64,000 nucleotides of DNA from Pontiella desulfatans (GCF_900890425.1 NZ_CAAHFG010000001.1:186001-250000); one strand, 5' to 3'. Positions 1-64,000 are shown, numbered from the stretch's first letter. Notes: a model not told the origin generated them from the sequence alone. Numbers and translations: made by a program.

Positions 1-972
1 ATCGATGGACTTGTAGCCGTCCTCGACGAAGGCCCTGATGGTCTCGTTGTTCCTGAATGCCCCCACGCCATCTTTGAGTTCGTTGATCGATTTTCCAAGC
101 AGATCCTTGGGTTTGGCTCCATACATTGCGGCAAACGTATCGTTGCAGTCGGCCAGGACAACGTTTTCCATGATGGCTTCGGCCATCTTGTCGGGGGAGG
201 ATGATAGGGCGATGGGCGTTTTCGGGGCCAGCTGGTAGAACCCCTCGATGGTCTCGGCCACAAAGTGTTCATAGCGGGCGGTGGCCGCCTGTTCCGCCAG
301 TTGGGCTTCATGGAACTGGGTCACGTCCGTTACCCAGCCGATGAAGCTTTCCACTTCCTTCTTTTCGTTGAAGATCTTGTTGGCCCGGCAGGAAACATGG
401 ACATCGCGTTCCTTGGCCTGGCGGAAGCGAAACACCTCGTTGAAGGTTCCGTTGTTTTCCACGAATGAATTCCATGCGGTTTGGAATGCCTCGCGGTCGT
501 CGGGGTGGATGGCGCTGGCAAGCCCTTCCTTCAGTGCCTTTTTCGGGTAGAGGCCCGACATTTCCTGGAGGGAGGTGTTGATGTAGGTGCATTTCCCGAA
601 AACATCCATCTGGAACATGCCGACATGGGCGTCGAAAAGAATGTTCTGGTAACGGTCGGCCGTCGATTTTAATTCGTGTTTGGAAAGCTCCAGCTGCTGA
701 TTGCTTTCCACCAGTCGCTTCCGGGTGCTTCCCAACTCGCTCGTGACATCCTTCAGCTGCAGGCTGGCGGTGTGGAAGCGCCGCTGGAACAGGAAAAACA
801 TGACGATGGAGATAATCAGCATGAAGCCAATGATGAGGTAGCTCGTCAGGCTCATTTCCACGGGCAGCATGTTTGCCAACGTGGTTTGGGCAAACGCGGC
901 CGTCGGTAGGGCAACCAGCCCGAACAACAGTGATTTTCTTTTCCACGACATCGCTTCGCTTTTCATTTTCAT
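1..972 (-). CDS. PAS-domain membrane sensor protein, C-terminus off the window
   Basis: The frame is open to the left edge, so only the first 324 residues are seen. Residues 1-29 look like a signal sequence (basic start, hydrophobic LLFGLVALP, AFA-Q cleavage site). A membrane segment spans about 43-62, followed by a coiled coil at about 70-105. A PAS/PAC domain covers about 105-222; its end IGWVTDVTQF is typical of a PAC motif. A second PAS domain starts near 235. The output domain (histidine kinase, diguanylate cyclase or other) lies outside the window. Two in-frame ATGs (972 and 966) are possible; an AGGAAA sequence lies just upstream and fits 966 slightly better. The protein probably senses a small molecule or redox state, which is inferred from the PAS fold only. 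Confidence 0.85.
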   Translation of the reverse strand, partial: MKMKSEAMSWKRKSLLFGLVALPTAAFAQTTLANMLPVEMSLTSYLIIGFMLIISIVMFFLFQRRFHTASLQLKDVTSELGSTRKRLVESNQQLELSKHELKSTADRYQNILFDAHVGMFQMDVFGKCTYINTSLQEMSGLYPKKALKEGLASAIHPDDREAFQTAWNSFVENNGTFNEVFRFRQAKERDVHVSCRANKIFNEKKEVESFIGWVTDVTQFHEAQLAEQAATARYEHFVAETIEGFYQLAPKTPIALSSSPDKMAEAIMENVVLADCNDTFAAMYGAKPKDLLGKSINELKDGVGAFRNNETIRAFVEDGYKSID

Positions 973-1077
973 ATTTCCTGCCTTACCATTTTGGACGCTA
1001 ATCAATCCCCATTCCAAAAGCACTTTACATGCCAAGGACGGCGCCGTGTGAAGCTGGCTGAGGTGGGTGGTTGAGTC

Positions 1078-1105
1078 ATTATCACACCTCACAAGGTGTG
1101 ATAAT
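1078..1105. repeat. 12-bp-stem hairpin with 4-nt loop (ATTATCA family, copy 1)
   Basis: Arm ATTATCACACCT (1078-1089), loop CACA, arm AGGTGTGATAAT (1094-1105), all 12 pairs matching. It lies 7 bases beyond the stop codon of the gene ending at 1112 and upstream of the PAS gene. A sister hairpin sits at 10516-10543. A terminator or mRNA-end stabiliser is likely from the position, although there is no T-run. Confidence 0.75.
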
Positions 1106-1111
1106 CACCGC

Positions 1112-1411
1112 CTAGCGGTTCTTTTGGAAAAGCAAGAGGAGTCCGGCCATGAAAACCGTGTAGCCGGATAGTTTGGCTGAGGGAGTTGAAGCCGTTTGCG
1201 GAGTTTTCCCATCGGGACCGGGAGGCGGTTGCGCCATGTTGGGCCGGTCCATGGGAGGCGGTTCGGGGGCCTCGAATGGAGGCCGCGTGGTGGGGGGATG
1301 CGGTTGCCGGTTTGCCGGGGCCAAGTTGGCAAAGGCCGGTGGAATTGTTGCTGCGCCGATGGCGAGCATCAATTGCATTGCATTCTTGCGGTTGTACCTT
1401 GTCGGGGCCAT
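1112..1411 (-). CDS. Small exported Pro-rich protein with C-terminal membrane tail
   Basis: A 99-residue protein with no family that I recognise. It has a basic start, a hydrophobic stretch (MQLMLAIGAATIPPAFA) that fits a signal peptide, and a proline-rich middle at about 33-75. It ends in a short hydrophobic tail, KLSGYTVFMAGLLLLFQKNR, with basic residues last. This layout resembles sorting tags of the PEP-CTERM/LPXTG type: a short motif, one hydrophobic helix and a basic end. The upstream neighbour ends in a matching tail. It lies 79 bases downstream of that gene on the same strand and is probably co-transcribed with it. The start at 1411 has a weak ribosome site, so an internal ATG is possible. 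Confidence 0.6.
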   Translation of the reverse strand: MAPTRYNRKNAMQLMLAIGAATIPPAFANLAPANRQPHPPTTRPPFEAPEPPPMDRPNMAQPPPGPDGKTPQTASTPSAKLSGYTVFMAGLLLLFQKNR

Positions 1412-1454
1412 GTTGTTCTTGGCATGGATGCGGCGTGCCGCGCGGTTCCACTTG

Positions 1455-1483
1455 GGGAACCGGGAGACGGGCTCCCGATTCCC
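1455..1483 (-). repeat. Intergenic hairpin between the two exported-protein genes
   Basis: GGGAACCGGGAG (1455-1466) pairs with CTCCCGATTCCC (1472-1483) with one mismatch around a 5-nt loop. It begins 8 bases beyond the stop codon at 1491. There is no T-run, so attenuation or mRNA protection is as likely as termination. Confidence 0.5.
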
Positions 1484-1490
1484 GGTGTGC

Positions 1491-2639
1491 CTAGCCTTCT
1501 TTGTCCAGATCCTTGGGGGAGCGGCGCAGCACAAGCAGTACGGTGCCGAAAAACACGATGTAGCCCGCCACCCTGGGGCCCTGCGGGGCTGCGTCCGCCA
1601 TGGCGGGTGCTGCCGGTTGGGCCGGGGCTGTTGCAACCGGGGCCTGCGACGGTTGGGTGGTCTGCATCGTCTTTAACAGCGACTCGAGTTTGGGCTTGGC
1701 GGACGACGAGGCTACCGAACCCGTGGAGTTGACCTCGATACGGTCGATGGCCGCAAGCAGGGCTTTCTGGGTTTTGATCGAGTTGTCGTTGCGCTCGTCT
1801 TCGGCGCGGATGATCATCATGTTGTCTTGGATGACCGGGGGGAGGAGCCGGCAACCGGGGGCGGCCACCAGTCGTTTCTCCACAATCATCTTTTTGATGG
1901 CATCCTTTTTCTTTGCCGGATGCAGGTTGTGTTCTATCCGCACGGTGCCCGTATCCCCGACGATCAGTTTGCGACTGGTGTCGGCCAGGAAAACGTCGAA
2001 CGGGTTTTCCTGCGTTTCGATGCGGACGGTGCCGCCCAGCACATGGATTTCGGCGGATCCGCCGGCATTGGCCCGGGTCTCGAGTTCCAATCCGGTGATG
2101 CGGTAGGTGGAATTCCCCTTAACATAGACCTGGCCCGTTCCGTTTCCGTCGTTGCCGATGGATAAGACGCCGGTAACCGTGGAACGATCCTTCAAGGTGA
2201 CCGAACCTTTGCTGGCCGAGGTGCCGAATCCCTTGGCGGACAAGGCAAGGCGTCCGTTGAGCGACAAGTTGTCGTTGAGCGTTAGGTTTGCGAATCCGGT
2301 GGCCGATGCGGGCACGTTGATGGTGCGCTGGTGGGGCACGGGATTTTGCAGGTTGATGTTTCCATTTCCACGCAACGAAAGTTCTTCTCCGTACAGGTGC
2401 ATGCCGTTGTTGAGATAAACGCTGCTGTTGACGGTGACCACGCTGGTGGCTTCGCGGAAGTGGACGGCCTCGTCGCCGGTCGGCGTGTGCATCAGCTTCC
2501 ACTTATAACGGTCCATCCAGTCCGCACCTTCAACGCTGCCGCGCCATTGGTTGACCGAACCTTGCGCATTCGCAAACATGGCCGCACCAACGACCAGGCC
2601 GATCACGACTCCCTTAATCCTATGATCTTGTCTTTTCAT
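1491..2639 (-). CDS. Exported beta-rich protein with GYxVF C-terminal tail
   Basis: A 382-residue secreted protein of unknown function. The signal peptide covers about 1-28 (MKRQDHRIKG, hydrophobic core, AMFANAQ). Residues 30-240 are rich in Gly, Asn, Ser and Thr with repeating short strands (for example LTLNDNLSLNGRLALSA), as in beta-helical, autotransporter-like passenger proteins. A low-complexity Ala/Pro/Gln linker follows. The C-terminal tail is VAGYIVFFGTVLLVLRR plus a charged end, and it matches the tail of the next gene. I chose 2639 over the in-frame ATG at 2645 because AAAGG is better spaced from it. An in-frame extension to 2843 exists but would overlap the divergent gene at 2826 and would hide the signal peptide. 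Confidence 0.65.
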   Translation of the reverse strand: MKRQDHRIKGVVIGLVVGAAMFANAQGSVNQWRGSVEGADWMDRYKWKLMHTPTGDEAVHFREATSVVTVNSSVYLNNGMHLYGEELSLRGNGNINLQNPVPHQRTINVPASATGFANLTLNDNLSLNGRLALSAKGFGTSASKGSVTLKDRSTVTGVLSIGNDGNGTGQVYVKGNSTYRITGLELETRANAGGSAEIHVLGGTVRIETQENPFDVFLADTSRKLIVGDTGTVRIEHNLHPAKKKDAIKKMIVEKRLVAAPGCRLLPPVIQDNMMIIRAEDERNDNSIKTQKALLAAIDRIEVNSTGSVASSSAKPKLESLLKTMQTTQPSQAPVATAPAQPAAPAMADAAPQGPRVAGYIVFFGTVLLVLRRSPKDLDKEG

Positions 2640-2825
2640 TTTCATACCTTTGTTTTGCACTCCCATTGTGACGGGCCTTTTGAAGCAGGATGCATGCCGG
2701 ATTTGGGAAGAATCGAAAATGCGTGGGGCGGGTAAGGAAAATTGCATTCGTTTTGATTTGTGGCATGCATGATGCTTGATACCGACTGCAGATTTTGAAA
2801 ACCGAAACATGAAGGTTAGGGAACA

Positions 2826-3575
2826 ATGAGCATCAAACAGCAAACATTAATATCGAAGGACAACGGCAAGTTGCAGCTTCCTTATGCCGATTACATGGCC
2901 ATCATGGAGAAAGCCCGTGAAGGCAAGCGTATCCGGCAGGCCAAGGAAGTTGCGCTGGCGAGCCTCATGAACTTCCTGGGAGGGGAGTCTCGGGGCGAGG
3001 TTCCGGCCGGAGCGAAGAAAGAGGAACGACCGGTTGCGGAAAAAGCCGCCGCGGTCGAGCCCAAGCCAGCTCCCGAGCCGGTTAAACCCCAGCCTGCTCC
3101 AAAAGCGGAGAAGGTCTCGATTGAATTCGAGGCCGAGAAGCAACCGGCAAAAGCGCCAAAGGCGCGTAAAATGGCCGAAGGCATCGATGTCCCGCCGATC
3201 AAGAAGGATATTTCCGACCATTTCAACAAGCACGACGAGTCCGGCCGTCTGTTCAGCGTTTTCAAGCAATACTACACCTGCCTCAACGACACGTGCGGCG
3301 GAACGGTCCGCGTGACCATGAAGGATGGCTTCTGCAGCCTGTGGAACTATGACGAATGGGAAGAGTTCGCCTTCGTCGATATGTTCGAGGGGCATCTGCG
3401 CATCGCGCTCGATCCGCGCTATACCGACGAGTTGAAAGCGCTCAGCCTGTGCGAAGTGCCGCGCCTGCTTTCGAGTCGACACAACCTGGTGTGTGTCCAG
3501 GTCGATGATTTGAACAACACCATGCTCGCTGTTTTGGTCAAGGCTTTCGAGGAAGTCGGCCTGACCGCTAGTTAG
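2826..3575 (+). CDS. Hypothetical protein with N-terminal DYxxI motif and Pro/Ala linker
   Basis: 249 residues, not recognised. An N-terminal module of about 45 residues contains LPYADYMAIMEKAREG. A low-complexity Lys/Pro/Ala/Glu linker covers about 60-120. A C-terminal globular region of about 120-249 contains Cys-rich YYTCLNDTCGG and looks cytoplasmic. There is no signal peptide or membrane segment. The N-terminal module resembles the whole of the small protein at 4752-4916, so the two are probably related parts of one system. AGGTTAGGGA precedes the ATG. It is divergent from the exported-protein genes and followed after 18 bases by the membrane protein, which suggests a three-gene operon. 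Confidence 0.7.
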   Translation: MSIKQQTLISKDNGKLQLPYADYMAIMEKAREGKRIRQAKEVALASLMNFLGGESRGEVPAGAKKEERPVAEKAAAVEPKPAPEPVKPQPAPKAEKVSIEFEAEKQPAKAPKARKMAEGIDVPPIKKDISDHFNKHDESGRLFSVFKQYYTCLNDTCGGTVRVTMKDGFCSLWNYDEWEEFAFVDMFEGHLRIALDPRYTDELKALSLCEVPRLLSSRHNLVCVQVDDLNNTMLAVLVKAFEEVGLTAS

Positions 3576-3593
3576 GGAATGGAAGGGAGAAAC

Positions 3594-4715
3594 ATGAAAG
3601 CAAATAAAACAATGAACATAGTCATGTCCGCGGCCGCCGCCGCGGTGCTTCTGGCCGTCAACGTGGGAGTTTGGCTGGCTGCGAGCAAGGGTGCGATTGC
3701 GCCGATCGACAACATGATGTTGTGGGGCGGATTTGTCGTGCTCAACGTCGTGTCCATTCTATGGGCGATCAGCCTGCTGGGCCTCCAGCCGCTGGTGGTT
3801 TCGCTATCCTATGTGGTTGGCGGCTTCCTGGCGTTCAAGGGGGTCCGCGGAATGGAAGGAATCAACGTGGCCGAAATTGCCACCGCCGGCGCCACCTATG
3901 GTGCATTCGGCGCGCTGGCCATTGGCAATGCAACCGTGAAAGTTCGCTTGGCCTTTTTCAACAAGGGGCAGGTGCCTTTCATCTTCATCATTGTCGGGTT
4001 GCTGGTGGTCGATGCCGGGCTCAATAGCCAGGTGTCCACGGCCGGTGGAAGCGTCCTGCTCAACGCGGTGGTCTTCCCCTTCGTGTTGGCCGGTGTAATC
4101 ATCGGCCTCATTTGGTCCGTGCTCAATCGTTTTGGAATCGGCCATAAGCCCAGCGAAGTGATTGCCATGGCCGATGCCGCCGCAGAAACCCTCGAGGCCG
4201 TCCCGGCGGAAGCCGTCGCCTCCGAAAAACTGGTGATCCAGATGCCCGCGCATGCCGTTGTGGAAGAGGATGAACCCGTACCGGCCATTGCCGCCAAGAA
4301 GGTGAAAGCGCCTAAACCGGTCGAGCAACCCAAGCCGGAGCCTGTCGTGATGCAAGCCGCGCCGGTGGTGGAAGAGAAGGTCGAAGAGGAACACTTCTTC
4401 CCGCTCGAAATCGACAAGGACGACGATTATGAAGACGAAAAGCCCGAAACCGACTTTTCCATGCCGACGTTCGATGCGGGCCTCTATGCATCCGGCTCCA
4501 TGGACGACGAGGGTGGCGTGATGGTCGAAGAGCCGGCGGTGTCGGTGGCACTCGACCTCGATAGCGAACCCGCAGCTGAACTTTCGCAAGAGGCGCCTGT
4601 TAAGCAGGCCGTCCAGCCCGATCCCGAGCCCGCCCAGATACCCAAGCCGGAAAAAGCCAAAAACGATGATTGGCTCGGAGGCCACCTCGATCTGCTGAAC
4701 AAGCTGAAAAAATAA
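3594..4715 (+). CDS. Polytopic membrane protein with long acidic tail
   Basis: 373 residues, family not recognised. About six hydrophobic helices occupy residues 8-190: one near 8-30, a pair at about 40-80, and others around 95-110, 122-142 and 158-182. The rest is a hydrophilic, proline-rich, strongly acidic tail (runs such as DKDDDYEDEK) that is predicted to be disordered and cytoplasmic. The start at 3594 follows an AAGGGAG ribosome site; an in-frame ATG at 3579 lies before it. It sits between the two DYxxI proteins with short gaps. The architecture suggests a membrane anchor that recruits partners through its tail, but no function can be assigned. Confidence 0.7.
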   Translation: MKANKTMNIVMSAAAAAVLLAVNVGVWLAASKGAIAPIDNMMLWGGFVVLNVVSILWAISLLGLQPLVVSLSYVVGGFLAFKGVRGMEGINVAEIATAGATYGAFGALAIGNATVKVRLAFFNKGQVPFIFIIVGLLVVDAGLNSQVSTAGGSVLLNAVVFPFVLAGVIIGLIWSVLNRFGIGHKPSEVIAMADAAAETLEAVPAEAVASEKLVIQMPAHAVVEEDEPVPAIAAKKVKAPKPVEQPKPEPVVMQAAPVVEEKVEEEHFFPLEIDKDDDYEDEKPETDFSMPTFDAGLYASGSMDDEGGVMVEEPAVSVALDLDSEPAAELSQEAPVKQAVQPDPEPAQIPKPEKAKNDDWLGGHLDLLNKLKK

Positions 4716-4751
4716 AAAATAATAAAAGGTTAAAAAACCAAGGAGCAAGTC

Positions 4752-4916
4752 ATGGATAACGATAATGTACAGATCTTCTACGATGGCAACGGAAACGCCG
4801 TCGCCGTCCAGATGCCCATCTCGGATTATGAAAAGATCATCAAAAGCGCCAAGGAAGCCGTAGAGGCCAAGGACGCGATTGCCAAGGCCGTGGACGCCCT
4901 TCAAGGCGTACTCTAG
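4752..4916 (+). CDS. 54-residue DYxxI protein
   Basis: A short gene with a good AAGGAG ribosome site 7 bases before its ATG. The protein has a beta-like start (VQIFYDGNGNAVAVQMPI), then SDYEKIIKSAKEAVEAK and a predicted helix to the end. The VQMPISDYEKI stretch resembles the N-terminal DNA-binding/dimerising part of small antitoxin-like proteins, but there is no toxin partner next to it. The same pattern (LPYADYMAIMEKA) forms the N-terminus of the protein at 2826-3575. It is probably the third gene of that operon. Function unknown. Confidence 0.65.
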   Translation: MDNDNVQIFYDGNGNAVAVQMPISDYEKIIKSAKEAVEAKDAIAKAVDALQGVL

Positions 4917-5137
4917 GCATGGAATTTCATCCTCCCCTGGGTTTTCCGGTGCATGGCCACGTGCCACGCATTGGGAACCCCCTTTTTTTGTCCTGCGGGC
5001 ATTGATAGAAAACGTTTCCATTTTGTCCATAGAGCAAGAGTGGGAGCGTTCTCTGGATGGGCAAGGGCAGCAAGGACTGCGCTCCGTTTCCAGCAGTTGG
5101 AAATCGCCCAGACTTCCGTACGTTGGAAAGGATGGAA

Positions 5138-6739
5138 ATGAAACTTCTTTATCGATGGTTGTTTGTGGTTGCGGTTGCCTGGGTGGTTGCCGATAGGGCG
5201 GAGTCCGCCCAAAGCAAGGCCAGCGCCCGGATCGACCGGCTGGTTTTCAATAAGCTCGATGAACTGGGCATTCCGCCCTCCGATCCGTGCTCCGACGAAG
5301 TCTTCCTCCGGCGCGTCTACCTCGATATGACCGGCACCCTGCCGACCCGTAAGGAGGCTCGCCTCTTCCTGGCCAGCAACGGCACCAACAAGCGGGACGA
5401 ACTCATCGAGGATCTTTTCGAACGTCCCGAGTTCGCCGACTACTGGGCCCTGAAATGGTGCGACCTGCTGCGGGTCAAGGCCGAGTTCCCCAGCAAGCTC
5501 TGGCCCAACGCCGTCCAAGCCTACCACCGCTGGGTGCGCACCGCGCTCTTCAACAACATGCCCTACGACGAATTCGCCCGGGCCATGCTCACCTCGAGCG
5601 GTAGCAATTTCCGCGTCGCGCCGGTCAACTTCTACCGAGCCATGCCCAAGCGCGAGCCGGAGTCGATCGCCCAGATCGTGGCGCTCACCTTCATGGGCAT
5701 GCGCACCGACAGCTGGAAACCCGAAGACCGCAAAGGCATGGCCGCCTTCTTCGGCAGTGTCGGCTACAAGGGCACCGCCGAGTGGAAGGAAGAGATTGTC
5801 TTCTTCGACCCCACCAAAAGCTACGTCGATCCCGAAACCAAAAAACCCGTCGAGGCGCGCCTGCCCGACGGCACCGTGATCGAACTCTCGTCGACCCGCG
5901 ACCCGCGCCTCGATTTTTCCGACTGGCTGGTCGATAGCAATGTGTTTGCACACAACGTCGTCAACCGGATCTGGTACTGGTTGCTGGGGCGCGGCATCGT
6001 CCACGAGGCCGATGATATCCGCGACGACAACCCGCCGCAGAACGCGGCCCTGCTCGACTTCCTTTCCAAGGAGCTCGTCGCCAGCAACTACGACCTGCGG
6101 CACATCTACCGTATCATCCTCAACTCGAAGGTCTACCAGCTCGCCTCCATCCACAACGAGGGGAACCTTTCGGACGAAGCCAACTTTTCCCGCTACTATG
6201 TCCGCCGCCTCGGCGCCGAGGTGTTGATCGACGCCATCTGCCAGATCACCAAGACCACCGAATCCTACTCCTCGCAAATCCCCGAACCCTTCACCTTCAT
6301 TCCGGAAAAGGAGCGTTCCATCAAGTTGTCGGACGGCAGCATCACCAGCCCGTTCCTCGACCTCTTCGGCCGCCCGCCCCGCGACACCGGCTACGAATCC
6401 GAGCGCAACAACACCCCGTCGAGCTCGCAAAAGCTGCATATGCTGAATTCATCGCACATCCAACTGAAAATCCTCAACAACAAGGAACTCGTCGGCATGT
6501 ACTTCGAGAAACAGGACGGCACCGACAAAAAGGGCAACGCGAAGAAGCCCAGGACGGCTTGGCATCCCCCCGAAAAAACCATCGAAAACATGTACTTATC
6601 GATCCTTTCGCGCTATCCTACTGCGCAGGAGAAAAGAACCGCCTTGGCCTATTTCCATGAAAGCGATAGCCGAACGGAAGCAGGCGTGGATGTTGCGTGG
6701 GCGCTTTTGAATACGAAGGAATTCATTTACAAACATTGA
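5138..6739 (+). CDS. DUF1549/DUF1553 exported protein (PSD1-like, no cytochrome domain)
   Basis: 533 residues with a signal peptide at about 1-24 (MKLLYRWLFVVAVAWVV, then AESA-Q). The DUF1549 domain follows (RIDRLVFNKLDELGIPPS, FLRRVYLDMTGTLPT, then the WALKWCDLLRV block). The DUF1553 domain forms the second half (DPRLDFSDWLV, NVVNRIWYWLLGRGIV, then RRLGAEVLIDAICQIT). These paired domains are typical of planctomycete and verrucomicrobial operons and usually travel with DUF1501. No CxxCH haem motif is present, unlike many relatives with an N-terminal cytochrome. I chose 5138 because AAGGA sits 5 bases upstream; an ATG at 5132 and a longer in-frame extension exist. The biochemical role of the family is not established. 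First gene of a three-gene operon. Confidence 0.85.
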   Translation: MKLLYRWLFVVAVAWVVADRAESAQSKASARIDRLVFNKLDELGIPPSDPCSDEVFLRRVYLDMTGTLPTRKEARLFLASNGTNKRDELIEDLFERPEFADYWALKWCDLLRVKAEFPSKLWPNAVQAYHRWVRTALFNNMPYDEFARAMLTSSGSNFRVAPVNFYRAMPKREPESIAQIVALTFMGMRTDSWKPEDRKGMAAFFGSVGYKGTAEWKEEIVFFDPTKSYVDPETKKPVEARLPDGTVIELSSTRDPRLDFSDWLVDSNVFAHNVVNRIWYWLLGRGIVHEADDIRDDNPPQNAALLDFLSKELVASNYDLRHIYRIILNSKVYQLASIHNEGNLSDEANFSRYYVRRLGAEVLIDAICQITKTTESYSSQIPEPFTFIPEKERSIKLSDGSITSPFLDLFGRPPRDTGYESERNNTPSSSQKLHMLNSSHIQLKILNNKELVGMYFEKQDGTDKKGNAKKPRTAWHPPEKTIENMYLSILSRYPTAQEKRTALAYFHESDSRTEAGVDVAWALLNTKEFIYKH

Positions 6740-6755
6740 TCCAGGAGGTCGAGCA

Positions 6756-8087
6756 ATGAATGAGAAGAACCATCTGAACACGGACATTTCCAGACGCGAC
6801 ATGTTGCGCTATTCCGCCGCGGCTGGCGCCGGCGGCCTGATGCTCGGTTCGCCGTTGCAGGCGAATGCCGTTGCGGCCGGAAAGGCCAAATCCGTCATCC
6901 AGATCTGGATGTGGGGCGGACCTTCCCATCTCGACACGTTCGATCCCAAGCCCGATGCGGGCCCGGACTATTGCGGCCCCTACAACAGCCCGATCGAAAC
7001 CAACGTCAGCGGCATCCGCATTTGCGAGCGCCTCCCCTTGCTGGCCAAGCAGGCCGATAAATATTCGATCATCCGCAGCATGACCCACGGCATCAACGGG
7101 CACGAAACCGCATCGTACGTCACCCAGACCGGGCGCCCGGTTGGCGGGGAAGTCTATCCGTGCGCGGGGGCTGTTGTTTCGCGCTTCAAGGGAGAGGATG
7201 CCGGCTACAAGGGATTGCTTCCGCCCTACATCGTGCTCACCCGGCCGCAGGGGCGTTTCTCCGAATCCGGATTCATGGGCCTGCGCTACAAGCCGTTCGC
7301 CACCGGCGGCAAACCCAGCGCCCCGGTCTTCACCGTCGAAGGCGTCATCCAGAAGGGCATCACCCAGGCACGGCAGCAAGACCGCCGCCAGCTGTTGCAC
7401 GATCTCGAAACCTATGGCAAGAAAATGCAGGGCAACCCGGCATTCCAGCAGATGGATATGTGCGAGGAACAGGCCTATGAGCTCATTCTCGGCGATGCCG
7501 GCAAGGTGTTCGATATCAAGACCGAGGACGAAAAACTGCGTGCCCGCTATGGCGCCACCGATTTCGGCGCCTCCTGCCTGATTGCCCGCAAGCTGGTCGA
7601 GGCCGGCGTGCCCTACGTCACCATCAACTACAATGGATGGGATACGCACAAAAAACATTTCGAAATCATGAACAACAAGCTTACCGAACTCGACCGCGGG
7701 TTCTCCACCCTGCTGGACGACCTTTCCCAGCGCGGCCTGCTCGACTCCACCATTGTCTGGTGGGGCGGTGAATTCGGCCGTGGGCCGAAGATCCAGCACG
7801 AAGCCCCATGGAGCGGAGGGCGCAGCCACTATGGCAAATGCTTCAGCCACGTGGTGGCCGGCGGCGGATTCCAAGGCGGCCAGGTGATCGGTTCCTCAAC
7901 CGAAAACGGAACCGAAGTGAAGGATCGCCCCGTGTATCCGTGGGACTTGATCGGTAGCATGTACGAGCAGCTCGGTATCGCCAGCGATGCCCGCCTTCCG
8001 CATCCGCAGGGCATCGATGTCCGCGTTTGCCCAACCGAAGCCGATGGCGTAACCATCGGGGGGCGCTTGCGGGAAATCATGTCATGA
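6756..8087 (+). CDS. DUF1501 protein, Tat-exported, alkaline-phosphatase-like fold
   Basis: 443 residues. The N-terminus carries a twin-arginine signal (ISRRDMLRYSAAAGAGGLML, ending near QANA), so it is exported folded. The body matches DUF1501, a sulfatase/alkaline-phosphatase-superfamily group: WMWGGPSHLDTFDPKP near residue 50, INGHETA near 112, ITINYNGWDTHKKHF near 287, and VWWGGEFGRGPK near 331. The Asp and His residues in those blocks are plausible metal ligands by family analogy. A strong AGGAGG site precedes the ATG. It is 16 bases downstream of the DUF1549 gene and overlaps the next gene by 4 bases (ATGA), so the three are translated together. The substrate is unknown. Confidence 0.88.
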   Translation: MNEKNHLNTDISRRDMLRYSAAAGAGGLMLGSPLQANAVAAGKAKSVIQIWMWGGPSHLDTFDPKPDAGPDYCGPYNSPIETNVSGIRICERLPLLAKQADKYSIIRSMTHGINGHETASYVTQTGRPVGGEVYPCAGAVVSRFKGEDAGYKGLLPPYIVLTRPQGRFSESGFMGLRYKPFATGGKPSAPVFTVEGVIQKGITQARQQDRRQLLHDLETYGKKMQGNPAFQQMDMCEEQAYELILGDAGKVFDIKTEDEKLRARYGATDFGASCLIARKLVEAGVPYVTINYNGWDTHKKHFEIMNNKLTELDRGFSTLLDDLSQRGLLDSTIVWWGGEFGRGPKIQHEAPWSGGRSHYGKCFSHVVAGGGFQGGQVIGSSTENGTEVKDRPVYPWDLIGSMYEQLGIASDARLPHPQGIDVRVCPTEADGVTIGGRLREIMS

Positions 8088-10405
8088 GCCGTGCCCCGAA
8101 GTGGAAGGTTATCGTGTTGCTGGCCTGCGGCGCAGGCTCGGCTTTGGCGGCGAACTCGCCCCATATCCAATATGGGTTCCCCGCCGGAGGCCAGCAAGGC
8201 TCCTCCTTCGGTGTGGAGATCGGCGGGCAATTCCTGCTGGGTTCCACCAACGTCCTTGTCAGCGGCGAGGGCGTATCGGTGGAGATCGTTAAATTCGGGG
8301 TCCGCTATGAACCCCGCCGTTTCCGGCAGTTCGTCCGGAACCGCGAAAACCGCATGGCGACCCTCGCCGCCGCGCGGGAGAAGAACGACACGCAAGAGGT
8401 TGCAAAGCTAGAAAAGCAGATTGCCCAGATTGAAAAGCAGATCGCCATGGCCGATCTGCCGGTAGGGGTGGACCCCTATGATAAGAAAGACATAGCGAAA
8501 TACTACAAGATCGATGACAAGGAGCAGTTCAATCCCCAGATCGAAGACCGGCTCCGGGTCAAGGTCAACATCGACCGCAACGCCCCGCCCGGCGAACGCG
8601 AGCTGCGCGTCTACACCCCCGCCGGCCTCTCCAATCCGATCTACTTCCAGGTGGGAACGCTGGCCGAGATTCACGAAGCCGAACCCAACGACGACCACAT
8701 GGGGCCCGGGCTGCAGACCGTCGAGGTTCCTTCGGTCATCAATGGCCAAGTCCGCCCCGGCGATATCGATCATTTCCGGTTCAACGCCAACAAAGGCGAC
8801 TCCATTGTCGTTGATGTCGGCGCCCGCCGCATCATTCCCTATCTGGCCGATGCCGTGCCCGGTTGGTTCCAGGCCGTTGTGGCCCTCTACGACGAGGATG
8901 GCAACGAGGTGGCCTATGAGGACGACTACAAGTTCAATCCCGACCCCGTCCTCTTCTTCGATGTCCCGGACACGGGAACCTACACGCTCTCGATCCGCGA
9001 CTCCATCTACCGCGGCCGTGAGGATTTCATCTACCGCATCGCCATCGGCGAACTTCCCTTCATTACCAGCATCTTCCCGCTGGGCGCCCAGCAGGGCAGG
9101 GATGTGGACATCGCCCTGGGCGGAAGAAACCTTCCCAAGACCCGGTTGACGGGCAAGCTCCCCGCGGATGGATTCGAGGTGAGGCATGTTTCCATCAAGA
9201 AACAGGGCTACCGCTCCAACGAGATGCCCTTTGCTATCGGGGAACTGAACGAAATCTTCGAAGTCGAACCTAACAATGCAGCCGAAGAGGCGCAACCAGT
9301 CCGCCAGCCGCTCACCATCAATGGCCGTATCCAGCAATCCGGCGATGTGGACGTCTACGGCTTCAACGGCAAGAAAGGCGATTCCGTTTCCATCGAGGTG
9401 GTCGCACGCCGGCTCAACTCCCCGCTCGACTCCGTCATCACGCTGAATGGCCCCGGCCTTGAAAACCCGGTGCGCAACGACGACAACATGGCCAAGGACG
9501 AGCATCTGCATCTGGGGGCCGGACTTATTACGCACCATGCCGACTCCTACCTTCACCATGAGCTTCCCGCCACCGGGCGCTACACCGTCGAAATCGGCGA
9601 TGCCCAGGCCAAGGGCGGCCACGACTATGGCTACCGCCTGCGAATAAGTCCGTCCAATCCCGATTTCAAGCTACGCATGGAACCTTCCGGAATCCAAATC
9701 GCTCCCGGGGGAACCGCCGCCTTTACCGTGCGTGCGATGCGCCAGGATGGATTCGACGGCAAGATCAAGCTCGAGGGCGCCAATCTGCCGGAAGGCTTCA
9801 GCATGAGCGAGGCCCTCATTCCCGAGAGCTCCGATATGACCCGCTTCACCATCACCGCCCCCAAAGAGATCAAGGGCAAGGCGGTTTGTCCGGAAATCAC
9901 CGGAACTGGCATTGTCGATGGACGACCAGTCACGCGTCCCGCGGTGCCGGTCGATAACCAGATGCAGGCCTTCCTCTATCGCCATCTCGTTCCCGCCAAG
10001 GAGCTGGTGCTTGCCCCGGTTGAGCAGAAGCCTCCGCTGGCGTTCGAAGCCCGCATCCCGAAGTCGGGGGTCATCGAATTGCCCGCCGGCCAGGAAACCC
10101 GGATCCTGCTCGATGGCAATATTTTCGCTGGCCAGAAGGGATATACCATTAAACTGGATACTCCACCCGAAGGATTCTCTACCCCGAAGAATGGATGGGT
10201 CGGCCGAAAGCAAATCAAGGGCAAGGATGGGAAAAAGAAGAACGACAAGAATCTGGCTACCGGTGCAATTTTGATCAAGGTCGAAGAGTCCGTCCCGCCC
10301 GGAACCCGCTCCAGCCTGGTCGTGGCGGCCGAAGTTCGGCAGGGCAGGGACAGTATCTACTATCCCGCCCCCGCCATCCCCATCAAGGTCGTCAAGGCGG
10401 AGTGA
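8084..10405 (+). CDS. Exported protein with pre-peptidase C-terminal (PPC) domains
   Basis: 773 residues. The signal peptide covers about 1-23 (WKVIVLLACGAGSALA-A). The start overlaps the DUF1501 stop as ATGA. A first IPT/Ig-like region (GFPAGGQQGSSFGVEIGG) is followed by a long charged helix near 95-130. There are two similar PPC-type beta domains, near 210-320 and 400-520; each begins with an EAEPND or EVEPNN motif and has GDIDHFRF or GDVDVYGF. A second IPT-like unit (IFPLGAQQGRDVDIALGG) lies between them. The C-terminus adds further beta domains. PPC domains usually bind glycans or assist export of periplasmic enzymes. The protein is probably a structural partner of the DUF1501 and DUF1549 proteins. 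Confidence 0.8.
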   Translation: MSRAPKWKVIVLLACGAGSALAANSPHIQYGFPAGGQQGSSFGVEIGGQFLLGSTNVLVSGEGVSVEIVKFGVRYEPRRFRQFVRNRENRMATLAAAREKNDTQEVAKLEKQIAQIEKQIAMADLPVGVDPYDKKDIAKYYKIDDKEQFNPQIEDRLRVKVNIDRNAPPGERELRVYTPAGLSNPIYFQVGTLAEIHEAEPNDDHMGPGLQTVEVPSVINGQVRPGDIDHFRFNANKGDSIVVDVGARRIIPYLADAVPGWFQAVVALYDEDGNEVAYEDDYKFNPDPVLFFDVPDTGTYTLSIRDSIYRGREDFIYRIAIGELPFITSIFPLGAQQGRDVDIALGGRNLPKTRLTGKLPADGFEVRHVSIKKQGYRSNEMPFAIGELNEIFEVEPNNAAEEAQPVRQPLTINGRIQQSGDVDVYGFNGKKGDSVSIEVVARRLNSPLDSVITLNGPGLENPVRNDDNMAKDEHLHLGAGLITHHADSYLHHELPATGRYTVEIGDAQAKGGHDYGYRLRISPSNPDFKLRMEPSGIQIAPGGTAAFTVRAMRQDGFDGKIKLEGANLPEGFSMSEALIPESSDMTRFTITAPKEIKGKAVCPEITGTGIVDGRPVTRPAVPVDNQMQAFLYRHLVPAKELVLAPVEQKPPLAFEARIPKSGVIELPAGQETRILLDGNIFAGQKGYTIKLDTPPEGFSTPKNGWVGRKQIKGKDGKKKNDKNLATGAILIKVEESVPPGTRSSLVVAAEVRQGRDSIYYPAPAIPIKVVKAE

Positions 10406-10515
10406 TAGGGGGCGCGTGGCGGTGGATTCCGATCCGCCGCCCGTCGCCAAACGCTCGGCATGTTGGTTTCGCGTTGGAAGTCACGACCTCCAAATACGCT
10501 TCCGCAGAGGGCAGG

Positions 10516-10543
10516 ATTATCATACTTGCATAAGTATGATAAT
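10516..10543. repeat. 12-bp-stem hairpin with 4-nt loop (ATTATCA family, copy 2)
   Basis: Arm ATTATCATACTT (10516-10527), loop GCAT, arm AAGTATGATAAT (10532-10543). All 12 pairs match. It lies between the convergent ends of the PPC gene and the isocitrate dehydrogenase gene. Relative to copy 1 at 1078-1105 the two stem differences are matched by complementary changes on the other arm. It probably acts as a bidirectional transcript end. Confidence 0.8.
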
Positions 10544-10576
10544 GAGGTGGTTTGCCAGCGTCTGTAAACCCGTGCC

Positions 10577-11839
<1,263 letters not shown>

Positions 11840-12030
11840 CAGGATTTTCCTCAACAATAAATTCTCAACCGTAAAAAGCGGAATAAATATGATAATCTTA
11901 TAAATGTAAAGCGGCATTTGGGTTTAGCCGGAAGCCGTTCGAAATATTCGAAGACGCGATATCCTCATCGCGTTACGGTTGTTTTTTCCTCTTCCTAAAG
12001 CGGAGAACGCATCTCTTCTTTGTCCAGGTT

Positions 12031-15000
12031 TTATTCTTTCCCTTTGTCATCCCGCACATCCTTGGGCAGGGGATTGCGCATGTGGTGCGGCAGTTCATAT
12101 TTGTTCTGCGGGTGGGCGGCCTGGATCTTTTCGGCAATCTCGAGCAGGGTTTGCTGGAGCGGTGAAAAGTCGGGCCGGGCGAACTGGAGCGCCTCGAGCG
12201 TTGCTTTGCTCAAGCTCGCGGTAACCTTGCCCGGTTTTGATCCACCACCCCCCGCCGCTGCGGCGATGGTGTCCCTTAGCGAGCCCAGCTGGTCGTTGAA
12301 GTTGGTGAGTTGGAGGATGATGGGTGCGAGCTTGTCGTCGCCGGCGGCGGAAAAGAGCAGGTTGCGGTTGAAGGTTTTCCTGATGTCCGCCCAGCGGGCG
12401 GTTTCGGTTTCGTCCAGCAGGCCGAAGAGCTCCTTGAACTTGAGCAGGTTGGCCTCGGCGCCGGTGGTGAGGGTTTGGGCTTCGCCGGTATAGTGGTCGA
12501 GCAGGATGGTCTCGATCTCGGCATCGTTCATGATCGGCTGCACCTTTTCGGCGAGGCGGTTCATGTTGCGGTAGGAACCCTGGAGTTTGAAGGGCGGTTC
12601 CGTTCGGTAGTCGTCGGACTGGGCGGCGGAGCGGATATATTCCTGGTTCACGGCCAGCACCACGTCGCGGATGCGCAGCATCTTTTTGAGCACCGAGGTG
12701 AACTCCCCGATCTCGTCGGCGCTAAAGTCGCGCTCGAACTCGATGCCCTCGCGCGAACCGGTCTGCGCGAGCCGAATCATGGCGTGGATGTCGGCGCGGG
12801 TGCGGGAGGCGAGTTTGTCGAGCACGGCGTTGGAGGTCATCGCGTTTTCGATGTAGGAGAGTTTAAAGGCATCGCCGCTGTCGCCGATCATGTCGCCTAG
12901 GTTGTAGGTGTCGGCGCGGTTGGCGAGCATGTCGGGGACCTTGAACATTTCGCCGCTCTCGGTGTAGGGGTTGCCGGCCATCACAACGCAGACCGACTTG
13001 CCCCGTAGATCGTAGGTTTTCGGGCGGCCCTTGTAGACCCCCTCGATCTTGCGCTGGGCATCGCAGAGCGAGATGAACTTTTGCAGCAGCTCGGGGTTGC
13101 AGTGCTGGATGTCGTCGAGATAGAGCATCACGTTGTCGCCCATCTCGAGGGCGAGGTTGAGCTTGTTGAGCTCCTGGCGCGCGGCGGCGTTGGGCGCTTC
13201 GGCGGGGTCGATGGAGGTGACCTGGTGGCCGATGGCGGGGCCGTTGATCTTCATGAAAATGATGCCGAGGCGGTTGGCGATGTATTCCATCAGCGTGGTC
13301 TTGCCGTAGCCGGGCGGCGAGATGAGCAGCAGCATGCCCATGCGGTCGGTGCGGGTGTTGACGCCGACGGTACCCATCTGCTTGGCGAGGTTGTCGCCGA
13401 TGAGCGGAAGGTAGAGTTTGTCGATCAGTTGGTTGCGGACGAAGGAGGTGAGCACGCGCGGCTTGAATTCCTCCAGGCGCATTTCATCGCGGGTACGTTC
13501 GATGAGCGCCTTTTTCTCCCGTTGGAAAACGGTGAAGCTCGGGAGCAGTTCCTGTTCGTGCAGATGCACGCGGCGGAGCAGGTCGTGGTAGTCGAACTGG
13601 TATTTCCCGTCGGCGATGCGCGCATGGCTGCCGGCGAAGCCTTCGAGTTCCCGGCGCGTTTCGAGATCGCCGGCGTTTACGGGATCGATGTTCCCGGTGA
13701 GCATGAGCGCGGCGGTCTCTTCGAGTGCCTCGGTCAGTTCGGGTTGGTTTTCATCCTCGATGAAGGCGGCGAGCCAGTCGCGCAGGAGCGAGAATTTGGC
13801 GAGCGGCGCATCCTTGACCGGCGCCATCGCTTCGTCGAACAGGCGTTTGGCGCCGGGGCGTTTCATGCGTTGCTCGAACCCGTTGTGCAGCACCATCGCC
13901 TCGCGGCTGATCGGATGCTTGCCCTCGTGGGTGAGTACATCAAACAGGTATTCGGCGGCATAGCCGGCATCGGTTGCCGGGAAAAGGTCGTTCTCCTGCG
14001 CAAAAGCGCGGAGAATGTGGTGCAGCTCTTCGGTGTAGGCGGCATTGGAATCGGTGCTTCGGAAAACGGCGCGCATCCGGCCATAGCCCTCGAGCTTGTT
14101 GGCCAGTTCCGTTTTGTTGGCCTGGAGCGTCCAGCCGAGCAGGGCGAGGGCGCGGATGGAGGGGCTGTATCTGAGCAATCCGGCGCGCTGGTGGATGCCG
14201 AGCAGCTCATGCAGGATCTTGGCGGCATCGATGTCGTTGACTCCCTTGATGTAGCCCTCGGTGTAGCGCGTCGCCATGTGCTCCTGCACATAGTTCACGA
14301 GTGCCTTTTCGGTGCTTGCCGGCAGGGCGTCGGCCAGCGCCTTACGGAAGAGCTGCACGGCAAGGAATTCGCCGCGGTAGAGGTCGGCCGTTTCGCTGGG
14401 CAGGTCGAGTTCCCAGACGGCGCGCGTTGCCAGGAAGGTTTCATCGGTGACCGCCTCGAAAAAGTCGGTGCCGGTGAGGTGCAGCAGCATGTTGTCGTCG
14501 CGGCGGACGAGGGTGAGTTCCAGCGGCTGGGTGTTGACGGCAAAATGGTGCGTGCCGAACTTGATGACGTTTTCGCCGGCGACGAAAAGCTCCTGCTGGT
14601 CCTTGAGTTGGCGGATGGCGTCTTCACGCAGGGTTTTGAGCTGGGTCTGGATGTCGCCGGACTTGACGGTGTCGTCCATTTCCGCCAGTTGCCCGATAAT
14701 GTTCCGCACCTTGTCGACCATCAGGTCGGCGGCAAAGTAGCCGTTGATCTCCTCGACGCTTTGCATCGTTCCGAGGCGCGGTCCGATGCTCTTGAGAATG
14801 CGCTCGGCACTGCGCAGGAGGGTGTCGGCCTTGCGGTTGCGTTCCTCCATCAGCTGTTGCTTGCGCGTTTCGAAGGTTTGGTAGATCTCCTCGCGGCGCT
14901 CGGTGAGCTGGGTGATGAAGTCGTCGAAATCCGAGAAGCGGCCTTCGAGCTCCTCGATTTGGATCATCATCTTGCCCAGGTATTCGTCGCACTTGGCGGG

Positions 15001-17121
15001 CGAGTCGCAGACGTCGAGATAGTTGGTGACGGCTTGGGAGAGCAGTTTGAGTTGCGAGGCGAATTCGGCGGCCCCTTCGTGGGCGGCCAGCTCCTTGATC
15101 CGGTTCGTGAGCGTGGCACGTACGCGGTTGAGCGCCGAGAAAATCTGCGAGATGCGGTCGATGATGTCGGTGCGGTGCGTGGCATCGTCGATCTTCAGGT
15201 TGCTGACGGTGTCGGTGAGCATTTCCAGTTCGGCGGCGCGTTCGCCCACGGCCTGTTCGATCTTCTTGGCATCGGAAACCTTTTCGACGCTCTCGATGGA
15301 TTTGGATACCGTTTCAACGTCGTCGGCGTAGGGGATGAGCGACTCGGGCTTGAGCAGGAATTCGACGCAGGTGTGCGCCGTCCGCTCCGCCTGTGCGGCG
15401 ACGGCGGCTTCCATGGCCTCGACCTGGTCGAGATCCATGTAGCGCAGCTCGCGCAGGCTGATGGTTTCGCCGCGGAGCGCGCGCAGGTTGGCGAGCGCCT
15501 TGACGTAGGGATCGAGCTTCTGGTAGCGGCTGGAGGCGGAGGCCGAGGTGGCCTCCTTCACGCGACGGGCCATCTCCTTGAGCGCGGCGGCGGCCTGCTG
15601 GCGCAGGCGGCGTACTTTCTCGAACTCGTCGATCGCGGCCTTGGCGGCGTCGCGGATCTGCAGCAGCGGTTCGCGCAGCACGAAGGCCTCTTCCTTCTCG
15701 ATCCAGAAATAGGCGTCGATCACATCCTGCGTTTCCCGCACGAGGTCGATGTAGAGGTTGGCGTAGGAATCCTCGCGGCGCGACAGGTTGACGATGGTGT
15801 GGCAGGCGGCCATGCAGCGTACGATGTCCGAGTTGCCGATCTTGTAGAGATAGTCTTCGGTGTTTTTGCTGAGGATGACGTCGGGGCCGGTGAAGGGGGT
15901 TTGCCAGAGTTGGATGGCGTGGCTCTTCTGCGGCTCTTCGCCGGCCTTGAAAAAGATGAGGCGGCCGTTTTGGAAGTGGCTGTAGCCGTGGCAGATGATC
16001 GGGGTGCCGACGGTTTCCTTGATGACGTTGTAGGCGAGCAGGATGTAGAGACCGCTGCGGCGGTTGAAGAAAACGTAGAGGTGGTCTTCGCCGTTCGGGG
16101 CGGCGATGCGGCGCAGGAAGCGCATGTCGAGCAGGTTGTTGTCGAACGTCTTGACCTCGCCGTTCTGGAGGAAGTAGCCGTTGGCGAAAATGATGCCGCG
16201 GTTGCGCGGAAGCAGCACGCAAGAATCGGCGATGGCGTCGATGCGGTGGGCGGTGCCGAGCTTTTCGCTGTAGACGATGTAGCGGTAATCCTTTTCCTGG
16301 TAGGGCAGGATCTTGAGCAGGATGAGGCTTTCGATGCAGGCATACCAGACTTCGGCATCGTCGAGCGTCTGGTCGGGGTTGTCGACCGGTTCGGCAAAGA
16401 TGCCTTCGCCGGATTCGGTGTTGTCCTCGATCTTGATGGTGAGGTCGCCGCCGATGGTTTCAACAAAGATGCGCTCTTCGATGGAAATATGCGGGTGCAC
16501 CCCCGTGCGCTGCATGTCGCGCGTGGCGCGGTTCCATTCAAACTCGTGCTGGGGCGGAAACTTGACTTCGTGGTCGGAGCGGTTGTCGATATAGGTCAGC
16601 GTGCCGTCGTCGTTGCGCTGCCACTTGAAGGCCTTGATGTCGGAGGGGTCGTCGCTGATGCGGAAGACCATGTAGAGGAAGGGGCCGACATCGCGGAAGG
16701 CGGCGAAGGTGGTGTTCTTGTAGTATTTGTAGAGTTCCTTGAAATGGCTGTTGAACTCGTTGTTGCCGATCAGGTCGAGCGGCTCGGCGCGGAAGCCACC
16801 GTCTTCGTTGAAGGTGTAGACGGAGAAGACATCGACCAGATGCATCTCGGAGCGTAGGCCGATGTGCACGTTGTAGCCAAACAGGAACTGCTCGCCCACC
16901 TCGATCATGTCGCGCGGGATGCAGTTGTTCTCGGTGGTGATCCGTTCCGTGCCCAGCAGGGTGGTCTCGATCGAGCCGAACACCTCGCGCCGCTGTTGGT
17001 CGAGCTGGTCGATCCGTGTGAGCAGATCGCGGGCGTGCGTGTTCAGCCGCCCCCGGATCACCTCATACGTCCCGCTCTCGAGTTGGGCGCCCTGTTCTTT
17101 TTTTTCGGTTTCTTCAGCCAT
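12031..17121 (-). CDS. Giant DUF3686-type AAA+ ATPase of the membrane-stress operon
   Basis: 1696 residues, with no signal or membrane segment. The N-terminal third (about 20-480) matches the DUF3686 region, annotated in databases as DNA-repair ATPase without experimental support that I know of. The middle (about 480-860) is coiled coil. A helical region follows, and an AAA+ module lies near 1255-1500: Walker A PPGYGKTT near 1265, Walker B VMLYLDDIQ, and VVMAGNPYTESGE as sensor 1. This is MoxR-like in style. The tail has a Gly-rich linker and ends basic. Last gene of the PspA-YqiJ-flotillin operon, 106 bases from flotillin. By analogy it may remodel membrane-associated PspA or flotillin complexes; this is inference. 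The opposite strand carries a spurious open frame of similar length. Confidence 0.85.
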   Translation of the reverse strand: MAEETEKKEQGAQLESGTYEVIRGRLNTHARDLLTRIDQLDQQRREVFGSIETTLLGTERITTENNCIPRDMIEVGEQFLFGYNVHIGLRSEMHLVDVFSVYTFNEDGGFRAEPLDLIGNNEFNSHFKELYKYYKNTTFAAFRDVGPFLYMVFRISDDPSDIKAFKWQRNDDGTLTYIDNRSDHEVKFPPQHEFEWNRATRDMQRTGVHPHISIEERIFVETIGGDLTIKIEDNTESGEGIFAEPVDNPDQTLDDAEVWYACIESLILLKILPYQEKDYRYIVYSEKLGTAHRIDAIADSCVLLPRNRGIIFANGYFLQNGEVKTFDNNLLDMRFLRRIAAPNGEDHLYVFFNRRSGLYILLAYNVIKETVGTPIICHGYSHFQNGRLIFFKAGEEPQKSHAIQLWQTPFTGPDVILSKNTEDYLYKIGNSDIVRCMAACHTIVNLSRREDSYANLYIDLVRETQDVIDAYFWIEKEEAFVLREPLLQIRDAAKAAIDEFEKVRRLRQQAAAALKEMARRVKEATSASASSRYQKLDPYVKALANLRALRGETISLRELRYMDLDQVEAMEAAVAAQAERTAHTCVEFLLKPESLIPYADDVETVSKSIESVEKVSDAKKIEQAVGERAAELEMLTDTVSNLKIDDATHRTDIIDRISQIFSALNRVRATLTNRIKELAAHEGAAEFASQLKLLSQAVTNYLDVCDSPAKCDEYLGKMMIQIEELEGRFSDFDDFITQLTERREEIYQTFETRKQQLMEERNRKADTLLRSAERILKSIGPRLGTMQSVEEINGYFAADLMVDKVRNIIGQLAEMDDTVKSGDIQTQLKTLREDAIRQLKDQQELFVAGENVIKFGTHHFAVNTQPLELTLVRRDDNMLLHLTGTDFFEAVTDETFLATRAVWELDLPSETADLYRGEFLAVQLFRKALADALPASTEKALVNYVQEHMATRYTEGYIKGVNDIDAAKILHELLGIHQRAGLLRYSPSIRALALLGWTLQANKTELANKLEGYGRMRAVFRSTDSNAAYTEELHHILRAFAQENDLFPATDAGYAAEYLFDVLTHEGKHPISREAMVLHNGFEQRMKRPGAKRLFDEAMAPVKDAPLAKFSLLRDWLAAFIEDENQPELTEALEETAALMLTGNIDPVNAGDLETRRELEGFAGSHARIADGKYQFDYHDLLRRVHLHEQELLPSFTVFQREKKALIERTRDEMRLEEFKPRVLTSFVRNQLIDKLYLPLIGDNLAKQMGTVGVNTRTDRMGMLLLISPPGYGKTTLMEYIANRLGIIFMKINGPAIGHQVTSIDPAEAPNAAARQELNKLNLALEMGDNVMLYLDDIQHCNPELLQKFISLCDAQRKIEGVYKGRPKTYDLRGKSVCVVMAGNPYTESGEMFKVPDMLANRADTYNLGDMIGDSGDAFKLSYIENAMTSNAVLDKLASRTRADIHAMIRLAQTGSREGIEFERDFSADEIGEFTSVLKKMLRIRDVVLAVNQEYIRSAAQSDDYRTEPPFKLQGSYRNMNRLAEKVQPIMNDAEIETILLDHYTGEAQTLTTGAEANLLKFKELFGLLDETETARWADIRKTFNRNLLFSAAGDDKLAPIILQLTNFNDQLGSLRDTIAAAAGGGGSKPGKVTASLSKATLEALQFARPDFSPLQQTLLEIAEKIQAAHPQNKYELPHHMRNPLPKDVRDDKGKE

Positions 17122-17147
17122 GGGAAGACCCTTTAACTTTAAGTCTC

Positions 17148-17219
17148 ACCACAGAGGACACGGAGGCACAGAGAAGTATGGCAACATACCTTCCTCTGTG
17201 TCTCTGCGGTCTCTGTGGT
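17148..17219. repeat. 72-bp imperfect hairpin between flotillin and AAA+ genes
   Basis: The left arm starting ACCACAGAGGACACGG (17148) pairs with the right arm ending GGTCTCTGTGGT (17219). The inner part continues as AAGTATG-GCAA-CATACCTT, so nearly the whole gap folds around a GCAA (GNRA-type) loop. Similar CCACAGAG/CACAGAG intergenic repeats occur in many unrelated genomes. It probably shapes mRNA processing between the two genes. Confidence 0.75.
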
Positions 17220-17227
17220 TCATGATT

Positions 17228-19276
17228 CTATTTGCCGAGGAACTTCGAGGCCATCTGGTCGGCGATGCCGGCCTTCTTGGCGGACGAAAGGAACTTCTCC
17301 AGGATGCCCTTGGTGCCTTCGTCGGCCTGGACGATCATCTGCGTGAGCGCGGTGGCCACGGAGATATTCTTCAGGTCTTCGGAATCCATGCCGAACTGGC
17401 TGGTGAAGCGGTGCAACTGTTCGGTGAAGTTGCCGGAGTCGCCGTTGAAGAGCGTCTCCTTGATGCCGGTCAGCGCAGTGCTGTTGTCGATCATCCGGTC
17501 GAAGGATTTGCCCTTCGTGACGGAGTCCACGATCTTGTCGAAGAAGGTGTTGTCGCCTCCGACAATATCGATGCGCGCCGACTTGAGGGCTTCGGCAATA
17601 ACCGCCGCCTGCTCGCGGGCGATATCCTTCTGGACATTGACGTGCGCCAGCTCGATCTCGAGATCCTTGTTGAGCTCGAGCTTGAACTCCTCGTGCTCCT
17701 TGCCGACGGAGTCGAACTTTTTCATGGCCGCGGCCTTTTCGTCGATGCCCTTGGCTTCGGCGCTGGCCTTGCTGCCAATCACAACGGCCTCGGCCTCGCC
17801 CTGTTTCTGGATGGCGGCGGCTTCGGCCTCGGCCTTCTTCTGGATTACGTTGGCCTCGGCAATGCCGAACTTTTCGGTGGCGGCGGCCTTGGCATCGAGG
17901 GCGCGCGCTTCACCGATCCCGAGCACGGCTTCTTCTTCGGCCTGGGCATCGGCGAGGATCTTGCGGGCATCGGCGGATTTTTCGGAAGCGGCGCGTTCCG
18001 CCTCGGCCTTGATGACCATCTGCTCGGCCTCGTGGCGCATGGCTTCCTTCCGGGCCTCGGCGGCCTTGGTTTCGATCAGAAGGTTTTGTTCGGCCTCTTC
18101 GGCCGCCTTGGTGAGGGCCACCTGCTTGGAGCGGTCGGCGGCGGCGAATTCCTGCGTGTCCTTGATGTGCTCTTCCTCTTCAACCACGTTGCGCTCCACC
18201 ATCACCCGCTCGCGGATGACTTCCTGGATGTTTTTCTTTTCGATTTCAACCGCCTTGTCCCGCTCGATCTGCGCGAGGGTCACGATGCGCTCGCGCTCGG
18301 TGGCCTCGAGGTCGCGATCCTTGATGATGCGTTCGCTTTCAACCAGGTCGGTGCGCTCCTTGTTCTTGGCGGCCACGATGATCTGGCGGTCCTTGTTTTC
18401 GTTGGCCACGGCCAGCTCCTCGTCGGTCTGGATGCGCGCCTTCTCGGATTTCATGCGCTCTTCTTCCTGCACCTTCATGGCTTCGGCCTGTTCGCGGGCG
18501 GTGATTTCGGCAATTTCGCGTTGCTGCTTCTGCTCGGCTTCCTCCTGCTGCTTTTCCAGTTCGAGGATTGCTTCGCGCGCTTCCACGTCCTGTTTCTTGA
18601 TCACCTTTTCCTTGTCGCGTGCAATGTCGTTGGCGAGGATGGCCTGCCGGGCGGTTAGCTCGGTGATCTTCTTGATGCCTTCGGCATCGAGAATGTTGTT
18701 GGGGTTGAGCAGTTCGAGCCGGGTCTGTTCGAGGTAGTCGATCGCGGCGTCGTCGAGCACGTAGCCGTTAAGGTCGGTGCCGATCACCTTGATGATCTCT
18801 TCCTTGAAGGTGTCGCGGTTGGAGTAGAGTTCCACGAAATCGAACTTTTTGCCGACGGTCTTGAGCGCCTCCGAAAACTTGGCGTCGAAGAACTCGACCA
18901 GTGCAACCGGGTCGGACGCGCGCTTGCAACCGAGGCACTGCGCCACGTTCAGAACGTCTTCGGGCGTTTTGTTCACCCGGACGAAGAAGGCGACCTTCAG
19001 GTCGGCGCGCAGGTTGTCCTTGCAGATCAGGCCATCCACGCCGGCACGGTCGATCTCGATGCGCTTGACCGAGATTTCCATCAGTTCCATCCGGTGGATG
19101 ACCGGGAAGACCAGGATGCCTTCGAAGGAGACGCGGGTGCCGCCCACTCCGGTACGGATGATGGCCGTGCCCTGTTCAACTTTGCGGTAGCATTTGACAA
19201 TGACGGCGAGCAGTCCCAAAACGAGCAGCGCGACGACTCCTATGATGATTCGCGTTGCCTCAAAAATAAATGACAC
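17228..19276 (-). CDS. Flotillin/SPFH protein whose 5' end is replaced by an insertion sequence
   Basis: 682 residues as it now reads. There is one N-terminal membrane segment (IIIGVVALLVLGLLAVIV), then an SPFH/Band-7 domain (about 30-260; GTAIIRTGVGGTRVSFEG, then VKRIEIDRAGVDGLICKD). A very long Ala/Glu/Lys coiled coil follows (about 265-560), with a C-terminal globular part. This is the YqiK-like flotillin layout, a scaffold for membrane microdomains. The present reading frame begins at a GTG inside the terminal repeat of insertion sequence copy 1, so residues 1-8 (MSFIFEAT) are IS-encoded, with no ribosome site. The original start (MPELLGLI, good AGGAG site) survives on the far side at 20665-20642. 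It is uncertain whether this gene is still expressed. Confidence 0.85.
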   Translation of the reverse strand: MSFIFEATRIIIGVVALLVLGLLAVIVKCYRKVEQGTAIIRTGVGGTRVSFEGILVFPVIHRMELMEISVKRIEIDRAGVDGLICKDNLRADLKVAFFVRVNKTPEDVLNVAQCLGCKRASDPVALVEFFDAKFSEALKTVGKKFDFVELYSNRDTFKEEIIKVIGTDLNGYVLDDAAIDYLEQTRLELLNPNNILDAEGIKKITELTARQAILANDIARDKEKVIKKQDVEAREAILELEKQQEEAEQKQQREIAEITAREQAEAMKVQEEERMKSEKARIQTDEELAVANENKDRQIIVAAKNKERTDLVESERIIKDRDLEATERERIVTLAQIERDKAVEIEKKNIQEVIRERVMVERNVVEEEEHIKDTQEFAAADRSKQVALTKAAEEAEQNLLIETKAAEARKEAMRHEAEQMVIKAEAERAASEKSADARKILADAQAEEEAVLGIGEARALDAKAAATEKFGIAEANVIQKKAEAEAAAIQKQGEAEAVVIGSKASAEAKGIDEKAAAMKKFDSVGKEHEEFKLELNKDLEIELAHVNVQKDIAREQAAVIAEALKSARIDIVGGDNTFFDKIVDSVTKGKSFDRMIDNSTALTGIKETLFNGDSGNFTEQLHRFTSQFGMDSEDLKNISVATALTQMIVQADEGTKGILEKFLSSAKKAGIADQMASKFLGK

Positions 19277-20641
19277 CGTAGAGGTGCGGATGAGGAGTCG
19301 TTTGACTGCATTAATGGGTACCCTCTAATTCGGGGGTTGTCAAGGTGGGGAGGCAGTCGGGGAACCCGGGTTCCCCGACTGCGGCGGACTCGCCGGTTTT
19401 CTTCATTTTTTCGATCTTGCGACGTCGGCGCTGGATGCGATTGCCCAGCTCGAAAGGGTCGAGCGTTTCGTATTCGCGTTGCAGAGCAGCCTCCTGTTGT
19501 TCGCCAAGGATGCCGCTGACCTTCAGGCGGTCAAAGGGCGTGGCGGGGGCATCGTATTTCTTTTTGTACCGGCTTTTGACGCGAACCTTGCTTTTTAGCT
19601 TGAACGAGGGTTTGAAGAAGTTGTTGAGCCGTTCCCAGTCGCGGTAGAGTGCGTTGAGCTCTCTGATCATGGCCGGGTTGTCGAGCCGGTCGTAGCCGAG
19701 CAACTCGCGCACGTGCGTCCAGTTCTTTTGTTCGACATGGGCGTTGTCGTTCTTGTGGTACGGTCTGCTGCGTGTAAAACAGACGGGCTGTTTGCGTTGC
19801 AGGAAGTAGCGCGTGAGATGGTGGTTGAGGAACTCGCTGCCGTTGTCGCAGTCGAAGCCCAGGATGGCGAAGGGCAGCTTGTTTTCCACGTCGTGGGTTT
19901 GGTTCATCACGCCTTCAGCGCCTTTGTTCCAGACCGCGCGGGTTACCGTCCAGGTGCTTATGATGTCCGTATAGGTGATCGACCAGATGAAGTCCCCGCT
20001 CATCGATCCGCCACAGTGGGCTACTGTGTCGGCTTCGAGATAGCCGGGCCGGTCGATGTCCTCGGTGGAGGTGCGGATTGGGATCTGATTCTTGAGCAGC
20101 GAGCCGGGCTTGGTACCGGTATTGCGCCTTCGCTGGTACTGCGCTTTGAAGGGTTTGAGCACCCGGTCGATGCTTGCCGGGCTGATTCTCAGTAGCTTTT
20201 CACGGCATTCGGTCGATAGCGGTTCGTAATGTTTTTCATAGTGCTTCAGCCAATGTGGCATAGCAGGCTTGAGGCGCTTCCCGCACAGTTGTCCAGAACG
20301 AAGCCACAGAGTTTTGAGGGTCTTGCGCAATTCAGCAGAGTCGTACTCGCCTTTGCGGCCGCGTTTGCCCCTGGAGGGCGTAAACGAGTCGTTGAGCAGC
20401 TTGGTGGCATGCTTGCGATCATAGCCGCATACCGCGCATACTTCATCGAGCAACCGGGTCTTGTAGGCCTTTTCCGCGCGCCTATAGCGGCGTTTTTGTA
20501 CCGCGATGTATTCCATTCTGGTTTCGCAACTCATCTCTTTCATCCTCCCTGTATACAGGGTGTGATTTTTTGTGAGTCAACGAATCCTTTCCGCCCGCAT
20601 CCTATCGGATGCTTCGGTGTCATTTAATTTGAGGCAACTCG
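19251..20641 (-). mobile_element. Insertion sequence copy 1 (1391 bp), inside the flotillin gene
   Basis: The same 1391-bp block occurs at 43461-44851. The ends are imperfect inverted repeats of about 27 bp: left CGCGTTGCCTCAAA then AAATGACACCG, right (reversed) CGAGTTGCCTCAAA then AAATGACACCG. GATT is present directly outside both ends (19247-19250 and 20642-20645), a 4-bp target duplication. Removing the element and one GATT restores an in-frame flotillin gene with a ribosome site. The element carries one transposase gene, oriented like the host operon, and no passenger genes. Confidence 0.92.
19311..20543 (-). CDS. DDE transposase of insertion sequence copy 1 (ISNCY-like)
   Basis: 410 residues. 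An N-terminal helix-turn-helix-like region (about 10-60, KTRLLDEVCAVCGYDRKHAT) is followed by an integrase-type catalytic core. The three acidic residues are visible: D172 in YLEADTVAHCGG, D233 in GFDCDNGSEF and E271 in HVEQKNW. A basic C-terminus follows. The DTVAHCGG / DNGSEF / KNDNAHVEQKNW signature is that of transposases filed under ISNCY or as integrase core proteins; a firm family needs ISfinder. It differs from copy 2 at one residue, N214 here and H214 there. A near-perfect hairpin lies just before the start, at the CTGTATACAG sequence 20549-20558. Confidence 0.92.
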   Translation of the reverse strand: MKEMSCETRMEYIAVQKRRYRRAEKAYKTRLLDEVCAVCGYDRKHATKLLNDSFTPSRGKRGRKGEYDSAELRKTLKTLWLRSGQLCGKRLKPAMPHWLKHYEKHYEPLSTECREKLLRISPASIDRVLKPFKAQYQRRRNTGTKPGSLLKNQIPIRTSTEDIDRPGYLEADTVAHCGGSMSGDFIWSITYTDIISTWTVTRAVWNKGAEGVMNQTHDVENKLPFAILGFDCDNGSEFLNHHLTRYFLQRKQPVCFTRSRPYHKNDNAHVEQKNWTHVRELLGYDRLDNPAMIRELNALYRDWERLNNFFKPSFKLKSKVRVKSRYKKKYDAPATPFDRLKVSGILGEQQEAALQREYETLDPFELGNRIQRRRRKIEKMKKTGESAAVGEPGFPDCLPTLTTPELEGTH

Positions 20642-20665
20642 GATTAATCCGAGTAGTTCCGGCAT
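20642..20665 (-). pseudogene. Severed 5' end of the flotillin gene
   Basis: Reading leftward from 20665, ATG encodes MPELLGLI and then runs into the insertion sequence. AGGAG sits 7 bases before the ATG. Joined to the sequence at 19246 it continues as IIGVVALLVLGLL, exactly the flotillin membrane segment, with the frame preserved. Transcripts entering here now make only an 8-residue stub plus IS sequence. Confidence 0.85.
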
Positions 20666-20699
20666 GGTTTTTCTCCTGGTTGGTTTTTAAGTACGTTGG

Positions 20700-21365
20700 T
20701 TAGTTGCTGGTAAATGCTTCGACGGTAAAGATGCCTTGCCCGGTTTCGCTGGTGATGACGACGGTTTGACCCTTGGCGATTTCGGTGTCGCCCTCGGTGC
20801 GGGCATTGAGCGTGAGCGGTGCGCCATCGGTCTTGATTCCGATCTGCCCGAAGCTGCTGCTGACGGTGGACGAGACCACTACGGCGCGCTGGCCGATGAG
20901 CGACTTTCGCGTGGTGTTCTTTGGCGCCATGGCCTCGAAAACCTTCTTGAGAGGTGCCGTGGCAAACTTGGCGGTGTACATGCCGGCAATCAGGTTCGGG
21001 ATCACGAAGATCAGCCCGAACACGAAATGCCGGCCGGGGTTGAGATAGTAGGTCTCGAGTATGGACAGGATCCAGCAGGTGAAGATCAGGAAGCTGAGCC
21101 AGACCGTCACGGGAACCGCTCCAATGTTGAAGTAGAGCATCATTCCATTCAGGGCGCCGCCGGACTGCACATCCACGTCCCCATCGGCTTCCAGGTCGAG
21201 GTCCGCATCGGGTTCGATGTCGAAATCCAGTTGCAGGATGTCGATGTCCAGCGCGCCGATGATCACGCTGACCCAGTAGAGCAGCATCACGGCAAAGAGC
21301 AGGGTGATCGGCAGGTTGATGCCGGCCAGCGCAATCTGAATGAGTTCCTTGAGTTCAGCCGTCAT
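20700..21365 (-). CDS. YqiJ-like membrane protein with C-terminal OB-fold
   Basis: 221 residues. The first membrane helix is at about 13-37. An acidic loop (DIEPDADLDLEADGDVDVQ) follows, then helices near 88-110 and 120-145. The C-terminal 70 residues (KSLIGQRAVVVSSTVSS, then GQTVVITSETGQGIFTVEAF) form a beta-barrel of the NfeD/OB type. The layout is that of E. coli YqiJ (DUF1449), which is encoded beside the flotillin YqiK. Its original distance to flotillin was 34 bases before the insertion sequence arrived. GGGGAA precedes the ATG. It probably forms a membrane complex with the flotillin. Confidence 0.8.
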   Translation of the reverse strand: MTAELKELIQIALAGINLPITLLFAVMLLYWVSVIIGALDIDILQLDFDIEPDADLDLEADGDVDVQSGGALNGMMLYFNIGAVPVTVWLSFLIFTCWILSILETYYLNPGRHFVFGLIFVIPNLIAGMYTAKFATAPLKKVFEAMAPKNTTRKSLIGQRAVVVSSTVSSSFGQIGIKTDGAPLTLNARTEGDTEIAKGQTVVITSETGQGIFTVEAFTSN

Positions 21366-21395
21366 GATTATTCCCCATATTGGATTTTGTTAAAT

Positions 21396-21510
21396 GAAGA
21401 ATTAAGATTTCAGAATGAAGAATGGCGGAACTCAGGCGGCGTTGGCCTTTTTCAAAACAGGGCTGTCGCAGACCTATAATTCTACATTCTGAAATCTTCA
21501 TTCTTAATTC
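21396..21510. repeat. Imperfect long inverted repeat between PspA-like gene 3 and YqiJ-like gene
   Basis: GAAGAATTAAGATTTCAGAA (from 21396) is complementary, with a gap, to the stretch at about 21479-21510 (TTCTGAAATCTTCATTC, then TTAATTC). The right arm overlaps the stop codon of the upstream gene. The middle (21421-21478) is less structured and no gene is seen in it. Confidence 0.6.
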
Positions 21511-22142
21511 CCGGTTTTGATTTGGTTCAGGCGTTTTTCTATCTCGTCGTTTTTTTCGAGTTCGAACAGGCGTTCGTCGAGCGAGCGTTTGCGTAGGTTC
21601 TGGTTTACTTCGCGGTTGGCTTCGGCCTCGGCCTCTTCGGTCAGCACGCGTTCCTCCATCTCCGCGACTTTCTTCAGCAAGGGTTCGGTGCGATCCGGGG
21701 ATAGAGCCGGTTCGGGACGGGTTTTTAGCTGCACTTCTTTTTCTTTGACCAGGGCAATCTGTGCCTTCAACGCGTTGCCGCGTTCGCGGACGTCGTCCAG
21801 GATCTTTTGCGCCTGTTCAACCTGCTCGCGTTGGCGGGGGACAACCTGTTCCACCTTGAGTTGTTCGCGCAACGCCTCGCGCGCCGTCTCCTCTTCGCCT
21901 TTTTTCAGGGCAAGTTCCGCGCCGCGCTCCAAGCGGAGGGCGCGGCCCATGGTTTCCTCCAGCCGTCGCTGGGCGGCCCGCACGGCGGTTAGCGATTTCG
22001 CCTCGGCGTTGCGCAAGGCCTGTTGTTGGCTTTGCAGCTCGTTCAGCAGTTGCGGTATCATCTCTTCCGGGCGCTCGGCCTCATCGAGAAACGCCTTTAC
22101 CTTTCCCGTGCTGATATCCTTGAGTCGTGAAAGTAAGCCCAT
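21504..22142 (-). CDS. PspA/IM30-like protein 3
   Basis: 212 residues, almost entirely charged coiled coil. The start MGLLSRLKDISTGKVKAFLDEAERPEEMIPQ is characteristic of PspA/IM30: an amphipathic membrane-binding helix, then the first long helix with a Pro near EEMIPQL. The charged C-terminus is LEKNDEIEKRLNQIK. PspA proteins polymerise on the inner membrane and limit proton leakage. The start at 22142 was preferred to an in-frame ATG at 22154 because the PspA helix begins there. It is the third PspA-type gene of the operon and most similar in start to PspA itself. Confidence 0.85.
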   Translation of the reverse strand: MGLLSRLKDISTGKVKAFLDEAERPEEMIPQLLNELQSQQQALRNAEAKSLTAVRAAQRRLEETMGRALRLERGAELALKKGEEETAREALREQLKVEQVVPRQREQVEQAQKILDDVRERGNALKAQIALVKEKEVQLKTRPEPALSPDRTEPLLKKVAEMEERVLTEEAEAEANREVNQNLRKRSLDERLFELEKNDEIEKRLNQIKTGN

Positions 22143-22177
22143 TTTACATCCCAACTTCTGTGCAGGTGTTTTTCATT

Positions 22178-22264
22178 AACCGCGAAAGAACGCAAGGAAC
22201 GCAAAGGAATCTAACCAGAGTAGTTCGATTCCTGATTTTGCGTTCTCTGCGTTCCTTCGCGGTT
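22178..22264. repeat. Long imperfect hairpin between PspA-like genes 2 and 3
   Basis: The left arm begins AACCGCGAAAGAACGC (22178) and includes AAGGAACGCAAAGGAATC. The right arm includes GATTCCTGATTTTGCG and ends GTTCCTTCGCGGTT (22264). Nearly the entire gap is paired. The CGAAAGAACGCAAGGAACGC type resembles the hairpin at 22962-23027. Confidence 0.75.
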
Positions 22265-22288
22265 TCAATCTTCTGCTGCATGGGTACG

Positions 22289-22942
22289 TTAGTTCCGTTG
22301 TTGTTTAAGGCGGCTAAGTTCCTGCTCGATTTCGTCTTCTTCGATTAATTTATCCAGCCGGCTATCCACCGAGTCGCGCTCGGCTTCGGCGATTTCGTTT
22401 CCGGCTTCCTTTTGCAGCGTGGCCTCTTCGGCATCGGCGCTGGTGGCGAAGTCGCGCGCCTGTCCAATGGTCGTTTCGCTCAGGTTGACCTGGTCGATGG
22501 CATCGGCGGCGCGGTCGCGCAACTGCAACTCCAGCTTCTTGCGCTCGATTTCCAGCACTTGCGCCTTCATCGCGGCAACACGTCCCTTTAATTCAAGCAG
22601 TCGTTTGTTGCTGGTTTCCACCCGTTCGCCAAGCACGGCCGCTTCCTTTTGCAACGGCTGGCGTTTCCGGATGAGGGCGCGCGCAAGATCGTCGTCGTTT
22701 GCCGCCAGGGCGGTTTCGAGCTGTTGGCCCACCGCTTCGATTTGCCCCGCCGCATGCTGATGCTCCTCCGTGAGATGCAAGTGGGCGACGGTGAATGCGG
22801 CAAGCGCATCGGTGGCTTCCTCAACTCCGGAACGAGCCTGGGCGAGGGCGCTGTCGATGGTGTCCTTCGATGGTGCTTCATCGTGGAACAGATCAAGAAA
22901 GGTTTCCTTGAAGACGTTCTTGAGTCGGTCTTTGATGTTCAT
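22289..22942 (-). CDS. PspA/IM30-like protein 2 (divergent)
   Basis: 217 residues, helical throughout, with long heptad stretches from about 25 to 215 and the C-terminal DKLIEEDEIEQELSRLKQQ. Compared with its two neighbours it has a different N-terminal helix (MNIKDRLKNVFKETFLDLFHDE) and lacks the Pro-containing MxPQ motif. It is thus a diverged PspA/Snf7-like paralogue. The shared C-terminal DEIEQEL pattern ties it to the other two (NDEIEKRL, EQEVDKRF). GGGAG precedes the ATG. It probably co-polymerises with the other PspA-like proteins. Confidence 0.75.
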   Translation of the reverse strand: MNIKDRLKNVFKETFLDLFHDEAPSKDTIDSALAQARSGVEEATDALAAFTVAHLHLTEEHQHAAGQIEAVGQQLETALAANDDDLARALIRKRQPLQKEAAVLGERVETSNKRLLELKGRVAAMKAQVLEIERKKLELQLRDRAADAIDQVNLSETTIGQARDFATSADAEEATLQKEAGNEIAEAERDSVDSRLDKLIEEDEIEQELSRLKQQRN

Positions 22943-22961
22943 TCCATGCTCCCTGGTTTTC

Positions 22962-23027
22962 TAGCCACGAAAGAACGCAAGGAAAACAAAGGATTCGCTC
23001 TGCGGTCTATGCGTTCTTTTGTGGCTA
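22962..23027. repeat. Hairpin between PspA-like genes 1 and 2
   Basis: TAGCCACGAAAGAACGCA (22962-22979) pairs with TGCGTTCTTTTGTGGCTA (23010-23027) with one mismatch. The loop contains a weaker inner pairing. It belongs to the same sequence type as the repeat at 22178-22264. Confidence 0.8.
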
Positions 23028-23033
23028 ATTCAT

Positions 23034-23714
23034 TCAGTCGGACAGTTTGTTTTTCAACTCGGCGAAGCGCTTATCCACTTCCTGCTCCGTTTCGAGTTGC
23101 TCCAGTCGCTGCTTCAGGGCGGCTTCGGTTGCTCCGTTGCCGGCCAGCTCGCGCTCAACCTCCAGCTCGGCTTCGGCCAGTTCAACTTTGTTTTCCAGCC
23201 GCTCGATCGCATCGAGGATGCTGTCGGTCGAGTGGATCGGCGAGCTGACGGTCTCCGTAATCTTTTTCTGGGTCTTGGCCAGCCGGGCGCGGGTCAGGAT
23301 TTCGTCCTGCTTGGCGCGGGTCTCGTCCAGCTTTTCCTTGATCTCGGCGCGGACGGAACGGGCGTTTTCGTAGACCCCTTGGGCCCGATCGCAGGCCTCG
23401 GCCTTTTGCTTCAGCGCCTTTTCCAGGTCGAGCTGCGCCGCAATCGCCTCGCGCGCCGTGCTTTCGTCGCTGTTTTTCAGGGCGAGCTCCGCGCCGGCCT
23501 GCATCCGTTCGACATTCGCCTTGGCGGTGTCGCGGGTTTTTTCGGCCAGCTTGAGCGCCGTGAGCGCCTGGGCCTCGGCTTCCGTGGCTTTGCCCACCTG
23601 CTCCTCCATCTCGCGAACGAGCTGGGGGAACATCGTTTCCGGATCCTCGACCGAGGAGAGGAACGCCTCTATGCGGGCGCTCGAGATACGCATCATGCGT
23701 TTTATCAGGTTCAT
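23034..23714 (-). CDS. PspA/IM30-like protein 1, first gene of the operon
   Basis: 226 residues. The N-terminus MNLIKRMMRISSARIEAFLSSVEDPETMFPQLVREMEEQ is a clear PspA helix 0/1 with the conserved MxPQ-type turn. Long coiled coils follow, with C-terminal LEQLETEQEVDKRFAELK. AGGAAAAGC lies upstream of the ATG. It heads a co-directional run of six genes ending at 12031. The 383-base gap upstream is shared with the divergent sigma-factor gene, so a control signal for both could sit there. Role: membrane integrity under envelope stress, by family. Confidence 0.85.
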   Translation of the reverse strand: MNLIKRMMRISSARIEAFLSSVEDPETMFPQLVREMEEQVGKATEAEAQALTALKLAEKTRDTAKANVERMQAGAELALKNSDESTAREAIAAQLDLEKALKQKAEACDRAQGVYENARSVRAEIKEKLDETRAKQDEILTRARLAKTQKKITETVSSPIHSTDSILDAIERLENKVELAEAELEVERELAGNGATEAALKQRLEQLETEQEVDKRFAELKNKLSD

Positions 23715-24098
23715 TGCTTTTCCTTTCGTTAGCTCCCGGTTCTCCCCGGGATGACCTGCGGTGGGTAACCAACCCTGGCCGCCAATACTACCTGAAACAC
23801 TTTTGAACTATTTGCGTACTGCTTGTCAATGGTTCATCTGTTCCAGACCATGATTTCTTGCTGGTTGATTCAAAAGATAGCGCGCGCAGCAAAACTCTCC
23901 ATTATAATGTCGCATGGCGTTTGTAACCGTTTTCCACCTCTTCGGAACCGGACAATCCCGCACCAGTGCGCCACGCATCTCACGACGGCCGTCGCGAGAT
24001 GCGTTGCGCACTGGTGGTGCGATTTTATGAAGAAACGAAATGATTGTTGATTCGATAATAAGATTTCAGTCGGTGAAACAGTATCTTATTGTGTACGT
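23715..24098. other. Divergent control region between PspA operon and sigma factor gene
   Basis: This 384-base gap has no gene that I can support. Its main content is the palindrome at 23961-24016. A TTGACA sequence reading towards the PspA genes is present near 23822-23827, but no convincing -10 box follows at 17 bases. The AT-rich stretch at 24040-24098 probably holds the sigma-factor promoter. Confidence 0.45.
23961..24016. repeat. 56-bp near-perfect palindrome
   Basis: CACCAGTGCGCCACGCATCT (23961-23980) is mirrored by the end of the element (GATGCGTTGCGCACTGGTG, to 24016). The centre is CGACGGCCGTCG. Only two of 28 pairs mismatch (C/T near position 12 and A/C near position 22). It lies midway between two divergent genes and could be a cruciform-forming repeat or a regulator site. 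Confidence 0.85.
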
Positions 24099-24719
24099 AT
24101 GAAAACGATTGATTCCAACGAATTGCTTTCCGCATACCGAACGCGTTCAAGTCTATTGCTGCGTCTGAAGGAACAGGGCGACGAGGAGACGTGGCGCGAG
24201 TTCTACAATATCTATGGGCGGATGATTTTCGGCTATGCGCTCCGACACGGCTTAAGCCATGCCGAGGCGGAGGATGTGGTGCAGAATGTCTGCGTGAAGC
24301 TGTTCCGGCACATCTTCTCGTTTAACTATTCCACTGAGCTGGGTTCGTTTCGGGGGTGGCTCAAGACCGTCACCAAAAACGCCGTGTTCGACTACCTACG
24401 CCGCCGGTCGCGGCGTGCCGGACTGTTCGAGGGCTACCGCGACCATGCGGCGGTCATGCACGAGGAAAAGCGCGCGGTGGACGACTCCGTTTGGGATGCG
24501 GAGTGGGAGAAGGCCGTACTTGAAGCGGCGCTCCAGCGGGTCTACGGAAGAATCAATGAGCAAAGCCGGAAGGCGTTCCAGCTCTTCGCCGTGGAAAACC
24601 TTTCGGCCGGGGAGGTGGCGGAGCGGCTGGACATGGAGGCCAATGCCGTCTATGCCTGCAAGCACCGCGTCCTGAAATTGGTGCGTGAAGAGGTTGAAAT
24701 CCTGAAGGATGAAATCTAG
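24099..24719 (+). CDS. ECF-type RNA polymerase sigma factor
   Basis: 206 residues. Region 2 (about 28-98) contains WREFYNIYGRMIFGYALRHG, AEAEDVVQNVCVKLF and FRGWLKTVTKNAVFDYLRR. Region 4 (about 145-200) contains RINEQSRKAFQLFAVENLSAGEVAERL followed by the recognition helix VYACKHRVLKLVRE. This pattern (QxV...FRGWL, and NAVYxxKxRVL) is the group found in planctomycetes and relatives together with Ser/Thr kinases. No anti-sigma factor follows; an FHA protein and a kinase do. Activity may therefore be set by phosphorylation, which is inference. Confidence 0.9.
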   Translation: MKTIDSNELLSAYRTRSSLLLRLKEQGDEETWREFYNIYGRMIFGYALRHGLSHAEAEDVVQNVCVKLFRHIFSFNYSTELGSFRGWLKTVTKNAVFDYLRRRSRRAGLFEGYRDHAAVMHEEKRAVDDSVWDAEWEKAVLEAALQRVYGRINEQSRKAFQLFAVENLSAGEVAERLDMEANAVYACKHRVLKLVREEVEILKDEI

Positions 24720-24787
24720 GCGGAACGATGATGGTGCGGAATGGGAATAGTAGACGAGGTAGCAGGATGAACAGGATTTGCATGGAT

Positions 24788-24880
24788 GCGCCGCAAAGCG
24801 GTGCCTTGGAGTGCGGAGACGGTGTCTCCGCTTTTAAACGCGTCGACGTCGTAGGCGCACTCCAGGGCGGCTTTGCCGCA
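24788..24880. repeat. Intergenic inverted repeat upstream of FHA gene
   Basis: GCGCCGCAAAGCGGTGCC with TTGGAGTGCG (from 24788) pairs imperfectly with CGCACTCCAGGGCGG and CTTTGCCGCA (to 24880). Inside it lies the terminator-like hairpin 24813-24835. Such accessory repeats fill most of this gap. Confidence 0.6.
24813..24835 (+). terminator. Terminator-like hairpin after the sigma factor gene
   Basis: GCGGAGAC (24813-24820), GGT loop, GTCTCCGC (24824-24831), then TTTT. A perfect 8-bp GC-rich stem with a short U-tract, about 95 bases after the stop codon. Confidence 0.6.
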
Positions 24881-24903
24881 TTGGTTTCTGGAGGAAGAGG
24901 TTG

Positions 24904-25344
24904 ATGAAAGAAAAAGATCGATCTATGTCGGACACGCATCTGCTGAAGGCCATACAGGCCGGCACCGACGAGACGGGGGCGTTTTTCGCCACCCGCGACT
25001 GGGGCTTCGACCGGTTGAGGGCTTCGGTGGATTCGCGCGGCGATCCGATCGATCGCGACGGGGCAATCGTGCTTGAGGGCGATGGCGCCCCGGTGCTGAG
25101 TATTCCTTTTGCCCGGATGCCCGCCACCATCGGCAGCGGGGAAACCGCGGACTACCGTTTGGAACATGCCGGTATTTCGCGCCTGCATTGCCTTCTTGAG
25201 CCGGTCGGCAGTCTGGTGCGCATCCGCGACAAGGGATCGACCAATGGGGTTTTGCTCAACGGCAAGAAGGTCAAGGTGGAAGAGCTGTGCGATGGCGACG
25301 AACTGCAACTTGGCTCCGCCGTCCTGCGCATCAGGATCGCTTGA
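24904..25344 (+). CDS. FHA-domain protein
   Basis: 146 residues. A variable N-terminal half (1-65) precedes a forkhead-associated domain (about 70-146): TIGSGETADYRLEHAGISRLHC, RDKGSTNGVLLNGKKV, and LCDGDELQLGSAVLRI. The phosphothreonine-binding residues of the family (the GS, SRLH and STNG loops) are all present. Such proteins dock onto phosphothreonine made by Ser/Thr kinases. The kinase lies 135 bases downstream and the ECF sigma factor upstream, so this is a likely adaptor of that kinase. I use the ATG at 24904; a TTG at 24901 is in frame. GGAGGAAGAGG is a good ribosome site. Confidence 0.85.
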   Translation: MKEKDRSMSDTHLLKAIQAGTDETGAFFATRDWGFDRLRASVDSRGDPIDRDGAIVLEGDGAPVLSIPFARMPATIGSGETADYRLEHAGISRLHCLLEPVGSLVRIRDKGSTNGVLLNGKKVKVEELCDGDELQLGSAVLRIRIA

Positions 25345-25479
25345 TTTAGTGGTGTGGAGATTACGGCTCATTGGGTGACGACGGAAATTTGCGCAACGAA
25401 TGAAGGAAAAGCAACGAATCCAAACTGCCGAAACACTCGTTGCAATGATGAATTTAGCACAATTGGTTTGGGGGAATGA

Positions 25480-28400
25480 ATGGACGATGCAACGCTGAAG
25501 ATGTGGGAGGAGTCGATTGCTCCGGGAATGGAATCCGAGGATTCAATCCGCTCCAAAAGCTGGAACACCCAGGCCGAAGCCCTGCCCGTTCCTAGCCCCC
25601 GTTCCATCGGGGAATCAGGCGACTTCGAGATTCGTGACAAGCTCGGTGCGGGCGGCATGGGTGTGGTCTATACCGCCCGCCAGGCCTCGATGAACCGCGA
25701 GGTGGCGATAAAAATGGTCAAACCGGAGCGCGCCGATTCCGCATCGGCTTCCGAAGCCCTCATGTCCGAGGCGGTCGTGACCGGTTGCCTCGACCATCCC
25801 AACGTCGTGCCGGTCTACGACCTGGGCGTGGACGGCGAAGGCCGCCTGTTCTATGCCATGAAGGAGGTGGAAGGCTTCCCGTGGAGCGCGCTCATTGGCG
25901 AAAAGACGCTCGATGAAAACCTCGACATCCTGCTGCGCGTGGCCGACACCATCGCCTTCGCCCATTCCAAGAACATCCTTCACCGCGACCTCAAGCCGCA
26001 GAACATCATGCTGGGGGCATTCGGCGAAATCATGGTGATGGACTGGGGTGCGGCCTGCACGCTCAGTGGCTCCAACGTGGCCGGCATTGTCCCGACCGAC
26101 ACCGCCTATTGCGGGACGCCCGCCTACATGGCACCCGAAATGGCCAAGGCCGACAAAAACCGGATGGGTGTCGGTAGCGATGTCTACCTGCTTGGTGCAA
26201 TTCTCTACCACATCCTCACCGGTCGCCCGCCGCGCAGCGAAAAGAACCCCATCTATTGCCTCGAAGCCGCCGCCGAAAACCACATCGATCCCGTTGACGA
26301 AGATGGCGAACTGCAGCGCATCGCCCTCAAAGCCATGGCCGCCGCCCCTGCCGACCGCTACCGCACCGTCGAGGAGTTCCAGCAGGCCATCCGCGACTAC
26401 CGCTCACACTCCGAAAGCCTGACCCTGCTTGCCAGCGCAAAGGAAAACCTTGCCCAAGCCAAGAAGCGCGGCGACTACAACCAATTCAACCAAGCCATCT
26501 ACGGCTTGCGCGAAGCGCTCACCCTCTGGCCGGAAAACCCCGATGCCCAGCCCCTGCTCGAAGCCGCCACCCTCGACCACGCCCGCTGTGCCATCGCGCG
26601 CCACGACTACGAACTCGCCCAGTCCCTGCTCGACCAAAACAATCCTGCCCATGTTGGACTGCTGAACGAAATCCAATCCGCAATCCGTGAGCGCGACTCC
26701 CGCAAAAACCGCCTGCGCAAACTCCTCCTCACCGCCCGCCTCCTGCTAGTCACCATTGCCGTATTGTTCGGTGTCGGTTTCTTCATGATCCGTGCGCAAC
26801 AAAAGGAAACCGAAGTCCAAAGACAAAAGGCCGCCAATGAACACCGCCATAGCTTGATCAATCTGATCTCAGCACATTATGGCGAGCAAAACTACGAGGC
26901 CACCGTCGCCGCCTTCTGGCAACTGCATGACCAGTACGGCATGGATGGCCTTGACGAAGAAACCCTCCTCAACATCCGTGTCGCCGCCAACATGAATCCG
27001 TACCGGGGTTCCATCGTAACCAGCATGGCAGAGCCGCTTGGCATTATGCAGGCGGTTGAAAGCAATTGTGTTTGGGTGGTTGGGAAGCGGAAGATGAAAA
27101 AAATCCGGTTGGCTCCTGATGTTGGATATGATTCTGAAACCGTCGTCGCCGTCCATGACTTCAATTTCGGAAAACGAAAGGCGCCGGGCAAAGTTGTTGA
27201 GTCCATAAAAGTGCCATTTGAATTGATGGGTTGCGAAGCAGTGCATGAAGCTGGCGGGGGAACGCTTTGGGCGGGCAGTGGTTCTGTGGTTTATCGCAAA
27301 GTCGGGGCAGAATGGACGTCTGTCTTGGATGTCAGCCAACTCGACTATCCCCCGTTACCCGAGGAATACAACATCGACCGCAAGGCCTTAGAGGGCTGGA
27401 TGGCTTCCAAGGGAAGAAAGCAAGCCATTTCGGGAGTTCTGCTAAACCAAGCCCAAAGCCATGCCGCGATTGCCTTGGGTGCCAATATGGTTGGGTGGTT
27501 CGATCTAGAAAACAAACAGTGCCGTGGTTGGTTGGCGGTCGGCCACGGAACCCGCTTTGGCAAGCTGTTGACTGGTGGTGACGGGAAGGCGGTAATGCTC
27601 GCGCTTTCACCAGATGAAACGAGGTTGGCTTTCCGGCCTCCGTTCCACGCGTCATCAACCGTGTTTTGGTTCCGATTGCCTGACCTATTGCGTGAAGCAT
27701 ATGTTTACAATCGGGATTTTCCGATTTCCGCAGTTTCTTTTTCAGGCGACAGCAGGATGAATATGATATTTTCAAACGGGAAATATTTTTCACCGAATGA
27801 TGCATTCTTGCGCTTTTTTAGAAGTCACCCTTTTTACGCTGAAGAGGATCGTGCTGGATGGTTTCCAGAGCGGGGAGAAATGCTCGATTTGCCGTACGCA
27901 GATGCCATAGGAGCTTCTTTTTCAGCAAATGGCAACAGCTGTTGCGTGCTTGTGGAAGGTGGAGAGGTGCATGTGGGTTCAGGTTCGGGGATCTCCAGCT
28001 TCGCGGGTAGTTGGAAAGTTGTTAGGAAGGATGTTGTTGATGTAAGTATCTCCAACCAGGGAGTTGTCTGCTTGCTAACTACAGGCGGGGTATTGCACCT
28101 ATACGATATGCAAAGCTACACGTTTTCTGTCGTGCCGTTCGATCAACGGGTTGCAAACCTATGCAAAGGAAGTCGCCCGGACACCTTGTTGGTAGGTCTG
28201 GGCGAGGGCAAAGAAAATCTTGTTCAGAAGGTTGATCTTAGCTCATTGGAGGCAATGAAGATTCAGCCATTAAAGGTGCTGAAAAACCGTTCCATATGCT
28301 GTGATCCCCTTGACCGGTTCTATGCAATTGTGGAAGGAAGCACGGGGACAGTTTATCGTTTAGAGACAGGAGAAAAGGAGCTGCAGTTTTCCAGCATATG

Positions 28401-29079
28401 GCTGCACGATGATGGTCCGTCCTCCCGAATCAGGTTTGATGATGCAGGAGAATTCTTTTATTACGGTGGCGATTTGGATGCCGGTTGGTGTGCCGATATG
28501 CGGGTTTACAAAACGGCAACATGGTCGAATGTTTTATCGATCACACATTCCGATTCAAAAAATGCACATTTTAGCGATGTAGTATTGGATCGCATAGATG
28601 GTCAGCCTAGGCTGCTCTTAACAAGAGGAGGTGTTAGTAGGTTTGAATCCCTCTCGATTGATCCTGTCAGTCTCGTGGTCTCCACAAACTGGATCAAAAG
28701 TACAGGCAGTTCTCCTTTGGCCATCATCCCTTTCTCGGATCCAGCGTCTGGTAAGCGAAAATACTGGTGTAAGCTTTGGTCTCAGAATTTCCAACTCTAC
28801 GATGCCGAAACCGGCGAGACCTCAGCTATGCAAAACCACTGGGTGCGCACAGGCATTGAAAATCCCGAATTTAGCAGTAAGGATCCGCGCGTGGTCTTCC
28901 CCATGGAGAAAGGACAGCTCCAGATCGCCCTCAAATCCGACCTCTACCCCGTCTTCGATCCGCGCATAGTGGACTTCAAGGTCGAGAAGGCTGTCCTGAA
29001 CTGCGATGCCTCCCGTTTATACCTGCTTGGCAAGGACGGCAAGCTGCGTTGCATGAAGCTCCCGGCCTTGAAACAGTAG
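25480..29079 (+). CDS. Membrane Ser/Thr kinase with large extracytoplasmic sensor
   Basis: 1199 residues. The kinase domain covers about 48-310: glycine loop LGAGGMG 55-61, catalytic Lys78 (AIK), HRDLKPQN 168-175, DWG 188-190 (in place of DFG) and GTPAYMAPE. A TPR-like region follows (about 315-405). One membrane helix (about 418-440, ARLLLVTIAVLFGVGFFMI) is followed by a coiled coil and about 700 residues of beta-rich repeats that look like a degenerate propeller. The DWG form is common in PVC kinases and is presumably active, since Lys, HRD and Asp remain. The second half (from about 27000) is visibly lower in GC than the kinase half, suggesting a fast-evolving or exchanged sensor. Confidence 0.9.
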   Translation: MDDATLKMWEESIAPGMESEDSIRSKSWNTQAEALPVPSPRSIGESGDFEIRDKLGAGGMGVVYTARQASMNREVAIKMVKPERADSASASEALMSEAVVTGCLDHPNVVPVYDLGVDGEGRLFYAMKEVEGFPWSALIGEKTLDENLDILLRVADTIAFAHSKNILHRDLKPQNIMLGAFGEIMVMDWGAACTLSGSNVAGIVPTDTAYCGTPAYMAPEMAKADKNRMGVGSDVYLLGAILYHILTGRPPRSEKNPIYCLEAAAENHIDPVDEDGELQRIALKAMAAAPADRYRTVEEFQQAIRDYRSHSESLTLLASAKENLAQAKKRGDYNQFNQAIYGLREALTLWPENPDAQPLLEAATLDHARCAIARHDYELAQSLLDQNNPAHVGLLNEIQSAIRERDSRKNRLRKLLLTARLLLVTIAVLFGVGFFMIRAQQKETEVQRQKAANEHRHSLINLISAHYGEQNYEATVAAFWQLHDQYGMDGLDEETLLNIRVAANMNPYRGSIVTSMAEPLGIMQAVESNCVWVVGKRKMKKIRLAPDVGYDSETVVAVHDFNFGKRKAPGKVVESIKVPFELMGCEAVHEAGGGTLWAGSGSVVYRKVGAEWTSVLDVSQLDYPPLPEEYNIDRKALEGWMASKGRKQAISGVLLNQAQSHAAIALGANMVGWFDLENKQCRGWLAVGHGTRFGKLLTGGDGKAVMLALSPDETRLAFRPPFHASSTVFWFRLPDLLREAYVYNRDFPISAVSFSGDSRMNMIFSNGKYFSPNDAFLRFFRSHPFYAEEDRAGWFPERGEMLDLPYADAIGASFSANGNSCCVLVEGGEVHVGSGSGISSFAGSWKVVRKDVVDVSISNQGVVCLLTTGGVLHLYDMQSYTFSVVPFDQRVANLCKGSRPDTLLVGLGEGKENLVQKVDLSSLEAMKIQPLKVLKNRSICCDPLDRFYAIVEGSTGTVYRLETGEKELQFSSIWLHDDGPSSRIRFDDAGEFFYYGGDLDAGWCADMRVYKTATWSNVLSITHSDSKNAHFSDVVLDRIDGQPRLLLTRGGVSRFESLSIDPVSLVVSTNWIKSTGSSPLAIIPFSDPASGKRKYWCKLWSQNFQLYDAETGETSAMQNHWVRTGIENPEFSSKDPRVVFPMEKGQLQIALKSDLYPVFDPRIVDFKVEKAVLNCDASRLYLLGKDGKLRCMKLPALKQ

Positions 29080-29338
29080 GAGGATCGTGGACGCGGTGCC
29101 CTCACCGCATTCCCGATGCGCTGCAATTCGTGGTGCGGATATCCGATCCGCGTTCCCCGTTCGCCGGTAACTCGCATCGGATATGCAAGCTACAGCGGAA
29201 CTCCCTTTTTCTCTTCCCTTTATCACGCTTCTCGAAAAAAAAATGCAATATTTAGAATAAGATCGAAAAACTTCATGGCGTATGTGGTTGCATATCGCCG
29301 GCATGGGGCTGGTGGTGTCAACGAAAGGGAATTAGGGT
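29080..29338. other. Intergenic region with repeat-like debris
   Basis: No coding frame is convincing. Short palindromic pieces occur (CGGATATCCG at 29137-29146) with an echo of the same words downstream (CGGATATGCAAGC). An A-run near 29236 may mark the promoter region of the next gene. Confidence 0.35.
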
Positions 29339-31849
29339 ATGAAGAACATCATTTGTTTGTTGGGATTGATATTCGGACTGGCAGTGAATGGACTGGCAAT
29401 CACGCATTATGTGGACATTGGGAGCACGAATGCTTCTTCGCCATATGATTCTTGGGAAACGGCGACAACCAATATCCAGAATGCTGTGGATATTGCTGGA
29501 AGCAATGATTTAATCGTGGTTGCTGCCGGGCACTACATGTTGTCGTCTGAGATTTTAGTAACCAATGACATTGTCATCCAGTCCATCAACGGGCCGGATC
29601 TGACCATTGTCGATGGAGGAGGAAGCAATCGTTGCTTTAACCTCGGTTCGACAGCTTGCATGGTTGAAGGATTCACGATTTCCAATGGTTATCATGCAAT
29701 CGATGGTGGTGGAGTTGATGCATTAACGGCTGACGCGGTTTTAACTAATTGTGTGATCGTGGCGAATGTTGCTGGTGACGATGGGGGAGGGGTGAGAAGG
29801 TGCACGCTTTTCGATTGTATCGTTGCCGACAACCAAGCCGGAGACATGGGTGGGGGTGTATTCTACTCCAACTTGGAAGGCTGTTCTGTTGAGCGCAACT
29901 TTGCTGGAGACCATGGTGGCGGCATCCACTTTGGATCTGCAAACTATGCCACGAACTGCATAGTCATCGACAATGAAACGCTGGCCAATGGCGGCGGGGT
30001 CAAGAACGGTACGGTTCATAACTCCACTATCGCCCGCAACAAAGCAGCACGAGGCGGCGGGGCTGACTTCGCAACTCTCCAAGGATGTTCCATTTACGGT
30101 AATACTGCTACGGGCGATGGCGGTGGGGCGAACAACTGCAATGTCTACAGTTGTACCATTGTGGATAACCAAGCTTATGATGGGGGTGGGTTGTTAGATG
30201 CTCGCGTCTCTGGTTTTATGGCATTCAATACCATTATCTTCGGGAATGTTGCATTGTCTGGTGAGCTGGACGAAGTCAAGTTTCTCAACGGAGAGACAGA
30301 AACGAATGCTGTGTTTTCTTGTTGCTGCTCCGACCTGACCCCGGGAGTCAACGGCAACATTACGAATGCTCCATTGTTGGCTTCCTATACGCATCTTTCA
30401 TTTCTGTCGCCCTGTATCGGTGCGGGAATCGCTACAAAGCTGCCTGCGATCGATGTCGATGGACAGTCGTGGCTCAATCCGCCCTCTATCGGATGCGACG
30501 AATATCATGGGCCGGACACGGTTGCCGGCCATGTGTCCGTGTCTGTTGGAGCCGTTCCGCTTTGCCTTGTGACGGATACGCAACTCAAATTGACTGGCGA
30601 AATATATGGTGCGGCTACGATGCATGTGTGGAATCTTGGCGATGAAGCGATGATCACAAATAACCTTTTCCCCTCACATGCCTGGGCGTCCACCGGAACC
30701 TATGAAATTGTGCTCTCGGTCTTCAATGATTCCTATCCCGGCGGAATCTTTGCAACACAGTCCATTGCGGTGGTAGCAACGGAGGATATAGATTCCGATG
30801 GGTTGTTGAATACCGACGAAGAAATGATTGGTTCGGATCCATGGAATCCTGATTCAGATGGGGATGGCTTGCTGGATGGCGCAGAAGTGCATACACATGA
30901 AACTTCACCTACGTCGGCGGATACTGATACCGATGGAATGCCCGACCAGTGGGAACTCGACAACGGCTTTGATCCAACTTCTGGTGGGGCTGGGGATGCC
31001 GTAGGGAATGCCGATGGCGATGGCCTCAACAATCTGCAGGAATACCAGGCCGGAACCGATCCCCATGATTCGGACACGGACGACGATACGCTCGATGATT
31101 ATGTGGAACTGAACATTTCAAATACCAATCCGCTTCAGCCCGACTCCGATTTTGATGGCTTGGGGGACGAGGTCGAGAATGTAGAGCAGGATTATGGAAA
31201 AACTGACCCGAGCGACTCAGATTCAGACGATGACGGGATTCTTGATGGTGCGGAAGTCGCTGCCGGAACCGATCCGCTCGATGCCGATTCGGACGACGAT
31301 GGGCTGATCGATGGAGAGGAATCCTCGCATCGTACTAATCCGCTCGATGCCGACTCCGACAACGACGGACTGAACGACGGTGTAGAAATCGCCACCGGAA
31401 CTCTGCCGTTAAATCCGGACTCCGATGGCGACGGGGCATTGGACGGTTGGGAGCATGCTAACGGCTACGATCCGCTTGATCCGAGCGACGATCCAGACAA
31501 GGACGATGACGGAATCACGGATACGTGGGAAACAACGCACTTCGGCCTCATCTCCAACTGCGATCCGGAAGGCGACACAGACGGCGATCTCTACACCAAC
31601 CTTGAGGAATATCAGAACGGAACCGATCCGAACGCGATCAGCCTCTACATTGCGGAATATCCGGCCATAGAGATTTCATGGAAGGCGATGGCTGGAAGCA
31701 ACTATGTTGTACAGATGTCCACCAACCTTACTGGAGACAGTTGGAGCAATGTCAGCGATGTCGTAACCGGAGAGGGCGGGCGCACCGGCATATCCTTCCC
31801 TACGCGCGACGCGGAGAGCAAAACCTTCCGTGTGTTGATCTTGCCATAG
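29339..31849 (+). CDS. Secreted beta-helix / TSP3-repeat protein
   Basis: 836 residues with a signal peptide at about 1-20 (MKNIICLLGLIFGLAVNGLA). A choice-of-anchor/parallel beta-helix region follows (about 20-390): ITHYVDIGSTNASSP, SWETATTNIQNAVD, then repeats containing GGG and NC/NS turns like chlamydial Pmp repeats. A PKD-like domain lies near 395-480. About ten thrombospondin type 3 calcium-binding repeats (DSDGDGLLDGAEV, DSDDDGLIDGEES) lie near 480-730, and a C-terminal beta domain of about 80 residues ends in FRVLILP. It is probably a surface adhesin or polysaccharide-binding protein with calcium-stabilised stalk. Lower GC than the neighbours; monocistronic. Confidence 0.85.
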   Translation: MKNIICLLGLIFGLAVNGLAITHYVDIGSTNASSPYDSWETATTNIQNAVDIAGSNDLIVVAAGHYMLSSEILVTNDIVIQSINGPDLTIVDGGGSNRCFNLGSTACMVEGFTISNGYHAIDGGGVDALTADAVLTNCVIVANVAGDDGGGVRRCTLFDCIVADNQAGDMGGGVFYSNLEGCSVERNFAGDHGGGIHFGSANYATNCIVIDNETLANGGGVKNGTVHNSTIARNKAARGGGADFATLQGCSIYGNTATGDGGGANNCNVYSCTIVDNQAYDGGGLLDARVSGFMAFNTIIFGNVALSGELDEVKFLNGETETNAVFSCCCSDLTPGVNGNITNAPLLASYTHLSFLSPCIGAGIATKLPAIDVDGQSWLNPPSIGCDEYHGPDTVAGHVSVSVGAVPLCLVTDTQLKLTGEIYGAATMHVWNLGDEAMITNNLFPSHAWASTGTYEIVLSVFNDSYPGGIFATQSIAVVATEDIDSDGLLNTDEEMIGSDPWNPDSDGDGLLDGAEVHTHETSPTSADTDTDGMPDQWELDNGFDPTSGGAGDAVGNADGDGLNNLQEYQAGTDPHDSDTDDDTLDDYVELNISNTNPLQPDSDFDGLGDEVENVEQDYGKTDPSDSDSDDDGILDGAEVAAGTDPLDADSDDDGLIDGEESSHRTNPLDADSDNDGLNDGVEIATGTLPLNPDSDGDGALDGWEHANGYDPLDPSDDPDKDDDGITDTWETTHFGLISNCDPEGDTDGDLYTNLEEYQNGTDPNAISLYIAEYPAIEISWKAMAGSNYVVQMSTNLTGDSWSNVSDVVTGEGGRTGISFPTRDAESKTFRVLILP

Positions 31850-31879
31850 GTTCTTTGTGCTAAAGATCGATTAAGCAAG

Positions 31880-31908
31880 GCCGACCTATGTCCGCAGGTC
31901 GGCTTTCA
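31880..31908 (+). terminator. Terminator after the beta-helix/TSP3 gene
   Basis: GCCGACCT (31880-31887), 8-nt loop, AGGTCGGC (31896-31903), then TTTCAT. About 30 bases beyond the stop codon at 31849. Confidence 0.6.
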
Positions 31909-31962
31909 TCTGTCGGCTATTCTTAAATTAAAGTATAATTTACTCGGAATAGTCAGCGGTAA

Positions 31963-32019
31963 TGGTCGATCCCGGTCGATGGCGAAAAACGCTTCTTCCG
32001 CGTTAAGGCTGTGGAATAA
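31963..32019 (+). pseudogene. Remnant 3' end of a second TSP3-type gene
   Basis: This frame reads WSIPVDGEKRFFRVKAVE and then a stop. That matches the usual end of TSP3-repeat exoproteins in these genomes, comparable to the neighbour's SFPTRDAESKTFRVLILP. A stop codon lies directly upstream in frame, so only a scrap remains. It is followed by its own terminator at 32036-32070, supporting the idea that a gene once ended here. Confidence 0.4.
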
Positions 32020-32035
32020 GCCAACTGCAATGAAT

Positions 32036-32070
32036 GCCCCGGTCGATGGCTTTCCATTGGCCGGGGCTTT
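32036..32070 (+). terminator. Terminator hairpin before the helicase gene
   Basis: GCCCCGGTCGATGG (32036-32049) pairs with CCATTGGCCGGGGC (32054-32067) with mismatches near the loop, followed by TTTG and a further T-rich stretch. It lies downstream of the gene remnant and may also serve the convergent helicase gene. Confidence 0.6.
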
Positions 32071-32104
32071 GCTCTTTCCACGTTAATCCGCGTAGACCTG
32101 CGGG

Positions 32105-33418
<1,314 letters not shown>

Positions 33419-33515
33419 GGGGAGGAACGTACAGGGGAAACGTGGAACTTGAAACTTGAAACTTGAATCCAATTACCGACTATTACGCCCTGATCAACAG
33501 GCAGGGAGCAACGAT

Positions 33516-33977
33516 ATGAAGATTCTAGTGGCACGGATTCCGGAGGAAGGCTCGAACTATGAGGGCGACGATCCGGGGGATATTTTGCAGGTGGAGGGGG
33601 AGCAATTCATCAAAAACCCGGGTGATGTGCACTATGAACTCTATGCCCAGCGGGTTTCGGATGAGCTGGTCGTGCGCGGAGCGCTGGAGGTTGGGCTGGA
33701 TTTGCAGTGCGCAAGATGTTCGCAATTTTTCTCGACAACGGTAGGGGTTTCCGATTTTCTACGCGCTTATCCCGCCCCAGATGGCACCGATTCGGTGGAT
33801 ATTACGGATGATTTGCGGGAAGAACTCCTGTTGCATGTGCCGGGTTTTCCGGTGTGCAACGACGAGTGTAAAGGGGTTTGCCCCCGGTGTGGGGCTGATC
33901 TGAACAAGGGCTCCTGCGAGTGTGAGGACGAGGAACGTCCGAGCGCCTGGTCGGCGCTGGATGGATTGAATTTATAG
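33516..33977 (+). CDS. yceD: YceD/DUF177 family protein
   Basis: 153 residues. It has the DUF177 pattern: N-terminal acidic region, LQCARCSQFFSTTVGVSDFL in the middle and a C-terminal Cys cluster (CNDECKGVCPRCGADLNKGSCEC) that could bind zinc. The family is nearly always encoded beside rpmF and plsX, as here; in plants and some bacteria it is linked to 23S rRNA processing. The ATG at 33516 has GGGAG upstream. First gene of the rpmF-plsX-fab operon. Confidence 0.85.
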   Translation: MKILVARIPEEGSNYEGDDPGDILQVEGEQFIKNPGDVHYELYAQRVSDELVVRGALEVGLDLQCARCSQFFSTTVGVSDFLRAYPAPDGTDSVDITDDLREELLLHVPGFPVCNDECKGVCPRCGADLNKGSCECEDEERPSAWSALDGLNL

Positions 33978-33995
33978 ATGTGAAGGAGGATTGCG

Positions 33996-34184
33996 ATGGC
34001 AGTTCCAAAGAGAAAAACTTCTAAAAGCAAGTCAGCAAGCCGCAAGGCACAGAACACCAAGAAGCCGGTTGCCCGCGCTTCTTCCTGCTCCCAGTGCGGA
34101 GCTCCGGCCCAGCCGCATCATGCGTGCAAAAGCTGCGGCTACTATAACGGACGCCAGGTGCTCTCGGTTACTACTGAAGAGTAG
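33996..34184 (+). CDS. rpmF: 50S ribosomal protein L32
   Basis: 62 residues. The start MAVPKRKTSKSKSASRKAQ is diagnostic for L32. The zinc-ribbon Cys residues are all retained: CSQCG at 31-35 and CKSCGYY near 44-50 with His-His between. This is the C+ (zinc-binding) form. AAGGAGG precedes the ATG. It sits 18 bases after yceD and 3 bases before plsX. Confidence 0.95.
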   Translation: MAVPKRKTSKSKSASRKAQNTKKPVARASSCSQCGAPAQPHHACKSCGYYNGRQVLSVTTEE

Positions 34185-34187
34185 GCC

Positions 34188-35198
34188 ATGCGTATCTCGA
34201 TAGATGCGATGGGGGGCGATTTCGCTCCTGCTGAGATCGTCGCCGGATCCCTCCAGGCCGCTGAAAAACTCCAGGGTCTGGAGAAGCTTTATCTGGTGGG
34301 TGACGAATCCGCCATCAAGGCTGAACTTGCCAAGCACAAGGGCCCGGTGCCTTCGTGCATTGAAATCGTGCATTGTTCGGAAGTGGTGGGGATGGGCGAA
34401 TCCCCGGCGGTGGCTATCCGCCGCAAGAAGGATTCGTCGATCACCCGTTCCGTTGAGCTGGTGAGGGATGGCAAGGCCGATGCGGTGTTTTCCGCCGGCA
34501 ACACGGGGGCTGCGGTTGCGGCCGCCACGTTGAAACTGCGGACGCTTAAAGGCGTCTCGCGCCCGGCCATTGCGACCGTCATGCCAACCCCGAACCAGCC
34601 GTTTGTCCTGCTCGATGCCGGAGCCAATCCCGACAGTACGCCGGAGATGATCCAGCAGTATGCCGTGATGGGCACCATCTATTCGCGCGAAATCCTCGGC
34701 GTGGAAAACCCCAGCGTGGGGCTTCTGAGCATTGGCGAGGAAGCGGCCAAAGGCAACGAGACCACCAAGAAAACCTTTGGTTTGCTGGAAAAGAGCAATC
34801 TCAACTTCAAAGGCAATGTGGAGAGCCGCGATCTTTATGGCGGCAAGGTCAGCGTGGCCGTGTGCGACGGTTTTGTGGGCAACGTGGTGCTGAAAACCAG
34901 TGAAGCGGTTGCCAGCATGATCGGCAACTGGCTCAAGGATATGTTCAAGCGGAACATATTCCGGATTCTGGGTTATTTTTTAGCTCGCGGAGTTTTCAAG
35001 GAGATGCGCAAGCACGCCGATCCGCACAGTTATGGCGGCGCACCGTTGCTGGGGGCGAATGGCGTGGTGATCATCGGCCATGGGTCGTCGACCGCCTTTG
35101 CGACCCTGAACGGCATCCGGGTGGCCACCGAAGCGCTTGATCATGACGTAAACCATTTGATTGAAGCTGAACTTCAGAGTATAACCACCCAATCTTAG
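34188..35198 (+). CDS. plsX: Phosphate acyltransferase PlsX
   Basis: 336 residues. PlsX converts acyl-ACP plus phosphate to acyl-phosphate for phospholipid synthesis. The start MRISIDAMGGDFAPAEIVAGS is the family hallmark. Further blocks are VAIRRKKDSSI, FSAGNTGAAVAAA, LDAGANPDSTPEM, SIGEEAAKGNE, FVGNVVLKTSEA and LGANGVVIIGHGSS. The length is usual. It sits between rpmF and fabH in the standard order. Confidence 0.95.
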   Translation: MRISIDAMGGDFAPAEIVAGSLQAAEKLQGLEKLYLVGDESAIKAELAKHKGPVPSCIEIVHCSEVVGMGESPAVAIRRKKDSSITRSVELVRDGKADAVFSAGNTGAAVAAATLKLRTLKGVSRPAIATVMPTPNQPFVLLDAGANPDSTPEMIQQYAVMGTIYSREILGVENPSVGLLSIGEEAAKGNETTKKTFGLLEKSNLNFKGNVESRDLYGGKVSVAVCDGFVGNVVLKTSEAVASMIGNWLKDMFKRNIFRILGYFLARGVFKEMRKHADPHSYGGAPLLGANGVVIIGHGSSTAFATLNGIRVATEALDHDVNHLIEAELQSITTQS

Positions 35199-35218
35199 TA
35201 TTTTCACGGAACGCTTGC

Positions 35219-36211
35219 ATGGAACCGAAACGTACAGTTTCAATTATTGGAACGGGATCGTATGTGCCTGAAAAGGTGCTGACGAACCACGATCTTGAGG
35301 AGATGGTCGACACCTCCGACGAGTGGATCCACTCCCGTACCGGTATGCGCGAGCGCCATATTGCCGCGGAAAACCAGGCCGCATCCGACCTCGGGGCCGA
35401 AGCCGCCCAAAAGGCCTTGGCCGACGCCGGAATCCGTGCCGACGAAATCGATCTCATTGTCGTTGCAACGCTCTCCCCCGATATGTTTTTCCCCAGCACC
35501 GCCTGCTTTGTGCAGGAAAAAATCGGTGCAAAAAACGCGTATTGCTACGACCTCGGCGCGGCCTGCTCGGGCTTTCTCTATGCGCTGGACAATGCCAAGA
35601 ACCAGATTGCCAGCGGTGCGGTTGAAACCGCCCTGGTGATCGGTACGGAAAAAATGAGCGCCTTCCTCGATTGGGAAGACCGCACCACCTGCATTCTTTT
35701 CGGCGACGGAGCCGGGGCGGCGGTGTTGCGCGCCAGCGACGAAGGCCGGGGCATCATGAAATCCGTGATGGGTTCCGATGGCTCCCTGGCCGAGCTGCTC
35801 CAGACTCCGGGCGGCGGCAGCCGCAACCCGATGACCCACGGGATGCTCGACCAGAAGCAGCAATTCCTGAGGATGCAGGGGCGCGATGTGTTCAAGCACG
35901 CCGTCACCCGCATGACCGAATCCGTTGTCCAGGCCTTGGAAAAGAACGGCGTTTCGGCGGACGAGGTTAAATGCTTCATTCCGCACCAGGCCAATATCCG
36001 CATCATCGATGCCATTGCGAAGCGCCTCAAGGTTGCCGACCGCATGTATACCAATGTCGATAAATACGCCAACACCTCCTCGGCCGCCCTCGCGATTGCG
36101 CTGGACGAGGCCGTAAAGGATGGAACCATTGCCAAGGGCGACCTGGTTGTCCTGACCGTTTTCGGTGGAGGCTTCACGTGGGGCGCAAATGTTTTGGAGT
36201 GGGGGAAGTAA
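35219..36211 (+). CDS. fabH: 3-oxoacyl-ACP synthase III (KAS III)
   Basis: 330 residues. It condenses acetyl-CoA with malonyl-ACP to start fatty-acid synthesis. Catalytic residues are visible: Cys in GAACSGFLYAL (about 116), His in IPHQANIRI (about 257) and Asn in YANTSSAALA (about 287). N-terminal GTGSYVPEKVLTN and TSDEWIHSRTGMRERH are typical. Its stop overlaps the fabD start (TAATG), so the two are coupled. Confidence 0.95.
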   Translation: MEPKRTVSIIGTGSYVPEKVLTNHDLEEMVDTSDEWIHSRTGMRERHIAAENQAASDLGAEAAQKALADAGIRADEIDLIVVATLSPDMFFPSTACFVQEKIGAKNAYCYDLGAACSGFLYALDNAKNQIASGAVETALVIGTEKMSAFLDWEDRTTCILFGDGAGAAVLRASDEGRGIMKSVMGSDGSLAELLQTPGGGSRNPMTHGMLDQKQQFLRMQGRDVFKHAVTRMTESVVQALEKNGVSADEVKCFIPHQANIRIIDAIAKRLKVADRMYTNVDKYANTSSAALAIALDEAVKDGTIAKGDLVVLTVFGGGFTWGANVLEWGK

Positions 36212-37116
36212 TGAAAAGAGCAATTGTTTTTCCGGGGCAAGGTTCCCAGGTGGTCGGAATGGGCAAGGATCTCGCGGATGCGATTCCCGAGTGCAAGGCG
36301 CTGTTCGACCAGGCCAACGAAATCCTCGGCTACGACCTCGCCGGCATCTGTTTCGAAGGGCCGCAGGAGGAACTCAACAAGTCCAACCATGCCCAGCTTG
36401 GAATTTTTGTTGCCAGCGCGGCGGCTTTCAAGGCCTTGGAGCTCAAGCAACCCGGTCTCGAATACGACGTTCTCGCCGGGCACAGCCTCGGTGAATGGAC
36501 GGCGCTGCATATTGCTGGCGTGGTTGGCTTCGAGGATGCCATCAAGATATTGAAGGCCCGCGGCGAATTCATGCAGGCCGCCTGCGTCGAGAATCCGGGC
36601 GCCATGCTGGCCGTGATGAACCTCGATGGCGACAAGCTCGTCGAAATCGCCACCGAAGCCGGTTGCAACGTGGCCAACTTCAATTCGCTGGCGCAAACCG
36701 TTCTTTCCGGCACGGCCGAATCCATCGATAAGGCCGAGGTGCTTTGCCAGGAGGCCGGCGCCAAGCGTTCCATCCGCCTTCCGGTTGCCGGCGCGTTCCA
36801 TTCGCCGCTGATGCAGCCTGCCGCCGACCGGATGGATGCCTTCCTCGCCGATGTCGAATTGGCCGCGCCCAAGGTTCCTGTGCTTTCCAATGTTACCGCC
36901 GATGTGCATGAGGCTGCCGCGATTCGCGGCAACATGGTCAAGCAGATCACGTCTTCCGTGCAGTGGGTCTCCTCCGTCCAAAAGCTGGTTGCCGACGGCG
37001 TGGAGGAAATCGTCGAATGCGGTCCGGGCAAGGTTTTGGCTGGACTTATAAAGCGTATTGACAAGAGTGCGGCAGTCCGTAACATCGGCCAACTTTCCGA
37101 TTTAGAAAACCAATAG
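36211..37116 (+). CDS. fabD: Malonyl-CoA:ACP transacylase
   Basis: 301 residues. Motifs: FPGQGSQVVGMGKDL at the start, the nucleophile Ser in GHSLGEWTAL (about 93), and the catalytic His in GAFHSPLM (about 202). Start at 36211 is fixed by overlap with the fabH stop and by the FPGQGSQ motif; an upstream in-frame start would add residues that do not belong to the family. Loads malonyl groups onto the ACP encoded two genes downstream. Confidence 0.95.
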   Translation: MKRAIVFPGQGSQVVGMGKDLADAIPECKALFDQANEILGYDLAGICFEGPQEELNKSNHAQLGIFVASAAAFKALELKQPGLEYDVLAGHSLGEWTALHIAGVVGFEDAIKILKARGEFMQAACVENPGAMLAVMNLDGDKLVEIATEAGCNVANFNSLAQTVLSGTAESIDKAEVLCQEAGAKRSIRLPVAGAFHSPLMQPAADRMDAFLADVELAAPKVPVLSNVTADVHEAAAIRGNMVKQITSSVQWVSSVQKLVADGVEEIVECGPGKVLAGLIKRIDKSAAVRNIGQLSDLENQ

Positions 37117-37125
37117 GGGAACACC

Positions 37126-37869
37126 ATGTTTGAATTGAACGATAAAGTCGCAATGGTAACCGGCGCCGCCCGCGGGCTGGGCCAGGCCATTGCCGTCAAG
37201 CTGGCCGAAGCCGGCGCCGATATCGCCCTGTGCGATCTCAACGCCGAATGGCTCGAGGAGACCGCAGGCAAGGTCAAGGCGATCGGCCGCAAGGTTGAAT
37301 GCTATGGCGTGAATGTGGCCGACGGCGACAGCGTGACCGAAGGCGTAAAGGCCATCACCAAGGATTTCGGTAAAATCGACGTACTGGTTAACAATGCCGG
37401 CATCACCAAGGACGGCCTGCTCATGCGCATGAGCGAGGACGATTGGGATGCGGTGCTCAACGTCAACCTCAAAGGCGTGTTCCTTTGCACCAAGGCGGCC
37501 ATGCGCGGCATGATGAAGCAGCGTTCCGGAACCATCGTGAACATTGCCTCCGTGATCGGCTTGATGGGCAACGCCGGCCAGGCCAACTATGCGGCCTCCA
37601 AGGGCGGGGTGATTTCCTTCAGCAAGACCGTCGCGAAGGAGCTGGCATCGCGCAACGTGCGTTGCAACGCGGTTGCCCCGGGCTTCATCCGCACGGCCAT
37701 GACCGATGCGCTGGATGAAGAGGTGCAGGGCAAGATGAAGGAGCTGATTCCGCTCAACCGTTTCGGCGAGCCGGAAGATGTTGCGAACGTAGTACTGTTT
37801 TTGGCTAGTGATGCCTCCGCGTATGTTACAGGACAAGTCCTCTCGACATGCGGCGGCATGGTAATGTAA
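37126..37869 (+). CDS. fabG: 3-oxoacyl-ACP reductase
   Basis: 247 residues, short-chain dehydrogenase. NADP-binding [12 protein letters not shown] near 12-23, [11 protein letters not shown] near 89, catalytic Ser in [10 protein letters not shown] (about 141) and YxxxK in NYAASKGG (about 154-158). The C-terminus [12 protein letters not shown] fits FabG, with a Cys where most have Asp or Asn (VDGGM). Nine bases after fabD; GGGG lies upstream of the ATG. Confidence 0.95.
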
Positions 37870-37906
37870 CACTTGTTGTGTAAACCTAGGAATAAGGAGA
37901 ATAGAA

Positions 37907-38143
37907 ATGGCACTTGCAGATAAAGTTAAAGATATCATCGTTGAGCAACTCGGCGTTAATGCGGATCAGGTTGTTGAAGGTGCTTCCTTCATCGAAGACC
38001 TCGGAGCGGATTCCCTCGACACCGTGGAGCTGGTTATGGCGTTCGAAGAAGAATTCGGTGCGGAAATCCCGGATGAAGATGCTGAAAAGCTGACTTCCGT
38101 TGGCGGCGTCATCAGCTACCTGACGGAAAAGGGTTTCGAGTAA
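37907..38143 (+). CDS. acpP: Acyl carrier protein
   Basis: 78 residues, acidic. The phosphopantetheine attachment Ser is in [13 protein letters not shown] (about 38). Start [18 protein letters not shown] and helix [17 protein letters not shown] are standard. AAGGAG precedes the ATG. It is followed by a hairpin at 38165-38198 that may reduce read-through into fabF. Confidence 0.97.
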
Positions 38144-38164
38144 ACCCAGCTGAAGTTTTTATAG

Positions 38165-38200
38165 TGGCCGGAACTGCCCCGAACGGGTGTTCCGGCCATT
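38165..38200 (+). terminator. Hairpin between acpP and fabF
   Basis: TGGCCGGAAC (38165-38174) pairs with the stretch ending GTTCCGGCCA at 38198, with an inner CCCG/CGGG pairing, followed by TTTCAG. The T-run is short, so partial termination or stabilisation of the abundant acpP message is likely. Confidence 0.6.
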
Positions 38201-38230
38201 TCAGCATTAAATACGATCGAGGTTCGGAGC

Positions 38231-39475
38231 ATGAGTGGACGTAAAGTTGTAGTTACCGGTTTGGGCGTGGTTTCGCCTGTCGCAAGCGAGCTTGATAGGT
38301 TCTGGGAAGGCATCAAGAACGGCAAGTCTGGCATCTCCCGTGTCCAGGGCATGGATGATATCGATCAGTATGCCGTACAGATCGCCGGCGAGATTCGCGA
38401 TCTGGACATCGATAAATACGTTGAGCCAAAGGAGGCCCGCAAGATGGATCCGTTTTCCATCCATGGGGTGGCCGCTTCCTCCATGGCCATCGAGGATGCC
38501 GGGCTCGATCCCGAAGCGGTCGATTCCGAGCGGGTTGGTGTCATCGCGAGTTCAGGCATCGGTGGCATGCAGTTCATGCAGGAGCAGTGCCTGCGCGCAT
38601 ACAAGGGTGGTCCGCGCCGCGTTTCGCCCCAATTGATTCCCCAGATGATCACCAATATCCTCTCCGGATATGTATCCATCAAGTATGGCTTTAAAGGCCC
38701 CAATTTCTGTGTCACCAGCGCTTGCGCGTCCGGCACGCACTCCATCGGCGAAGCGATGCGCATCATCCAGTATGGCGATGCCGACGTGATGATCGCCGGT
38801 GGTTCCGAGGCATCCGTGGCGATGCTCGGCGTTGCTGGTTTTTCCGCCCTGCGCGCAACCAGCCGCCGCAACGACGACCCCGAAGCGGCTTCCCGTCCGT
38901 TCGATATGGATCGCGATGGATTCGTGATGTCGGAGGGATCAGGCATTGTGGTGCTCGAATCCGAAGAGCACGCCTTGGCCCGTGGCGCAAGAATCTACTG
39001 CGAAGCCGCCGGCTATGGCCGCACCGGCGATGCCTACCACATCACCGCCCCGGCGGAAGAGGCTGTTCAGGCCGGCCGCGGCATGTCGCTCGCCATCAAG
39101 GATGCCGGGCTTTCTCCGGCCGATATCGACTACATCAACGCGCACGGCACCTCCACGCCGTATAACGACAAGGGCGAAACCCTTGCCATCAAGCGCGCAT
39201 TGGGCGAAGAGCTTGCCTACAAAGTGGCGGTCAGCTCCACCAAGTCGATGACCGGTCACATGCTCGGCGCGGCCGGCGGTGTTGAAGCGGCCATCATGGC
39301 GCTCGCCATCCGCGATGGCATTGCCCCGCCAACCATCAACTACACCACGCCCGATCCCGAATGCGATCTGGACTACGTCCCGAACGTCGCGCGCGAGATG
39401 CAAATCAACGCCGCGCTCAGCAACTCGCTCGGCTTCGGTGGCCACAACGCCACGCTGTGCTTCAAGAAATACTAG
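38231..39475 (+). CDS. fabF: 3-oxoacyl-ACP synthase II (KAS II)
   Basis: 414 residues. The start [17 protein letters not shown] is typical. The catalytic triad is visible: Cys in [13 protein letters not shown] (about 165), His in [11 protein letters not shown] (about 305) and His in [12 protein letters not shown] (about 342). [11 protein letters not shown] closes the fold. It elongates acyl-ACPs. Last gene of the fab operon, followed by a strong terminator. Confidence 0.96.
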
Positions 39476-39497
39476 CGGCGGGCCATATCGGCAACGC

Positions 39498-39535
39498 AAA
39501 GGCATCCCGTTCCGGCGGGGTGCCTTTTGCTTTTT
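39498..39535 (+). terminator. Terminator after fabF
   Basis: AAAGGCATCCCG (39498-39509) pairs with GCGGGGTGCCTTTT (39515-39528) with one G-T pair; GCTTTTT follows. It begins 22 bases beyond the fabF stop codon. Confidence 0.8.
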
Positions 39536-39578
39536 ACAGCTTTCAATGGAAAGGCGAAAACGGCATCGTTCAGAACTT

Positions 39579-40085
39579 ATGAGAAACTTAGAAGACAAGA
39601 TTTTGACGAAGGCCGAAATGCTGGCCGAGCGGGCAAGGCTAAAGGAGCAGGGGACGGTGGTTTCGTTTACCAACGGCTGTTTCGATATTTTGCATCCCGG
39701 CCATGTGACCTATCTCCAGTTTGCGCGGCAGCAGGGCGATGTACTGGTGCTGGGCATGAATTCCGATGCCTCGGTGAAGCGTAACAAGGGCGACGACCGC
39801 CCGATTGTCTGCGAGGAAGACCGGGCAAGCGTGGTCGCCGCGTTGGAGTGCATCGACTATGTGGTGCTGTTCGACGAAGACGAACCGCGCGAGCTCATCG
39901 CCGAGCTGCTACCCGATGTGCTGGTGAAGGGCGAGGATTGGGCGCACTATGTTTCCGGTCGCGAGGAGGTCGAGGCCGCCGGCGGCAAGGTGGTGTTGGC
40001 GAAGATGGTTGAAGGTCGCTCCACCACCAATGTGATCGGCAGGATTTTGGAAGTGTATGGGAAGGAAGCTAATCAGCAGGGTTGA
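39579..40085 (+). CDS. Heptose-1-phosphate adenylyltransferase (HldE C-terminal type)
   Basis: 168 residues. A nucleotidyltransferase of the cytidylyltransferase superfamily: [16 protein letters not shown] (HxGH motif) near 31-46, [13 protein letters not shown] near 59 and [13 protein letters not shown] at the end. The layout equals the stand-alone RfaE domain II that makes ADP-heptose for lipopolysaccharide. The kinase domain of bifunctional HldE is absent and may be encoded elsewhere. HldD, the next enzyme of the pathway, is two genes downstream; a toxin-antitoxin pair separates them with gaps of 3 and 1 bases. Confidence 0.9.
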
Positions 40086-40088
40086 ACT

Positions 40089-40382
40089 ATGATTGCCCGA
40101 GAGCAGGTGTTGGATTCGTTAAGAAGCTTTAAGGAAGAGGCCGGGGTTCGGTTTGGAATCGAGTCGCTGGGCATCTTTGGTTCGGTTGCAAGGGGGCTGG
40201 TCGCCGATGATAGCGATGTGGATGTTGTTGTGAAGCTTGCAACTCCTAATCTCTTCACGTTGTCGCGTCTGCGCATCGAGCTGGAGGATCGGATCGGTCA
40301 GCATGTGGATTTGGTGAGCTATCGATCAAGGATGAACTCATTTCTGAAAGAGCGCATTGATCAAGAGGCCTGCTATGTCTGA
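40089..40382 (+). CDS. MntA-type minimal nucleotidyltransferase (antitoxin)
   Basis: 97 residues. The nucleotidyltransferase signature GIFGSVARGLVADDSDVDVVV is complete (GS, RG and DxD). With the downstream HEPN protein it forms a HepT-MntA pair, where MntA adds AMP groups to a Tyr of the HEPN toxin and silences it. The stop overlaps the partner's start by the shared region 40375-40382, typical of coupled toxin-antitoxin genes. It starts only 3 bases after the heptose adenylyltransferase stop. Confidence 0.88.
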   Translation: MIAREQVLDSLRSFKEEAGVRFGIESLGIFGSVARGLVADDSDVDVVVKLATPNLFTLSRLRIELEDRIGQHVDLVSYRSRMNSFLKERIDQEACYV

Positions 40383-40749
40383 TCCTAAACTTGTGCTTGA
40401 GATCCTTGCGCAAATTGAAGGTGCCGCTCTTCGGGTCGAGCGGCGTTTTTCGAAAGTGGATTCTGCGGACGTCTTTCTTGATTCGGAGGAGGGGTTGGAG
40501 CGGTTGGATGCCATCTGCATGCAGTTGATTGCGATTGGCGAAAGCTTGAAGAATCTTGATAAAGTTACCGGACGGGAACTCCTGCCGATGTATCCAGAGG
40601 TGGAGTGGAAAGGTGCGATGGGGATTCGGGATATCATTACCCACCACTATTTCGACCTGGACGCCGAGGCGGTGTTCGATGCTTGTGAGAGCGATATCCC
40701 TGTGCTGGTTAAAACGATTCAGAGGATGCGGAAGGATTTGGAGGAATAG
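40375..40749 (+). CDS. HepT-type HEPN ribonuclease toxin
   Basis: 124 residues, helical. The active motif Rx4HxY is intact: RDIITHHY near 85-92, where R and H are catalytic and Y is the residue modified by MntA in characterised pairs. Family blocks CMQLIAIGESLKNL and WKGAMGIRDII are clear. The start overlaps the antitoxin gene by 8 bases; a longer in-frame start at 40357 would sit deeper inside it. It ends 1 base before hldD. Confidence 0.88.
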   Translation: MSDPKLVLEILAQIEGAALRVERRFSKVDSADVFLDSEEGLERLDAICMQLIAIGESLKNLDKVTGRELLPMYPEVEWKGAMGIRDIITHHYFDLDAEAVFDACESDIPVLVKTIQRMRKDLEE

Positions 40750-40750
40750 G

Positions 40751-41719
40751 ATGGCTATTAAATATATTGTAACGGGCGGGGCCGGGTTTATCGGCAGCAA
40801 CATTGTCAAGGAGCTGAATGCGCGGGGCGAGGACGATATCCTGATCGTCGATTCGCTGGGCATTGGCGAAAAATGGAAGAATCTGGTTGGCCTGAAATAC
40901 GAGGACTACCTCGACAAGGGCGACCTGTTCACGGTGCTGGCGGATGGTCTGCTGGCGGATGTGGAGGCGGTCTACCACCTGGGTGCGTGCAGCGCGACAA
41001 CGGAAAAGGATGCCGACTATCTGGCCGAAAACAACTATGGCTACACCCGCGCGCTGTGCGAGGAGTGCCTGGCGCACGGTGTCCGCTTTGTCTATGCCTC
41101 GAGTGCGGCGACCTATGGCGACGGCAACCTGGGCTATTCGGATGCCGACGAGGAGACGCCGAAATACAAGCCGCTGAACATGTATGGATATTCGAAGCAC
41201 ATGTTCGACCTCTGGGCGTTGAAGGCGGGGGTGGCCAGCCAGATTGCGGGCATGAAATATTTCAACGTCTATGGCCCCGGCGAGGCGCACAAGGACGATA
41301 TGCGCTCGGTGGTTCACAAGTCCTACTACCAGATCCTCGAGACGGGCGAGGTGAAGCTGTTCAAGTCGCACCGACCCGACTACAAGGATGGAGAGCAGGT
41401 GCGCGACTTTGTCTATGTGAAGGATGCCGTGAAGCAAACCCTGTGGTTCGGCGAAAACAGGGATGTGGGCGGTGTGTTCAACTGTGGCACAGGTACCCCG
41501 CGCACCTGGGTGGATCTGGTTTCGTCGGTATTCAAGGCCATGGGGCGCGAGCCGAATATCCAGTTCATCGACATGCCGGAGCATCTACAGGGCAAATACC
41601 AGTACCACACCCAGGCCGACCTCTCGAAGCTGCGCGCCGCCGGATATGATGCCGGATTCACCGCGCTCGAAGACGGCGTGGCCGATTACGTTCAAAACCA
41701 TTTGATGAGTGAGGAATGA
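40751..41719 (+). CDS. hldD: ADP-L-glycero-D-manno-heptose-6-epimerase
   Basis: 322 residues. NAD(P)-binding YIVTGGAGFIGSNIVKELN at the start, SSAATYGDG, the catalytic YGYSK near 146-150, and FNVYGPGEAHKDDM. HldD-specific features are GACSATTEKDADYL and the C-terminal GKYQYHTQADLSKLRAAGYD, which match E. coli HldD. It converts ADP-D-glycero- to ADP-L-glycero-manno-heptose for the LPS inner core, so the cell has an LPS-bearing outer membrane. Same strand as the adenylyltransferase 666 bases upstream. Confidence 0.94.
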   Translation: MAIKYIVTGGAGFIGSNIVKELNARGEDDILIVDSLGIGEKWKNLVGLKYEDYLDKGDLFTVLADGLLADVEAVYHLGACSATTEKDADYLAENNYGYTRALCEECLAHGVRFVYASSAATYGDGNLGYSDADEETPKYKPLNMYGYSKHMFDLWALKAGVASQIAGMKYFNVYGPGEAHKDDMRSVVHKSYYQILETGEVKLFKSHRPDYKDGEQVRDFVYVKDAVKQTLWFGENRDVGGVFNCGTGTPRTWVDLVSSVFKAMGREPNIQFIDMPEHLQGKYQYHTQADLSKLRAAGYDAGFTALEDGVADYVQNHLMSEE

Positions 41720-41734
41720 AGCCTTCAGTCCCTC

Positions 41735-41784
41735 GCAAGGGTGACATCCATTTGCACGATCGTGCAAATGGATGTCACCCTTGC
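41735..41784. repeat. Perfect 50-bp palindrome
   Basis: GCAAGGGTGACATCCATTTG (41735-41754) plus CACGA is followed by its exact reverse complement, with no loop and no mismatch over 25 pairs. It begins 15 bases after the hldD stop. A T-run at about 41800 is too far to make a simple terminator. Confidence 0.95.
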
Positions 41785-41836
41785 AGGATTGGGGGATGAG
41801 GTTTTTTTGCTTCTGGAACCTTAATTCTTAATTTCC

Positions 41837-43084
41837 ATGGCTGTTAGCATTGCGGAGATGATCCTGCTGGGATTGCTGGTGGACTGGGTGTTCCGCAAGT
41901 TGCGGCTACCCGGCCTGCTGGGCATGCTGCTGCTCGGTGTCCTCTTTGGCCCGTATGTGCTCGATCTGCTGGAGCCGGGATTCCTGGCGGCATCCTCCGA
42001 CCTGCGGATGATCGCGCTGATCATTATCCTACTGCGCGCCGGATTCGAATTGAGCCGCGATGTTCTGAACCGGGTGGGGGTGCAGGCCCTGCTGATGTCG
42101 TTTGTTCCCGGTATGCTGGAGGGCGGGACGATCGCCCTGCTTGGCCCGAGGTTTCTGCCGCTGACGCATCTGGAGTCGGCGATGCTCGGTTTCATTGTTG
42201 CGGCGGTGTCGCCGGCGGTGGTGGTGCCGATGATGATCCATTTCATCGAACGCCGCATGGGGGCGAAAAAAGGGATTCCAACCATGATTCTCGCGGCGGC
42301 TTCGCTGGATGACGTGGTGGCCATCGTCATCTTTTCGGTTTTTCTGGGGTTCTATACGGGATCGTCGGAAAACGTGTTGGTGAAATTTGCAGGGATTCCT
42401 CTCTCCATCATTGCGGGGATCGGGGCGGGTTTGCTGATTGGCTGGCTGTTGTTGAGGCTGTTTGAAAAGTTTAATCCGCGCGCCACGAAGCGCACGATGA
42501 TTGTGATCGGTGTTTCAATCCTGTTGGTTCGCTTCGAGCATCTCCTTGCCGGGGTGGGGCTACCGTTTGCGGCCCTGCTTGCGGTCATGGCAACGGGATT
42601 CATTATTTTGGAAAAACGGGAGCATATGGCCCACGAGATCTCCTCCAAGCTGGGGAAGCTTTGGGTGTTTGCTTCGATCATGCTTTTTACGTTGGTGGGG
42701 GCGCAGGTGGATGTTTCGCTGGCATGGAGTACGGGCTTGGCGGGGCTGGCCTTGATCGTGTGCGGTTTGATTGCTCGTAGCATGGGGGTGATGCTCTCGC
42801 TCATCGGAAGTCCGCTGAATGGGCCTGAACGCTTGTTCGCCGTGGTTTCCTATTGGCCGAAGGCCACGGTTCAGGCGGCGATGGGGGCGGTTCCACTAAT
42901 GGCCATGAAGAAGGCGGGAATGCAAACCGCTGCCGGGGAGGTCATTCTGGCGGTTTCCGTGCTGAGCATCGTTTTCACCGCGCCTCTCGGGGCTCTCGCC
43001 ATCAAGTGGGTAGGCGAACGGGCCTTGGCATCCGATCCGGGCGCAGACCGCGCCGCACTCGATGCCGTCTCTGACAGCCGCTGA
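41837..43084 (+). CDS. CPA2-type cation/proton antiporter
   Basis: 415 residues, about 12 membrane helices, start hydrophobic. The Na+/H+ exchanger fold is supported by LRLPGLLGMLLLGVLFGP, LIIILLRAGFELS, VSPAVVVPMMI and the paired acids in AAASLDDVVAIVIF (about 158-159), expected in the transport core. No TrkA-N or USP domain follows, so regulation by NAD or nucleotides through such a domain is absent. It probably exchanges Na+ or K+ for H+. Stop codon abuts the stop codon of the convergent small gene. Confidence 0.87.
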   Translation: MAVSIAEMILLGLLVDWVFRKLRLPGLLGMLLLGVLFGPYVLDLLEPGFLAASSDLRMIALIIILLRAGFELSRDVLNRVGVQALLMSFVPGMLEGGTIALLGPRFLPLTHLESAMLGFIVAAVSPAVVVPMMIHFIERRMGAKKGIPTMILAAASLDDVVAIVIFSVFLGFYTGSSENVLVKFAGIPLSIIAGIGAGLLIGWLLLRLFEKFNPRATKRTMIVIGVSILLVRFEHLLAGVGLPFAALLAVMATGFIILEKREHMAHEISSKLGKLWVFASIMLFTLVGAQVDVSLAWSTGLAGLALIVCGLIARSMGVMLSLIGSPLNGPERLFAVVSYWPKATVQAAMGAVPLMAMKKAGMQTAAGEVILAVSVLSIVFTAPLGALAIKWVGERALASDPGADRAALDAVSDSR

Positions 43085-43309
43085 TTAGTAGTAGCCGTAG
43101 CCATAGGGCGAGGGAATGCCGAATTCCCGCAGTGGCATCTTGTCGCCAAACAGCAATATCAGCTTGAAGAGCAGACCTAGCACAGCCAAAATTGCCAGTA
43201 TTCCCCAAAAACTTTTTTCGTGCAGCAGGTTCACGCAGATGTGGGTAATCTTGACTCCTTCATCGTGAATCAGGTGCGTCCAGTTCCGGATTGTTGATAC
43301 AGTATGCAT
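43085..43309 (-). CDS. Small membrane protein, 74 residues
   Basis: Not recognised. The N-terminal half is amphipathic (MHTVSTIRNWTHLIHDEGVK), then one strong membrane helix (FWGILAILAVLGLLFKLILLF, about 34-54), then a polar tail ending YGYGYY. GGAGGA lies 5 bases before the ATG at 43309. An open frame runs on upstream through insertion sequence copy 2, giving a longer reading that I reject in favour of the ribosome site. The gene shares its upstream region with the TPR operon and that region is now split by the element. Confidence 0.55.
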   Translation of the reverse strand: MHTVSTIRNWTHLIHDEGVKITHICVNLLHEKSFWGILAILAVLGLLFKLILLFGDKMPLREFGIPSPYGYGYY

Positions 43310-43460
43310 TTTGTCCTCCTTTCCCATGATGTTGGACATTAATGAGATGTGATTGTTCAGTTTCGGGACGCGATGCGATGCTACGTTTTTGTCGGGAATC
43401 CGGGGGCGCGAGTTGGTTGTCCAACGCGCGATATGGTGTTGTTTTCGGAAGGGAACACGG

Positions 43461-44851
43461 CGCGTTGCCTCAAAAATAAATGACACCGTAGAGGTGCGGA
43501 TGAGGAGTCGTTTGACTGCATTAATGGGTACCCTCTAATTCGGGGGTTGTCAAGGTGGGGAGGCAGTCGGGGAACCCGGGTTCCCCGACTGCGGCGGACT
43601 CGCCGGTTTTCTTCATTTTTTCGATCTTGCGACGTCGGCGCTGGATGCGATTGCCCAGCTCGAAAGGGTCGAGCGTTTCGTATTCGCGTTGCAGAGCAGC
43701 CTCCTGTTGTTCGCCAAGGATGCCGCTGACCTTCAGGCGGTCAAAGGGCGTGGCGGGGGCATCGTATTTCTTTTTGTACCGGCTTTTGACGCGAACCTTG
43801 CTTTTTAGCTTGAACGAGGGTTTGAAGAAGTTGTTGAGCCGTTCCCAGTCGCGGTAGAGTGCGTTGAGCTCTCTGATCATGGCCGGGTTGTCGAGCCGGT
43901 CGTAGCCGAGCAACTCGCGCACGTGCGTCCAGTTCTTTTGTTCGACATGGGCGTTGTCGTTCTTGTGGTACGGTCTGCTGCGTGTAAAACAGACGGGCTG
44001 TTTGCGTTGCAGGAAGTAGCGCGTGAGATGGTGGTTGAGGAACTCGCTGCCGTTGTCGCAGTCGAAGCCCAGGATGGCGAAGGGCAGCTTGTTTTCCACG
44101 TCGTGGGTTTGGTGCATCACGCCTTCAGCGCCTTTGTTCCAGACCGCGCGGGTTACCGTCCAGGTGCTTATGATGTCCGTATAGGTGATCGACCAGATGA
44201 AGTCCCCGCTCATCGATCCGCCACAGTGGGCTACTGTGTCGGCTTCGAGATAGCCGGGCCGGTCGATGTCCTCGGTGGAGGTGCGGATTGGGATCTGATT
44301 CTTGAGCAGCGAGCCGGGCTTGGTACCGGTATTGCGCCTTCGCTGGTACTGCGCTTTGAAGGGTTTGAGCACCCGGTCGATGCTTGCCGGGCTGATTCTC
44401 AGTAGCTTTTCACGGCATTCGGTCGATAGCGGTTCGTAATGTTTTTCATAGTGCTTCAGCCAATGTGGCATAGCAGGCTTGAGGCGCTTCCCGCACAGTT
44501 GTCCAGAACGAAGCCACAGAGTTTTGAGGGTCTTGCGCAATTCAGCAGAGTCGTACTCGCCTTTGCGGCCGCGTTTGCCCCTGGAGGGCGTAAACGAGTC
44601 GTTGAGCAGCTTGGTGGCATGCTTGCGATCATAGCCGCATACCGCGCATACTTCATCGAGCAACCGGGTCTTGTAGGCCTTTTCCGCGCGCCTATAGCGG
44701 CGTTTTTGTACCGCGATGTATTCCATTCTGGTTTCGCAACTCATCTCTTTCATCCTCCCTGTATACAGGGTGTGATTTTTTGTGAGTCAACGAATCCTTT
44801 CCGCCCGCATCCTATCGGATGCTTCGGTGTCATTTAATTTGAGGCAACTCG
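43461..44851 (-). mobile_element. Insertion sequence copy 2 (1391 bp)
   Basis: Identical in length and almost identical in sequence to 19251-20641, with the same inverted-repeat ends. The direct repeat CACGG lies on both sides (43456-43460 and 44852-44856), a 5-bp target duplication. It lies between the small membrane gene (43309) and the TPR operon (45024), so it can separate either gene from its promoter. Confidence 0.93.
43521..44753 (-). CDS. DDE transposase of insertion sequence copy 2 (ISNCY-like)
   Basis: 410 residues, differing from copy 1 only at residue 214 (His here, Asn in copy 1; a T to G change on the plus strand at 44114). All three catalytic acids (D172, D233, E271) are intact, so both copies are probably active. 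Near identity means the copies arose very recently. Copy-specific change could serve as a marker for which is the source. Confidence 0.92.
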   Translation of the reverse strand: MKEMSCETRMEYIAVQKRRYRRAEKAYKTRLLDEVCAVCGYDRKHATKLLNDSFTPSRGKRGRKGEYDSAELRKTLKTLWLRSGQLCGKRLKPAMPHWLKHYEKHYEPLSTECREKLLRISPASIDRVLKPFKAQYQRRRNTGTKPGSLLKNQIPIRTSTEDIDRPGYLEADTVAHCGGSMSGDFIWSITYTDIISTWTVTRAVWNKGAEGVMHQTHDVENKLPFAILGFDCDNGSEFLNHHLTRYFLQRKQPVCFTRSRPYHKNDNAHVEQKNWTHVRELLGYDRLDNPAMIRELNALYRDWERLNNFFKPSFKLKSKVRVKSRYKKKYDAPATPFDRLKVSGILGEQQEAALQREYETLDPFELGNRIQRRRRKIEKMKKTGESAAVGEPGFPDCLPTLTTPELEGTH

Positions 44852-45023
44852 CACGGATGTTTTTTGCGTCTTATTGGCTTGAAAAGTTCCTTAGTGAATG
44901 TAGGTTGTTACGAATCGCACATGTTGTGCGCCAGGTTCGGCCTTGGTGGCGCAATGGTCAGGAAGGAGCGGCACATGGGGTCGCTCGGTTATTTTTATAG
45001 TCATAGTGTTTGAGGGGTAGTTT

Positions 45024-47846
45024 ATGAAGCTTTACCACCGTTTTCGTGGAAACCAGGTGCAGACGGCGATTTTGGCCGTTGCTTTGATTGCCGGTGTTGC
45101 GTCGGCGCAAGATTACGGCACCTTGGGTATTTCCGATGTCGTGGCCTCCGCCGACCGCATGTTGCAGCGCGGCGATTACCGGGGTGCAATTCCCGCCCTT
45201 GAAGAGGTGATCCGCCGAACGGAGTCGCTCGACGATCCGCAGGGCATGGATACCTGCCAGACCTGCCGCTTCCAGCTGGCCCGGTCCCTGTTCCAGTCGG
45301 GCGACGTGCCCGCCGGAATGGCCGTGCTCGAAAAGTACCTCGCCAGCCAGCCGCTCAAGAAAGAGCGCATGGCGCTTCGCATGATGGCGCAGGGCTTCTT
45401 CGACACGCAGGAATGGCCGAAGATCGAAGAGATCGCCAATCGTCTGCTCGCATTGCCGGACTTGGAGAGGGAAGACCTATACAACGCCAACCTGTTGCTC
45501 GGCCAGGCGCTGTTCCGTCAGGAAAAGTGGGCCGAGAGTGTGAAGCCCCTTGGCTATGCCGCCGACTACTCCAAGGAAGAGCGCGTGAAGGCGCTCTGCC
45601 AGATCATGGTGGTCCGCGCGCTGGTGGAAGCCGAAAACTGGCGCGAGCTGTTTGGCTGGATTCCGAAGATCTACCGTACCGATTCCAAATACGACATCTC
45701 CCTCAACCTGACGCTCATGAAGGCCGGTAAGGCCCGCTTCGAGGACGACGATTTCCTCAACGCCCTGCTGCTATACCGCATGGTGCTGCCGCGTGAAAAA
45801 TTGATCGATTTCTCTGAAAACAAAGTACGCACCCTGACCCAGAAGCTCGAGGCCGACAAGAAGACCGGCATCAAGGAGGAAGAGGTCAAGGAGCGCGATA
45901 CCGAGATTGCCGACCTCCGCGAGTCCATGAAGACCCTCAACGATCTCCCGCCCTATGAGGATGAGGTAACCTTCCGCATTGGCCAGATCTATGCCGAGGT
46001 GAAGCGCTACTGGGAAGGTTATGTGCTGTTCGACAAGCTCTACCGCCAGGATCGCACCAGTGAAATCGGCGAAGCCTCGATGCTTCAGTCGGTGCTGATT
46101 CTCTACGACGTGCAGGAAATCCCGCGTGCCGAAGAACGCATCATCAAGTATCTCGAAGAGCGCCCGGACGGCCAGTATGCACGCACCCTGCTTTCGATGA
46201 TGGTTCGCGACAACCTCGTGAAGCAAAATTTCGACCGCGTGGTTGAACTCCAGAAATATGTCGAGGGGCTGCCGGCCACCAGCGATCCGGATGAACTCTC
46301 CCTTCAGGCCGACCTGCACTACATGCTCGCCTTTGGCTATTTCCAGAAGAAGGACTACAAAACCGCCGGCAGCCAGTTCTCGGTCATCATCAAGGATCAT
46401 CCCAACAGCACCCATTTCAACGACGCGCGCTACTACCGCGGCATGACCTACATGCTCCAAGCCAACTATGCCGACGCGTTGGCCGATTTCCTCGCCTACC
46501 AGGAAAAGAACGAGCACGGCGAACATTTCGCGGCGTCCATGTTCCGCGAAGCCGTCTGTAAGTTCGGCCTGGAACAAATCCAGGAATCCGAAGCCGCCTT
46601 CACCCGCTTCATCGACGCCTTCCCGGACGACGTGCTCGTTTCGGAAGCGCACTCCATGCGCGGCGATATCGAGGCCTCCAAGGAAGCCACCAACGAAGAT
46701 CCCTACACGCTGGACCGCGCATTGGCCGACTACCGCAAGGGCATCGACAAGGCCACCACCGATCTCCAGGCATCCTACCCGGCCTTCAAGGCGGCCGAGG
46801 TCTATAAGCTTGAGTTCAAATGGCAGGAAATCATCGACCTGATGAACTACTACATGGATCGTTGGGAAGAAAAGGCCGATGTGGCCGAAGCCACCTTCTG
46901 GATCGGGCAGTCCCAGATCGAGCTCGGGCAGGTTTCCGAGGCGGTCGAGGCCTACCTTAACGCAATCGAACGCTTTGGTAACGATCCGACCAAACAGGGG
47001 GTCGACAAGATCATCCTGGAGCTCGTCAAAGTGTCCAGCTACCACCTCTCCGACGAAGACCGCGAAGGCCTCGCCATCAAGATCAAGCTCAGGCTTACCA
47101 GTATTGATGAGCGCGAGCAGGTGCTGAAATTGCGTCTCCGTATCACCCAGGCCATGCTTCAGGGTGAAGAAGTTGCCGCGGCCCTCGGCGCCGAGCTGCT
47201 GGAGTCCAAACTCGAACTCACTCTGGCCTCCCCGGCGGCGCTGGCCCTGATGTGCGATGCCGCAGTGGCCACCGGCAACACGGTTGAGATGGAACGGCTG
47301 GGTAGCTATTTCCTCGAAAACTTCGAGGATTCAGAAATGCTGTGGCACGCCTACCGTGCCCAGACCTTCAAGTTCCTGGCTCAGGAAAACTATAAGGATG
47401 TCCTTTGGACGATCGACGAGGCGCAGGGCATGTTCGGCGCCGAACCCCACATGGGTTGGGCGCAGATCATCAAGGCTGACACGTTGTTCAAGATGAAGAA
47501 ATACGACGAAGCCTTCGAAGCCTACAACATGTGCATGGGCGTTGCCGAATGGCGCGGGCCCATCTTTGCTGAAGGCATGTTCGGCATGGGCAGTTGCGCG
47601 CTGGCCCAAGAGGACATTGAAAAGGCGCATTCCTTCTTCCAGCGCACCTATCTGCTCTTCAAGGGGTATGCCGACGGCGACTGGGCGGCCAAGGGCTACC
47701 TTGCCGCAGCGGACTGCCTGATCAAGCTCGGTCGCGAGGAAGACGCGGTCAACACGCTCAAGGCCATGCTTGAGGACGAATACACGAACACCAACCCGCT
47801 TGCGGAAAAAGTTCGCGAACAGCTTAAGAAACTAGGGGTACAATAA
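45024..47846 (+). CDS. Exported TPR-repeat protein, 940 residues
   Basis: The signal peptide covers about 1-28 (ILAVALIAGVASA-Q). The rest is a string of helical TPR-like repeats, for example DRMLQRGDYRGAIPALEEVI, MLAFGYFQKKDYKTAGSQFSVIIKDHP and YADALADFLAYQEKNEHGEHFAASMFREAV. Such scaffolds are similar to YbgF/BamD-style periplasmic TPR proteins, but far longer. First gene of the ExbB-ExbD operon; its stop overlaps the next start by one base (TAATG). It may organise the periplasmic part of that machine, which is inferred from the genome context. An ATG after GAGGGGTAG is used. Confidence 0.85.
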   Translation: MKLYHRFRGNQVQTAILAVALIAGVASAQDYGTLGISDVVASADRMLQRGDYRGAIPALEEVIRRTESLDDPQGMDTCQTCRFQLARSLFQSGDVPAGMAVLEKYLASQPLKKERMALRMMAQGFFDTQEWPKIEEIANRLLALPDLEREDLYNANLLLGQALFRQEKWAESVKPLGYAADYSKEERVKALCQIMVVRALVEAENWRELFGWIPKIYRTDSKYDISLNLTLMKAGKARFEDDDFLNALLLYRMVLPREKLIDFSENKVRTLTQKLEADKKTGIKEEEVKERDTEIADLRESMKTLNDLPPYEDEVTFRIGQIYAEVKRYWEGYVLFDKLYRQDRTSEIGEASMLQSVLILYDVQEIPRAEERIIKYLEERPDGQYARTLLSMMVRDNLVKQNFDRVVELQKYVEGLPATSDPDELSLQADLHYMLAFGYFQKKDYKTAGSQFSVIIKDHPNSTHFNDARYYRGMTYMLQANYADALADFLAYQEKNEHGEHFAASMFREAVCKFGLEQIQESEAAFTRFIDAFPDDVLVSEAHSMRGDIEASKEATNEDPYTLDRALADYRKGIDKATTDLQASYPAFKAAEVYKLEFKWQEIIDLMNYYMDRWEEKADVAEATFWIGQSQIELGQVSEAVEAYLNAIERFGNDPTKQGVDKIILELVKVSSYHLSDEDREGLAIKIKLRLTSIDEREQVLKLRLRITQAMLQGEEVAAALGAELLESKLELTLASPAALALMCDAAVATGNTVEMERLGSYFLENFEDSEMLWHAYRAQTFKFLAQENYKDVLWTIDEAQGMFGAEPHMGWAQIIKADTLFKMKKYDEAFEAYNMCMGVAEWRGPIFAEGMFGMGSCALAQEDIEKAHSFFQRTYLLFKGYADGDWAAKGYLAAADCLIKLGREEDAVNTLKAMLEDEYTNTNPLAEKVREQLKKLGVQ

Positions 47847-48727
47847 TGAACAAACCTTTTTTTGCCATGGCGCTCACAGCGCTCATTGCCGCCACGGTTT
47901 CCGTAGATGCGGCACAGCTCAAATGCAAGCTGGTCATGCCCGGCGACAAATCGTGGGACGGCGCGATCGTTGGTCGCGACGGAGACTGGATCGAATTTTC
48001 CACAGGGGCCGGCAAACGTCCGATCCGCGTCGGTGCTTCGACCATCAAGGAGCTCGAGTTCGATGTGAATATCGACCAGGACAAGCTCAACGAAATGAAC
48101 CGCAACCGCGAATACGAGCGGGTTATTTCGGCGCTTGACCGCATTATGGCCCCGTACGCGGAATTCAGCGACATCCCGTCGAACCTGTCTCAATACAATG
48201 CGTTGCTGATGGAGCTGCACTACAAGGTCAAAGACTACGACAAAACGCTGGACTTCGCCGGAAAGCTGGCCGGAGACGACCGCGATCCCGAGCTGCAGGA
48301 GCAGGCACGCTTCTACCAGGCGCTGGCCTACATCGATGCGGGCCGTGCCGATGAAGCCCAGGCGTTGATGGCCAAGTATGGCTGGGACCAGAACGTGGGC
48401 GAAGACGCTCCGCCCGAAAAACTCTATATCATGGCGAAGCTGATGGCCCTGAAAAAGGATTATGCCTCGGCCATGGAGCTGGTGGCGAAGATTATTGCCT
48501 TCAACAGCCAGGATCCCGAGTGGATGCAGCCGGCTGAACTGTTTTGCGCGGAAATCTACACTGAACTCGGCATGTTTGATTCGGCCGAAGAGGTGATCCG
48601 CCAGATTTCGCTGTTATACAAAAACACGAATGAGGATGACCAGGCACAGAAGCTTAAGATCCAGATCGAAAAGTTGCGTGCCGAGAAGGAATTACAGGAC
48701 TCTTTGGAGACGACTGAGGAAGCTTAA
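47846..48727 (+). CDS. Exported TPR-like protein, 293 residues
   Basis: Signal peptide about 1-22 (MALTALIAATVSVDA-A). A short beta region (about 23-80, KLVMPGDKSWDGAIVGRDGDWIEFSTGAGK) is reminiscent of an SH3-like barrel. Helical repeats of TPR type follow to the end (HYKVKDYDKTLDFAGKLAG and ELFCAEIYTELGMFDSAEEVI). It overlaps the 940-residue TPR gene by one base and precedes exbB by 25 bases, so it is probably translated with both. Specific function unknown. Confidence 0.8.
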   Translation: MNKPFFAMALTALIAATVSVDAAQLKCKLVMPGDKSWDGAIVGRDGDWIEFSTGAGKRPIRVGASTIKELEFDVNIDQDKLNEMNRNREYERVISALDRIMAPYAEFSDIPSNLSQYNALLMELHYKVKDYDKTLDFAGKLAGDDRDPELQEQARFYQALAYIDAGRADEAQALMAKYGWDQNVGEDAPPEKLYIMAKLMALKKDYASAMELVAKIIAFNSQDPEWMQPAELFCAEIYTELGMFDSAEEVIRQISLLYKNTNEDDQAQKLKIQIEKLRAEKELQDSLETTEEA

Positions 48728-48752
48728 CCGATAGGAATGAAGGAGAAATACA

Positions 48753-49526
48753 ATGACGAAAAAAATTATTAAACTGGCATTTTGCTTGAGTCTGGTGGCG
48801 GCGCCGATCGCCTTCGCCCAGGAAGCAGCCGAGGCGGCCCCCGAGGAAGCAGCAGTTGCGAACGTACAGCAGACCACGTTGTGGCAGATGATCAAGCAGG
48901 GTGGTTGGGCCATGTGGCCGTTGGGCCTGATGTCGGTCGGCATGGTCTATTTCATTGTTCAGAACGGTCTGGCATTGCGTGAAAAGGTTTTGCTTCGCCC
49001 CGACCTGATCCCGGAATTCATCCAGTTGATGAAGGACAAGAAAATCGTTGAGGCCCACAGCCTCTGCAAAGAAAACGAAACCCTGTTCACCTACGTGTTC
49101 CAGGCGGGTCTCGAGCGTTGCTCCACCACCCGCGAAATCAACTTCGGCAAAGTGAAGGAAGGGATCGACGAAGCTTCCACCGAGGAAATCACGTCCTACA
49201 TGAAGCCGATCGACTATCTTTCCATCATTGGCGCCACCGCCCCGATGCTCGGACTGCTCGGTACGGTATCCGGTATGATCAAGGCCTTCCAGACCATCGG
49301 TTCGCAGGGCATGGGTAAGCCGGAAGCACTCGCCGGTAACATTGGTGAGGCCCTCGTAACGACGGCCACCGGTCTGTTGATCGCCATTCCGTCGATGCTG
49401 TCCTACTACTATTTCCGGAACAGCTTCATCAAAACCACTGCAACGCTTGGCCGTAACATCGGTGGGCTGCTCGATACGCTCGAAACCGGCGAACTGCCGC
49501 TCGGCTTCGAAGAGCATGCTGGGTAG
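48753..49526 (+). CDS. ExbB/TolQ/MotA-family proton channel protein
   Basis: 257 residues. Signal-like start (MTKKIIKLAFCLSLVAAPIAFA), then the MotA/TolQ/ExbB domain: first helix near 52-72 (GWAMWPLGLMSVGMVYFIV), cytoplasmic loop, then YLSIIGATAPMLGLLGTVSGMIKAF near 150-174 and ALVTTATGLLIAIPSMLSYYYF near 205-226. The GLLGTV and TTATGLLIAIP blocks are the family signature. Pairs with the two ExbD proteins to use the proton gradient. ExbB with an N-terminal extension is frequent in PVC and Bacteroidota. Confidence 0.93.
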   Translation: MTKKIIKLAFCLSLVAAPIAFAQEAAEAAPEEAAVANVQQTTLWQMIKQGGWAMWPLGLMSVGMVYFIVQNGLALREKVLLRPDLIPEFIQLMKDKKIVEAHSLCKENETLFTYVFQAGLERCSTTREINFGKVKEGIDEASTEEITSYMKPIDYLSIIGATAPMLGLLGTVSGMIKAFQTIGSQGMGKPEALAGNIGEALVTTATGLLIAIPSMLSYYYFRNSFIKTTATLGRNIGGLLDTLETGELPLGFEEHAG

Positions 49527-49578
49527 TTTCCGCGGCTTGGAAGCCATTGTCTAGTAACCCTCCAACGCGAGGTGTGGA

Positions 49579-49983
49579 ATGAAAATTAAGTCACCAGCCA
49601 GAGATGACGTAAGCATTGACATGGGGCCGATGATCGACCTTGTGTTCCTGCTGCTCATCTTCTTCATGGTCGCTTCCGTCGTCACGGAACTGGAAAAGGT
49701 GGAGGTGGAGATTCCCCAATCTTCCCACGCCAAGGTTCCGGAAGACACGAAGGGCAGAATGATGCTCTCGATCGATGCGGACAACCAGGTATACGTGGGT
49801 ACCCAGCCGGTGGAACTCGAGGAGCTGAAAACGCTCATCGACTCCGAGCTGGATCTGAACCCTGAGTTGCGCATCCTGATTCGCGCCGACCACCGTGTCG
49901 AGTACAAGACCTGCAAAGATCTCATGATCGCGTGTGGCGAGGTCGGGGCAACCGACCTCATCTACGCAACCTTCGAGGAGTAA
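49579..49983 (+). CDS. ExbD/TolR-family protein 1
   Basis: 134 residues. Short cytoplasmic start, then one membrane helix with the essential Asp: PMIDLVFLLLIFFMVASVV (Asp about 20). The periplasmic domain follows (about 45-134, MMLSIDADNQVYVGTQPVELEEL, then LRILIRADHRVEYKTCKDLMIAC). It forms the stator-side proton path with ExbB. A gap of 52 bases from exbB; GAGGTG precedes the ATG. Confidence 0.93.
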   Translation: MKIKSPARDDVSIDMGPMIDLVFLLLIFFMVASVVTELEKVEVEIPQSSHAKVPEDTKGRMMLSIDADNQVYVGTQPVELEELKTLIDSELDLNPELRILIRADHRVEYKTCKDLMIACGEVGATDLIYATFEE

Positions 49984-49986
49984 ATT

Positions 49987-50421
49987 ATGAAACTTATTGA
50001 AGAAATGATGAATAAAAAGGCTGAGCTGGAAATTGCTCCGCTGATTGACGTCGTGTTTCTGCTCCTCATCTACTTCATGGTGACGGCCTCCTTGATCAAG
50101 AAGGAAGCAGACCTCTCCTTCATGCTTCCGGCCAAGGTGGACGTGCCTGAGTCGCTCGATCTGCCGATCGAGGTGTTGATCGAGGTTTCCGAGCTCGGCG
50201 ACATCGTGATTGAAGGCATGGTTTTTGGCAAGGACGAGACCAACCTCGACGACCTGATTGGCCAGCTGCTTTCGCTTAAGGAAGCGGCCGACTCTTCGGG
50301 GAGCGAGTTGATCGTCAACATCCTTCCGGCCGACAAGGCCGTGCATGGGCGCATCATCAAGGTGATGGACGCCTGCGCTGCGGCGGATGTGAAGAACATG
50401 TCGTTCAGCATGACGATGTAG
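49987..50421 (+). CDS. ExbD/TolR-family protein 2
   Basis: 144 residues. Membrane helix with Asp: APLIDVVFLLLIYFMVTASLI (Asp about 21). Periplasmic domain includes LPIEVLIEVSELGDIVIEGMVF and ELIVNILPADKAVHGRIIKVMDAC. It differs clearly from ExbD 1, so the pair may form a mixed dimer. It begins 3 bases after ExbD 1. A terminator follows at 50431-50460, which separates it from the TonB-like genes. Confidence 0.92.
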   Translation: MKLIEEMMNKKAELEIAPLIDVVFLLLIYFMVTASLIKKEADLSFMLPAKVDVPESLDLPIEVLIEVSELGDIVIEGMVFGKDETNLDDLIGQLLSLKEAADSSGSELIVNILPADKAVHGRIIKVMDACAAADVKNMSFSMTM

Positions 50422-50430
50422 AAAGAAATA

Positions 50431-50460
50431 GAAGGGGTGCCGTCATGGCGCCCCTTTCTT
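50431..50460 (+). terminator. Terminator after the second exbD gene
   Basis: GAAGGGGTGCC (50431-50441) pairs with GGCGCCCCTTTC (from 50447) with one mismatch, then CTTTTC. Located 9 bases beyond the stop codon. Confidence 0.75.
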
Positions 50461-50565
50461 TTCTGAAGATGCCCGGTCGCTCGGGCATTTTTTATGAATA
50501 ATCCAAAGAAACCCCGGCGTGCAACCGTATCCTTGATGGAACGATGCACGCAATAGGTGGAAACC

Positions 50566-51771
50566 ATGTCAGACCAAAAACAAAAGAAACGTTATTTTGC
50601 AAAACACGCGAAATCAAGTGCGGCACTCATCAGCCTCGGTATCCATGCCGTCCTGATTCTGGTTGCCGTATCCTTCGTGGCGGTTACCGTCATCCAGAAG
50701 GAAGATCAAAAGTTTGAATACAAGAAAGTCAGCCGTCCGAAGCAAAAACTCAAGAAACTGCAGGTGCCGGTGAAGGTGAAGAAAAACAAGCCGAAGCCGA
50801 AGCTGCGAAAGCGCGTGGTGGTTAAGGATGTGAAACGCAATACCCCCGAATTCAAGATGCCCGAGATTACCGGCGTCAAGGGAGGCGTGGCTGGCATGGG
50901 CGATGGCGGTGGAGTTGAAAGCATCGGCTTTTCCATGCCGGAAATGGACTTCTTCGGGGCCAAGGCCAAGGGCGAAAAGGTTTGCTTCGTGGTGCACTTT
51001 GGCCCGGCGACGATTGGACCGACCCCTTTTGACCGCATGACCGGCCTGACCATCCGCAATCGTTTGGTGGACTTGGTGGAGGGGCTGCCGGAATACACCC
51101 TTTTTAATGTGACGAGCTACTGGGCTAGCGACTGCTGGGCCATGGAGCCGAACATGCAGCTCGCCACCCCGGCCAACAAGCAGAAAGTCAAGGAGTGGAT
51201 GGCTCCCGTCAACCCGCTCGAAGGCAATTATCAGCACTGCTTCGCCGGTAAGCCCAAGTCGGTCGATAATGCCCGCGGAAAATATCCGACCAAGGTGACC
51301 GGACTTCCATCCTATGCGCCGAAGTGGGTTTATCCCTACGCGGTTCCCGGCAACCTCGTCCAGAAGTATGCGGCCACGGCGAAAGGCGGAATCATGCACT
51401 GGGGCCGCGGTGTCGCCTGGGCCATCCTCGAGCAAAAGCCCGACACGATTTTCGTTCTGACCACCAACTATATCGATGGTTGGGGCAGCGGCAGCAAGGG
51501 GCAGCCTTCCAAGATGGCGGCTTCCCTTAAACAAATGTGCACCGATTCCTATGGGCCGGACCGAAAGAAATGGCCGACCATCAACATCGTTGTCCTCACC
51601 AAGGCGGGCAAGGATTCCCAAGGGGCCGGAAACGTGTTGAATGCGCAGTTTGGGCCGATTTGGAAGGGGTTCAATGCCGACGGCTCGGTGATTGACGATA
51701 TCAAGAAGTTCATGAATGAAGAAGAACGGGATCTGTACCGCAAATACCAGTCCCAGTACGGCAGCAAATAA
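50566..51771 (+). CDS. TonB-like protein with degenerate VWA domain, copy 1
   Basis: 401 residues. A short basic cytoplasmic start is followed by one membrane helix (SSAALISLGIHAVLILVAVSFVAVTV, about 16-42), then a Lys/Pro-rich stretch (about 55-95), as in TonB. A Gly-rich joint (GMGDGGGVESIGFSMPEMDFFG) leads into a von Willebrand A-like fold of about 270 residues: VCFVVHFGPAT is where active VWAs have VDxSGSM, and ILEQKPDTIFVLTTNYIDGW matches the later strand. The metal-binding Asp and Ser residues are absent. There is no TonB C-terminal domain. The ATG at 50566 follows AGGTGG. Probably driven by the ExbBD motor upstream; unproven. Confidence 0.75.
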   Translation: MSDQKQKKRYFAKHAKSSAALISLGIHAVLILVAVSFVAVTVIQKEDQKFEYKKVSRPKQKLKKLQVPVKVKKNKPKPKLRKRVVVKDVKRNTPEFKMPEITGVKGGVAGMGDGGGVESIGFSMPEMDFFGAKAKGEKVCFVVHFGPATIGPTPFDRMTGLTIRNRLVDLVEGLPEYTLFNVTSYWASDCWAMEPNMQLATPANKQKVKEWMAPVNPLEGNYQHCFAGKPKSVDNARGKYPTKVTGLPSYAPKWVYPYAVPGNLVQKYAATAKGGIMHWGRGVAWAILEQKPDTIFVLTTNYIDGWGSGSKGQPSKMAASLKQMCTDSYGPDRKKWPTINIVVLTKAGKDSQGAGNVLNAQFGPIWKGFNADGSVIDDIKKFMNEEERDLYRKYQSQYGSK

Positions 51772-51941
51772 CCCGCAATTGTCGCCGGATGAATTCCCCC
51801 TTATTCGTCGAGGTGTTTATTTATGCTTAAGGGAAGCTTCGGATTGAATTTGGCCGATGATGTGCTAGCTTACCATCTTTTTCAAGAAGCCCTGTGCGGT
51901 CGCTATTGAAGGGCCGTTTCCCGTCGACCAGAGGAAAAGCA

Positions 51942-53207
51942 ATGACAGAGAAAAGACCTAAAAAGCGATTTTTCGCCAAACATGCCAAATCCAGCGCAGC
52001 CCTAATCAGTTTGGGCATCCATGCCGTCCTGGTTCTCGTGGCCGTGTCCTTCGTGGCGGTTACCGTCATCCAGAAGGAAGAACAAAAATTCGAATACAAG
52101 AAAGTCAGCCGCCCGAAGCAAAATCTCAAGAAGCTGCAGGTGCCGGTGAAGGTGAAGAAAAACAAGCCGAAGCCAAAGCTGCGCAAACGCGTGGTGGTTA
52201 AGGATGTGAAACGCAATACCCCCGAGTTCAAGATGCCCGAGATTACCGGCGTCAAGGGGGGCATGGCCGGCATGGGCGATGGCGGCGGGGTGGAAAGCAT
52301 TGGCTTCTCCATGCCCGAAATCGACTTTTTCGGCGCCAAGGCCAAGGGCGAATCCATCGTCTTCGTCGTCCACTTCGGTCCGGCAACCATCAGTGCCGGG
52401 GGGGGCGGGAACGGCGAGACCAGATATACCCCGTTTTCGCGCATGACCGGCCTGACGATCCGGAACCGGTTGGAGGATCTGGTTGACGGATTGCCGGAAT
52501 ACACCTTGTTCAACGTCATTGCCTATTTTGCGGGCGATGCCTGGGCGATGGAACCCAAGATGCAACTGGCGACGTCGGCGAACAAGCAGAAGGTGAAGGA
52601 TTGGATGGAACCGGTGAATCCGCTGGAAGGGGATTATCAGTACTGTTTTGCGGGGAAGCCGCCCACGGTTGCCGCCGCCTATAAAAACTATCCGACCAAG
52701 GTTGATAAGCTCCCGTTCTACGCCACCAAATGGTGCTATCCCTACTATGTTCCGAGCGAACTGGAAAAAAAATATGCGCCGGATGCGCCCAATGGCTTCA
52801 TGCACTGGGGACGAGGGGTGGCCTGGGCAATTCTGGAGCAGAAGCCGGATACCATCTTCGTGCTGACAACCAACTACATTGATGGATGGGAAACCGGTGA
52901 TTCCAAGAAGGGGAACCGGACTCCGGCCCAACCCACCAAGATGGCGAATTCCCTGAAAAAGATGTGCCTGGATGTCTATGGCCCTGATAAGAAAAAATGG
53001 CCAACCATCAATGTGGTGGTTCTGGCGAAAGCCGGCAGGGACTCCACTGGGGCCAATCGGGTGCTGAACGATGAATTCGGCCCTATCTGGAAAGGGTTCA
53101 AGTCCGATGGATCGGTTATCGATGACATCAAGAAGTTCATGAACAAGGGAGAGCAGGAACTCTACCGCAAATACCAATCCCAGTACGGCAATAAGGAAGG
53201 CAATTGA
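51942..53207 (+). CDS. TonB-like protein with degenerate VWA domain, copy 2
   Basis: 421 residues, paralogue of the preceding gene. The first 130 residues (cytoplasmic start, membrane helix, Lys/Pro stretch and Gly joint) differ from copy 1 at only a handful of positions, while the VWA-like part is more diverged and has an extra Gly-rich insertion (ISAGGGGNGETRYTP) after FVVHFGPAT. It lacks the metal-site residues too. The ATG at 51942 follows GAGGAAAAGC. Sequence similarity also extends to the DNA level in the N-terminal part, so recent duplication or gene conversion is likely. The two may form a heteromer. Confidence 0.75.
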   Translation: MTEKRPKKRFFAKHAKSSAALISLGIHAVLVLVAVSFVAVTVIQKEEQKFEYKKVSRPKQNLKKLQVPVKVKKNKPKPKLRKRVVVKDVKRNTPEFKMPEITGVKGGMAGMGDGGGVESIGFSMPEIDFFGAKAKGESIVFVVHFGPATISAGGGGNGETRYTPFSRMTGLTIRNRLEDLVDGLPEYTLFNVIAYFAGDAWAMEPKMQLATSANKQKVKDWMEPVNPLEGDYQYCFAGKPPTVAAAYKNYPTKVDKLPFYATKWCYPYYVPSELEKKYAPDAPNGFMHWGRGVAWAILEQKPDTIFVLTTNYIDGWETGDSKKGNRTPAQPTKMANSLKKMCLDVYGPDKKKWPTINVVVLAKAGRDSTGANRVLNDEFGPIWKGFKSDGSVIDDIKKFMNKGEQELYRKYQSQYGNKEGN

Positions 53208-53231
53208 TCCTCGCCGATTCCTTCGGATACG

Positions 53232-53260
53232 CGCCATGGGTTTCCCATGGCGTTTTTTTT
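53232..53260 (+). terminator. Strong terminator after the TonB-like pair
   Basis: CGCCATGGG (53232-53240), loop TTT, CCCATGGCG (53244-53252), then eight T. A textbook intrinsic terminator 25 bases beyond the stop codon. Confidence 0.92.
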
Positions 53261-53371
53261 GCCGAATTTAGGCGAAGGGATTGAAGGCAACTGGAAATCA
53301 CCCGCCGAAAACATTTTCCAGACCCCGTGAAAACCGCTATGTTTCGTCGCTAATTTTTCAGGAGACAAGCA

Positions 53372-55486
53372 ATGGATTTGGAATCGGTGAACGAAGAGTG
53401 GATTGTGGGATTGGCGGATGGCGAGATCGATGCGTCCGAGCTGGTCGAGGTGCTGGACGGGCTGGTGGATGCGGATCGTGGGCAGGAAGCCGATCGCGGG
53501 GCCCAGCACCTGTTCCAGAAGCTGGCGGAAGACGATAAGGTCGACGATGCGCTGGCGGTCCTCTCGTGGATGGGCGGCGTACGTGGTACGGTCTCGGACA
53601 TCAAGGGGGTGCTCGAAAAGCTCTTTGGCAAGGACCGCAACGCGCTCAAGATGATCGAGCCCGCCGGATTTGGTGGCCAGACCCCGGTCGCCCAATGCTT
53701 TGAGCGCCTGAATCTCCTTCGCTCCCTCAAGACCGGAATGCTTTGCTACAACGAAACCTGGGGCTTCGGCATCATCGAGCATATCGACTTTTTCTACCAG
53801 CAGGTCGAGATCGACTTCGAACGCAAGGGCGATCACGAGATGGCCTTCAGCTATGCCGCCGAAGCGCTCGAAGTGCTCGGCGACGAACACATCCTGGCCA
53901 TCAAGCACAACCATCCGGACAAGCTCGATAAGATGGTCAAGGAGGAGCCGGCCGAGGTCGTGCGCATTACGCTCCGGAGCTATGGCAACATGTCCGTTAC
54001 CCGCCTGATGGAAAAGCTGGTGCCGTCCGTGCTGACCGAAGCCAAATGGAAAAAATTCTGGGAGGGCGCCCGCCGGGCGCTCAAGGATGACGCCTCCGTC
54101 GAGATCCCGAAAAAGCGTTCCGACAACATTGTCTTCCATCGCAAGGGCATGGCCTACGACGACGCATGGTTCGGGATGATCGGTGCCGAACGCGATATCG
54201 AAGGCCTGTTCGAACGCTTCAAGGAGATCATCGAGAAAAAGATCGATATTTCGTCGGAAGCCGCCCAGGAGGTGCTGGCGAACCGCCTCTCCTTCATTAT
54301 TAAAGGCGCGCCGTCTGCCCGTCCCGAGTGGAAGGCCGAAGGCTTCATCTATGCCCGGATGTTCGAAATCGAGCCGACCGATCTGGAGACCGCCAAACTG
54401 ATCCGCGATTTGATCGACGACGATTTGGTCACCATGCTCGACCGCCTGCCGTCGCGCCAGTTGCAGGCGTTGCTGACGATTCTGATCGAAAATGACAAGG
54501 AGGCCGTTATCGGCACCTTGAGCGAAGTGATTCCCGTGGTCAGCCACCCGGTGCTCAATGAAGTGATGGCGGCCTTGATTGCCCATGGCGCCGAAGAGGA
54601 CGTACGCCAGATCATGGCCAGTGCCGTGGCGCGCCGTACGGCCAGCTCGCCCATGTTGCTGTGGTGCCAGCGCTCCACCGAATATGTCGAGAAATGGGAC
54701 CTGATCTCCAAGGGCGATCTCGCCTTCCGCATCCAGGAAGTGCTGGAGGTCAACAGCGCCGGCGCCATGCTCCGCGCACAGAACCAGCTGCGCGAACGCT
54801 TCCAGACGGAAGAATGGCTTCACGATGTGATGGGCGCCATGACCGAGCAGCAGCGCCGCGACTTCATGCGCCGCATCCACGAAGGCAACGGGTGGGATGC
54901 GCTCGACCGCAAGTCGGTTGTGGCCAAGGTGCTTCGCAAGTTCCCCGAATTGCAGGATATCATTCTCCCGACCGCCGGGCAGGCCGCTACGAGACGGGAA
55001 GTTCCGCAGACCTCCACGCGCAGCTATACCCTGCGCCAAAAACAGCTCGAGCGAATCATGACGGTCGATATCCCGGAAAACTCCAAGGAAATCGAAGTGG
55101 CCCGCAGCTATGGCGACCTTCGCGAAAACGCGGAATTCAAATATGCCAAGGAGCGCCAGGGCCTGCTCATGGCGCAGGGCGCTCAGCTGGCCGAGGATCT
55201 GGAAAAGGTCAAACCGACCGACTTCGCCGACATCGGAACCGATGTCGTTGCCGCCGGTTGCGGGGTGGAACTGAGATATGAAGAAACCGGAGCCGAGGAA
55301 ACCTACTACATCCTCGGGGTGTGGGATCAGGACGAAGCCCTCTCGATCATTTCCAGCGAAACCCGGCTGGCAAAGGCGCTCATCGGCCACCGGCCCGGCG
55401 ACAAGGTGGAGATTCCGGCCGGCGAGTGCGAATTGAAGGCGGTTCTGCCTTTGCCCGCAGGCATCAAGGCTTGGATCAGCGCATAG
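53372..55486 (+). CDS. greA: Long GreA-type transcription factor, 704 residues
   Basis: The C-terminal 160 residues are a complete Gre factor. The coiled-coil tip reads ARSYGDLRENAEFKYAKERQ (near 575-595), with the catalytic Asp and Glu of GDLxEN in place, and the FKBP-like C-terminal domain follows (VDxxEALSIISSETRLAKAL, then GDKVEIP). The first 540 residues are a helical region with no domain that I can name (CFERLNLLRSLKTGMLCYNETWGFGIIEHIDFF near 108-140). GreA of Chlamydia has the same unusual long form, so this is a PVC-type trait. Gre factors rescue backtracked RNA polymerase by transcript cleavage. Followed by a terminator. Confidence 0.88.
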   Translation: MDLESVNEEWIVGLADGEIDASELVEVLDGLVDADRGQEADRGAQHLFQKLAEDDKVDDALAVLSWMGGVRGTVSDIKGVLEKLFGKDRNALKMIEPAGFGGQTPVAQCFERLNLLRSLKTGMLCYNETWGFGIIEHIDFFYQQVEIDFERKGDHEMAFSYAAEALEVLGDEHILAIKHNHPDKLDKMVKEEPAEVVRITLRSYGNMSVTRLMEKLVPSVLTEAKWKKFWEGARRALKDDASVEIPKKRSDNIVFHRKGMAYDDAWFGMIGAERDIEGLFERFKEIIEKKIDISSEAAQEVLANRLSFIIKGAPSARPEWKAEGFIYARMFEIEPTDLETAKLIRDLIDDDLVTMLDRLPSRQLQALLTILIENDKEAVIGTLSEVIPVVSHPVLNEVMAALIAHGAEEDVRQIMASAVARRTASSPMLLWCQRSTEYVEKWDLISKGDLAFRIQEVLEVNSAGAMLRAQNQLRERFQTEEWLHDVMGAMTEQQRRDFMRRIHEGNGWDALDRKSVVAKVLRKFPELQDIILPTAGQAATRREVPQTSTRSYTLRQKQLERIMTVDIPENSKEIEVARSYGDLRENAEFKYAKERQGLLMAQGAQLAEDLEKVKPTDFADIGTDVVAAGCGVELRYEETGAEETYYILGVWDQDEALSIISSETRLAKALIGHRPGDKVEIPAGECELKAVLPLPAGIKAWISA

Positions 55487-55506
55487 CCGGTTCGGCCCGC
55501 CCGCAC

Positions 55507-55546
55507 ATGCCCGGCTTCCGGATTATGGAAGGCGGGCATTTTTGTT
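55507..55546 (+). terminator. Terminator after the greA gene
   Basis: ATGCCCGGCTTCC (55507-55519) pairs with GGAAGGCGGGCAT (55527-55539) with one mismatch, followed by TTTTGTTT. Confidence 0.85.
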
Positions 55547-55605
55547 TAATCTCCGTGACCCACCGGAACGATTTCCATAGGATGTCCGCATTTCTGGAGG
55601 TATGA

Positions 55606-58185
55606 ATGGATCAACCCGACGCCGACCGCAATCTCGATTCAACGGAAACCACCGACGCCACGGCCGCGACCGGCTCCTCGCTGGAGCTGGGCAAGGTCAA
55701 GCAGGTGCTTTCCGTCAAAATGGAAAAGCCGGAATCGCACTACACCACCATCACCCCGCTCGGCAAGGGCTCTTTCGGCGAGGTGCATGGCGCCAGCGAC
55801 ACGCTGCTGGGGCGCGAGGTGGCCATCAAGTCCATCAAGAGCCAGTTCCGGGAAGAGCAGGACGTGGTCGATCGCTTCCTCAAGGAGGCGCGGGGCACCG
55901 CGCAGCTCGAGCATCCCAACATCATGCCGGTACATGAGATGGGGATGACCGATGAGCTGGGAATCTATTTCACCATGAAGAAGATCGAGGGGGAAAACCT
56001 CAAGGAGCTCCTCGACAAGCTTCAGGTCAACACGGCGTTCTTCCAGAAACAGTATCCGCTGAACGTCCTGCTCGAAATGTTCCTGGCCGTCTGCAACGGG
56101 GTGGCCTTTGCCCATAGCAAGGGCGTGATCCATCGCGACCTCAAGCCCGCCAACATCATGATCGGGGAGTTTGGCGAAGTCCTGGTGCTCGATTGGGGGC
56201 TGGTGAAGCAACTCAATGACGAGGAGGTCGAACCCGGCAAGGTGCAACTGCGCATGGAGGAGTTCGAAGACGGCTCCCGCACGCTCGATGGCGCCATTTC
56301 CGGAACTCCCAACTACATGTCGCCGGAGCAGGCGGAGGGCAATATCGACGCGATCGACTTCCAAAGCGATGTCTACAGCCTCGGCGCCATTCTCTACCAC
56401 ATGTTGACCTACCTTCCGCCCTTCGAGAAAACACAGTTGCGAAAGCTGCTCGAAAACGTCAAGCAGGGCAATTTCCAATCACCGCGCAAACGCCGGCCGG
56501 AAATGAAAATCCCGCGCGAACTCGATGCCATTTGCATGAAGGCCATGGCCCGCTTCCAGGTCAACCGCTACCGCTCCGTCGAACAGCTTGCCGACGATAT
56601 CCGCAACTATATCGGCCACCGCGACGTGAGCGCCTACCGGGCACCGCGCCATGTGCGCTTCTGGAAATCCTGCCGCCGGAATCCGGTTAAATCCAGTGTA
56701 ACCGCCGCCGTCGTCCTTGTGTTGGGACTGGTCTTCGGTGCGCAACGCGCCATGATTCAGGGCGCCTATGACCAGGATCTGAAAACCGCCAACGACCACC
56801 TTGTCGCTGGCGAGAAGCTGGTGGTGGATGCGAAGGAAAAAATGACACAACTCCAGGATCTGTGTGCCAGTGCGGTGCAGCGCGAGGAGACGCCGGAAGA
56901 AACCCAGCTGCGCGGTGAACTGGAGGAGGTGTTGCGGAACATCAACACCGAATTCAATATTGCACTCAGCAACTATGAAAGCGTGCCGCTGCCCCTCCGC
57001 CGGAAAAAGCCGATCAAGCAGGGGATCTACCATATCTACCGAAACCGGATTGAGTTGGCCCTCTTCCGGGACGATGTCAAGTTGGCCGGCGAGTGGTTGA
57101 ACGAAGTCGATGCCCTGTTGAATGCGTGGGGTAAGACGCCCACCGCCGAGGCGGCGGCATTCCTGTACCATGCCCGCGAACGGGTTGGCGGGGTCGGTCG
57201 TCTGGAGCTAACCGCATCCGACAACGTGGAAAATGTAATCATCCTTGCCCTGAAGCCCGGCGGCGGAAGGCTGGTGATCGACCACGATGTGGCCATTGCC
57301 AAAAGAAAGCCGCCCATCAACATCGACGCCGTCGAGCCGGGCTCCTACTTGGCGATGGCCTCGCTTTCCAGCGGGGGGGGGATGCGACCCTTCCCGATTC
57401 ATATCGGCCATGGCGAGGCCAAGGTTCAGCACATGGACTTCCCTTCCGAATTCCCCGAAGGCATGGCTTTCATCCCCGCCGGGAAATTTGTTTTCGGCGG
57501 GCAGGAATCCCGGTTCTATCGCGGCAAGGTGGTGGAGCTGGACGCGTTCTTCATCAAGGAGACCGAAGTCACGTTTGGCGAATATCTCGAGTTCTGGAAA
57601 AGCCTGCCGGATCCGGTTTTGAAGAAAAACTACCGAAGCAGAATCCAGGTGGTTGAAACCGAGCGCGAGTTCCACAATGTCTGGGACGACGAAGGAAACA
57701 TGTTGCACCCCGACAAACTCGATGTGGTGCACCCCGTCGTCGGGATCACGCGTCAGGCGGCGGAAGCCTACTGCGAATGGATGGGCAAGCGCATGGGGGC
57801 CGCCATCTCCCTACCATCCGTCAAACAGTGGGAAAAGGCCGCGCGCGGGGTCGATGGGCGAATCTACGTTTGGGGCAACGTGTTCGATGAGCGCTTCGCC
57901 CTCACCAGGAAGAATAAAAAGGGGAAGGAAAAGTATCCGGCCTTTGCCCCTCCGAAAAGCTTCATGTCGTCCGATAAATCGGTCTACGACGTGTTCGACA
58001 TGGCCGGCAATGTCCGCGAGATGACCTCCACGCCCTTGCCGACCGACGAGGAATTCTTCCAGCTCAAGGGGGGTAGTGCTTCCACGCCGGAAAACTTCCT
58101 GCCCTGCTCCTATTCCTCCGATACGCCCGTTGTCCCGAGCGATGTCGGATTCCGCTACATCATGGAACTGCCGAAGAAACCATGA
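55606..58185 (+). CDS. Ser/Thr kinase with C-terminal SUMF1/FGE domain
   Basis: 859 residues. Kinase domain about 46-325: glycine loop GKGSFGEV 53-60, Lys75, HRDLKPAN 176-183, DWG 196-198 and GTPNYMSPEQ. A membrane helix lies near 365-380 (SSVTAAVVLVLGLVFG), then a coiled coil. The last 240 residues form a formylglycine-generating-enzyme-like domain: FIPAGKFVFGGQESR, FFIKETEVTFGEYLEF, VVGITRQAAEAYCEWMGKRMG, LPSVKQWEKAARGVDG and VFDMAGNVREM. This matches chlamydial Pkn-type kinases. The FGE part is probably a ligand-binding module. It overlaps the hemF-like gene by 4 bases (ATGA). Start uses GGAGG. Confidence 0.9.
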   Translation: MDQPDADRNLDSTETTDATAATGSSLELGKVKQVLSVKMEKPESHYTTITPLGKGSFGEVHGASDTLLGREVAIKSIKSQFREEQDVVDRFLKEARGTAQLEHPNIMPVHEMGMTDELGIYFTMKKIEGENLKELLDKLQVNTAFFQKQYPLNVLLEMFLAVCNGVAFAHSKGVIHRDLKPANIMIGEFGEVLVLDWGLVKQLNDEEVEPGKVQLRMEEFEDGSRTLDGAISGTPNYMSPEQAEGNIDAIDFQSDVYSLGAILYHMLTYLPPFEKTQLRKLLENVKQGNFQSPRKRRPEMKIPRELDAICMKAMARFQVNRYRSVEQLADDIRNYIGHRDVSAYRAPRHVRFWKSCRRNPVKSSVTAAVVLVLGLVFGAQRAMIQGAYDQDLKTANDHLVAGEKLVVDAKEKMTQLQDLCASAVQREETPEETQLRGELEEVLRNINTEFNIALSNYESVPLPLRRKKPIKQGIYHIYRNRIELALFRDDVKLAGEWLNEVDALLNAWGKTPTAEAAAFLYHARERVGGVGRLELTASDNVENVIILALKPGGGRLVIDHDVAIAKRKPPINIDAVEPGSYLAMASLSSGGGMRPFPIHIGHGEAKVQHMDFPSEFPEGMAFIPAGKFVFGGQESRFYRGKVVELDAFFIKETEVTFGEYLEFWKSLPDPVLKKNYRSRIQVVETEREFHNVWDDEGNMLHPDKLDVVHPVVGITRQAAEAYCEWMGKRMGAAISLPSVKQWEKAARGVDGRIYVWGNVFDERFALTRKNKKGKEKYPAFAPPKSFMSSDKSVYDVFDMAGNVREMTSTPLPTDEEFFQLKGGSASTPENFLPCSYSSDTPVVPSDVGFRYIMELPKKP

Positions 58186-59204
58186 GCCCCATATCCGCTT
58201 CATCCGCGCAGGCGGCAAGGGCGCTGGCCCTTGTTGAAGCCTTGCAATCCCGTTTTGTGGCAACCCTCGAAGAACTGGGCGGGCAGGCATTCCTTTGCTC
58301 CGAATGGTTGCGCGATGCCGGACGGCACGGCGGTGGTCGCCGTTTCGGGGTGGAGGATACCGCCTTGCTCGGACGCGCATCCGTCAATGTTTCGCAGGTG
58401 CACTACAACGATGATCCCGACCGAAAGCTCGGTTCGGCATCCGCCATATCCACCATTGTCCATCCGGCGCATCCGCAGGCACCCTCTGTGCACATCCACA
58501 TTAGCTGGACAGAGATGAAAGGCGGCAACGGCTACTGGCGTATCATGGCCGACCTCAACCCATCGCTTCCTTCCGATGCCGACAAGCAACGGTTCATACA
58601 TGCCCTCAACGCCGCCGCCCCGGAACAATTCGCCGAAGCAGTGGAGCAGGGCGGGCGCTACTTTTTCATTCCGGCCCTCGGCCGCCACCGCGGCATCGCC
58701 CACTTCTATCTGGAAAACTTCAATACCGGCGACTTCGAAACCGACCATGCCCTTGCGCAACGGGTGGGGGAGGCGGCCATCGAGACCTATGCCGGAATCC
58801 TATCGGATGCCGTTCGCGTTGCCGCCCCTCCGGCGGAAGAGGATCTAGCGGCCCAGCTCGCCTACCATACGCTATACTTTTTCCAGGTGCTCACCCTCGA
58901 TCGCGGAACCACCTCCGGCCTGATGGTACACAACCAGAACGATGTCGGCATCCTCGGTTCGCTGCCTCCGCGCATCGACAAAAACCTGCTCGCCTCCTGG
59001 CGTTCCAGAATGCCCGAACCGCAGGATCGCTTGCTGGATGCCTTGCTCGCCGCACTGCCCCACAAGGGCATCTGCACCATCGGCGAACCCACCAAGCAAC
59101 AGCTCGCCAACGCCGTCCGCGCGCACTACCAACAATTCCCTGAAGCCCTAAACCTGCAAGCATCCGGCAACACCACCCCGCCCACCGTCGAAAACCATAG
59201 GTAG
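58182..59204 (+). CDS. hemF: Divergent oxygen-dependent coproporphyrinogen III oxidase (HemF-like)
   Basis: 340 residues, against about 300 for E. coli HemF. Recognisable blocks: GGGRRFGVEDTALLGRASVNVSQVH near 50-75, VHPAHPQAPSVHIHISW near 95-110, LGRHRGIAHFYLENFNTGDFE near 165-185 and LDRGTTSGLMV near 240. The usual GGGFDLTP segment is degraded to RIMADLNPS. HemF decarboxylates coproporphyrinogen III using O2 for haem synthesis, which would be odd for a strict anaerobe. Overlap with the kinase gene argues for shared translation. I am fairly confident about the family and less so about activity. Confidence 0.7.
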   Translation: MSPISASSAQAARALALVEALQSRFVATLEELGGQAFLCSEWLRDAGRHGGGRRFGVEDTALLGRASVNVSQVHYNDDPDRKLGSASAISTIVHPAHPQAPSVHIHISWTEMKGGNGYWRIMADLNPSLPSDADKQRFIHALNAAAPEQFAEAVEQGGRYFFIPALGRHRGIAHFYLENFNTGDFETDHALAQRVGEAAIETYAGILSDAVRVAAPPAEEDLAAQLAYHTLYFFQVLTLDRGTTSGLMVHNQNDVGILGSLPPRIDKNLLASWRSRMPEPQDRLLDALLAALPHKGICTIGEPTKQQLANAVRAHYQQFPEALNLQASGNTTPPTVENHR

Positions 59205-59384
59205 TTTTGTGGGGCCGGCGACTCTCCACACGATGAGGCTATGGTTTTGTTTTAATGCGCTAACCTTGACGGACGGAGGCTGCCTTGGTTCTGCCTGGCC
59301 GGAATGAATTCGGTGCAACTTGAAACTTGGCATTCGGTGCAAAGAAATTATCTTCGATGGCATTAACCGAACGGAGATGGTGCC

Positions 59385-60470
59385 ATGATGGAAGACATTG
59401 CTTTTGGCGAGATTACTTGGAGGCAGATCCTCTTTTTGTTGGGCTGGGTTGTCGGGGCAATGCTGCTCGGTAAATTGATCCAGCTGGTCTTGAACGGGAT
59501 GGGCAAGACCAAGCGTTTCGAATCGCGCCCGTGGGTGCTGGTGGCCTTCAAATCGTTTTCCCGGCCGATCCCCTTCCTATTCCTTACCATTGGGCTGCGG
59601 TATGGCCTGCAGACCCTGTCGTTCAGTGACGGGGTAGAGGAAATCATTGCCGATTGCTTTGGCGTGCTCTTCACGATTGTCGTCACCTTCTTTGTCTATT
59701 CGATGGTGGACGTGATCGACCATGCCATTACGCACGTCACGAAAAAGACTAAAACCACCATGGACGATATGATGGCACCGATGGTGCGCAAGAGCCTTCG
59801 GGTGGTCATCGTGATCCTGGCGCTGGTGCAGATTGCCCAGATCCTGAGCGATAAACCCATCACGTCGATCATCGCCGGCCTTGGGGTCGGTGGCCTGGCG
59901 GTGGCCTTGGCCGCCCAGGAAACCATCAAGAATTTCTTCGGTTCGCTAGTTATCTTTGCCGACAAACCCTTCGAGCTGGGCGAACGCATCAAGGTGGGCG
60001 GGCACGACGGCACGATCGAGGAAGTCGGCTTCCGTTCCACGCGCCTGCGGACGCTCGATGGCCATCTGGTCACCATGCCCAATGGCGAACTGGCCAACCA
60101 GATGATCCAAAACATCGGCAAGCGCCCCTACATCAAGCGCGTCATGAACGTGACCATCACCTACGACACGCCCCCTGAAAAGGTGCAGCAGGCCATCGAC
60201 ATCCTCAACGAGCTGCTGGAAAACCACGAGGGCATGGACGCGGAGTTTCCGCCGCGGGTCTTCTTCAACGACTTCAACGATTGTTCGCTGAACCTTCTCG
60301 TCATCTACTGGTATCATCCGCCCGAATACTGGGACTACCTCAAGCACGCCAACTGGCTCAACATGGAGCTGCTCAAGCGCTATAACGAAGCCGGAATCGA
60401 ATTCGCCTTCCCGACCCAGACGCTATATGTCAATAACACCGAGGTGGGGTTGCAACACGGCGCCACTTAG
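59385..60470 (+). CDS. MscS-family mechanosensitive channel
   Basis: 361 residues. Membrane helices lie near 15-35, 55-80, 85-110 and 135-155; the pore helix follows (SIIAGLGVGGLAVALAAQETIKNFFGSLVI, near 163-192). The MscS cytoplasmic beta domain begins at FELGERIKVGGHDGTIEEVGFRSTRLRTLDGHLVTMPN, and the alpha-beta C-terminal part follows. This is the MscS/YbdG/YnaI type, with one more N-terminal helix than E. coli MscS. ATGATG gives two start choices. The gap of 180 bases before it shows no gene. Confidence 0.92.
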   Translation: MMEDIAFGEITWRQILFLLGWVVGAMLLGKLIQLVLNGMGKTKRFESRPWVLVAFKSFSRPIPFLFLTIGLRYGLQTLSFSDGVEEIIADCFGVLFTIVVTFFVYSMVDVIDHAITHVTKKTKTTMDDMMAPMVRKSLRVVIVILALVQIAQILSDKPITSIIAGLGVGGLAVALAAQETIKNFFGSLVIFADKPFELGERIKVGGHDGTIEEVGFRSTRLRTLDGHLVTMPNGELANQMIQNIGKRPYIKRVMNVTITYDTPPEKVQQAIDILNELLENHEGMDAEFPPRVFFNDFNDCSLNLLVIYWYHPPEYWDYLKHANWLNMELLKRYNEAGIEFAFPTQTLYVNNTEVGLQHGAT

Positions 60471-60487
60471 AACGATACCCCGGCGGT

Positions 60488-61105
60488 TTATTCAGAAGGC
60501 TTCCGTGCCACGGAAAGGTGGGGCAGGGCGTCGGTGGGCGGAACGTTTTCCGTTCGGGCCATGCCGGGCGCCCGCAGCAATAGGGTGCCGCCAAGGGTTG
60601 CCGTGCCGTTGGCCGGGTTGCTTCCGTAGAGATAAAGATTGAGGACGAGCAGCGCACAAAGCGCATCCAGCGTGTTTTTCAGGTTGGCCTTTTCCAGGTT
60701 GCTGTCGCGATGGTGCTTCACATCCTGGTAGGCATTCCACCAATCGAGCCGCCCTCCGGAGCTGGCCCATTCGGCGAAGGGATGCTCCGTGCGGTGGAAC
60801 CGGTCCAGGTCAACCGGGGCTTTGTGGATCTCGGGGAATTGGCTCAGGATGGTGCGCTTGTAGTGCCCCATGTTGACGGCTTGGTTTTTGGGGTCGATCA
60901 TCTTGCAGAGCTTTTTGAGGATCCCCTCGCATTCCGTGCAGATGCAGACAATCTGCTTGGCAAACTCGATCGAGCAGGTGGCGTCGTTGGTTTCGGTGCA
61001 CGCAACGTATTGCGTGGCCGCGTGGAAGTCGGATTCCAGTTTCAGGAAATAGATCCAATAGGAATCGTCGAGAGGTTTCTGCTTTTGAACGGCTTGCTTG
61101 GACAT
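60488..61105 (-). CDS. Hypothetical helical protein with KHHR motif
   Basis: 205 residues, mostly helical, no signal peptide. Blocks: YWIYFLKLESDFHAATQYVACTE, FAKQIVCICTECEGILKKLC and DWWNAYQDVKHHRDSNLEKANLKNTLDALCALLVLNLYLYG. The WxxYxxVKHxR pattern with a hydrophobic following helix is seen in HEPN-like proteins of unknown function; assignment is tentative. GGGGG is upstream of the ATG. It lies between mscS (convergent) and the phosphate genes, 98 bases from phoU. Confidence 0.5.
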   Translation of the reverse strand: MSKQAVQKQKPLDDSYWIYFLKLESDFHAATQYVACTETNDATCSIEFAKQIVCICTECEGILKKLCKMIDPKNQAVNMGHYKRTILSQFPEIHKAPVDLDRFHRTEHPFAEWASSGGRLDWWNAYQDVKHHRDSNLEKANLKNTLDALCALLVLNLYLYGSNPANGTATLGGTLLLRAPGMARTENVPPTDALPHLSVARKPSE

Positions 61106-61203
61106 GAACTACCCCCTTCTGGTTGTGCCACGGGTTGATGACCGCAAAGTAAAACACGATACACCCGCCTCTGCAAGGGAGAAGCCGCCGCTCCGGCGAG
61201 CGC

Positions 61204-61866
61204 CTAGCCTTCGGCCGCCTTGTGGCGGACGATGTCGGCCTCGACCATGTAGATGACATCCTCGGCAATATTGCAGGCATGGTCGCCAATTCGCTCGAGG
61301 CGGTGCGTGATGGCCAGCAGGGTGATAAGCGATTCGGCGTGTTCAGGTTCGCGCTGGAGCGCCTCGACGATCTCGTTCTTCATCTCCGACTTCATGTCGT
61401 TGATTTCGTCGTCGTCCTTGATGACTTCCCGGGCGAGGTAGGGGTCGATGTTGATTAGGGAATCGAGGCTTTTGCGCACGATCGTTTTCACGAGATAGGT
61501 CATCTGGTGGAGGTCGAGCGGGATCTTGGGCTTGGGCAGCTTGCTGATCTTGATGCCGTTCTTGGCAATGTCGGCGGCGAGGTCGCCGATACGCTCGAGA
61601 TCGTTGTTCATCTTCATGACGGCAATGATGAACCGCAGATCGATGGCCACGGGTTGGTAGAGGGCGAGGGCCTTGAGGCATTCCTCCTCCACTTCAATCT
61701 CCAGGTTGTCGACGAGCTTGTCGTCGGCAATCACCTTTTGCGCCAGTTCAATGTTGTTTTCCTGGATGGATTTAACGGCCAGCTCGAGGCTTTCATCGAC
61801 CCGCGCACTGAGCGAGTAGATCATTTTCTTGAGGCGTTCGAGTTCTTTTTCCAGATGTTTTGCCAT
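61204..61866 (-). CDS. phoU: Phosphate signalling protein PhoU
   Basis: 220 residues: two three-helix bundles with the PhoU metal-binding motifs near LERIGDLAADIAKNGIK (about 90-105) and LERIGDHACNIAEDVIYM (about 190-208). The E/DxxxD motifs are intact. PhoU links the Pst transporter to histidine-kinase signalling and to phosphate storage. AAGGAG lies 5 bases before the ATG. It is downstream of pstB across an 83-base gap carrying a long hairpin. Confidence 0.93.
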   Translation of the reverse strand: MAKHLEKELERLKKMIYSLSARVDESLELAVKSIQENNIELAQKVIADDKLVDNLEIEVEEECLKALALYQPVAIDLRFIIAVMKMNNDLERIGDLAADIAKNGIKISKLPKPKIPLDLHQMTYLVKTIVRKSLDSLINIDPYLAREVIKDDDEINDMKSEMKNEIVEALQREPEHAESLITLLAITHRLERIGDHACNIAEDVIYMVEADIVRHKAAEG

Positions 61867-61890
61867 GGGGTCTCCTTCGGAGGCTGATTC

Positions 61891-61950
61891 ATAATGCGTA
61901 ATGCGTAATGCGTAATTCGTGACAGTTACGCATTACTCGTTACGCATTAT
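61891..61950. repeat. Long AT-rich hairpin between pstB and phoU
   Basis: The left arm repeats TAATGCGTAATGCG (from 61891) and pairs with CGCATTAC and ATTCGTTACGCATTAT (to 61950) over about 24 pairs with three or four mismatches. The right arm reaches the pstB stop codon. Related words (TAATTCGTAATG) recur before pstB at 62780-62795. Confidence 0.75.
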
Positions 61951-62771
61951 TAACCAAATCGTCCTGTAATATAGTTTTCCGTCTGCGGGTTGTCCGGGTT
62001 GGTGAACAGTTGCTTGGTTTTTCCGAACTCTACCAGCACGCCTTCATACATGAAAGCCGTGAGGTCGGAGACGCGCGCGGCCTGCTGCATGTTGTGGGTG
62101 ACGATGATGATGGTGTATTGCTTGCGGAGCTGGCCGATCAAGTCCTCGATCTTGGCGGTGGCCTTCGGGTCGAGCGCGGAGGTCGGCTCGTCCATCAGCA
62201 GGATCTCGGGTTTGATGGCCAGGGCGCGGGCGATGCAGAGGCGCTGCTGCTGCCCGCCCGACATGCCGAGGGCATTGGCCTGGAGCCGATCCTTCACCTC
62301 GTTCCAGATGGCCGCCTTGCGCAGGCTCTGCTCGACGATCTCGCCCAGCTCCTGCTTGTTCTTCACCCCCTGCAGGCGCGGGCCGTAGGCCACATTGTCG
62401 AAAATGGATTTCGGGAACACATTGGGCTTCTGGAACACCATGCCAACCCGGGCGCGCAGGGTAACCACATCGATGTTCTTCGCGTAGATGTTGTGCCCAT
62501 CGAAGATCATTTCGCCGCTGGCGCTAGTGGAGGGGATCAGGTCGTTCATGCGGTTGATCGAGCGCAGCAGCGTGCTCTTGCCGCAGCCACTGGGGCCGAT
62601 CATGGCGGTAACCCTTTTTTTCGGCACCTTCATGCTCACTTTGCGGACGGCCTCGAAGTCGCCGTAGAACAGGGAAAAATCCTTGGCCTCGATATGCGTT
62701 TCGCGCACTTTGTGGTCGTCGTCGTGGTTGGCGAACGTGTCGATCTTCTTCATGGTGATTTCTTCGGTCAT
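61950..62771 (-). CDS. pstB: Phosphate ABC transporter ATPase PstB
   Basis: 273 residues. Walker [20 protein letters not shown] near 55, Q-loop [10 protein letters not shown], signature [16 protein letters not shown] (here MSGGQQQ), Walker [13 protein letters not shown], and H-loop [15 protein letters not shown]. The N-terminus [20 protein letters not shown] fits PstB. I use the ATG at 62771 (GAGG nearby); other in-frame ATGs lie at 62810 and 62753. It energises phosphate import with PstA/PstC. Confidence 0.95.
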
Positions 62772-62802
62772 ATTGGCCTCTAACGAGTAATTCGTAATGT
62801 TC

Positions 62803-64000
62803 CTATCCACGGAGTTTCTTTGAAATACGCGCGCGCATCAGGATGGCGAACAGGTTCAGGAGCAGCACGATGGCCACCAGGGTGAACACCATGCCGTATT
62901 GCACGTGGCGGATTTCGTCGACCGCCTCGTGCTCGGTGCACAGGTTGTAGATGTTCCAGGGCAGGGCGGGGGTCGGTTGGCTCAGGGTCTCCCAGATTTT
63001 GAGCGGGGCGCCCACGCTGACGGCCGCGGTAAAGATGATTGGCGCGGTTTCACCGGCCGCGCGGCCCATGCTGATGACGATGCCGGTCAGGATGCCGGGG
63101 AGGGCCGCGGGCAGGATGATGGTCATCACGGTGTGCCAGCGTCCGGCGCCGAGACCAAGGGCGGCTTCCTTGTAGGCGCGCGGCACGGCCAGGATCGCCT
63201 CTTCCGAGGAGCGGATGATGGTTGGCAGGATCAGCAGCGAAAGCGTCAACGACCCGGCCAACACACTCTTGGAGTCGGACACCTGGATCGTATTCAAAAA
63301 GAAGGCGAGGCCGAACAGGCCAAAGACAATGCTGGGTACGCCGGCCAGCGTGCTGATGCAGATGCGCAGGAAGCTGACCAGACGGCCTTCCTTGGCATAT
63401 TCGCAGAGATAGATGGCGGCGACCACGCCCATGGGGACGGCGAAAAGCATGGCTCCGAGCGTGAGGTAGATCGTGCCCAGCACCTCCGGCCAGATGCCGC
63501 CGAAAATGTGCGAGTCCTTCGATTTGTCGGTAATGAACTGCCAGTAGAGGGTGGTCTTTGGCTTCATCATCTCGCCGATGTGTTCCTCGAGGTAGGGGAA
63601 GAACGGCTCCAGCGTGGTGCCGGTGAACTGGTCGGCGCGCGGCTTTTCAACCAGAACGCCCATTGCGTCGGCATTGGAATAGTCCCACTCCTCGGAATAG
63701 AGCACCTCGTGCAGCTTAACCAAGGTGCGGTCCCAGCGCGTCTGGCCATATTGCTGCCGAAGCAGCACCGGGGTGCGCTGGCCGGGGAAGGGTCCCAGCA
63801 ATTCGCTCATGGCATCCTTCACGGCTTCGAAGGGGGCGTTGCGCGTCTCGTCGAGTTCCTGGATTTGTTCCTTCAGCGCCTTGGCTTCATCCTTGAGCCG
63901 ATCCTCTTCGGCTTCCAGCTTTTCGGCCTCTTCGGCCTTGCCTTCCTTCTTAAGTGCCCGGGCCTGGGTTTTCAGCTCCTTGGCTCGTTCTTTCCTGGCG
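62803..64000 (-). CDS. pstA: Phosphate ABC transporter permease PstA, N-terminus off the window
   Basis: The frame is open to the right edge; 398 residues are visible. The visible part starts with a charged coiled coil ([16 protein letters not shown], then [18 protein letters not shown]). A soluble stretch of about 150 residues follows. The permease core starts at [26 protein letters not shown] and has five or so membrane helices; the EAA loop is [31 protein letters not shown]. The C-terminus ARISKKLRG is cytoplasmic. PstA of E. coli is about 296 residues, so this one carries a large insertion. It is 31 bases upstream of pstB. Confidence 0.93.

Follow-up and report, generated by a model that had tools for sequence, protein, structure and literature searches.

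Organization of the operon

In the genome of Pontiella desulfatans (8.66 Mb), genes for an ExbB-ExbD-ExbD motor are followed by genes for two proteins that resemble TonB in anchor and linker and end in another domain. The question raised by the locus is what such a motor may drive, and through which arms. The window, i.e. the whole stretch of 64,000 nucleotides analysed, carries the seven open reading frames of interest as one co-directional set (45024-53207), starting where the preliminary description had placed them (Table 1). Pfam matches of the TPR, ExbB and ExbD proteins all exceed the curated cut-offs. ExbB could be aligned to TolQ and ExbB structures across the channel helices, and ExbD subunit a to ExbD structures through the conserved Asp; this transmembrane Asp is kept in both ExbD copies, within PMID in P0006 and PLID in P0007. 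Both TPR proteins start with hydrophobic segments which, judged by eye, are signal-peptide-like. No TonB-dependent receptor is encoded in the operon.

Table 1. Features of the motor operon and of its upstream flank, in window coordinates
Feature	Position	Strand	Evidence and remarks
Na+/H+ exchanger-type gene	41837..43084	+	PF00999, 9.6e-38; upstream neighbour of the operon, conserved in relatives
Insertion sequence, 1393 bp	43460..44852	-	Between exchanger gene and operon; outside the system
TPR protein 1, 940 aa	45024..47846	+	TPR_2, 3.4e-19; tol_pal_ybgF-type repeats; first operon gene, conserved
TPR protein 2, 293 aa	47846..48727	+	TPR_19, 1e-7; second operon gene, conserved
ExbB/TolQ-like proton-channel subunit, 257 aa	48753..49526	+	MotA_ExbB PF01618, 2.6e-27
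ExbD/TolR-like subunit a	49579..49983	+	PF02472, 5.4e-28; PMIDLVFLLLIFFMV helix with conserved Asp
ExbD/TolR-like subunit b	49987..50421	+	PF02472, 2.5e-17; APLIDVVFLLLIYFMV helix with conserved Asp
vWA transducer 1 (P0001), 401 aa	50566..51771	+	AlphaFold2 model and fold searches
P0001 transmembrane anchor helix, residues 18-43, S23-x3-H27	50617..50694	+	AlphaFold2 model; homologue alignment
P0001 disordered Lys/Pro linker, residues 44-134	50695..50967	+	pLDDT <50 for residues 43-134; homologue alignment
P0001 vWA-fold domain, residues 135-384	50968..51717	+	VIA-align with inter-alpha-inhibitor HC1: Z 15.1, rmsd 2.6, 164 residues aligned
P0001 degenerate metal-site motif VVHFGPAT	50989..51012	+	H144/G146/A148 in place of D/S/S
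vWA transducer 2 (P0002), 421 aa	51942..53207	+	Tandem paralogue of P0001, 81% identical

The order TPR-TPR-ExbB-ExbD-ExbD-vWA is syntenic in about 12 other loci of Pontiellaceae/Kiritimatiellales and in one Opitutus contig (L092). Such recurrence excludes a chance gene order, and bears out the earlier expectation that the genes stay next to exbB and exbD in other genomes. Synteny extends to the flanks, with a Na+/H+ exchanger gene upstream and a peptidase-like gene downstream; the exchanger gene precedes that of TPR protein 1 in 8 relative loci (identity 40-84%).

Fold of the arms and relation to known systems

An AlphaFold2 model of P0001, built from 18 paralogues, has a mean pLDDT of 67. 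The anchor and the Lys/Pro stretch that had been likened to those of TonB appear in it as a transmembrane helix and a disordered linker; conserved stretches of the latter read KKLQVPV..PKLRKR..MPEIxG in alignment A1. Residues 135-400 form a domain of alternating strands and helices, with pLDDT mostly between 73 and 96 and a dip at about 210-250, and its best fold matches, by Foldseek and VIA-align, are vWA domains in the PDB. A VWA-like fold, as previously proposed for both proteins, is thus predicted by the structural model. The profile search suggested at the same time gave a different outcome, as neither P0001 nor P0002 is matched by VWA profiles in Pfam and NCBIfam; among all arms, only L047 and one further protein, the latter at E 0.17, are. 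Since VWA profiles miss the arms, the fold assignment rests on structure prediction. Independently, a paralogue sequence profile matches ITIH4 (E 3.8e-4), and pairs the VVHFGPAT column with a D-x-S-x-S stretch. The TonB C-terminal domain is indeed replaced: TonB_C (PF03544) is absent from P0001 and P0002 at E 1, and the two TonB_C matches of the genome lie elsewhere.

ExbB/TolQ, ExbD/TolR with the proton-path Asp, the Ser-x3-His transmembrane helix and a linker apt to span the periplasm are all shared with the TonB-ExbB-ExbD and TolA-TolQ-TolR systems. In contrast to these, the operon has two different ExbD genes and exported TPR partners, has no TonB-dependent receptor, and the arms end in vWA or PA14 domains rather than in a TonB_C or TolA C-terminal domain. 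The preliminary description knew of no named system with this composition. The composition is not unnamed, since passages of PMC12204202 (Mol Biol Evol 2025) describe exactly this arrangement in PVC bacteria, Tichowtungia among them: vWA force transducers whose genes come after TPR genes, a tolQ-like gene and a pair of tolR-like genes, predicted as a class, with AF3-predicted complexes through the conserved His. The operon core is a member of this published class, known from predictions. It shares with the Tichowtungia-type transducers the His-bearing transmembrane anchor, a disordered linker of about 100 residues, the vWA end, and the order TPR, tolQ-like, two tolR-like, vWA. Four observations go beyond the main text of PMC12204202: the metal site is lost, a genome may hold tens of orphan arms, the anchor can also bear a PA14 domain, and two additional TPR-TPR-ExbB-ExbD-ExbD motors have no adjacent arm. 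Resemblance of the vWA transducers to YfbK is also remarked upon there. A periplasmic vWA fold is common to arms and YfbK-type proteins, and L047 joins both; yet YfbK has its own N-terminal (PF12450) and C-terminal (PF12034) domains, both missing in P0001.

A literature search returned no paper that links ExbD to PA14, and none that follows up the vWA class. ExbD and vWA are unmentioned in the passages searched of Pontiella papers, and TonB occurs once in them, in PMC10880615. A possible parallel is the mucin utilisation locus MUL1 of Akkermansia muciniphila, a PVC bacterium, the TPR and ExbBD-type genes of which are reportedly needed for mucin uptake. Mucin utilisation loci combine pilus-like proteins and transporters (PMC12997984).

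Loss of the metal site

The VDxSGSM metal site was correctly described as reading VVHFGPAT. The D-x-S-x-S pattern of the MIDAS is replaced by H144-F-G146-P-A148 in P0001, P0002 and the operon-type clade. Among 71 homologues, His occupies the first metal position of P0001, of P0002 and of 13 of the 15 operon-locus copies, and Leu that of a group of eight sequences. All other vWA arms have Asp there, some further His-type orphans excepted. In the tree of vWA domains, His and Leu sequences make up one clade (support 0.95), and Asp types, including those of Opitutus and other Verrucomicrobia, fall outside. This topology indicates that the metal site was probably lost once, in the clade which fills the operon. 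The domain had been regarded as inactive, and the operon arms are devoid of an intact metal site; most orphan vWA paralogues, however, keep the Asp, and with it a partial metal site. The new motif stayed conserved after the loss, which suggests that it kept a role and did not simply decay. As V-H-F-G-P-A-T has been kept in place of the metal site, the vWA end of the operon arms is likely a protein-binding face, not a metal-dependent one. The tandem transducers and the single loss of the metal site provide natural mutants, exploitable to probe the role of the vWA end.

A family of arms dispersed in the genome

The anchor module is encoded at 29 places in the genome, and only two of them are in the motor operon. 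About 27 further arms, hereafter orphans, reside away from motor genes, and end in Asp-bearing vWA or in PA14 domains. Both the small share of the family represented by the operon pair, 2 of 29, and the occurrence of PA14 on the same anchor had been overlooked in the preliminary description.

Position 23 of the anchor is Ser in 61 and Thr in 10 of the 71 homologues, and H27 is present in 70; the S/T-x3-His signature (70/71) is common to vWA-type and PA14-type arms. The TonB SHLS motif features Leu and a second Ser at set spacing from the Ser and His. The corresponding positions, +11 and +15 from S23, are occupied by A34 and V38 in every sequence of alignment A1, and neither Leu nor the second Ser is thus kept at TonB spacing. 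According to passages of PMC12204202, many vWA force transducers carry SHLS.

PA14-type orphans include L037, L038 and L040-L046. The model of L038 (pLDDT 58 overall) matches the PA14 sugar-binding domain 6m8m with Z 12.9, and nearly all leading matches are PA14 domains or PA14-like adhesins. Pfam PA14 is found in L037 at 1.2e-4 and 22.4 bits, slightly below the cut-off of 24. Some PA14 arms run on into a SHD1-type domain. Between them, the arms join this anchor module to no fewer than two folds, vWA and PA14.

Each of the 27 other members of the genus whose genomes were searched encodes arms, as does one genome of a sister genus. These genomes have 1-24 arms each, the range becoming 1-29 with that of P. 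desulfatans included, against 4-15 ExbD genes. The number of arms follows genome size (rho 0.80), and their expansion may thus partly reflect general gene gain.

A motor plausibly shared by many arms

Four ExbD pairs are encoded in the genome. Three belong to TPR-TPR-ExbB-ExbD-ExbD operons, and a P0001-type arm adjoins only that of the window; no P0001-type gene lies beside either of the other two (L049 and L050). The fourth ExbB-ExbD-ExbD set (L048) is followed by a gene whose product combines an S-x3-H anchor and a squalene-cyclase-like barrel. Given some 27 orphan arms, two motors without an adjacent arm, and the small numbers of true TonB proteins (two) and TonB-dependent receptor plugs (three), few motors serving many arms is the most likely arrangement, and we favour, with moderate confidence, a proton-motive-force-driven envelope motor shared by many interchangeable arms. 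By homology, ExbB and the pair of different ExbD subunits would form the stator. Single-pass arms would dock on the motor side via the S-x3-His transmembrane helix, as TonB and TolA do, and the disordered Lys/Pro linker, about 90 residues long, would span the periplasm and hold a gripping domain at its end. The exported TPR proteins, on the ground of synteny, are likely periplasmic partners. A few motors would convey force to many arms, and these would most plausibly act on polysaccharides of the cell surface or envelope, or on proteins binding them.

An envelope device powered by the proton-motive force, pulling or binding something through an inactive VWA domain, had been proposed earlier. 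The powered device is still the most likely reading, and matches the published prediction (PMC12204202), but an inactive VWA is not the rule. If motor sharing is true, the notion of periplasmic force transduction would widen from TonB/TolA to a modular family. The genome-wide set of arms, the single metal-site loss and the PA14 variants make the sharing of motors testable.

Do the arms handle glycans?

Bacteria of the Pontiella type possess sulfatases and hydrolases by the hundreds, with which they break down sulfated polymers of algae. Only three TonB-dependent receptor plugs are recognisable in the genome, along with two TonB proteins, and how large glycans pass the outer membrane is therefore a question. 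Shared motors might provide the answer. In a broad version, which we consider possible though doubtful, few ExbB-ExbD-ExbD motors would power dozens of arms with vWA, PA14 or other ends, as in L048, and replace TonB/SusCD for sulfated polysaccharides in Kiritimatiellales. According to a stricter form of motor sharing, equally tentative, each orphan arm would belong to a polysaccharide-utilisation set, and substitute locally for the SusCD/TonB pull across the outer membrane. The carbohydrate-binding PA14 fold on the same anchor, the paucity of TonB-dependent receptors, the growth of Pontiella on sulfated polysaccharides reported in passages of PMC7356697, and LacI-type and LuxR/two-component genes near orphan arms are all consistent with locus-specific uptake. 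So are the hydrolases and sulfatases next to orphans: of 24 close co-directional neighbours of orphan arms, 10 are sulfatases or glycoside hydrolases (GH29, GH106, GH39, GH95, GH3). In the matched control, however, the count is 4 of 17 for random seed genes, a difference which is not significant (p 0.19; random region L107, overlapping orphan locus L028, left out). Comparison among genomes is no more favourable to locus-specific uptake. The numbers of arms and of GH29 (fucosidase) genes are correlated (rho 0.69), but far less once genome size is accounted for (partial correlation 0.30), with GH29 counts of at least 29 at the top of the range. Several relatives (G002, G004, G007) combine many arms with a near or complete lack of GH29: in G004, 23 arms stand against 2 such genes, in G007 10 arms against none.

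An association of orphans with polysaccharide loci based on sulfatases, suggested by a first look at the neighbours, was rejected, because random regions are equally dense: 1.15 sulfatases per 19.5 kb were counted both around the 27 orphan arms and in 20 random regions, among which L107 and L110 (the latter overlapping L031) were kept. PA14 ends and hydrolase neighbours, tempered by these controls, leave a glycan role of the arms suggestive only, possible rather than probable. If true, a motor with exchangeable arms, some PA14-ended, would make the passage of glycans through the outer membrane directly testable.

Less likely alternatives: a dedicated device, or sensors

The motor of the window might alternatively be a self-contained device, dedicated to envelope integrity, division or gliding-like motility and equipped with its own two vWA arms, with orphans having inherited the anchor by common descent but acting independently of motors, for example as membrane-tethered binding proteins. 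In most genomes the motor operon holds only HFGPAT-type arms (13 of 15 operon-locus copies), the flanking exchanger and peptidase-like genes are the same in syntenic loci, and a gliding-type role has been suggested in passages of PMC12204202. Against this stand the orphans, in which S23, H27 and the KLQVP/MPEI linker are conserved to much the same degree as in operon copies, and the two other double-ExbD motors, which have no arm of their own; we deem a dedicated device unlikely. Still less credit is given to the arms being sensors and not pullers, ExbBD force on vWA or PA14 ends relaying the state of envelope or glycans as in anti-sigma systems: L047 joins a zf-HC2 anti-sigma-type domain, an arm-like linker and a YfbK-type vWA, and PA14 matches include the PA14 domain of an anti-sigma factor (6qe7), but L047 is the most distant match and has no His27, and a short tail is all that the other arms have on the cytoplasmic side.

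The insertion sequence upstream of the operon

The insertion sequence has imperfect terminal inverted repeats, its ends reading GCGCGTTGCCTCAAA and, as reverse complement, GCGAGTTGCCTCAAA, and contains a transposase-like open reading frame at 43521-44753. A 100% identical copy is found at L051:1999-3391.

Leu-type arms, in which Leu fills the first metal-site position of the vWA domain within the motif V-L-A-G-[PG]-A-S, occupy a housekeeping position in L073, L075, L076 and L078, loci in which the genes for EF-Tu, NusG and ribosomal proteins come next. L024, a locus of the P. desulfatans genome itself, falls into the same group as the Leu-type arms of the five loci listed in the table. In these five loci, as well as in L069, the Leu-type arm comes after an exported protein that is conserved and about 300 aa long.

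Two of the orphan arm loci, L042 and L043, carry PA14-SHD1 arms of identical reading except for the N-terminal tail, and this near identity suggests a very recent duplication. In locus L036, an arm fragment of 156 aa with a vWA-type N-terminus is followed, after 113 bp, by an ORF similar to the PA14 part of another arm, an arrangement which looks like either decay or recombination of one arm type with another.

The arm family may be linked to anti-sigma signalling by a protein of a further locus, L047, which combines an anti-sigma-type domain (zf-HC2) with an arm-like TM segment and linker, and with a complete YfbK-type vWA domain; the TM His is absent. After the fourth motor set of the genome (L048) comes a protein of 500 aa that may represent another arm type: its TM helix bears the S-x3-H motif, its linker is acidic, and it contains a squalene-cyclase-like domain.

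An insertion sequence of 1393 bp, found about 170 bp upstream of TPR1, stands between the operon and its conserved neighbour, a Na+/H+ exchanger gene. A second copy, 100% identical, resides in L051. At 8 loci of relatives the exchanger gene lies ~50-530 bp upstream of TPR1, and this insertion sequence is missing. The gene downstream of the operon encodes a 704 aa protein with a C-terminal GreA/GreB-type domain, and a long N-terminal region without Pfam match.

Location of the features described
Feature	Locus	Coordinates
Na+/H+ exchanger gene	window	41837-43084
Insertion sequence	window	43460-44852
Insertion sequence, second copy	L051	1999-3391
Downstream gene	window	53372-55486
Arm fragment and PA14-like ORF	L036	9658-11516
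zf-HC2/vWA protein	L047	7782-10583
ExbB-ExbD-ExbD and 500 aa protein	L048	8698-11998
Leu-type arm genes	L070, L073, L075, L076, L078
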